A stretch of DNA of 32,036 bases from a candidate division WOR-3 bacterium (GCA_039803925.1 JBDRZL010000021.1:1-32036), one strand, 5' to 3'. Counted from the first letter of the stretch, positions 1-32,036 are shown. Numbers and translations: made by a program. Notes: generated by a model from the letters alone, not told the origin.

Positions 1-50
1 AATTTACCAAAGAGGAATTTAAACTAAGCATTTACCAGATCTCTGTATAA

Positions 51-314
51 TTCCGCATAGGGTTACAATTTGCTAAAGAAGAATTAAATGCTATAGAAAA
101 ATATATAAATTCTGTTATCGCTTGGGAAAACCATTCAGAACTTCAATCTATTTTTGATAAGAATATATGGACTTTAAAAGAAGCAAGGAGATGGTTAAAA
201 GAACATGATTTTCAATATAGAATTTATGAAAGAACAAAAAATTATTATAGATTCCCACAACTTCCAATAGAAAATTTTGAAAGATTTAGAATAAAAGATT
301 TTGGAAAAAAATAA
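51..314 (+). pseudogene. phage-type protein fragment, no start codon
   Basis: An open frame follows the TAA at 48-50 and ends at TAA 312-314, giving about 80 residues of protein-like sequence but no ATG, GTG or TTG near its beginning. The part from about 168 (WTLKEARRWLKEHDF) to 272 (NYYRFPQ) resembles a short module I associate with phage structural or prohead-protease-type proteins, where a Trp-x-x-x-x-Ala-x-x-Trp helix is followed by a YYRFRQ-like strand. That family link is from memory and weak. The lack of a start, the neighbouring decayed DNA and the transposase pseudogene suggest a truncated remnant of a mobile element, but a full gene interrupted by a frameshift upstream of 51 is also possible. 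Confidence 0.35.
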
Positions 315-340
315 AAGCAATTATAGGATTTGAAGAGGAT

Positions 341-370
341 TTGCAAAAGAATGTTGGAGAGGATTATAAT
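341..370 (+). promoter_or_regulatory. candidate leaderless promoter of the DUF5618 gene
   Basis: TTGCAA (341-346) and a perfect TATAAT (365-370) are separated by 18 bases. The -10 box ends six bases before ATG 377, so transcription would begin at or next to the A of the start codon. The same geometry recurs at other operon heads in this window. It favours ATG 377 over the in-frame TTG 341, which is part of the -35 box. Confidence 0.5.
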
Positions 371-376
371 ATAAGT

Positions 377-817
377 ATGGAAAATTTAAAAATAAATCCA
401 GAAGAAATTGAGAAAATAAAAGAAGAGGCAATAAAGTTGTATAAAAATGCAAAAGAAACATTAAATAAATCTCCCTTGGATGATGAGGGAGAATATTATG
501 AAGAAATAAAATATGTTCAGGAGGCTTATGGAGCTTTATGGCTTTCTATTTTAAAGGCTCTTGATTATGCTTTACTAAAAACAGGAAAAATAATTAAAAA
601 AGAATTGCCTCAAAGTTCTGAAGCATATAGAGATTATATAAATAAATATTTATTGCATAGAGATGGAAAATTAAGAAAAACATTTGAAATTTTATATGAT
701 GAAATTCATATTGGAGGTTATTATAGAGGATTGAACAGATCAAAAAGAAAAATAAAAATAGATTTTGAAGATGCAAAAAAATTTCTTCAAAAATTAGGGA
801 TAGAAGTTGAAGATTAA
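377..817 (+). CDS. DUF5618-like (HEPN-like helical) protein
   Basis: This 146-residue, all-helical, charged protein has the pattern I recall for DUF5618: an opening helix with a NAKETL motif (about 24-29), then YYEEIKYV (about 40-47), a long hydrophobic helix LWLSILKALDYALL, and a C-terminal helical pair with YDEIHIGGYYRG. DUF5618 proteins are small, found mainly in Bacteroidota and relatives, and have no established function; the helical fold resembles HEPN domains, which often belong to toxin-antitoxin or nucleotidyltransferase modules. No partner nucleotidyltransferase is visible downstream, where the DNA looks decayed. An in-frame TTG at 341 would add 12 residues, but a TATAAT box six bases before ATG 377 makes 377 the better start. 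Family call is from sequence pattern only. Confidence 0.7.
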   Translation: MENLKINPEEIEKIKEEAIKLYKNAKETLNKSPLDDEGEYYEEIKYVQEAYGALWLSILKALDYALLKTGKIIKKELPQSSEAYRDYINKYLLHRDGKLRKTFEILYDEIHIGGYYRGLNRSKRKIKIDFEDAKKFLQKLGIEVED

Positions 818-1127
818 AGACATTCAGACCCAGAAAGCAATCTTTTTTTTAAATGAAGTTTATAATGTTCTTTATGATGTATTTTTATGTTTTGAGTTTT
901 CAAGCTAAATCTCAATTTACTAAACCAGATTTGATCTATTTAATTGTTATATTTTAAAAGCACTTGGAGAAAAAAGAGAATGTTAGATGATAAATAACCT
1001 AAGTTAAATCTCTGAACTTTCTATAGAATTGGTGAAATATTACATCAGAATTTTTATAAAATTCGTTAAAAAATATGCTTGATGAAGATAAAAATATAAA
1101 AATCCTTGTGTTTCAAGGAGAAATACT
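818..1127 (+). other. gene-poor decayed DNA
   Basis: No intact gene is visible. Short protein-like stretches appear in shifting frames, such as KPDLIYLIV near 920-950 and LDEDKNIKILVFQGEIL ending at 1132, each broken by stops. This looks like eroded coding sequence from a mobile element or the remains of a gene paired with the DUF5618 gene; I cannot assign a family. Confidence 0.4.
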
Positions 1128-2121
1128 TTGAAAAATTTTAAAAAGATAATAGAATTATTGTATAAAGGTTATTATTTTATAAGACCGAAAGGATTTAAAA
1201 TACCATGTTATAATTTGGAGGATATAGAGAGAAAATATAGTGAAATAGTGTCTAAAAAGATTAAGGTTAAATAGTTTATGAAAAATATGGAGAAAAGTTA
1301 ATGCGTGAAGCATTCAATATTGCAAAGAGTAATGTTTTCTTATGGAAGAAGAAGCTAAAAGATAAAAAATTATGATGTTTCTGCTCTTATTCTTGAATCA
1401 AGGGCACCGATAAGGAGAAAACAAAGACTTTTTATCCTGAAGTTATTGAATATATAAAGAAAAGGAGATGGGAAATTCTGCGACTTGGACAAATTCCTTT
1501 GAAAAAAGAATTAGATGAATTTTTAAAAAAATAAAGGAATAAAGCCAATTTCTGCTTCTATTATTGCAAAAATAATAAGATATCTTAAAGATAGAAATGA
1601 AATTATAAATCCAAAAGTCAAATTTCTTTTTATGCAAAAACTGGTAAAGTGGTAATAGGGGAGAAGAGGAAAAAGAAAAAATTGAGAAGAGGTAATTTCA
1701 CGCCAAATTCTCATTAACAAGCAGAAATGCAAGAGATTTTCTGGAAAAGCTAATAAAAATAATGCTATTTAAAGTAAAAAGAGTCCAAACTGATAACGGA
1801 AGCGAATTTATGGGAGAATTTGAAGAATTACTTAATAAATTAAACATTATTCATTTCTTTAATTATCCTAAAGATCCTCAGAGTAATGCTTTTGTAGAAA
1901 GATTTAATAGAACTCTCCACGAACATTTAATTGAGTGGAATTTAAAGGAGATTATTCAGCCTGATAAATTCAACTACTATTTGATGAATTACCTTCTATG
2001 GTATAATACACAAAAACCACATCAAGCCCTTAACACTTTTTCACCTATTGAATACTTTTTGAAAAAATATGTAAAGAACAATTATTATTCTAATATGTAT
2101 ATAAATCGTACATACTCTTGA
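1128..2121 (+). pseudogene. IS481/rve-type DDE transposase pseudogene
   Basis: Pieces of one integrase-core transposase can be read in order across all three frames. The N-terminal part starts at TTG 1128 behind AAGGAG (1115-1120) and runs to a stop at 1272, then continues in another frame as VYEKYGEKLMREAFNIAKSN (from 1274, helix-turn-helix). Next come SALILESRAPIRRK (from about 1380), FYPEVIEYIKKRRWEILRLG (from about 1430), ISASIIAKIIRYLKDR and AKTGKVVIGEKRKKKK (to about 1690). The C-terminal rve part is open from about 1700 and has TDNGSEF (second catalytic Asp) and NAFVERFNR (catalytic Glu), followed by the usual YNTQKPHQAL and SPIEYF signatures. The segment expected between RRGNF and HAKFS, carrying the first catalytic Asp, is missing. 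With roughly five frameshifts, mostly at A-runs, and this deletion, the enzyme must be inactive. Confidence 0.85.
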
Positions 2122-2146
2122 CAAAAAGGTGATAAGATGAAATAAT
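2118..2146 (+). promoter_or_regulatory. candidate leaderless promoter at the transposon edge
   Basis: TTGACA (2118-2123) overlaps the transposase stop codon and is followed after 17 bases by AATAAT (2141-2146), six bases before ATG 2153. Start-site geometry matches the other operon heads in this window. The consensus -35 may lie in the right terminal repeat of the dead element, so the downstream operon may have acquired its promoter from it; that origin is inference. Confidence 0.55.
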
Positions 2147-2152
2147 AAAAAT

Positions 2153-3202
2153 ATGAAAATTTTAAAAAGAAATAAATCGGTGAATATAAAAGGATTAAAA
2201 AAATTACTTGTTGATATAGTAAAAAAAATATTAGAAGGAAAAGCATATGAAATACCAGCTCTTTTCATTTGGGGACCTCCTGGTGTTGGTAAATCCACAA
2301 TCATTAAAGAGGTGGCAAAAGAATATAATTTAGAAGTTATAGATTTGAGACTCGCACAAATTGACCCTGCTGATCTTAGAGGTATTCCATTCCCAGATAA
2401 AGATACAAAAAGATTAGTCTGGTGGATCCCAGAATTCTTCCCAAAAGATGGAAAAGGTTTCCTCTTTTTAGATGAGTTAAATTTAGCAGACCTTTCAATT
2501 CAAGCAACTGCCTATCAACTTGTTCTTGATAGAAGAGTTGGTAATTACAAACTACCTGACGGCTGGTATGTAATAGCAGCTGGAAATAGAAAAGAAGATG
2601 CGGTAAATGTATTTGATATGCCTGACCCTTTGGTTTCAAGATTTATTCATATAGAAGTAGAACCAGACCTTGATGCCTGGATTGAATGGGCAGTAAAAAA
2701 AGGAATATCCGAAGAAATAATCGCTTATTTGAAATATAAACCCGAGAATTTTATTAACATAAAACCTAACAGGGTTTCAATTGCTTATCCATGCCCAAGA
2801 ACATGGGAATTTGCAAATACAATGTTGAAATTGACGAAAGATGTAGAAATGATTGCACTTGCTGTTGGAAACCCTGTTGCTGCTGATTTTATTGCTTTTT
2901 TAGAAGTATACAGAGAGTTGCCTGATATAGAAAAAGTTTTAGAGACAGGAGAAATAAATTTTCCACCCCGCGAAAAAACCTCCATATGGTGGGTTATTTC
3001 AACTGCTTTAGGTTTAAGACCTAAAAATCAAAGACATATAGATAATGTTGCAAAGATTTTACTCGAGATTAGAAAAAATTTTGTTGAGTATGGTTCGTAT
3101 ATATTGAATTTGATTCTCAAAGATAATGAAAAGGGGTTAATGCTCATGAAAAGCAGATTTTATAAGGAATTAAGAGAAGCATATTTTGATTCTCTGCTTT
3201 AA
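2153..3202 (+). CDS. MoxR-like AAA+ ATPase
   Basis: This cytosolic 349-residue ATPase has Walker A GPPGVGKST (41-49), Walker B GFLFLDELN (102-110), sensor-1 AAGNR (142-146) and an arginine finger in VSRF (161-164). The middle region LRLAQIDPADLRGIPFP is typical of MoxR-type ATPases that act with a von Willebrand A (VWA) partner. Such pairs work as chaperones, often for metal insertion or complex remodelling. The next gene, 15 bases downstream, encodes just such a VWA protein, which supports a functional pair. The start at ATG 2153 is set by the promoter box six bases upstream; there is no clear Shine-Dalgarno. The substrate cannot be told from the sequence. Confidence 0.88.
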   Translation: MKILKRNKSVNIKGLKKLLVDIVKKILEGKAYEIPALFIWGPPGVGKSTIIKEVAKEYNLEVIDLRLAQIDPADLRGIPFPDKDTKRLVWWIPEFFPKDGKGFLFLDELNLADLSIQATAYQLVLDRRVGNYKLPDGWYVIAAGNRKEDAVNVFDMPDPLVSRFIHIEVEPDLDAWIEWAVKKGISEEIIAYLKYKPENFINIKPNRVSIAYPCPRTWEFANTMLKLTKDVEMIALAVGNPVAADFIAFLEVYRELPDIEKVLETGEINFPPREKTSIWWVISTALGLRPKNQRHIDNVAKILLEIRKNFVEYGSYILNLILKDNEKGLMLMKSRFYKELREAYFDSLL

Positions 3203-3217
3203 ATCAAAAAGAAACCA

Positions 3218-4351
3218 ATGAGAACAAAGGAATTTGAAAAGGCAATTGTAAAAGTGGTGATTGAGCACCCCTTTTTCAGAAAACTCTTATTAGAAACGGT
3301 TTTTGAAGAAGACTCGAATATACTCACTGCCTGTGTTTACGGAGACGGAAGATTTAAGATTAACACAGAATGGTTCAAAAATCTAAGTGAATCTGATAAA
3401 GTTTTTGTTATAGTTCATGAAATTTTGCATATTGCTTTATGTCACTTCACAAGATTAAATAATAGAGATATAACTTTATGGAACATAGCAACAGACCTTG
3501 CAATCAACTCTATGCTTGTGAATATGGGATTTGAAATTAATAAACTTAAAGAAACATCATTATTTCCCGAAAAGTTTGGTTTTGAAAGATGTCTATCAGC
3601 AGAAGAATACTATAGCCTTTTAATTCAAAATTTTGAAGAAATAGAAAAATCAGGATATCTTTACCTAAAAGGATTTGACAGCCATTATCCCTGTGATAGC
3701 CAAATCACAGAATTAGTTGAAAAAAAATACAGTAAAGTATTGGGTGAAGTATGGAAGATGTCAAAATCAAAGGGAGATTTTCCAGGATGGTTTCAGGAGT
3801 TTGTGGAAGAGCTAAGTGAACCAAAAATTAACTGGAAGGTTATGCTTGGTAAATTTTTAATTCAGAATATAAGAGTGAAAACAGATTGGACAAGACCAAA
3901 TAAAAGATATCTTGCTTACGATATTATTTATCCAACAAGAAGACAAAAAATTTTGAATTTAGTTATCGCTGTTGATACATCAGGCTCAATTAGTAGTGAA
4001 GATTTAAAAGATTTCTTCAGTGAAATTAATGGTATTTTGAATTCTTTCAATTTTTATCATATTTATCTAATTCAAAATGATGCTAAAATTCAAAAAGTAG
4101 AAGAAATAAAATATCCTGATAAATTACCTGATACTATTGAAACAATTGGCAGAGGCGGAACAGATTTTAGACCAGTATTTAAGTATCTTGAAGAAAAAAG
4201 AATTATACTCCCTCTTGTTTTCTTCACAGATTTGTTGGGGAATTTTCCGAATAAGGCTCCACAATTTCCAGTGTTATGGATTTCAACGACAGAAAAGGAA
4301 CCCCCTTTTGGAATAAAGGTAAGATATAAAAGGGAAAATTTTAATGAATGA
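3218..4351 (+). CDS. DUF2201-type metallopeptidase-like protein with VWA domain
   Basis: At 377 residues this matches the two-part DUF2201 architecture. The N-terminal half has a zinc-protease-like HEILH motif (67-71) followed by ALCH, in the context VHEILHIALCH, and later LWNIATDLAIN. The C-terminal part is a VWA fold beginning LNLVIAVDTSGSIS, whose DTSGS (253-257) is the MIDAS metal site; GGTDF and FFTDLLG supply the other MIDAS positions. In this family the two domains occur with a MoxR ATPase, here the upstream gene, suggesting an ATP-driven remodelling or maturation machine. Whether the HEXXH site cleaves peptides is unknown for the family. It overlaps the next gene by eight bases, so the two are probably translationally coupled. 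No signal peptide or membrane segment is seen. Confidence 0.85.
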   Translation: MRTKEFEKAIVKVVIEHPFFRKLLLETVFEEDSNILTACVYGDGRFKINTEWFKNLSESDKVFVIVHEILHIALCHFTRLNNRDITLWNIATDLAINSMLVNMGFEINKLKETSLFPEKFGFERCLSAEEYYSLLIQNFEEIEKSGYLYLKGFDSHYPCDSQITELVEKKYSKVLGEVWKMSKSKGDFPGWFQEFVEELSEPKINWKVMLGKFLIQNIRVKTDWTRPNKRYLAYDIIYPTRRQKILNLVIAVDTSGSISSEDLKDFFSEINGILNSFNFYHIYLIQNDAKIQKVEEIKYPDKLPDTIETIGRGGTDFRPVFKYLEEKRIILPLVFFTDLLGNFPNKAPQFPVLWISTTEKEPPFGIKVRYKRENFNE

Positions 4352-5261
4352 AAGGTCAAAATATATTGAAGCAGTAAAGAAAGTTTTTGACAGTTATAAA
4401 ATAAATTACAAAGAAGAAATAATAAATAATATGTTTTTAGTAAAAAATGACGGATTATGGATTGTAGTATCAGAAAAAGAAGGAAATAAAATCAAAAACT
4501 TAACAGCACTATTGCGAAAAAATCGTTTACCTTACTTGATTTTATATAATAGTTTGAAGGAAGAAACTTATATATGCGATTTGGGAAACGAATATAAAGG
4601 CAAAAGTTTTAAAACAATAAATTATGATTTTCATAAATTAAAAGATAATTGGTGGATTTTAACAAATTTATGGATTATAATAGAAAATATTTTAAAAACA
4701 AAAAAATTTTCAATTTTTTTGCCCTATTCTAAAGAAAAAGATGAATTAAACAATTATAAAAACCATAATTTAATTGTAAAAGTTTGTGAAATAAAAGTTT
4801 CCCGTTACACAAGATTTTCTACATTTACTCTATTTTATAAAGGTATCCCTGATCATTCTTTGATTTTTGAATTGGAAATAATTTTTGGTGATTTTAAATA
4901 TGAGAATGGATTTATAAAAATGATACCTTCAAATGAAGAGGTATTAACCACAGATTTTATTTTTGAAATTGAAATTTTTTTTAAACTTTTAAGTAAATTC
5001 ATTAAAAAAAATAAAGGTTTTGTTGGTTTTGGTGAAGTAATTTATACTGCCTTACAAGAAAATCAGTTGAAAAAAGAATTGATGACAAAGAGAGAGCTAC
5101 TCAAATATTTAGGGAAGGTATTAAAAGTGGACTTGGAAGGATTAATGGAATTTATCAAAAAAGAAAAAAGCCTTAAAAATAAAATTAAAAGAATAAAAGA
5201 AGAAATAAAAAATGGGTTATTTATAAATATGTATAAGTATGGAGGAAGTTACGGTATATAA
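4344..5261 (+). CDS. uncharacterised protein coupled to the MoxR/VWA pair
   Basis: I do not recognise this 305-residue protein. It is soluble, very rich in Lys, Ile, Asn and Phe, and has no signal peptide, membrane helix or cysteine motif. The first 90 residues read like an alpha/beta domain (LWIVVSEKEGN, then LPYLILYNS and ETYICDLGNEY), vaguely like nuclease-fold N-terminal domains, but no catalytic PD-(D/E)xK set can be assigned. The middle has aromatic beta-rich stretches (FSTFTLFYKGIPDHSLIFEL), and the end is a basic coiled helix (about 255-290) with a Gly/Tyr tail. Its ATG lies inside the end of the DUF2201 gene, giving an eight-base overlap, so it is probably co-translated and may be an adaptor or substrate of the MoxR/VWA module. 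That role is inferred from position only. Confidence 0.7.
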   Translation: MNERSKYIEAVKKVFDSYKINYKEEIINNMFLVKNDGLWIVVSEKEGNKIKNLTALLRKNRLPYLILYNSLKEETYICDLGNEYKGKSFKTINYDFHKLKDNWWILTNLWIIIENILKTKKFSIFLPYSKEKDELNNYKNHNLIVKVCEIKVSRYTRFSTFTLFYKGIPDHSLIFELEIIFGDFKYENGFIKMIPSNEEVLTTDFIFEIEIFFKLLSKFIKKNKGFVGFGEVIYTALQENQLKKELMTKRELLKYLGKVLKVDLEGLMEFIKKEKSLKNKIKRIKEEIKNGLFINMYKYGGSYGI

Positions 5262-5287
5262 TTTTAAAATAAAAAAAGGAGGCTAAG

Positions 5288-5455
5288 ATGAAAAAGAAAA
5301 AAAGAAAAAGTAAAAAAGAAAAAATATGTATAAAATGCAAAAAAATATATAAACCTGATTTAACATTCATAAAGATTACTGAAGAAATTTACCTTTGCAA
5401 AGAGTGCTTTGATGAACTTCTTAAAACATCTGAAAAAGAAAATAAAACTCCTTAA
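5288..5455 (+). CDS. 55-residue zinc-ribbon protein
   Basis: A short gene starts at ATG 5288 behind a near-perfect Shine-Dalgarno (AAGGAGG at 5276-5283). The product begins with a very basic tail of Lys/Arg, then CIKC (14-17) and CKEC (37-40), a typical two-knuckle zinc ribbon, and ends in a short charged helix. The basic tail could bind nucleic acid. It sits 26 bases after the uncharacterised 305-residue gene and 32 bases before the radical SAM gene, all on the same strand. Nothing in the sequence tells its partner. The strong ribosome site and paired CxxC motifs argue that it is real despite its length. Confidence 0.75.
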   Translation: MKKKKRKSKKEKICIKCKKIYKPDLTFIKITEEIYLCKECFDELLKTSEKENKTP

Positions 5456-5487
5456 AGTTAGATAAGATAAGGTTTAGTCTGTAAATT

Positions 5488-6774
5488 ATGAAAAAAAATT
5501 ATGCTTTTGTAATTTATTATAACAAAAATAATAAATATAGCTTTAATGCATTGTTAGGCGCCATTGAAACTGAAGAATCCCTCAACAATATAAAGATTTA
5601 CTTTATCAAAAATAAAAAAAATTTTATCACAGAAATTGAACATATAATTAAGGAACATAAAAAAGTAATAATTGGTGTATCTTTTTTTACCACACAATTA
5701 TGGGATATAAATAAAATTGTTAAAACATTAAGAGAAAAATTTGGTAAAAAGATATTACTTATCTCAGGAGGACCTCACCCAACAGGAGACCCAGAAGGAA
5801 CACTTAAAATGGGATTTGATATTGTTGTAAGAGGTGAAGGAGAAGAAACAATAATTGAACTTTTAAAAAAAATCTTTAATGATGAAGATTTTAAAACCGT
5901 TAAAGGAATTACCTTTTTTGATGATAATGGAGTTATGAAATTCACAGGTAAAAGAGAACAAGTTGACTTAAATAAATATCATCCCTTTGCAATAAAATAT
6001 GAAAAATTTGGACCTATTGAAATAACAAGGGGATGCCCTTTTGCCTGTTATTTCTGCCAGACTCCAAGAATCTTTGGTGCAAGAATAAGACATAGAAATA
6101 TTGAAAATATATGTAAATATGTGGAGTATATGAAAAATAAAAATCTCTTAGATATAAGATTTATAACACCTGACGCCTTCTCATACGGTTCAAATGATGG
6201 TAAAAAAATTAACCTCCTTGAATTGGAAGAACTTTTAAAAAATGTCAAAAAAATTATCAAACCAGAAGGAAGAATTTTCTTTGGAACATTTCCATCAGAA
6301 GTCAGACCTGAACATGTAAATGAGGAAACAATAGAATTGATATTAAAATATGCTGACAATGATAATATTACAATCGGTGCCCAATCTGGAAGTCAGAGAA
6401 TTTTAGATTTATGTAACAGAGGACATAAAGTAGAGGATGTCTATAATGCAGTAAAAATTACACTAAAAGCAGGTCTTAAAGCAAATGTAGATTTTATTTT
6501 TGGATTGCCCGGTGAAACTGAAGAAGATATTAACCTTACAATAAAAGTAATAGAAGACTTAACAAAAATGGGAGCTTATATTCATACACATGCATTTATA
6601 CCTTTACCTCAAACACCTTTTGCTAAATCACCCCCAAAAGGAGTTAATGAAAAAACTAAAAAAATTATAGGAAAAATTAGCTCAAAGGGTTTTGCTTTTG
6701 GAAGCTGGCAAAAACAGGAAAAAATTGCCTTTAAAATATACCAGTATCTAAATCCAAAACCCATTCCAAAGTAA
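5488..6774 (+). CDS. B12-binding radical SAM protein (MJ_1487-like family)
   Basis: The 428-residue protein has an N-terminal cobalamin-binding-type Rossmann domain (about 1-135, with ISGGPHPTGDPEG and VVRGEGEETI) and a radical SAM barrel with the iron-sulfur motif CPFACYFC (Cys 183, 187, 190). The layout and the end ISSKGFAFGSWQKQEKIA match the TIGR04013-type B12/SAM family as I remember it, common in archaea and thermophilic bacteria and of unknown reaction. Such enzymes cleave S-adenosylmethionine to a radical; many of the B12 kind methylate unreactive carbons. The last dozen residues (YLNPKPIPK) may be a tail acquired where the gene abuts an outer-membrane-like remnant on the other strand. 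The start at 5488 has only a weak upstream purine run. Confidence 0.85.
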   Translation: MKKNYAFVIYYNKNNKYSFNALLGAIETEESLNNIKIYFIKNKKNFITEIEHIIKEHKKVIIGVSFFTTQLWDINKIVKTLREKFGKKILLISGGPHPTGDPEGTLKMGFDIVVRGEGEETIIELLKKIFNDEDFKTVKGITFFDDNGVMKFTGKREQVDLNKYHPFAIKYEKFGPIEITRGCPFACYFCQTPRIFGARIRHRNIENICKYVEYMKNKNLLDIRFITPDAFSYGSNDGKKINLLELEELLKNVKKIIKPEGRIFFGTFPSEVRPEHVNEETIELILKYADNDNITIGAQSGSQRILDLCNRGHKVEDVYNAVKITLKAGLKANVDFIFGLPGETEEDINLTIKVIEDLTKMGAYIHTHAFIPLPQTPFAKSPPKGVNEKTKKIIGKISSKGFAFGSWQKQEKIAFKIYQYLNPKPIPK

Positions 6775-7033
6775 GGAAAGTAAAAAGGCTCACCTTCATA
6801 TTCTATCCCTACAGGTATTGTTGCAATAAGAGAAATCTCATATTTCTTATGATAATAGGTAAAAGAAATAAAGAGAAGAATTAGGAAAAAATAAATGTTC
6901 CAAGAGGCTGGATATAAAGAGGTTCCAAATCCATATCCCAATTTAATTTTTTTTAAAAAACTTTTAGATTTTTCATAATACCTTCTTATACCACAGAACT
7001 TAAAATCTTAAACCCCATACCGAAGAGAGACGC
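6775..7033 (-). pseudogene. possible outer-membrane protein remnant
   Basis: Read on the minus strand, this gap gives beta-barrel-like sequence: GVSLRYGV, an in-frame stop, then LGYGFGTSLYPASW (about 6945-6904) and YEISLIATIPVGIEYEGEP followed by YFPYFGMGFGF. Alternating aromatic and small residues and repeated Gly-Tyr/Phe motifs resemble strands of a surface barrel. There is no start or Shine-Dalgarno, one internal stop, and the frame runs into the antisense of the radical SAM gene. It may be the tail of a lost gene. A chance frame in AT-rich DNA is the main alternative. Confidence 0.3.
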
Positions 7034-7049
7034 CCATTCTCTTTTTTTT
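7023..7049 (+). terminator. weak intrinsic terminator candidate
   Basis: AAGAGA (7023-7028) can pair with TCTCTT (7038-7043) around a nine-base loop and is followed by a run of T to 7049. It would end plus-strand transcription of the region 2 operon before the convergent operon. The stem is short and AT-rich and lies 250 bases after the last stop codon, so this is tentative. Confidence 0.35.
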
Positions 7050-7071
7050 GGTTCAAGAGTTTAATAAATAA

Positions 7072-7089
7072 AAACAGTTTAAACAGTTT
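7072..7089. repeat. 9-bp perfect tandem repeat
   Basis: The unit AAACAGTTT occurs twice head to tail (7072-7080 and 7081-7089), creating GTTTAAAC at the junction. It lies just past the end of the minus-strand operon. No function is evident. Confidence 0.5.
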
Positions 7090-7113
7090 AAAATAAATAG
7101 ATTAATCATAAAT

Positions 7114-7650
7114 TTAATTTATTTTTAATTTTCTCAAATCCCTTTTATATATTTCTCTTATTTTTAAAAAGGCTTTTTCATATAAATTGCTTTTAAAATC
7201 CGGGAAACTTGTTAAAAGGGGTCTAAATTTCCCTTTTTCATACCATAAGGTTATATCAGCATAAACTCCTCTTCCAAGATATATTTTGTAACCACTTTCC
7301 TTAAAAGATGCTAAAACAAATTTGAAATAATCCATATAACCGGGATCTATATTTACTTTCCTTTTACCTTCAATAGTAAATTTTTTTTCAATTTCCCATG
7401 TTATATATTTAATTTCCACAATTCTTGAAGGATCAATTAGTTCCTTAAAAGAATAAAATATTCTCTTTATATCTTTACCCATTTCCTTTTCATAATAAGA
7501 AGTAAAATTAAAATCAAAACTTTCACTTTCATAATCAATTTCTCCGAATGATTTTATAAGTTCTTCCTTAACCCTAATTAATAAATTTTTTTCAGTGTAA
7601 AATAAACCTAAAATCAATTTACAGGGTAAAGGGCTGGCGGGCTCACTCAT
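7114..7650 (-). CDS. DUF4416 family protein
   Basis: This 178-residue protein follows the DUF4416 pattern along its whole length: a Pro-rich start then KLILGLFYTE, the SESFDFNFTSYYEKEMG segment, LIDPSRIVEIK, the most conserved core VNIDPGY (99-105), IYLGRGVYADITL (about 123-135) and FRPLLTSFPDF. The family is widespread in thermophilic and delta-type bacteria and has no known function; it is cytosolic with no transmembrane segment. It is the last gene of the minus-strand operon and overlaps the NAT-like gene by four bases (ATGA), implying translational coupling. Length is normal for the family. Confidence 0.9.
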   Translation of the reverse strand: MSEPASPLPCKLILGLFYTEKNLLIRVKEELIKSFGEIDYESESFDFNFTSYYEKEMGKDIKRIFYSFKELIDPSRIVEIKYITWEIEKKFTIEGKRKVNIDPGYMDYFKFVLASFKESGYKIYLGRGVYADITLWYEKGKFRPLLTSFPDFKSNLYEKAFLKIREIYKRDLRKLKIN

Positions 7651-8432
7651 TTTATAAATCCCTTAACTTTTAAAATTAAATCCCTTTTTATATTCAGTTC
7701 CTCAAAAATTTTTATCATTTCCTTTTCTTCAAGTTTTTTATAAAAAGTTTTTCCCTCTTTTATTTTATGAAAGTGTCCATCCCTTATGTATATAATTCCA
7801 TCCCTTACTTTTTTTGAAACAATAACATGATTCATCATTTCAAATTCAAAGGATTTTTTCCAGGCTGATATAAAATCATCTTCATTAACTTTTTCTTTTT
7901 TTATTTTAAACCTGAATTTTTTGAATCCCTTTTCACTTTCCGTATAAACATATATTCCGTCTTTTCTTTCTTCATAAATAAAATCATAGGCTAATGTTTT
8001 AAATTTAAAGAAATCACTTTCAAGAAGGATGGGCTCATAAATCAGGTATCCAACATCACACAGATATTTTTTACCTTCAATTTCAAGGGACACAAGGGTA
8101 TGGGTATTTTCACCGTAACTCCTATCTGCAAGTAAAAAACAAGGTTTAAAACCTAAATACTCAAGAAAATTTTTTAAAAAATAAACAAGAGAAAAACAGG
8201 TTCCACCTGCGCCTTTTTCAAAAAAATCTCTGATAATATAATAGGGTGTCCTTAATTTTTTTTCAAAATTTTTACTTTCCGCCTCAATTATCTTTGTTAA
8301 ATTTTCATAGGGAATTTCTGAAAATATCTTAAGAACTTTTTTTAAAAAAAACAATTCATTTTCTTCTTTTTTTAAATTAAATTTTTCTGAAAGAAATTCA
8401 AAAGCCTTTAAATCCCTATCCTTTATTAACAT
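7647..8432 (-). CDS. NAT/transglutaminase-like acyltransferase
   Basis: The 261-residue protein has the arylamine N-acetyltransferase-type Cys-His-Asp triad in a papain-like fold: GGTCFSL with Cys79, NTHTLVSLE with His111, and LCDVGYL with Asp126. Typical NATs have RGGxCxExN around the cysteine; here the sequence is GAGGTCFSL, a divergent form, so the acyl acceptor is probably not a classical arylamine. The N-terminal PYENL is also shared with NATs. It overlaps both neighbours by a few bases and sits between a glycosyltransferase and DUF4416, so acylation of a cell-envelope sugar or small metabolite is possible but only inferred. No signal peptide is seen. Confidence 0.75.
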   Translation of the reverse strand: MLIKDRDLKAFEFLSEKFNLKKEENELFFLKKVLKIFSEIPYENLTKIIEAESKNFEKKLRTPYYIIRDFFEKGAGGTCFSLVYFLKNFLEYLGFKPCFLLADRSYGENTHTLVSLEIEGKKYLCDVGYLIYEPILLESDFFKFKTLAYDFIYEERKDGIYVYTESEKGFKKFRFKIKKEKVNEDDFISAWKKSFEFEMMNHVIVSKKVRDGIIYIRDGHFHKIKEGKTFYKKLEEKEMIKIFEELNIKRDLILKVKGFIK

Positions 8433-9514
8433 TTATAAATAAATTCTACCTTTTCAGCAATTTTATTCCAGTCAAATTCTTTTGAAAATTTTAATCCCCT
8501 TTCTCTTATTTTTTCTCTTAAAGATTTATCATTTATTAAAATTTCTATTTTTTCTGCAAGGTCCTTTTCCTTTTTATTTTTAAATAAAAGCCCGTTTATT
8601 CCATCTTTTATGACCTCATTGTATCCCTCTATGTCTGAAGATATAACCGGAACACCTGAGGCCATTGCCTCAATCAAAACAATACCAAAAGTCTCTCCTC
8701 CTATTGCAGGTGATACATAAATATCAGCACTCCTAAAAATTTTTGGTAACTCATTAGGTTCAACAAACCCAAAAAATCTTACATTTAGATTGTTTTCTTC
8801 AGCATATTTTTTTGAATTAGTAAATAAAGGACCCTTTCCAACCATCCAGAATTCTATTTCCCTATAACCCTTTTCCCTTAAAATTTTAGCAGCCTTTAAG
8901 AAAATTAAAGGTCCTTTTCTTTTTTCAAATCTTCCAACATATAAAACTGTAAAATTATTTTTCTCAATTTTCTCTCCTTCAGGATTAAACCTTTTTGTAT
9001 CAACTCCATTTGGAATGATAACATAATTTCCAAAGGGAAAATATTTTTCAATTTCTTTTTTTGCTTTTTTTGATACACAGATAACTTTATCAATTTTTTT
9101 AAAACTTTCCTTATAAAATATTCTTGCCAACCTGTAAAAATTAAAACCTATAAAGGCAGTATGGAAAGTGGCTATATTCTTTGAACGAGAAAAAATTAAG
9201 GCATGGTAGGGCAAATTGTGACCAAGTGGTCCATGAGTATGAACTATATCAAATTCCTCCTTAAAAATTTCTCTTAATTTTTTTCTTAAATATTTTTCCC
9301 ATGTAAAAGTTATCTGGGTAAAGTTGAGTGGTAAAATATGAACTTTTCCAACTCTTAAAACACAATTTTCTTCTTTTTCACCATGATTATAAGAGGCAGT
9401 GAGAATTTTAACAATATGCCCCCTTTCTCTTAAAGCTTTTGAAAGGTGATGCATGTGTTCTGATACGCCTCCTGGAAATGGGTAATAGGCATCAGAAACC
9501 ATTAAGATTTTCAT
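8426..9514 (-). CDS. GT4-family glycosyltransferase (PimA/GT-B fold)
   Basis: The 362-residue enzyme begins MKILMVSDAYYPFPGGVSEH, the glycine-rich acceptor-side loop of GT4 enzymes, and has VLYVGRFEKRKGP in the middle and the nucleotide-sugar site ETFGIVLIEAMASGVPVISS near residues 267-286, including the E-x7-E pair. Best matches by pattern are PimA-like phosphatidylinositol mannosyltransferases and related lipid glycosyltransferases. It would transfer a sugar from a nucleotide or lipid donor at the inner face of the membrane. It overlaps cvpA by four bases upstream and the NAT-like gene by seven downstream. The exact sugar and acceptor cannot be told. Confidence 0.88.
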   Translation of the reverse strand: MKILMVSDAYYPFPGGVSEHMHHLSKALRERGHIVKILTASYNHGEKEENCVLRVGKVHILPLNFTQITFTWEKYLRKKLREIFKEEFDIVHTHGPLGHNLPYHALIFSRSKNIATFHTAFIGFNFYRLARIFYKESFKKIDKVICVSKKAKKEIEKYFPFGNYVIIPNGVDTKRFNPEGEKIEKNNFTVLYVGRFEKRKGPLIFLKAAKILREKGYREIEFWMVGKGPLFTNSKKYAEENNLNVRFFGFVEPNELPKIFRSADIYVSPAIGGETFGIVLIEAMASGVPVISSDIEGYNEVIKDGINGLLFKNKKEKDLAEKIEILINDKSLREKIRERGLKFSKEFDWNKIAEKVEFIYKC

Positions 9515-9957
9515 ATAAATTTATTTAAAACTTTTGATTCTATTTCAAGAAGTATTGAGGGAGTTTTTGCTCCTTTAATTAAATAAGAAAGCGAAAGACT
9601 TTCAAGTAAATGGATTATTGCAAGAATAAGAAGAATTGATAAAAAAAATAAAAATATACTTCCTAAAAGTTTATCCCAGAAAGAAAGACCTAAACTTTTA
9701 ATGGCTTTTTCTCCAATTTTAAAGAGAAAGGCAAATAATACAATTGAAAATAAAAAAATTAAGATAAAGGTTAAAAAGTGTGAGAAAGGAACGAATTTGG
9801 GTAAAAATTTTTTTAGAAGAGGAGAGAGATTATAGGAAAAAAGAAAAGAAAAAGCAAGGGAAAACCAGGAAGTTATAAGACGCCATAAACCGTAAATAAC
9901 TCCTATTAAGAAAGAAAGGAGCAAAACAAAAACTGTAAAAATATCAAAAGGATGCAT
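9511..9957 (-). CDS. CvpA-like membrane protein
   Basis: A 148-residue integral membrane protein with four predicted helices (roughly 5-25, 28-47, 58-82 and 96-120). The opening PFDIFTVFVLLLSFLIGVIY-G-LWRLI pattern, with a D near the N terminus and a Gly-rich second turn, is typical of the CvpA family. CvpA proteins are linked to colicin V production and to envelope stress tolerance in other bacteria; the mechanism is unsettled. It heads the minus-strand operon and lies only 31 bases from the divergent ftsX start. No Shine-Dalgarno is visible; a CATAAT box eight bases before its ATG suggests a nearly leaderless transcript. Confidence 0.82.
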   Translation of the reverse strand: MHPFDIFTVFVLLLSFLIGVIYGLWRLITSWFSLAFSFLFSYNLSPLLKKFLPKFVPFSHFLTFILIFLFSIVLFAFLFKIGEKAIKSLGLSFWDKLLGSIFLFFLSILLILAIIHLLESLSLSYLIKGAKTPSILLEIESKVLNKFI

Positions 9958-9988
9958 TTTAATTAATTATGCACTTAAAATATTAAAT
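9958..9988. promoter_or_regulatory. 31-bp divergent promoter region cvpA/ftsX
   Basis: Both divergent starts must be served by 31 bases. On the plus strand TAAAAT (9976-9981) ends seven bases before ATG 9989. On the minus strand CATAAT (9966-9971 complement) ends eight bases before ATG 9957. Good -35 boxes are not evident for either and would lie inside the opposite gene. There is no room for untranslated leaders with ribosome sites. Confidence 0.5.
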
Positions 9989-10849
9989 ATGTCCTTTTCT
10001 TTTATTATAAGAGAAACATATACAGGAATTAAAAATAATCTGAGGATGGCTTTTACAAGTGTTTTAATTATGTCCTTTTCTTTATTTTTCTTTATTTTTT
10101 TTGTGATATTAACTTTAAATTCCTTTAATGTTATATATGAAAGATCCTCTAAATTAATGTTTGAAGTTTATCATACAGAAAATCTTGATGATAAAAGTTT
10201 AAATTTTTTGGCAGATATTTTAAAATCCTTAAGGGGGGTATATAAAGTTGAGTATATTGATTCAAAAAAGGGAAGAGAATTTTTTTTAAATGAATATCCT
10301 GAATATAAGGAACTATTAACTCTTTTTAATGAAGATATATTTCCTCCAAAATTTACACTTCACTTAAAACCCTATTTACTTTTAAGAGGAGAGATAATGG
10401 AATTAAAATCCTTTATTTTAAGACTTCCCTTTGTTAAAGAAGTTTATTTTGGCGAGGAATATATTTTAAAAATTTTCAAAATCCTTTTATTTTTGATTTT
10501 TATTGATATTTTTTTCTTCTTTTTCCTTTTATTTTTACTTACAATAACAATCCTCCAAACACTCAGATTAACTATAAGGTCAAGATTAAATCTTATTGAA
10601 CTTTTATATCTTGTTGGTTCAGATGAGGAATATATTAGATCTCCCTTTGCACTTGAAGGCTCTTTATACGGTCTTTCAGGTTCTATAATAGCAGTAATAC
10701 TTTCTCTTTTATTCTTTTCCTTTCTTAAAAAATTTTTTGGAATAAGTTTTAATTTTGTATTTACAGTTTTAATTTCAATGGTTGCCTTTGGAACATTTCT
10801 TGGATTTCTTTCTTCACAGATAGCTCTGTCAGATATAAAGAAAATATGA
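9989..10849 (+). CDS. ftsX: FtsX-type permease of the cell-division FtsEX complex
   Basis: The 286-residue protein has FtsX topology: a short cytosolic start, helix 1 (about 19-44), a large periplasmic loop (45-155) with DDKSLNFLADILKSL and the PPKFTLHLKP strand, then three more helices (about 162-188, 224-246 and 255-275). RETYTGIKNNLRM near the start and TIRSRLNLIELLYLVGSDEEYI after helix 2 are family signatures. FtsX couples the ATPase FtsE in the cytosol to periplasmic amidase activators. The cognate ftsE is not adjacent but lies at 16934, while the EnvC-like partner overlaps its stop by four bases (ATGA). A TAAAAT box seven bases before the ATG predicts a leaderless message. Confidence 0.9.
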   Translation: MSFSFIIRETYTGIKNNLRMAFTSVLIMSFSLFFFIFFVILTLNSFNVIYERSSKLMFEVYHTENLDDKSLNFLADILKSLRGVYKVEYIDSKKGREFFLNEYPEYKELLTLFNEDIFPPKFTLHLKPYLLLRGEIMELKSFILRLPFVKEVYFGEEYILKIFKILLFLIFIDIFFFFFLLFLLTITILQTLRLTIRSRLNLIELLYLVGSDEEYIRSPFALEGSLYGLSGSIIAVILSLLFFSFLKKFFGISFNFVFTVLISMVAFGTFLGFLSSQIALSDIKKI

Positions 10850-11952
10850 GTATACTTCTTTTAATAATTATAAATGCAGGTTTAAAATCCAAGATTGATT
10901 CTTTAAATCTTGAATTAAAAAAAATAAGAGAAGAAAGAAAAATCCTTGAAAAAGAAGAAACAAAAACACTCTATTCCCTTGAATCCATTAATAAAGAAAT
11001 ACAGGTTTTAGGTGAATTGGAAAAATCCTTAATTTCAGAGAGAATTTCTCTTGAAAAGGAAGTTTCAGATCTTGAGAATTTAATCAAGGAGAATGAAAAG
11101 GAGCTTGAAAAAACAAAAGATGTAATTAAAGAGTTTCTTATTTCACTTTATAAATATGGGAAATTAAGTCCTTTAAATATAATAAGGGGTCAGGGTTCTT
11201 TTTTAAATTTTTATACAGGGCTACTTGCTCTTAAAAAGGGTATTGAATTTAAGAAAGAACTACTTGACAAAGGGACCTTACTTGTTAAAAGTTTAAGGGA
11301 AAAAAAAGAATCCTATAATTTAAAGGTTAAAAATTTAAAAGAAATTGAGGTAGTAACAGCTGAGAAGAAAATGGAACTTCTTGAGAGCAGAAAGGAAAAG
11401 GAAAAAATTTTACAGGAACTGAGAAAAAAGAAAAAAGAACAGGAAAAACTTGAAAAAGAACTTGTCTATCAGGTTAAGAAATTTGAGGAATTACTTGAAA
11501 AAATTGAAAGAGAAAGAATGGCAAAAGTTAAAAAGGAAATACCTGAAAAAATTCCTAAAAGGGTTTTTAACTGGCCTATAAAGGGTGAAATAGTTTCTTA
11601 TTTTGGCAACCTCTGGCATCCTGAATATAAAACAAAAGTTAAAAACAATGGAATTGATATAAAGGCAAAACCAGGTGATAAAGTTTATTCAGCAGATGCG
11701 GGTGTTGTTGTATATTCTGACTTATTTATGGGTTACGGTTTAACTGTTATAATAGACCATGGAGACGGTTTTTATACAGTTTATGCTGGACTCTCAAAAA
11801 TATATGTTTTCCCCGGAAAGGCAGTATCCAAAGGAGAGCCCCTCGGGGAGGTGGGAATTTCAATTTTTAGTTCAAATTATACCTTGCATTTTGAAGTAAG
11901 ATATGGTGGGAAAGCTTTAGATCCGCTCTTGTTTTTACCCTTTGAAAGTTAA
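10846..11952 (+). CDS. EnvC-like LytM protein with degenerate active site
   Basis: This 368-residue protein has a hydrophobic N-terminal segment (1-11) that probably acts as a signal, two long coiled-coil stretches (about 15-100 and 135-230) and a C-terminal LytM/M23 domain (about 240-366). The catalytic positions are mostly lost: HxxxD reads NNGID (Asn267, Asp271), the YAH histidine is Gly315, and HxH reads TLH (Thr346, His348). This loss is like EnvC of Escherichia coli, which does not cut murein but activates amidases under FtsEX control. Its four-base overlap with ftsX supports the same role here. No amidase gene lies in the window. A cell-wall hydrolase that is active by another route seems unlikely with only two ligands left. 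Confidence 0.85.
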   Translation: MSILLLIIINAGLKSKIDSLNLELKKIREERKILEKEETKTLYSLESINKEIQVLGELEKSLISERISLEKEVSDLENLIKENEKELEKTKDVIKEFLISLYKYGKLSPLNIIRGQGSFLNFYTGLLALKKGIEFKKELLDKGTLLVKSLREKKESYNLKVKNLKEIEVVTAEKKMELLESRKEKEKILQELRKKKKEQEKLEKELVYQVKKFEELLEKIERERMAKVKKEIPEKIPKRVFNWPIKGEIVSYFGNLWHPEYKTKVKNNGIDIKAKPGDKVYSADAGVVVYSDLFMGYGLTVIIDHGDGFYTVYAGLSKIYVFPGKAVSKGEPLGEVGISIFSSNYTLHFEVRYGGKALDPLLFLPFES

Positions 11953-11977
11953 TTTTTTAAAAATGTGATTTAAATCA

Positions 11978-12007
11978 TGGAAAAATTTTTTTAGCATTTA
12001 ATATAAT
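11978..12007 (+). promoter_or_regulatory. candidate leaderless promoter of the dnaJ-ftsE operon
   Basis: A perfect TATAAT (12002-12007) ends seven bases before ATG 12015. An 18-base spacer places TGGAAA (11978-11983), a four-of-six match to the -35 consensus. The AGG at 12012-12014 directly touches the ATG and is too close to serve as a Shine-Dalgarno. Confidence 0.55.
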
Positions 12008-12014
12008 ATATAGG

Positions 12015-12668
12015 ATGGAAGAATATAAAAATTATTACGAGATTCTGGGTGTAAAGATTACGGCTTCAATTGGGGAAATAGAAAAAGCTTATAGAAAACT
12101 TATAATAGATTTACATCCTGATAAATTTAAAAAATTTGGGGGAGAGGTTTATAAGAAGGCTGTGGAAAGGTTTACCCTTATAAATGAGGCATACAGTATT
12201 TTATCAAACCCTGATAAAAGGAAAAAGTATGATGAGATGTTAAAAAATGGTAATTTTACTCCGCCACAGATAAAAGCAAAAAAAATACAGGCGAGAAATG
12301 CTTTTAATATGGGAAAAGAAGTTTTTGAAAAAGGAGAATATGCAAAAGCGGGAATGTATTTTAAGTCAGCACTTTTACTTGACCCTCTTTTTCATGAAGC
12401 AAGAGCATACCTTGCAATAAGTTATGTAAGGTCAAACAGAAAAAAAGAAGAGGTTCTTGAAATTTTAAAAATATATGATAATCATATGGATGAAATTAAT
12501 GATCCTGAACTATATTACATAATAGCGAGAGCATACCTTGCTGCAGGTGAGAAGAATAAAGCTAAGGAGGTTCTTGAAAAAGGTTTAAAACTTTTTAAAA
12601 ATAATGATAAATTAAATAAACTGTATAAAGAAATTGGTGGAATTTTTAAAATTTTTCCTTTTAAATAA
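12015..12668 (+). CDS. J-domain protein with TPR repeats
   Basis: Residues 5-75 form a DnaJ domain with YYEILGV, the HPD motif (34-36), a FTLINEAYSILSN helix and DKRKKYDEML. The rest (about 90-210) is made of TPR-like helix pairs with the FEKGEYAKAGMYFKSALLLDP signature. The zinc-finger and substrate domains of canonical DnaJ are absent, so this is a specialised co-chaperone that would recruit and stimulate DnaK for clients bound by the TPRs. It heads an operon that runs without a gap to ftsE, and its 3' end overlaps the next gene by 35 bases. In several bacterial groups such J-TPR proteins are membrane- or development-linked; no membrane segment is seen here. Confidence 0.88.
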   Translation: MEEYKNYYEILGVKITASIGEIEKAYRKLIIDLHPDKFKKFGGEVYKKAVERFTLINEAYSILSNPDKRKKYDEMLKNGNFTPPQIKAKKIQARNAFNMGKEVFEKGEYAKAGMYFKSALLLDPLFHEARAYLAISYVRSNRKKEEVLEILKIYDNHMDEINDPELYYIIARAYLAAGEKNKAKEVLEKGLKLFKNNDKLNKLYKEIGGIFKIFPFK

Positions 12669-14643
12669 TCTAATTTTAAATAATTTTGATTTAAAAAAAG
12701 TAGAATTTTGGAACAAAGCTACTTATTACATTTATGAACCAGATTCAGTATACAAATACTTAAAAAAGTTTTTAAACATTTCTGATTTTGAAGATTCTAT
12801 AAAAGTTCTCCCCCTTTTTTTACTTTCCGGAATTGAACTCAAAAAAGAAAAACTATCAGATTACAAAAAATATTTTAATTATTTAGATGAAAGATACTTT
12901 AAATTACTTACAATTTTTGAAAATATCGAGAAAACTTTTTTTGAAAATGTTTCCTTAAAGGATACCTTTTTATATTATGCATATCTTTTAAATGCCATTA
13001 ATTTTAAAAGGGAAATAAGTTTTGATTTTGTAAAAAAGGAACCTGAATTTTTATTTGCCTATTCCTTTATGAAGTTTAATTCAGGAAATATAAAGGAAGC
13101 TGAAAGATTTTTAAATGAATTTTTAAAAGATAAAAAGAATTATTTTAGCGTTTTTTATGATGATGCCCTTTACCTTTTATCTTTAATAGAAAGATTAAAA
13201 GGGAATGAGAGTAAAGAGATTTACTATCTTTTGAAAATAAAGGAGGAATTTCCCTTAACTGATTATAAATATGAAATTTTTTTACGACTTTTATCCTTAT
13301 ACTTTGATAGAGAAGAATATTCAAAAATACTTGAAATTAGAAATGAAGTTACCCCCTTTTTTAATCGGCTTATTCCATATTTTTACGCTTCTTTTGCTTT
13401 TGAAGGAAAGGTGGATTCTGCAGAAAATATAATAATGCTTCTAAAGGGAGAGGAAAGGAGAGATTCTATAAGATATTTTACAGAGGATAAACTTATAAAA
13501 AGGAAAAAATATGATATAGCTGAGAAAATTCTTGATAAATTTGAAAATAAAGAAAGTGAAAAATATTTTAAATTATCCCTTGATGTGTTTTTTTTGAATG
13601 AAAGGGATAATAGATTAAAGGAAATTTTTCTTAAAGAAAAAGATGAAAAAAGAAGATTCTGGATAAGTAAGACTCTTGGAAAGCTATATTTTAAAAAGGA
13701 AAATTACAGAGAGAGTAAAAAATACTATCAGATTGCATATGATATAATGAAAAAGGATGATATTTTATATTCCCTTCTTTTTACAAAATTTAAATTGGGT
13801 GAAATTGATGAGGAGAGTTTTTATAGGGATTTTTTGAAAGAAGCAAAAGATACCTTGTTAATAAAAAAGACCCGTTCAGATTTTCATTTTTATCTTAAAA
13901 AAAGGGACAGATTCAGGGATAGTGAGGAAAATTTAGTTTCCCTTTTAAATTTATGTAAGGATAAAGATGAGAAAAAATTTTTTCTTAAGGAGCTTTATGA
14001 AATTGAAAAATTTTTAAAAAATGATTCCCTTTTTCTTGAAGTTTTAAAGAAAAATTCTAAAAATGATATTTCTTCTTTTACCGCTCTTTTAGCCTTTGAG
14101 TATATGATAGAAAGAAATTTTCCAGAGGAAAAAGTTTTTTCCTTTCTTTCCAATTTTGAGATTGAAAGTAATGAAGATGGGAGAAAATTATTTTATAAAC
14201 TCTCGGAACTTTATTTAAAAAAAGAAAAATTCAAGGAAGCAAAGGTTCTTTTAAAAGATTTGATTAATGAAAGGGATTCAATTTCAGATAAGGCAATATT
14301 AAAGTTAGGTGAAATATCCATAATAGAAAAGAATCTTTCCCTACTTGATACAGTTACAGATTACCTGGTTAATAATTTTGAAAAGGATAATCCTTTTATT
14401 TATTATTTTCTTGCTCAGAAAGAAGAATTTAAAGGGAATAATGAAAGGGCAATAGAACTTTATGAAAAAGCTGCAATAAATTTTAAAATGGATAGGAACG
14501 GTGCAGCAAGAATGCTTTTAAAAGCAGCTCTTATTTCCCCTCCTGAAAAAAAAGACCTTTATTTTAAAAGGGCTATAATCCTTGCAGAAGATGAAAAATT
14601 AAAAAAAGAAATAGAGGAAAAGTGGAAAAAGGAAATGTTTTGA
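12634..14643 (+). CDS. large TPR-repeat protein
   Basis: The 669-residue protein is almost entirely helical, rich in Lys, Glu, Phe and Leu, with many degenerate TPR-type helix pairs (for example GKLYFKKENYRESKKYYQIA and FLAQKEEFKGNNERAIELYEKA). The first 17 residues (FLKFFLLNNLILNN) are hydrophobic and could be an export signal, but the positive charge and cleavage site are poor. The start is uncertain: TTG 12634 and GTG 12637 lie inside the end of the J-domain gene, and no in-frame ATG follows for over 400 bases. The next gene overlaps its stop. It is probably a scaffold in the envelope or at the membrane, perhaps working with the J-domain protein; no specific family is recognised. Confidence 0.75.
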   Translation: MVEFLKFFLLNNLILNNFDLKKVEFWNKATYYIYEPDSVYKYLKKFLNISDFEDSIKVLPLFLLSGIELKKEKLSDYKKYFNYLDERYFKLLTIFENIEKTFFENVSLKDTFLYYAYLLNAINFKREISFDFVKKEPEFLFAYSFMKFNSGNIKEAERFLNEFLKDKKNYFSVFYDDALYLLSLIERLKGNESKEIYYLLKIKEEFPLTDYKYEIFLRLLSLYFDREEYSKILEIRNEVTPFFNRLIPYFYASFAFEGKVDSAENIIMLLKGEERRDSIRYFTEDKLIKRKKYDIAEKILDKFENKESEKYFKLSLDVFFLNERDNRLKEIFLKEKDEKRRFWISKTLGKLYFKKENYRESKKYYQIAYDIMKKDDILYSLLFTKFKLGEIDEESFYRDFLKEAKDTLLIKKTRSDFHFYLKKRDRFRDSEENLVSLLNLCKDKDEKKFFLKELYEIEKFLKNDSLFLEVLKKNSKNDISSFTALLAFEYMIERNFPEEKVFSFLSNFEIESNEDGRKLFYKLSELYLKKEKFKEAKVLLKDLINERDSISDKAILKLGEISIIEKNLSLLDTVTDYLVNNFEKDNPFIYYFLAQKEEFKGNNERAIELYEKAAINFKMDRNGAARMLLKAALISPPEKKDLYFKRAIILAEDEKLKKEIEEKWKKEMF

Positions 14644-15035
14644 ATTTAAAATTAAAAATGTTAAAACTTATTATCCTCTTTTTGATACTATTAGAAACCT
14701 GCGATCTTGGAAAGGAAAAAATTTCACCTTCTGATATAAGGGTTGAAGTTCTTAATGCAACCGGAGAGTTTCATCTTGCAAGGATAATTTCAATGGAATT
14801 AAGAAGGAATGGTTTTGATGTGATAAGATTCAGTAATGCTGATGATACTTTAAGTAAAACTGTAATAATTGAGAGAAAAAGTCCTGATAAAAAATATGCA
14901 AAAATACTTGCTAATGTAATAGGTTTAAATAGAATAGACTTTGAGCCAGATCCACAGAGAATATGTGAGGTTACTCTTATCATAGGAAAGGATTATAAGA
15001 AGGTATTTAAGAATAATCTCCTTCTGTGGAAATAG
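14640..15035 (+). CDS. LytR_C-domain protein, membrane anchored
   Basis: A hydrophobic helix (LKLIILFLILLETC) near the N terminus is followed by a small LytR_C-type domain: DIRVEVLNATGEFHLARIIS, RRNGFDVIRFSNAD, TVIIERKSPDKKYAKILANV, and the closing EVTLIIGKDYKKVF. LytR_C domains occur alone or at the end of LytR-CpsA-Psr wall-teichoic-acid ligases; their role is unclear. I chose TTG 14640, which overlaps the previous stop as TTGA and lies six bases after AAAGGA; GTG 14622 and ATG 14658 are alternatives. A LETC sequence is not a proper lipobox. It overlaps rsfS by ten bases, and LytR_C and rsfS genes being neighbours is a pattern I have seen in other bacteria. Confidence 0.78.
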   Translation: MNLKLKMLKLIILFLILLETCDLGKEKISPSDIRVEVLNATGEFHLARIISMELRRNGFDVIRFSNADDTLSKTVIIERKSPDKKYAKILANVIGLNRIDFEPDPQRICEVTLIIGKDYKKVFKNNLLLWK

Positions 15036-15379
15036 CAAAATACATTTCAGAATTAATTTACAATAAAAAAGGTGAAAATATTTTAATTATTGATGTAAGG
15101 GATGTTTTAAAGGGGATATGTGATTACTTTATAATTGCAACCTCTCTCTCTGATGAGCATGCAAGAAGTATTGCTGATGAAATTGAGATGAAATTAAAAA
15201 AGGAAAAGGGAATTTTAATTAATCATATTGAAGGTTATGAAAATGGTAAATGGGTTCTTGTTGATGCAGGTGAAGTTGTTGTTCATATTTTTGATGAGGA
15301 AACAAGAAATTTTTATGACCTTGAGTCCCTTTATGAAAATAATAAAAAAATAAGATATGATGAGGTTAATAGAACTTAA
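15026..15379 (+). CDS. rsfS: ribosomal silencing factor RsfS
   Basis: The 117-residue protein matches the RsfS/iojap family from end to end: an initial helix, ILIIDVRDV, CDYFIIATSLSDEHARSIADEI, then the conserved GYENGKWVLVDAGEVVVHIF and the closing RNFYDLESLY. RsfS binds ribosomal protein L14 (uL14) and blocks joining of the ribosomal subunits when nutrients are short. It starts at GTG 15026 inside the end of the LytR_C gene with no Shine-Dalgarno, so it is probably translated by coupling. It overlaps argS by 23 bases. Confidence 0.93.
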   Translation: MEIAKYISELIYNKKGENILIIDVRDVLKGICDYFIIATSLSDEHARSIADEIEMKLKKEKGILINHIEGYENGKWVLVDAGEVVVHIFDEETRNFYDLESLYENNKKIRYDEVNRT

Positions 15380-16934
15380 AGATTTAATAAGGAAAATAGT
15401 TGAGGAAAAATTTGGAGAAAGTGTTAATTTTGAAATTGAAGAACCTTCAATAAAAGAGCTTGATGCAGATCTTTCTTTTCCAGCCTTTGAAATTTTAAAA
15501 AAGGATAAGGAAAAGCTTCATGGGTTAATTGAAGAATTAAAGAAAACTGATTTTTTTGAAAAGGTTGAACTCATAAAGGGATTTGTCAATTTAAAGATAA
15601 AAAAGGAAGTTATTTTTGATGCTGTAAAAATTCTTTTTAAAAGTCCAAAAAAATATTTTAAAGGTAATAAAAAAAAGGAAAAAGTTTTAATTGAATATAT
15701 ATCAGCTAATCCAACAGGTCCATTAAATGTGGCAAATGCGAGGGCTGCCTGTATAGGAGATTTAATGGTAAAGGCTTTCAGTATAAGTGGATTTATTTCC
15801 CATTCAGAATATTACTATAATGATGCAGGAAGACAGGTGGAGCTTTTAGGAATTTCTTTAAGAGAAAGGGTTAAGGAACTTAAAGGTGAAAACTTTCAAA
15901 TTCCTGAAGATGGTTATCATGGAGAATATTTAAAGGATCTGGCAGGGGAATATTTAAGGAAAAAAAGCAATTTGAGTTTTGAAGAGTTTGCTTTAAAAAG
16001 AATAATAGAAATGCAGAAAAAGTCCCTTAAAAAATTTAAAACAGAATTTACAAATTATGTTTATGAAAGTGAAATAAGAAAAAGCTCTTTAATAGAGGAG
16101 ACCCTTGAGAGGTTGAAAAATTATATATATAAGGAAGAAGGAGCTATTTTTTTTAAAAGCACGGAATTTGGTGATGAAAAAGATAGGGTCCTTGTTAAAT
16201 CAAATGGTGAGTATACCTATTTTCTTACTGATATTGCCTATCATCTATATAAAATTAAAAGGGGTTATGATTATATTATAAACTTATGGGGTCCTGACCA
16301 TCATGGATATATAAAAAGAATGGAAGGTGCTTTAAAAGCTCTTTCCTTTGAAAATTTTTATGTTTTAATTGTTCAGCAGGTAAATTTAAAAAGGGGAAAT
16401 GAACTTTTAAGGATGAGTAAAAGAAAAGGTGAAATTTATTCCCTCTTAGATTTAATAGAGGAGGTTGGAAAGGATGCTGCAAGGTTTTTCCTTTTATTAA
16501 GGGCACCCTCTTCACCCCTTGATTTTGACCTTGAACTTGCCAAAAGGATGAGTATAGATAATCCTTTGTATTATGTTCAGTATGCCCATGCAAGGACAAA
16601 TCAGATTATAGAGTTTGCTAAAAAAAAGGGTTTTGATGAGGTTTTTGTTCCCTTAAAAATAAATTTTGATGAAAAGGAAAGGGAAATTTTAAGAAAGATT
16701 TTTTTGTTTCAGGATATATATGAAAAAATAAGAAGGGGATTTTTGACACATCTTTTGCCAAATAAATTAATTGAACTTGCATCTACTTTTCATTCCTTTT
16801 ACCAATCTGAAAGGATAGTTAATGAAAGGGATGAGGAAAAAACTTTAAAGAGGCTATTTATTGTTTATTCTTTAAAGAATCTTTTAAAATTTACCCTTAA
16901 TTCAATGGGAGTAAGTGCACCTTTAAAAATGTAA
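15357..16934 (+). CDS. argS: arginyl-tRNA synthetase with altered HIGH motif
   Basis: The 525-residue enzyme charges tRNA-Arg with arginine. It has the ArgRS N-terminal Add-1 domain (about 1-95), the class I catalytic domain starting at YISANPTGPL, the WGPDHHGYIKRM segment, a KMSKS-like MSKRKG (353-358), and an all-helical anticodon-binding end with ALDAL-box-like features and the typical terminal GVSAPLKM. Length is slightly below the usual 550-580. The signature loop normally read HVGH after SANPTGPL is NVAN (124-127) here, so both histidines are missing. The KMSKS-like loop and the rest look intact. Two ATGs lie in tandem (15357 and 15360); either may be used. It overlaps rsfS upstream and touches ftsE (stop TAA and ATG share one A). 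Confidence 0.93.
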   Translation: MMRLIELKDLIRKIVEEKFGESVNFEIEEPSIKELDADLSFPAFEILKKDKEKLHGLIEELKKTDFFEKVELIKGFVNLKIKKEVIFDAVKILFKSPKKYFKGNKKKEKVLIEYISANPTGPLNVANARAACIGDLMVKAFSISGFISHSEYYYNDAGRQVELLGISLRERVKELKGENFQIPEDGYHGEYLKDLAGEYLRKKSNLSFEEFALKRIIEMQKKSLKKFKTEFTNYVYESEIRKSSLIEETLERLKNYIYKEEGAIFFKSTEFGDEKDRVLVKSNGEYTYFLTDIAYHLYKIKRGYDYIINLWGPDHHGYIKRMEGALKALSFENFYVLIVQQVNLKRGNELLRMSKRKGEIYSLLDLIEEVGKDAARFFLLLRAPSSPLDFDLELAKRMSIDNPLYYVQYAHARTNQIIEFAKKKGFDEVFVPLKINFDEKEREILRKIFLFQDIYEKIRRGFLTHLLPNKLIELASTFHSFYQSERIVNERDEEKTLKRLFIVYSLKNLLKFTLNSMGVSAPLKM

Positions 16935-17608
16935 TGGAACCGATTGTCCAGTGTATAAAGGTTACAAAAATATATGAAGGGAGATTCAAAGCCCTTGATG
17001 ATGTTAATTTAGAAATTAAAAGGGGAGAATTTGTTTTTATTGTAGGGCCAACAGGAGCAGGGAAAACTACTTTATTAAGGCATATTTATATGTCTGAATT
17101 TCCTGATGATGGAGAGGTAAGGGTTCTTGAGTATTCCTCAAGGTATGTAAAAAGAAAGGAGATAAACTTTTTGAGGAGAAAAATTGGGATAATTTTTCAA
17201 GATTTTAAACTTTTAAAGGATAGGAATGCTCTTTTAAATGTTTCACTTGCCCTTGAAGCAATTGGGGAGAATCCTAAGAAAGCAAGGGAAAAGGCTCTTA
17301 ATATTCTATATAATCTTGGTATGCTTTCAAAGGCAGAGAAAAGCATTTATGAGCTCTCAGGTGGTGAAAAACAAAAAGTTGCTATAGCAAGGGCTCTTGT
17401 TAGGGAACCTGTAATTCTCATTGCAGATGAACCAACAGGTAATATTGACCCAAAAGCTCAGGAGGAGATAATGAGTTTACTTCAAGAAATTCATTCCAAA
17501 GGGACTACAATTTTAATGGCAACTCATAATTATTCTTTGATTGAAAAAATAAAGATTAAAAGAATTATATATATGGAATACGGAAAAATAAAAAGGGAAC
17601 AAAAATGA
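16934..17608 (+). CDS. ftsE: FtsE, ATPase of the cell-division FtsEX complex
   Basis: The 224-residue ABC ATPase has Walker A GPTGAGKTT (38-46), the Q-loop in IIFQDFKLL, signature LSGGEKQK (141-148), Walker B with DEPTGN (165-170) and the switch His198. CIKVTKIYEGRFKALDDVNL and GPTGAGKTTLLRHIY are close to FtsE rather than to LolD or MacB. It binds the inner face of FtsX and gates amidase activation during division. In most genomes ftsE directly precedes ftsX; here it is the last gene of the dnaJ-TPR-rsfS-argS operon, and ftsX lies about 6 kb upstream under its own promoter. No other FtsX-like permease is in the window, which supports the pairing. Confidence 0.87.
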   Translation: MEPIVQCIKVTKIYEGRFKALDDVNLEIKRGEFVFIVGPTGAGKTTLLRHIYMSEFPDDGEVRVLEYSSRYVKRKEINFLRRKIGIIFQDFKLLKDRNALLNVSLALEAIGENPKKAREKALNILYNLGMLSKAEKSIYELSGGEKQKVAIARALVREPVILIADEPTGNIDPKAQEEIMSLLQEIHSKGTTILMATHNYSLIEKIKIKRIIYMEYGKIKREQK

Positions 17609-17617
17609 CACTTTTAT

Positions 17618-17647
17618 TTGAAATTTTATTTTTTAATTTTTTAAAAT
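17618..17647 (+). promoter_or_regulatory. candidate leaderless promoter of the small membrane pair
   Basis: TTGAAA (17618-17623) and TAAAAT (17642-17647) are separated by 18 bases. The -10 box ends five bases before ATG 17653, so the transcript would begin on the start codon. Confidence 0.55.
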
Positions 17648-17652
17648 AAACC

Positions 17653-18000
17653 ATGTTTGATTTAACACCTCAGCAGGAATTCTTATACATAAGACTTTCA
17701 AGTTATGTTTTGCTTTTAGCAGTATTTTTGTTATGGTTTTCCTTTCTCTTAACCGGGATAATAGCAAGGAGATTTGAAAAGGTTTTAAGACTCAAAACTG
17801 GATGGCTTTTTATAATGGTTGCTCCAACAGGACTATTTCTTTATGGAATATTTTTCCTTTATTCTGCTTTTCAGGGTAAGGTAAAAATGAGTCCTGAAAT
17901 GACTTTGATTTCTTACACACTTTTTTTTATTGGAGGTCTTTTAACCTTTATAAGTTTCAGGAGTTTTTTGAATGTGGTAAAGGGAGGGTTTAAAAGATGA
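17653..18000 (+). CDS. small three-helix membrane protein, unknown
   Basis: I do not recognise this 115-residue protein. It has three hydrophobic segments (about 15-38, 48-71 and 83-105) joined by short basic loops such as ARRFEKVLRLKTG, which by the positive-inside rule should face the cytosol. There is no cysteine, no enzyme motif and no lipobox. It overlaps the next gene by four bases (ATGA), and that gene has the same size and topology, so the two may form a heterodimer. Its place between ftsE and exbB suggests a role at the envelope, perhaps as an accessory to one of these machines, but this is inference. A leaderless promoter box lies five bases before its ATG. Confidence 0.75.
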   Translation: MFDLTPQQEFLYIRLSSYVLLLAVFLLWFSFLLTGIIARRFEKVLRLKTGWLFIMVAPTGLFLYGIFFLYSAFQGKVKMSPEMTLISYTLFFIGGLLTFISFRSFLNVVKGGFKR

Positions 18001-18347
18001 AATTTGATTTAAGGGCTGAACTTTTATTTTTTGCAGGAACAATTTTATTTATGTTTTCTCTTTTTTATTTTTCAGGAATTCTTTCCAGGATGCTTTCTAT
18101 TTTAAGAAAGCCAAGGTTTCTTACTCTTTTTCCAATGTTGGGTGCAATTTCTCTCCTTTTTGCTTCTCTGATTCATTTTTATAAAATTATTTTTGTATAT
18201 CCAAGATTGAAGGTTGCAGGTTTTGAACTTTTTGAAATTTTACTTAATTCTTTTCAACTCACTTTTTTAGAAAATTTACTTTTCCTTATAAGTGCTTTCT
18301 TTTCCTTTTTTGCAACATCTATTTATCTTTACTGGGTCTCAAGATGA
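17997..18347 (+). CDS. second small three-helix membrane protein, unknown
   Basis: This 116-residue protein has three hydrophobic segments (about 8-30, 42-63 and 88-113), with a basic loop RMLSILRKPRF after the first. It shares size, topology and overlap with the preceding gene but little obvious sequence, so I cannot say whether they are paralogues. No known domain is seen. The stop at 18345-18347 is followed by the exbB promoter within six bases. Confidence 0.72.
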   Translation: MKFDLRAELLFFAGTILFMFSLFYFSGILSRMLSILRKPRFLTLFPMLGAISLLFASLIHFYKIIFVYPRLKVAGFELFEILLNSFQLTFLENLLFLISAFFSFFATSIYLYWVSR

Positions 18348-18352
18348 AGTTG

Positions 18353-18381
18353 TTGAAAACTTTTAAAAAATTTTTTAAAAT
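18353..18381 (+). promoter_or_regulatory. promoter of the exbB-exbD-exbD operon
   Basis: TTGAAA (18353-18358) is followed after 17 bases by TAAAAT (18376-18381), a strong pair. The predicted start of transcription is near 18387-18388, which falls on an in-frame TTG at 18387. If the geometry of the other operon heads holds, translation could begin there rather than at ATG 18423. Confidence 0.6.
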
Positions 18382-18422
18382 ACATCTTGGTTCAATTCCA
18401 GAAAATCCTTTTAAAAACTAAA

Positions 18423-19091
18423 ATGAAAGGTATAATTCCAATTTTGTTAATCCACCAGGCACAAGGTGTGGTGCAGGGAATGGTTGATTATTTCCATAAA
18501 GGTGGAGGAGTAATGTGGCTTCTTTTAATTGTAGCAATTCTTGCCCTTGCAGTTATTATCGAAAGGTTTTACACATTATTCAGATTAAGGGTAAATCCAA
18601 GAAAGTTTGTGGTGGAAGTAATTGATATTATTGAGGGTGAAGGGGTTGGTGCAGCAATGGAGTTTTGTTCAAGAAATGCTTCAGTTGTGGCGAAAATCTG
18701 CCAGGCTGCTCTTGAAAAAGCAGGGGAATCAAGGGAAATAATTGAGGAAAATGTGGCAAGAAGGGCATCAGTAGAGCTTGCTTTTCTTGACAGGGGTATG
18801 TTATGGCTTGCTTCCTTTTCCACACTTGCTCCTATTTTGGGTTTCTTGGGAACAGTTACAGGTATGATAAGGGCTTTTGCAGCAGTGGCTGCAGCAGGTG
18901 AGGTAGAACCTACCCTTGTTGCTTCAGGAATTTCGGAAGCTCTGATTACAACAGCAACAGGTCTTTTGATAGCTGCTCCTATTGTGGTTTTTCATACATT
19001 TTTCTCTTCAAGGATAAATGCCTTCTCAAGAGAGATGGAGGAAGCAGCAAATACTTTAATTGAATACATTCTTGAATCCAAGGTAAAATAA
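18423..19091 (+). CDS. exbB: ExbB/TolQ/MotA-type proton-channel subunit
   Basis: The protein has 222 residues from ATG 18423. It has a short periplasmic start, helix 1 (VMWLLLIVAILALAVIIERF), a cytosolic domain with the ALEKAGESREIIEENVARRA helix, and helices 2 and 3 with the family signature STLAPILGFLGTVTGMIRAF and ALITTATGLLIAAPIVVFH. ExbB pentamers with ExbD use the proton gradient to drive TonB. Two exbD genes and tonB follow, which makes ExbB more likely than TolQ. The alternative start TTG 18387 would add 12 residues (VQFQKILLKTK) and would fit a leaderless transcript; ATG 18423 gives a more usual N terminus but has no Shine-Dalgarno. Confidence 0.88.
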   Translation: MKGIIPILLIHQAQGVVQGMVDYFHKGGGVMWLLLIVAILALAVIIERFYTLFRLRVNPRKFVVEVIDIIEGEGVGAAMEFCSRNASVVAKICQAALEKAGESREIIEENVARRASVELAFLDRGMLWLASFSTLAPILGFLGTVTGMIRAFAAVAAAGEVEPTLVASGISEALITTATGLLIAAPIVVFHTFFSSRINAFSREMEEAANTLIEYILESKVK

Positions 19092-19095
19092 TAGT

Positions 19096-19602
19096 ATGCC
19101 TGTTATAGGGAAGAAAATAAAGTATGAGCCTGAAATTCCGACAGCCTCAATGGCTGATATTGCTTTCCTATTGATCATATTTTTTATGGTTACTACAATT
19201 TTCTCAAGGGATAGAGGTTTAAAACTTATTTTGCCTGAAAAATCGGAAGAAAGTGTTGTAAAAATTAAAAAGGAGAATCTTTTATCCATATTCATAAATC
19301 CTGAAGGTAAAATTTTCTTAAGGGATGAATTAACTGAGACTCCTTTTAGTGATTTGAGAAGAAGAATAAAAGAGGATATACTTAACAATCCTGATAAAAT
19401 TGTTATTTTTATTAAAACGAATGTTAAGGCACCTTATAATGTAATGATAGATGTATTTGATGAAGTTTTACTTGCCTATGAAAAAGCTGATTCAACAATG
19501 TGGAAAAGAGGACTCCTTGACAAGAATGGAAATGGAATATTAGATGAGGATGAAAGAATTCCAAGGAAAATTTCTATTAAAGGAATTGGAGAGGAAACAT
19601 GA
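19096..19602 (+). CDS. exbD: ExbD-type protein carrying an EF-hand loop
   Basis: This 168-residue ExbD has the single helix with the conserved ion-path aspartate (TASMADIAFLLIIFFMVTT, Asp21) and a periplasmic domain with SIFINPEGKIFLR, FIKTNVKAPYNVMIDVFDEV and a final strand RKISIKG. Between the last helix and this strand is an insertion with DKNGNGILDEDE (142-153), which fits every ligand position of a 12-residue EF-hand loop: D, N, N at 1, 3 and 5, Gly at 6, D at 9 and E at 12. Ordinary ExbD proteins are about 140 residues, as is the next gene. Calcium binding in the periplasm is inferred. It starts four bases after exbB and overlaps the second exbD by four. Confidence 0.88.
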   Translation: MPVIGKKIKYEPEIPTASMADIAFLLIIFFMVTTIFSRDRGLKLILPEKSEESVVKIKKENLLSIFINPEGKIFLRDELTETPFSDLRRRIKEDILNNPDKIVIFIKTNVKAPYNVMIDVFDEVLLAYEKADSTMWKRGLLDKNGNGILDEDERIPRKISIKGIGEET

Positions 19603-20012
19603 AGATTGAAAGGATTGAAAGACCAAGAGCAGTTATTCCAACAGCCTCAATGGCTGATATTGCATTTTTACTTATTATATTCTTTATGTTAACAACTGTT
19701 TTTAGAAAGGAAAAGGGTTTAAAGACACTCCAATTTCCTCAGGCTGAGCAGACACAGAGAATTAAGAAGCACAAGCATCTTTCTTATGTCTGGATTTCTA
19801 ATAGAGGAGATATTTTTGTTCATGATTTGCCTACTGATACAAGTTTTATCAAAAGGGAATTTCAACAACTTGTTTTTGAAGATCCCCAGCTTTTGACCAT
19901 GATAATGGCAGATAAGAGGGTGGAGTATAGGTATGTAAATATGGTAATTGAAGCCTTAAGGAGTGCGAAGGCTTTAAGGGTAAGTTTCAGAACTGATTTT
20001 GAGAAAAAATGA
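19599..20012 (+). CDS. exbD: second ExbD-type protein
   Basis: A 137-residue ExbD with the same TASMADIAFLLIIFFMLTT helix (Asp at about residue 20) and a periplasmic domain YVWISNRGDIFVHDLP, MIMADKRVEYRYVNMVIEALRSAKALRVSF. It is of usual length and lacks the EF-hand insertion of the preceding copy. ExbD works as a dimer inside an ExbB pentamer, so two different copies could form a heterodimer. Start ATG 19599 overlaps the stop of the first exbD. A new promoter for tonB begins ten bases after its stop. Confidence 0.88.
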   Translation: MKIERIERPRAVIPTASMADIAFLLIIFFMLTTVFRKEKGLKTLQFPQAEQTQRIKKHKHLSYVWISNRGDIFVHDLPTDTSFIKREFQQLVFEDPQLLTMIMADKRVEYRYVNMVIEALRSAKALRVSFRTDFEKK

Positions 20013-20021
20013 AAATTTTAA

Positions 20022-20051
20022 TTGACAAATTAATAATTTTTGCATTAAAAT
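20022..20051 (+). promoter_or_regulatory. candidate leaderless promoter of the tonB-receptor operon
   Basis: A perfect TTGACA (20022-20027) is followed after 18 bases by TAAAAT (20046-20051). The -10 box ends six bases before ATG 20058. This is the strongest promoter in the window by sequence and drives tonB and the downstream surface-protein genes, which otherwise have no clear promoters. Confidence 0.62.
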
Positions 20052-20057
20052 ACTAAA

Positions 20058-20663
20058 ATGTTTGATCCAAGAGAAAAATATGATCTTATATTTCAGATAT
20101 CCCTATCAATAACTTTAGTAATATTTATCCTTCTATTTATAGGGCTAAAAGTAAGTGTAAATCCGTATGTTTCGAAGGGTGCAAGAGAAATAATTGTTGA
20201 GAATATACAACAGGAAACTATGGAACTTGAGCTTCCTCAACCTCCACCTAAACCGAAGATAGCAGTTGAGATAGAGGAGGCTGAGCCACAGGAAGAAAAT
20301 GTCCAGGAAACGATAGGAGAGACAACGGGTGATATTGAGGAGATTATACTTCCGACCCCTGAGCCAGGTCAGGTTTTCAATGAGTTTGAAGTTGAGGAAA
20401 AGCCTGTTTTAATTAAAAAGGTTGACCCCGAATATCCAGAGGTAGCGAGGCAGCTTGGTATCCAGGGTAAGGGTAGGGCATTGGTAATAGTAGGACCTGA
20501 TGGAAGGGTGGTTAAAATTGAGAGCATAGTGGTTGATAATGAGATTTTTAGAGAACCTATAGAAAAGGCTGCATTACAGTGTATTTTTAAACCCGCAAAG
20601 CAAGCAGGTATTCCTGTTTCAGTTAGGGTTGTTATTCCTTTTATATTTAAATTAACAAAATAG
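20058..20663 (+). CDS. tonB: TonB energy-transducing protein
   Basis: The 201-residue protein has one N-terminal membrane helix (11-30), a Pro- and Glu-rich periplasmic spacer (about 55-115, with LPQPPPKPK and EEAEPQEE) and a C-terminal TonB domain (118-201) with VDPEYPEVARQLGIQGKG, VIVGPDGRVV and AALQCIFKPAKQAGIPVSVRV. TonB takes force from ExbBD and pulls on the plug of outer-membrane receptors. The spacer is more acidic than the Lys-Pro type of enterobacteria. It lies between the exbB-exbD-exbD operon and a receptor gene, which is 16 bases downstream behind AAGGAGGT. Confidence 0.92.
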   Translation: MFDPREKYDLIFQISLSITLVIFILLFIGLKVSVNPYVSKGAREIIVENIQQETMELELPQPPPKPKIAVEIEEAEPQEENVQETIGETTGDIEEIILPTPEPGQVFNEFEVEEKPVLIKKVDPEYPEVARQLGIQGKGRALVIVGPDGRVVKIESIVVDNEIFREPIEKAALQCIFKPAKQAGIPVSVRVVIPFIFKLTK

Positions 20664-20679
20664 AAAAGGAGGTAAATTT

Positions 20680-23600
20680 ATGGATCTAAAGCTAAAAAGT
20701 ATTTTCCTGCTCATAGGTGTATTTTTAACTATCCTATGGGCAGGAACAACCGGTAAAATTTCCGGTCGTGTAACAGATGCCACGACCGGTGAGGGTCTCC
20801 CTTTTGCAGTTGTTAGGTTAGTAGGAACGCAATTAGGTGCTTATACTGATGATCAAGGTTATTATGTTATTTTAAATGTTCCTCCTGGAACATACAATAT
20901 AGAGGTAACATATGCTGGTTATCAGCCAGGTCTTGTTAAAGGTGTAGTTGTTGAAGCTGATAGAACAATAGAGGTAAATATTGGTTTAAAGCCTACAACT
21001 GTTGAGGTGGAGCCAATTGTCGTTGAGGCTAAGGAAAAACTCATAAGACCAGACATTCCTGAATCAAGAAAGATAATGAAGGGTGAAGAAGTAGCCCAGA
21101 TTCCTGTTATGAATATTCAGAGTGTTGTTGAAATTTCAGTTGGTGTTGTGGAAAGGGGAGGGCTCCATATAAGGGGTTCAAGACCTGAGGAGGTTGTTTA
21201 TGTTGTGAATGGAGTTGAGGTTAGAGACCCCTTTACTGCTTTTACTGCTCCTGGAATTCCCCTTCTTGCTATGGAGGAAGCTGGTGTTTCAACGGGTGGT
21301 TTTGATGTGGATCAGGGTGCAGCAGCAGGAGGAACTATTAATTTGGTTACAAAGGGAGGTGGGGAGAAATATGATTTTGCTTACAGATTTTCCACAACAA
21401 ATTTAAGTTTCCTGGGTGATCAAATTAATGGATTTTTAAATGCAGAAAGGGGAGATTACATAAGGGACTTTTTACTTGGATATAACAGAGACTTAAAAGC
21501 TACTACAGGTAAAAGGCACAGAAGAGATGAAATCTTAAATGAATTTTCATTATCAGGTCCTATGCCCTTTTTAAATAGAAAAGCTGCTAACTTTCTTATA
21601 AGTGGTGATTATCAGACCCATAAAGGAAGGTTCCCTGTATATTCAGAAGAGAATAAGAGAGTGAAAAACTGGGGTTTATCTTTCAGGTTTGATACAAGAC
21701 TGACTCAGTATCTCCTTTTATATTTAACAGGTTTTTACAGATATGAAAGATTTGGAGAGTATGATCCTCAGTTTAGATTTATGCCTGATTTGAGGTATGA
21801 ATTTTTAAGGAGAATGAGGAGTTTTTCAGGTGGTATTAACTGGCTTGTAGCTCAGAAGTATATGAATGAGATAAATTTTGGTTATTTTGGAAGGGATTTA
21901 AAGAGGAATATTTTTGAGGATATAGATAAAGATGGTGTTGATGATTTTGATGATAGGGATCTTGATGGATTTCCTGAAATAGACATTGATTATTTTAAGA
22001 GAGTTTATTATGATTCAATTAAGGGTAAGTGGATTATAGATAACAATTACTGGTATGGAATAGATTCGGTTGCTAAAATGACCAAGGTTGATAGGAAATA
22101 TTTTAATGTGAATGAAAAAGAGGGTTATGTCGAGCTTCCTTTCTACTGGTGGGAAGATTTTGTTTATGGTTTTTATCCTGGTCAGAGTGCTGCACATCCT
22201 GAATGGTGGCCAACTGATCCAGGAGCCCCTTTAAACAGATATGGATGGGGGCAGAGTTTTGTTCAGGATTTTGATGTTATTGTAGTTAAGTTGCCAAACG
22301 GTAAAATTGATACTTTTGTAGATATGCAGGGTGTGATTTATCCTTATCCAATTAAACCGGATTGGCTCTTTTTTGAGAATGAAAGAATAGATTCTCTTCC
22401 TTTAGGCTCACAGATTTTGGATACAATTCTTTCTGTTGGTAATCTTTATTTACCATATCCTCACAATTTTGAGAGGGACCAGTGGGGTTATTTAAGAAAT
22501 TCTCATCTTACCTTTTCCTGGAAGATGACAGCTCAGCTTACAAAGAAAACAAAAACTGCTCCAGGTCATGAACTTTTAGTTGGTGCTGAATATAAAAAGA
22601 TTAATTTGATGGTTTATGATGTGGATTTTGCTTCAGGTGGAAATATTTATCTCCAGATGGTTAATCCGCCACTTTCAAAAAGACCCTTTGATACAACTTA
22701 TAATTTTGTTGATTTTCTGAATTCCCATAAAGTTAAACCCTATCAGGTAGCCTTTTATCTCAGAGATAAAATTGAAATGGAAGGAATGTGGGCAAGGGTT
22801 GGTGTGAGGTTTGATCTAATAGATAATGATGGATACTATTCACCGATTCTTGAATCAAAACCACAGGAAGCATTTATAACAGATCCTGTTTATGGAGTGA
22901 GATATTTCTCAGAGGCAGAAAATACAAAACCTTACTGGATAATATCCCCGAGAGTTGGTGTTTCTCATCCGATTACTGAGAGAGATGTTCTGCATTTTAC
23001 CTATGGACATTATTATCAGATACCGCCTTATAACCAAACAAATTTCAATTATATTGTGACAGGTGCATTTCCAATAATTGGAAATCCAAGATTAAAACCA
23101 GAAAAGACTGTTTCTTATGAGTTAGGAGTTAAGCATGGTTTTACAACAGATTTTATAATTGATATAACAGCATTCTATAAAGATATTCAGAACTGGGCAA
23201 GGACAAAATTTTATAAAGTTGATCCATTAACAAATGTAACTACATTTTATAATGAGGATTATGGATCTTCAAGAGGAATTGGTGTTGAGATATTAAAAAG
23301 GCCAGGAGGTGTATTTATTCCCTATTTATCTTTGAATATAAACTATACCTTCCAAGTAGCAAAAGGTTCCTTTTCTTCTCCTTATCTTGGTTATTACTGG
23401 CAGTGGCTTGGTTATCCTCTTCCTCCAAAGGAATCTCCTCTTAACTGGGACCAGACCCATTCTGTAAATGCTATTTTCTCATGGATTGTTCCTCAGAATA
23501 AGAGATTTCTTGGTTTATCTGACTGGGGAGCTACGCTTCAGTTTGCTTATGGTTCTGGATTCCCATGGACACCTCCTATAAGGTCTGAGAGAGATGCAAT

Positions 23601-23862
23601 TGAACTTATTAATTCAAGAAGATTACCTTCAACAAAGAATGCAGACCTTAGGTTATTTAAGAATTTCCCTCTATGGAGAGGTAATTTACAGGTTTTTATG
23701 GATATTTATAATGTCTTTAATACAAAAAATCTTGGAGGCATTTATGATGAAAACTGGTATGACCAGTTTAAAGACCCTGAGGGTGAGGTAAAGGATTTGA
23801 GTGTATGGGAGCCGAGAAGACAGACAAGAATTGGATTTTTCTTTGAAATAGGCGGATTCTAA
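20680..23862 (+). CDS. TonB-dependent outer-membrane receptor with regulatory-like domain
   Basis: The 1060-residue protein has a signal peptide (1-21), a carboxypeptidase-regulatory-like beta-sandwich (about 24-105: GKISGRVTDATTGEGLPFAV, YYVILNVPPGTYNIEV), a TonB-box-like PIVVEA (about 113-118), a plug (about 130-225: VVERGGLHIRGSRPEEVVYV) and a long beta-barrel ending in Phe, as outer-membrane barrels do. The domain order is that of SusC/RagA-like and Oar-type receptors. Around 412-435 is an acidic DIDKDGVDDFDDRDLDG segment resembling calcium-binding thrombospondin-3 repeats. The substrate is unknown. The start follows a strong AAGGAGGT site (20666-20673). It is the first large client after tonB and probably powered by it. 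Confidence 0.9.
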   Translation: MDLKLKSIFLLIGVFLTILWAGTTGKISGRVTDATTGEGLPFAVVRLVGTQLGAYTDDQGYYVILNVPPGTYNIEVTYAGYQPGLVKGVVVEADRTIEVNIGLKPTTVEVEPIVVEAKEKLIRPDIPESRKIMKGEEVAQIPVMNIQSVVEISVGVVERGGLHIRGSRPEEVVYVVNGVEVRDPFTAFTAPGIPLLAMEEAGVSTGGFDVDQGAAAGGTINLVTKGGGEKYDFAYRFSTTNLSFLGDQINGFLNAERGDYIRDFLLGYNRDLKATTGKRHRRDEILNEFSLSGPMPFLNRKAANFLISGDYQTHKGRFPVYSEENKRVKNWGLSFRFDTRLTQYLLLYLTGFYRYERFGEYDPQFRFMPDLRYEFLRRMRSFSGGINWLVAQKYMNEINFGYFGRDLKRNIFEDIDKDGVDDFDDRDLDGFPEIDIDYFKRVYYDSIKGKWIIDNNYWYGIDSVAKMTKVDRKYFNVNEKEGYVELPFYWWEDFVYGFYPGQSAAHPEWWPTDPGAPLNRYGWGQSFVQDFDVIVVKLPNGKIDTFVDMQGVIYPYPIKPDWLFFENERIDSLPLGSQILDTILSVGNLYLPYPHNFERDQWGYLRNSHLTFSWKMTAQLTKKTKTAPGHELLVGAEYKKINLMVYDVDFASGGNIYLQMVNPPLSKRPFDTTYNFVDFLNSHKVKPYQVAFYLRDKIEMEGMWARVGVRFDLIDNDGYYSPILESKPQEAFITDPVYGVRYFSEAENTKPYWIISPRVGVSHPITERDVLHFTYGHYYQIPPYNQTNFNYIVTGAFPIIGNPRLKPEKTVSYELGVKHGFTTDFIIDITAFYKDIQNWARTKFYKVDPLTNVTTFYNEDYGSSRGIGVEILKRPGGVFIPYLSLNINYTFQVAKGSFSSPYLGYYWQWLGYPLPPKESPLNWDQTHSVNAIFSWIVPQNKRFLGLSDWGATLQFAYGSGFPWTPPIRSERDAIELINSRRLPSTKNADLRLFKNFPLWRGNLQVFMDIYNVFNTKNLGGIYDENWYDQFKDPEGEVKDLSVWEPRRQTRIGFFFEIGGF

Positions 23863-23879
23863 AAAGGAGGAATTTAATT

Positions 23880-25982
23880 ATGAAGAGATTAATTTTTGTT
23901 TCCCTTTTGATGGTTGGGAGTGTTTTTTCCTCCAATAAAATTGCCCCTAAGTCAGGCGGAGTTCATGTTTTAAAGGGTCCTCGAGCGATATTTAACCAGA
24001 CAATACCTGAAGCCTGGAACTGGATGAGTAATTATGGATTTATGGGTGGGGAGGGTGCTGGTGGTTTATGGGGGTTATCCTGGCCTGGTGGTGCTGCTGT
24101 AAACAATTATTACTTATGGCTTTCCTATTTTCTTGTTGGGGCAAAAGTTGGCAGTGAGTATTATGTAACTCAGGCTGATTATACAGCTAATGAATGGAGT
24201 CCTTGTGAAAATTTTAAGGAGTATGTTGGTCCTGGAAAGTCAGTTGTTGATATTGTTGTGTGTTTTAATGATTGTAAGTCAAATTCAAGGAATTCCCCTG
24301 GTAGGCGTCTTGGTGTAAAGGTTTTATGGAGAGTTCTTACTTGGCCTAATGAACCATATAATGATTTTATAGCCTATGAACTTTATATAACATTTAATAA
24401 AGATTCTTCAGATATTCCTGGTATAGGAAATCAGTTAGATTCCTTTTTTGTAGGGATGTGGTATGATTGTGATGTTTCCGGTGCTGATGCAAGTAACCCG
24501 CATATTGATGATCTTGTTCATTTCACAGGTTGGACAAATAATGAGTGGAGTAATAATTTTAAATTTCCACCATATTCTGATAAGGTAAGCTTCTATGGAG
24601 TAAGAGATTCATTCTTAACTTTCTCAGATGGTATAGATGACAATTACTTCATATGGGGTGATGATGAGATGGAACATATAGGAACAACCTGTGTGTCAAA
24701 GATACCTGTTAGAAAACCGAATAATACTTATGATACTGTTTTAGGTTATCTTATTCCCTATGGTATGAGTTATATTTATGATGGAGATGATCCTGCTGTT
24801 CCTGGAAACGATGAAGGAGAGGGAGGAAAGTCTGCTGGATATTGTTTTGGAGCTTTCATTTATGCTCCTCCTTCTGTTTCTGATTCTATATGGATTGATA
24901 ATGGAGATACATGTAGGATAGTGAGACCTTTTTCCCATCAATGGTGGAACTGGGAATCTGACCCTGGAACTGACCTTGATAGATACAGATATATGAAAGG
25001 AAAACATCCTGCAACACAGGGATATAGATATGCCCCCCATCCATATGATTTAAACGCTTCAGAGTTTGATTATAGGTTTTTAAATACAGTTGGTCCATAT
25101 ACTCTTAGAAGTGGAGATACTCTGAAATTTGTATGGATTGCCGGTGTTGGTCAGGGTTTAGATGGTGGAATTGATAATTACTGGGGAAGGGGGTGGATAA
25201 GGGGAGCAAGACAAACACTTGAGTGGGCATACAGGGCATATTATGCTGGTAATCCTGGGGATCCTGCTCATCCAACTGCTCCAAAGTTTGATCCTGCGAA
25301 AGATAATCACTGGAAGATCCCGATACCGCCTCCTGCTCCTCTTTTAAAATATCAACTAACAAAAAAAGGAGTTCTTCTTGTATGGGATAATTCAGCAGAG
25401 GCTTATGTTGATCCCTTAAAGCAGAGACCTGACTTTCTACTTTACAGAGTATACAGGAGTATTTTCGAACCCAGGAATTTTTCTTTGATGGCTGAAGTTA
25501 AAAGGGACGAACTGGGAGGAATTTCCCATAGTTTTCTTGATACAACAGCACAAGTAGGATTCCCATACTTTTATGTTGTTACAGCAATGGATGAAGATTC
25601 TCTTGAATCTCCAATGGTTAATTACAAGAAAAATCCTGATGGAAGTGCGGTTCCTCTTTACATTACTACGGAACCTGCTGAAAAAGGAGATCTTTCACAG
25701 GTAAAAGTTGTTCCTAATCCTTTCCTTGGTTCAGCAAAATGGTCTGCAACTGAGTTATACAGTAAAATTGAATTTCAGAACCTTCCTCCTATTTGTAAGA
25801 TTTATATATTTACAGCCAGTGGAAAACTTGTAAAGATGCTTGACCATAAGAATTTAACAGGAACAGAATCCTGGGACCTTTTAAATGAAAATGGAGTTAA
25901 GGTTTCTTCAGGATTATATTACTATAAAGTTGAAACTCCTGAAGGTAATTCAAAGGTTGGAAAGTTTGTAATACTTGATTAA
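23880..25982 (+). CDS. secreted protein with C-terminal FlgD/Por-type sorting-like domain
   Basis: The 700-residue protein has a signal peptide (MKRLIFVSLLMVGSVFSS), a long beta-rich region with many Trp, Tyr, Asp and Gly and a few paired Cys, a fibronectin-III-like segment (about 490-590: LLVWDNSAEAYVDPLKQRPD, FPYFYVVTAMDEDS) and a C-terminal domain (about 612-700) with VKVVPNPFLGSAKW, KIYIFTASGKLVKML, SWDLLNENGVKVSSGLYYYK and a KFVILD end. This end resembles FlgD-Ig and Por secretion-tail domains that direct proteins to the type IX system in Bacteroidota. I do not recognise the main body. SD: AAGGAGG 12 bases before the start. It lies between the TonB receptor and a PorV-like barrel. Confidence 0.8.
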   Translation: MKRLIFVSLLMVGSVFSSNKIAPKSGGVHVLKGPRAIFNQTIPEAWNWMSNYGFMGGEGAGGLWGLSWPGGAAVNNYYLWLSYFLVGAKVGSEYYVTQADYTANEWSPCENFKEYVGPGKSVVDIVVCFNDCKSNSRNSPGRRLGVKVLWRVLTWPNEPYNDFIAYELYITFNKDSSDIPGIGNQLDSFFVGMWYDCDVSGADASNPHIDDLVHFTGWTNNEWSNNFKFPPYSDKVSFYGVRDSFLTFSDGIDDNYFIWGDDEMEHIGTTCVSKIPVRKPNNTYDTVLGYLIPYGMSYIYDGDDPAVPGNDEGEGGKSAGYCFGAFIYAPPSVSDSIWIDNGDTCRIVRPFSHQWWNWESDPGTDLDRYRYMKGKHPATQGYRYAPHPYDLNASEFDYRFLNTVGPYTLRSGDTLKFVWIAGVGQGLDGGIDNYWGRGWIRGARQTLEWAYRAYYAGNPGDPAHPTAPKFDPAKDNHWKIPIPPPAPLLKYQLTKKGVLLVWDNSAEAYVDPLKQRPDFLLYRVYRSIFEPRNFSLMAEVKRDELGGISHSFLDTTAQVGFPYFYVVTAMDEDSLESPMVNYKKNPDGSAVPLYITTEPAEKGDLSQVKVVPNPFLGSAKWSATELYSKIEFQNLPPICKIYIFTASGKLVKMLDHKNLTGTESWDLLNENGVKVSSGLYYYKVETPEGNSKVGKFVILD

Positions 25983-25997
25983 AAGGAGGTAATTTTA

Positions 25998-26987
25998 ATG
26001 AGAAGGTTTTTAACTTTCCTTATTTTATTCCCACTTTTGCTTTTTGCACAGCAAAAGGTGGGAAATGTGGGTGCTGATTTTCTTTCTATTCCTCTTTTGC
26101 CTGAAGCAATGTCAATGGGTGGTGCATACACTGCTGTTTCAAGTGGTGCTTCAAGTGTTTTTTGGAACCCATCTGGAACTGCTGATGTAAAAGGTTATGA
26201 AATTTATACTGGTTATACTATGTGGTTTGAAGATACAAAGGTTCCTTATTTATCTATTGTTAAAAGTCAAGGATTTTATGGTAATTTCGGTCTATTTATT
26301 TCCGGTTTCTTTACTGGAAAGATGGAGGAGTGGACAACAGATGGACCTACAGGAAACACATTCAGTTATAATGCCTATCAAATTGGATTGAATTATTCAA
26401 GATATTTTACCGATAGATTTACAGCGGGTGTATCTATTAAGATGGTTAGAGAAAATTACGGACCCTATTCTTCAACTCAGGGAGTTGCTTTTGATGCTGG
26501 AACTCTTTTTAATACTGGACTTTATACAATAAAACTTGGAATGGCATTTTTGAATCTTGGTCCTGAGCTTAAGCCCGATGGTAAATATATTCAGTATATT
26601 TATGAAGGCGGACAGATGAAGGAGAATGAAAGGGAATTTATGAGTTATCCTCTTCCAACAACCTTTAAACTGGGGCTTGCCTTTGAACCCTATACTTCAA
26701 AATTCTTAAAAGTTACGGGTGCTATTGAACTTCTTCACCCCACTGATTATAATGAGAGTTTTCATACAGGAATTAAATTTGATTTTAATACAATTTATAT
26801 TTCAACAGGATACTATTATCTTATAGGGCAGAGGGTAATAGAGGAAAAGTTTAAGGAGGGAGGTTTTTCTCTTGGCTTTGGGTTAAATGCGCCAACAAAG
26901 TTAGGAACTATAAAGATTAATTATTCCTTTAATGATATGGGAATTTTGCCTGATGTTAATAGATTTTCTATTAACTTCAGTTTATAA
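25998..26987 (+). CDS. PorV/PorQ-like (UPF0164) outer-membrane barrel protein
   Basis: The 329-residue protein has a signal peptide ending around FAQQ, then the PorV-family opening GADFLSIPLLPEAMSMGGAY followed by TAVSSGASSVFWNPSGTA, which is its clearest signature. The rest is beta-barrel-like with many aromatic strands (YEIYTGYTMWFEDTKVPYLS, TAGVSIKMVRENYG, TIYISTGYYYLIGQR) and ends NRFSINFSL. PorV in Bacteroidota carries type IX cargo from the outer-membrane pore to the attachment complex. Its position between two cargo-like proteins with C-terminal tails fits this, although no SprA, PorK, PorL, PorM or PorN gene is in the window. FadL-like transport is the alternative. Strong SD AAGGAGGT precedes the start. 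Confidence 0.85.
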   Translation: MRRFLTFLILFPLLLFAQQKVGNVGADFLSIPLLPEAMSMGGAYTAVSSGASSVFWNPSGTADVKGYEIYTGYTMWFEDTKVPYLSIVKSQGFYGNFGLFISGFFTGKMEEWTTDGPTGNTFSYNAYQIGLNYSRYFTDRFTAGVSIKMVRENYGPYSSTQGVAFDAGTLFNTGLYTIKLGMAFLNLGPELKPDGKYIQYIYEGGQMKENEREFMSYPLPTTFKLGLAFEPYTSKFLKVTGAIELLHPTDYNESFHTGIKFDFNTIYISTGYYYLIGQRVIEEKFKEGGFSLGFGLNAPTKLGTIKINYSFNDMGILPDVNRFSINFSL

Positions 26988-27000
26988 AGGAGGTTAAAAA

Positions 27001-30000
27001 ATGAAGAAGTTATTTTTGTTATCATTGATACTTTTTTTGCCTTTACATTCTTATACAATAGGTCAAAAAAAATCACAAATCTTCTTAAGATGGGGTATAA
27101 CACTTGCTTTTTATCCTCAGGATGTAATTGCAAGGGTGATTGACAGAGTTCAATATGAAGAAGGAGGAACTTTAAAAGATCTTAACTTTGTTGTATGGAC
27201 TCCTTATGAGAAAATTTTAGTAAAAAGATTTAAAATTAATAAAATATCCGGTAATTTACCTCAAAGGAAATATGGATGGTTAATAGCTTCTGGAATAGGT
27301 ATTTATAGAACAGCTTCTCTTGATAATACAAATCTTCTTGCCTTTTCAAAGATTATTCCTGGTAAAATAATTGATTTTGACGTATCATATAAAAAGAGTG
27401 GTTCAGTTTATATCCCTCAAAATGTTTTTTGTGTGGACTCTTTGGGAGATATTTTACTATATAATTCAACAACAAATACTGTTTCAGTAATAGACACGAA
27501 TCATAATGCCTTATCAATTTCTCTTGTGCCTGGAAAGATTGATACTATTATTTACGTTGGAAGAAGTGATGGTGTCTATTTTGCTAAAATTAATGACAAT
27601 TATCAGACTTGGAATAAAGTTGGTGATCTAAGTGAGAGAGTGAATATTCTTTATGCAACAAGTTCCTTTATTCTTGCTGCTACCCCTTCAGGTTTATTTA
27701 GATGGGATGGAACAAACTGGACCCAGATAAATAATTTAACTATTAATTCAATTAAAGGGACAGGATTAACAAATAATAGAATATATATAGGGACAAGTTC
27801 AGGGGCTTATTATTCTGATGATAATGGATTAACCTGGGTTTCAATAAATGCTTTTTCTGGCAAAGATGTTATTGCACTTACTGAAAAAACTTCAGGTTCC
27901 TATCCAGGTCTTGGAACTTTCTTTGCTGTTATAAGGAATGATGGAGTTTATGATGACCTTGGAAATCATTTTACATCGGGTCTTGATGCATTTCTTAATT
28001 ATGGTGCTTTGAATGGTTTTGATGTTGAATCTGATAATTTTGGTAGAATATGGTATGCTTGTGAGGCAGGACTTTTTTATCTTAAAGATTTTGGAGGAGG
28101 TAATTACGGATGGAATTTCAATCCTGGAATTGAGGAACAGTATGACCCACAAAAACCTGAAACTTCAACTATGATAGGGGTAAATGTTGCTGATGAGATT
28201 GTAAATGCTTTCCTTTCTGCATTCAAGCCTTTATTTAATGATACTCTCTATATAGATTTAGAAAAAATCAAATCTATGTTTTTAAATTATTTTGGTGCTT
28301 CTTATCCTGAGGATACTTTTCATTTTGTTATTAACCCATACTTAGTAACTCCACCTGATCCAAATGGTAGTCCTCCTTATAAGCCTTCTGATATACTCCC
28401 TGTATCACTCTTTACTTTGCATGATAGATGGCAGGACAATCCTCAAGAGTTAAAAGATGCCATATATGTAAAAGTTGGTTTCGAACTACTTGGAAAAGTT
28501 GGTGGTTTTCTATCTCTTACAGATCTTGAAAAGAAATTTGTATTTGATTATCAGTTTGTCAACAGGGGACTCTTTAATTTGAAACCAAAGGAAAATAAGC
28601 TTGTAAGAAAAGGTTTTGCTACTCTATTAATAGGTAATTACAAATATGAGGTGGATGGAGCTCCTATAACTGGAATTCCTGGTATTTTTGATTTTACTGA
28701 ATATTATGATTCTACTGGAACCAATGTAGATATGAATAATATTTCAAAGTATCATGGGGAAGGAGAGCCTGAGGCTAATGAATTTAGCACTGCAAGAATA
28801 TTTACTCTTTTAGAATATATAAAGGAAAAGTATGGAATATCAAAAATTGACACACTCTTTAGAGACACTTCAACATCTTTAGAAAGATTTAAACCTTACA
28901 TTTCTCAATGGGCAATTGCTAATGCAAAAAAGGATTATACCTTATTTGTATCTTTCCCAAAAGAGGAATCTACAACAGAGTTGAGATATGCATTTATTGA
29001 ACAAGAGCCTTTTTCCTATGTAATTTATAATCATAATCCTGATGCAAGCACACATATTCTTAGATTAAGTTTTCCCGATGATGCTTCCTATTTTGATGCT
29101 CAGGGTAACTGGATTTCACCTATTGAGGTCTGGAATATAAATTATAAAGTTGATAATACAATAGAGGTTACTAAACTTTTCCCTGAGAATACCTTGAGAC
29201 ATACATATTCTGTTCTTTTGAATGATAATACAGTATCCTTAAAACAGCAAATTGTGGTTGTAAATACTGATCTTGAAAAGGTTTTCAGCACTGCAAGGGG
29301 AAGAGATTTAGAAGTTCCGTACCCCATTTTGATGGTTTTCCAGAACCCTGCTGTTGATAACTTTGTTGATGTATATCTCTGGAGTAGAAGAAAGGTTTAT
29401 AAGGATGTTAATGAGGAAGGTGTGGAACTAACAATTTCAGAAGGTGGAAGGGTTATTGATGTTGATGAAAATCTTACAAACCTTGCAGGTTCTGCTCCAA
29501 TTGCTCTATTTACTACATCAAAGGAACTTAAGAGGAAAAGCACTATCTATAACTTTAATGCTTATGTAGAAGATACAACAGGTAATGGAGCACAAGTTGT
29601 TATTTCTGTTCCTGTTTTTTATGTAACTGGTGGAGGGACTTTTGCTTCTTCTGATGGTTCTATTAAAGTTAATATTCCATCCAATATAAATAATTCCTTC
29701 ATGCTTACTTTTTCAAGAAATGATAAAATTGCTTTTGATTACATTGTTCCTGGTTCAGCAGAAGGTTATTCAGATATTATAACAATTGGGCAGAATGGAA
29801 AAAGAATTTCCTCTAACTTTAGAGTGGAGATTATTGATCCTTCATTGAAAAATGAGGGAGTTACCTTTTATAGATATGAAAGTGGGATTGGTTGGATTCC
29901 TGTTGAGGGAATTGTTGATAGGAACGAGGGGAAATTCCTTTTTGAGACAAACACTTTTGGAGTATTCCAGGTAAGAAGCGGTGGAGGAGGTTTAAATACT

Positions 30001-30258
30001 CCATTGATAAAAGCCCCACCTATTATTAAAAAAGAAGAGGCAAAAATTTCCTTTTATATTCCTTTTAAAAAGAATGTTGAATTATCCCTTTATAATTCAT
30101 CAGGAAGAAAGATTTCTGAATTACTTAAAGGTGAAAAAGAGCCTGGAATTTATGAATTTACTCTTAATATTCCTTCTCAGGGCACTTATTTCATAGTAGC
30201 TGATATTGATGGATTTTCAAAAATTAAAAAGAAAGTTATCGTTTTAGATTCTAAATAA
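27001..30258 (+). CDS. giant secreted protein with propeller-like repeats and C-terminal tail
   Basis: The 1085-residue protein has a signal peptide (MKKLFLLSLILFLPLHSYT), an N-terminal beta-propeller-like part (about 80-350) with repeats such as IIYVGRSDGVYFAKI, ILAATPSGLFRWDGTNWTQI and YIGTSSGAYYSDDNGLTWVS (the last an Asp-box), a middle region of unknown fold with metallopeptidase-like length but no HEXXH that I can see, a further beta-rich region, and a tail (about 1005-1085) with VELSLYNSSGRKISELLKGE, GIYEFTLNIPSQGTYFIVAD and KKVIVLD. The tail resembles the sorting-like domain of the 700-residue protein. It is likely surface-attached. I do not know its substrate. SD AAGGAGGT lies eight bases before the start. 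Confidence 0.78.
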   Translation: MKKLFLLSLILFLPLHSYTIGQKKSQIFLRWGITLAFYPQDVIARVIDRVQYEEGGTLKDLNFVVWTPYEKILVKRFKINKISGNLPQRKYGWLIASGIGIYRTASLDNTNLLAFSKIIPGKIIDFDVSYKKSGSVYIPQNVFCVDSLGDILLYNSTTNTVSVIDTNHNALSISLVPGKIDTIIYVGRSDGVYFAKINDNYQTWNKVGDLSERVNILYATSSFILAATPSGLFRWDGTNWTQINNLTINSIKGTGLTNNRIYIGTSSGAYYSDDNGLTWVSINAFSGKDVIALTEKTSGSYPGLGTFFAVIRNDGVYDDLGNHFTSGLDAFLNYGALNGFDVESDNFGRIWYACEAGLFYLKDFGGGNYGWNFNPGIEEQYDPQKPETSTMIGVNVADEIVNAFLSAFKPLFNDTLYIDLEKIKSMFLNYFGASYPEDTFHFVINPYLVTPPDPNGSPPYKPSDILPVSLFTLHDRWQDNPQELKDAIYVKVGFELLGKVGGFLSLTDLEKKFVFDYQFVNRGLFNLKPKENKLVRKGFATLLIGNYKYEVDGAPITGIPGIFDFTEYYDSTGTNVDMNNISKYHGEGEPEANEFSTARIFTLLEYIKEKYGISKIDTLFRDTSTSLERFKPYISQWAIANAKKDYTLFVSFPKEESTTELRYAFIEQEPFSYVIYNHNPDASTHILRLSFPDDASYFDAQGNWISPIEVWNINYKVDNTIEVTKLFPENTLRHTYSVLLNDNTVSLKQQIVVVNTDLEKVFSTARGRDLEVPYPILMVFQNPAVDNFVDVYLWSRRKVYKDVNEEGVELTISEGGRVIDVDENLTNLAGSAPIALFTTSKELKRKSTIYNFNAYVEDTTGNGAQVVISVPVFYVTGGGTFASSDGSIKVNIPSNINNSFMLTFSRNDKIAFDYIVPGSAEGYSDIITIGQNGKRISSNFRVEIIDPSLKNEGVTFYRYESGIGWIPVEGIVDRNEGKFLFETNTFGVFQVRSGGGGLNTPLIKAPPIIKKEEAKISFYIPFKKNVELSLYNSSGRKISELLKGEKEPGIYEFTLNIPSQGTYFIVADIDGFSKIKKKVIVLDSK

Positions 30259-30269
30259 GGAGGGTTAAA

Positions 30270-31130
30270 ATGAGAATGAAAACTTTTTTATCTTTAACTT
30301 TGGTTTCTATGATATTTCTTACAGCCTGTAAAAAGGTAGAAACTCAATTTTCACCTGAACCCTCAAGAGATGAACTTCTTAAAAAAGCGTGGTTCTATTA
30401 TGATAAGGGAGATTTTGCAAGTGCTGAATTCTGGTTTGATTCTCTTATAACATTAAACCTTCAAGATAGAGAGGCTCTTCTTGGCAAAGGCTACACGCTT
30501 ATGGAAAGAGAAAATTATGATCTTAGTTCAGCACTTTCTTATTTTTCTCTAATTCTTGCTCTTGACGGAATTTCTTTAGTTGAAAAAAGATTTAAGGAGG
30601 TTGCAACAATAGTTCAGGGTCCCTCTCTTCCATATGGAGCGACTTGGGCTATAAAAACAAAAAAGAGAAATATTGTTTGGGTATCAAGTGTGATTGAAGC
30701 ACCTGCAAATGTTAAAATTCCCTTTTATTTTGATGATACCCTTGTTTACTTTAAAGGCAGTGCTCCTGATACAGTAACTTTTATAGATTACAGCTATTAT
30801 GTGCCCCAGATGGGAACAGATGATAAATTTTTATGGGCTTGGGCAGGTATAGGATTTATATATCTTGCTCAGGACAAAAATTCACTTGCTGCTGAATACC
30901 TCTATTCTTTGGCAAAAAGAAGTAGAGCTTTTTACTTCCCACATTATCCTTTTATAAAATTTACAAATATTATTGGTTCTGCTGCTTATGCTTATTTCAA
31001 GGAAGGTCTATTCGGAAATGCAGTTGATGTTTTGAAACTTTCTGGCTGGAATGATTATCCTCAGGATCCCTTTGACCCTCTTTCCCGTTTAAAAATTCTT
31101 TTAAAAATTGAAGAGTTAATGAATGATTGA
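30270..31130 (+). CDS. lipoprotein with TPR-like repeats
   Basis: The 286-residue protein has a type II signal peptide with lipobox FLTAC (Cys20), so it should be lipidated and, in a diderm, sit in the outer membrane. After it come helical TPR-like pairs (AWFYYDKGDFASAEFWFDSL, GKGYTLMERENYDLSSALSY), then a beta-containing segment (VPFYFDD-like region about 145-180) and further helical repeats (AAEYLYSLAKRSRAF, AYAYFKEGLFGNAVDVLKLS). The position directly after two cargo-like secreted proteins and a PorV-like barrel suggests an accessory of the same surface system, in the way SusD-like or assembly lipoproteins are, but it is not SusD. ATG 30270 follows AAGGAGGG; ATG 30276 is possible. Confidence 0.82.
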   Translation: MRMKTFLSLTLVSMIFLTACKKVETQFSPEPSRDELLKKAWFYYDKGDFASAEFWFDSLITLNLQDREALLGKGYTLMERENYDLSSALSYFSLILALDGISLVEKRFKEVATIVQGPSLPYGATWAIKTKKRNIVWVSSVIEAPANVKIPFYFDDTLVYFKGSAPDTVTFIDYSYYVPQMGTDDKFLWAWAGIGFIYLAQDKNSLAAEYLYSLAKRSRAFYFPHYPFIKFTNIIGSAAYAYFKEGLFGNAVDVLKLSGWNDYPQDPFDPLSRLKILLKIEELMND

Positions 31131-31148
31131 TTAAAATTAAAAAATAAA

Positions 31149-31165
31149 ATGGGTTCAAATCCCAT
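31149..31165. repeat. hairpin shaped like a tRNA T-arm
   Basis: ATGGG (31149-31153) and CCCAT (31161-31165) can pair around the seven-base loop TTCAAAT. The GGTTCAAATCC core equals a tRNA T-arm. No other part of a tRNA is found. On the plus strand it is followed by A's and the Shine-Dalgarno of the next gene, so it is not a normal plus terminator; on the minus strand it is followed by a T-rich tract. It may be a tRNA remnant, or act on translation or messenger stability. Confidence 0.5.
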
Positions 31166-31184
31166 AAAAAAAGGAGGTTTTTAA

Positions 31185-32036
31185 ATGAGTAATTATAAAA
31201 AAATAATAGGAGGAATGCTAATAACTACATTCCTCCTTGCGGGCTATATAACTCCTACTGTGAAGACACATTTTGTTATTGAGAAAGATGTGGTGAGTTC
31301 TCTTGACTATTATCTTGCATCTCCTCCTGCATATACCACCTTAACAATAGAGTTTGTTGATACTATGCCAAACGAGTATTCAACCCTTTATACTGCTGAA
31401 AAACCAATAAATACATCACCAGACCAATCCTGTGTTTTCTTCACTTACAGAAGGTTATCAGATAATCTAAACTATCCAGGTTCAGGTTGGTTAGCTCTTA
31501 CATTTACAAAGGATGGTGGAATGACATGGAGCAGAGTATGGCCTTACAATGATGATGGTGGAGGAAGGTATCCACAGGTTGGTCCATGGATGGGTAACTG
31601 TGATACATTCATATGCTCTTATGCAAATGTATCTCCTGGTTATGGTGCTTCAATAGCAACTGTTCCATCAGATGGTGACCTCAGTCAGGGGAATATTATA
31701 AAGTATTATTATGCAACGACTACCTTTGTTGGTTTTCAGAGTTTTGCAACTGGTTCAAATGACCTTGCCAATTATGTAAACTGGATGATAGGTGCTGATA
31801 ATAACTATTTTACTCACTGGTGGTGGAGGTTAGGGTTTATTGATCCAGATCCTCCTGCAGTGGTATTTCCTAACTATCCTGGTCAAGTTTGGAATATGGA
31901 TTATTTAGGTGGAACACTTGCAGCACTTGTAAGTCCTGATACAGTAAAAGTTTCTTATGATGATGGTGCGACCTGGTCAAGTATTTTTCTTAATGTTCAG
32001 ATTCCTATTGATACATTTACTTTTTCTTATGATAAT
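31185..32036 (+). CDS. secreted Asp-box protein, cut by the window end
   Basis: The frame starts at ATG 31185 behind AAGGAGG and is open to the last base, giving 284 residues so far. A signal peptide is probable (YKKIIGGMLITTFLLAGYIT). Two Asp-box motifs, TKDGGMTW (108-115) and SYDDGATW (257-264), fit the S-x-D-x-G-x-T-W pattern seen in sialidases and other beta-propellers with BNR repeats. The Trp-, Tyr- and Gly-rich stretch between them is like the other surface proteins in this operon. Whether it is an enzyme cannot be judged without the rest. It is the seventh gene of the tonB operon, with only the hairpin between it and the lipoprotein gene. Confidence 0.8.
   Translation, partial: MSNYKKIIGGMLITTFLLAGYITPTVKTHFVIEKDVVSSLDYYLASPPAYTTLTIEFVDTMPNEYSTLYTAEKPINTSPDQSCVFFTYRRLSDNLNYPGSGWLALTFTKDGGMTWSRVWPYNDDGGGRYPQVGPWMGNCDTFICSYANVSPGYGASIATVPSDGDLSQGNIIKYYYATTTFVGFQSFATGSNDLANYVNWMIGADNNYFTHWWWRLGFIDPDPPAVVFPNYPGQVWNMDYLGGTLAALVSPDTVKVSYDDGATWSSIFLNVQIPIDTFTFSYDN

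Follow-up and report, generated by a model that had tools for sequence, protein, structure and literature searches.

A conserved operon of a candidate division WOR-3 bacterium joins ExbBD-TonB and Oar-type transporter genes to a PorV-family barrel and predicted type IX cargo

Among the described systems that come closest to the locus analysed here is the type IX secretion system of Bacteroidota (SprA/PorV/PorU/GldKLMN). The GldLM motor has been placed in the Bacteroidota, where its energy pulls the carrier-cargo complex off SprA (PMC10994853). SprA is known from across the FCB phyla (PMC12611786), several of which have been described as possibly having type IX systems (PMC11285876); in a literature search that covered mostly freely accessible articles and no preprints, we found no publication stating that the GldLM motor is missing outside the Bacteroidota. 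In Flavobacterium, carriers are encoded directly downstream of type B cargo (PMC12618676). The Ton system of Myxococcus is made up of one exbB, two exbD and tonB, and its transporter Oar, with a CarboxypepD_reg extension and a TonB box, is required for the secretion of PopC (PMC6434023). Oar-like architecture is, however, found in 28% of TonB-dependent transporters (TBDTs; PMC6434023), and is thus a weak sign of export. SusCD uptake complexes, in which a TBDT works with a SusD lipoprotein, are a further point of comparison.

The window, that is the whole stretch of DNA analysed (32,036 nucleotides), comes from a deep-branching bacterium of hot environments in candidate division WOR-3, in the order of Candidatus Hydrothermus, the order to which the genome G004 also belongs. 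Ten genes, from exbB through the gene for an Asp-box protein, form a tight operon on a single (+) strand at 18387-32036, as follows.

18387..19091, + strand: exbB (MotA/TolQ/ExbB proton channel), TTG start; PF01618, 99.4 bits
19096..19602, + strand: exbD copy 1; TIGR02801 (TolR/ExbD family), 38 bits, under the equivalog cut-off
19599..20012, + strand: exbD copy 2; TIGR02801, 37.4 bits; overlaps copy 1 by 4 bases
20058..20663, + strand: tonB; TonB_C (Pfam), 41.8 bits, cut-off 24.6
20680..23862, + strand: Oar-type TBDT; TonB_dep_Rec, 84.8 bits, and CarbopepD_reg_2, 66.9 bits
23880..25982, + strand: CTD1, with signal peptide, conserved N-domain, FnIII-like region and predicted type IX CTD; TIGR04183, 24.2 bits, cut-off 23
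25998..26987, + strand: PorV/PorQ-family outer-membrane barrel, likely cargo carrier; NF033709, 150.9 bits, cut-off 90
27001..30258, + strand: CTD2, with Asp-box/BNR-like N-terminal half and predicted type IX CTD; TIGR04183, 24.9 bits
30270..31130, + strand: TPR lipoprotein with lipobox LTAC; weak TPR matches under Pfam cut-offs
31185..32036, + strand: Asp-box protein, open at the contig end

All genes named by the first-pass annotation (exbB-exbD-exbD, tonB, TBDT, two tailed proteins, PorV-like barrel, lipoprotein and Asp-box protein) lie where it had placed them, and its description of strong Shine-Dalgarno sites and short gaps also holds: an AAGGAGG-type site precedes all six genes from the TBDT onward, and the intergenic gaps from tonB to the lipoprotein gene measure 11-17 bp. 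Shine-Dalgarno-like sequences are present at seven of the ten operon genes, compared with 8% of random positions. The operon start given previously, 20058, has to be moved, as exbB begins about 1.7 kb earlier, at 18387. The contig is exactly 32,036 bases long, identical with the window, and the Asp-box gene is therefore truncated by the assembly. In a genome of the same genus the orthologue is intact (L038:3288-5009, 573 aa) and ends in a type IX tail (TIGR04183, 27.8 bits).

Both ExbD copies retain the transmembrane Asp, in the segment ASMADIAFLL. The TBDT consists of a CarboxypepD_reg extension, the TonB-box-like segment EPIVVEA, plug and barrel (Pfam and alignment A6), with the pattern E-x-[IV]-V-V-x-A conserved ahead of the plug across the alignment, and its matches in the PDB are TBDTs. 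A profile of the TPR lipoprotein (A4) matches TPR proteins in the PDB. Neither solved structures nor Pfam include a known relative of the CTD1 N-domain.

The tails of CTD1 and CTD2 are, by profile and predicted fold, type IX signal domains. A profile built from 18 CTD1 orthologues (A2) matches the CTDs of PorZ (5m11, E = 4e-4) and, weakly, of PorU (6za2, E = 0.025). The last 105 residues of CTD1 were modelled by AlphaFold from the single sequence (pLDDT 74), and a fold search with this model returned PorZ first (E = 1.5e-4) and PorU next, with 8glk_D and 8gl8_D, cargo tails inside the SprA translocon, among the top 20 matches. It is hardly credible that these tails are FlgD-like Ig domains of a generic kind with no link to type IX sorting. 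FlgD_ig does score about the same as CHU_C on CTD1 (Pfam), but both CTD1 and CTD2 exceed the cut-off of TIGR04183, the predicted fold of the CTD1 tail matches those of PorZ, PorU and SprA-bound cargo tails, and SprA and PorU are encoded in the genome. CTD2 was also considered as a candidate PorZ on account of the repeats ahead of its tail, and was rejected when its profile (A5) matched BNR-repeat proteins and FlgD instead.

Across the genome of the organism the Pfam tail model gives 38 matches, 24 of them above cut-off, and 36 of the 37 tailed proteins examined have a signal-like hydrophobic N-terminus (34 as fetched, while two of the remaining three were truncated in the stretch and proved hydrophobic once completed); tail positions were taken from the Pfam coordinates, and the same loose test, applied as a control to other ORFs with membrane proteins included, was positive for 71 of 126. 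This is the listing of proteins with the shared C-terminal domain that had been proposed as a check.

The same genome encodes SprA, the first homologue that the first-pass annotation had suggested looking for, outside the window (1,800 aa; 297.8 bits, equivalog cut-off 200). The SprA model has matches in all 41 genomes searched, and a profile of 17 WOR-3 SprA proteins (A1) matches Flavobacterium SprA (6h3i) at 3.9e-130. PorU model matches are likewise found in 41 of 41 genomes. The PorU of the window's own genome, again encoded outside the window, is full length and scores 381.6 bits against a cut-off of 420, which seven relatives exceed; its alignment to structure 6za2 keeps the catalytic His and Cys, at the positions established as catalytic in PorU. 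A second PorU-like protein is encoded at G000:C19.

Genes of the PorV family (NF033709) occur in 40 of the 41 genomes, with six in the own genome. A profile of the operon PorV (A3) matches the SprA-bound PorV 6h3i_F at 3.6e-22. Since the protein stays under both strict equivalog cut-offs (PorV, 43 of 250 bits; PorQ, 82 of 220 bits), its designation as a carrier is a family-level assignment; a single-sequence AlphaFold model of it had a pLDDT of 34 and was discarded. Of the six PorV-family genes in the genome, four begin no more than 15 bp from a tailed gene's end or overlap with it. The order described in Flavobacterium, with the carrier directly downstream of the cargo, supports the pairing of PorV with cargo here. 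The arrangement is thus like that of the Flavobacterium type B cargo genes with their PorP/SprF-like shuttle genes, although in WOR-3 the carrier belongs to the PorV/PorQ family and the tails are of type A.

These observations bear out the earlier proposal of type IX-like export in a non-Bacteroidota lineage: SprA at 297.8 bits, a full-length PorU, the 38 tails with their signal-like N-termini, and PorV-family genes alongside the system in 40 of 41 genomes mean that the counter-evidence named by the first-pass annotation did not turn up. The resemblance to the Bacteroidota system extends to SprA, a PorU-like sortase, PorV-family barrels and many signal-bearing tailed proteins. It differs in that cargo and PorV are encoded together with ExbBD-TonB, and in that GldL, GldM and GldN were not detected.

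The search for PorL, PorM and PorN homologues that had also been suggested gave none that is credible in the 41 genomes. For GldM there were two weak matches, neither credible, among the 41 WOR-3 genomes, and none in 46 further SprA-bearing genomes, mostly of other phyla, for which no completeness values are available. The GldM search works, as it returned 575 bits on a chromosome fragment of Parabacteroides distasonis. GldL gave weak matches only in the 41 genomes, mostly to its coiled-coil half and at best 23.8 bits, and GldN gave none in 41, both with models that had no positive control. The genomes are draft metagenome assemblies, and an absent match means none at the sensitivity of the models used. 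SprA, PorU and tailed cargo are therefore present together with no detectable GldL, GldM or GldN. It could be argued that this is an ordinary type IX system with a divergent GldKLMN that escaped detection, standing beside a TonB-dependent uptake operon of the usual kind, the surface parts of which happen to make use of it. Conservation may be lower in GldL and GldM than in SprA, the searches covered GldL, GldM and GldN with two of the three models lacking a positive control, and FCB phyla have already been said to carry type IX components (PMC11285876). We nevertheless consider this explanation distinctly unlikely, given that the absence is uniform across 41 genomes, among them G011 (4 contigs, 99% complete), in which SprA and PorU are readily found.

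Conservation of the gene order is far beyond chance. The order exbB-exbD-exbD-tonB-TBDT-CTD1-PorV-CTD2-TPR is kept class-wide, with the operon proteins at about 25-60% identity outside the genus and with CTD1 and the TBDT as the best-conserved members across the class. Co-occurrence of the gene set in relatives, a further check proposed earlier, extends beyond WOR-3: in 13 of 17 genomes from outside the WOR-3 set the best relative of CTD1 has a TBDT gene as well as a PorV-family gene beside it, and in 16 of 17 it has one or both of them. These loci belong to Marinimicrobia, Fermentibacteria, Zixibacteria, Eisenbacteria, Gemmatimonadota, Krumholzibacteriota, Calditrichota, Cloacimonadota and others, and the TBDT-CTD-PorV core is found in at least seven other phyla. 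One Fermentibacteria genome has the Ton genes placed between those for the TBDT and for CTD1.

Comparison of ExbB and TBDT positions places exbB just upstream of the TBDT in all 26 high-quality genomes, and there is no other ExbB-family gene in G003, G005, G006, G008, G011, G016 and G019, of which G006, G011, G016 and G019 are among the complete genomes. With an energy requirement for detaching carrier and cargo from SprA in type IX export (PMC10994853), this distribution raises the possibility that the operon's ExbBD-TonB provides the proton-motive energy that releases PorV and cargo from SprA, in place of GldLM, outside the Bacteroidota. Such a replacement fits the lack of GldL, GldM and GldN in the 41 WOR-3 genomes and of GldM in the 46 SprA-bearing genomes (against 575 bits in the control), the position of exbB next to the TBDT in every one of the 26 good genomes, its being the sole ExbB-family gene in several complete ones such as the four named above, and the joining of motor genes, PorV and tailed cargo in one operon. 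The adjacent TBDT, however, is the obvious client of a Ton motor, no TonB-box-like motif was seen in the 19 SprA sequences examined, and a highly divergent GldLM could escape detection. We therefore regard a replacement of the motor as rather unlikely, and give a similarly low probability to its mode of action, in which ExbB-ExbD-TonB would act on SprA release either directly or by way of the Oar-type TBDT.

A second locus with ExbB lies at G000:C1, where genes for a FlgD-tailed protein, a PorV-family barrel and a 927-aa TPR protein are followed by exbB, exbD, exbD and a longer TonB. This order is kept in most relatives examined and is absent where the genome has a single ExbB. The 927-aa protein was considered as a candidate SprE/PorW; on that model it reaches 93.9 bits where 250 is the cut-off, and generic TPR models give it higher scores. 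This second type of ExbBD locus may bear on the question of the motor. A third ExbB-type locus is Tol-Pal.

The operon shares with the Ton-Oar system of Myxococcus xanthus the CarboxypepD_reg extension and the TonB-box-like segment of the TBDT, as well as an adjacent exbB, two exbD and tonB. This likeness, together with the requirement for Oar in PopC secretion (PMC6434023), would favour protein export by the TBDT together with its own Ton system and without recourse to SprA. Yet the WOR-3 neighbours bear predicted type IX tails and have a PorV partner, for which the known exit is SprA, and PopC has no described type IX tail; export through the TBDT is accordingly very unlikely in our view. 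With SusCD complexes the operon has in common a TBDT adjoining genes for predicted surface-exposed partners. It departs from them in that the TBDT scores 41.7 bits on the SusC model TIGR04056, where the cut-off is 368.25, and in that its partner genes encode predicted type IX cargo where SusCD complexes have a SusD lipoprotein. The TPR lipoprotein was considered as a SusD and rejected, no SusD match being found in the operon by Pfam or profile search.

The explanation that we favour, and judge moderately probable, has PorV-dependent type IX export assembling a surface complex with a TonB-powered TBDT at its centre, so that the operon would encode an envelope-spanning complex. It starts from the observed genes, their family memberships, the fold of the tails and the conserved gene set. 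With their signal peptides, CTD1, CTD2 and the Asp-box protein would reach the periplasm through Sec. Their type IX tails would then pass them through SprA, encoded elsewhere, to the adjacent PorV/PorQ-family barrel, which would serve as carrier or anchor, and the tails may be processed by PorU, whose gene also lies elsewhere. The tailed proteins would sit at the surface with the Oar-type TBDT, which the ExbB-ExbD-ExbD-TonB of the same operon would drive by proton motive force. That the operon PorV carries the operon cargoes, and that these assemble with the operon TBDT, is an inference, as is any view of what this transporter carries. The first-pass annotation had offered a type IX-like or a TonB-powered surface-display system. 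The description as type IX-like is supported by SprA, PorU and the tails, whereas TonB-powered display is unproven, as ExbBD-TonB may just power the adjacent TBDT.

According to current models, carrier and cargo are drawn away from SprA by a hub that GldLM drives, and the motor is counted in reviews among the components of the system. A true lack of GldLM in phyla that do have SprA, PorU, PorV and tailed cargo would leave two options: the Bacteroidota acquired this motor later, or its task falls to a different one. The operon supplies a candidate motor (ExbBD-TonB) and candidate partners for it (TBDT, CTD1 and PorV), and as their core is found in several FCB phyla, a cultured relative, from the Calditrichota or Gemmatimonadota for instance, could serve to test the matter. 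With gate, sortase and cargo present and the usual motor not detected by homology, it becomes possible to ask by experiment what powers type IX secretion beyond the Bacteroidota.

Directly ahead of exbB, the first gene of the main operon, are two small proteins that the synteny scan recovered only within the genus, family and order of the window's genome (G001-G004), and a likely leftover of a mobile element, recognised by eye only, lies further upstream:

1762-2121: partial integrase core, transposase-like
17653-18347: the small pair, both hydrophobic (115 aa and 116 aa)

The main operon of the relative G011 (L068:3799-6372) has a 507-aa protein placed after PorV, which by eye looks like a clostripain-type protease. 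This arrangement was found in one family, in which the N-domain of CTD1, the first protein with a type IX tail, also differs.

Some database records carry doubtful labels. “Thermotogota bacterium L_MaxBin.031” is apparently misnamed, because it is identical to the WOR-3 relative G036 within the region compared (L203 and L058). Records NZ_OY725747-NZ_OY725769 of a plasmid collection, labelled as Parabacteroides distasonis plasmids, carry rpmH, ruvA, rpoN and sprA, with gldM in one record, and appear to be pieces of the chromosome.

Elsewhere in the window's genome, contig C19 encodes a second PorU-like protein, which is 1,438 aa long and bears a type IX tail (L087:6943-13387); its neighbours are a protein of 436 aa and another that weakly matches the PorV family. 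Contig C6 carries a Tol-Pal cluster (L255:2886-6936) of Pal, YbgF-like, TolQ, TolR, TolA-like and TolB proteins, named by eye except for an ExbB-family match. A second, conserved Ton operon lies on contig C1 (L254:1054-10258, about 129-138 kb), and encodes, in order:

FlgD-tailed protein
PorV-family barrel
927-aa TPR protein
ExbB
ExbD
ExbD
long TonB
285-aa protein

This gene order is conserved in most of the relatives examined, and the operon could be a further energy module serving carriers.
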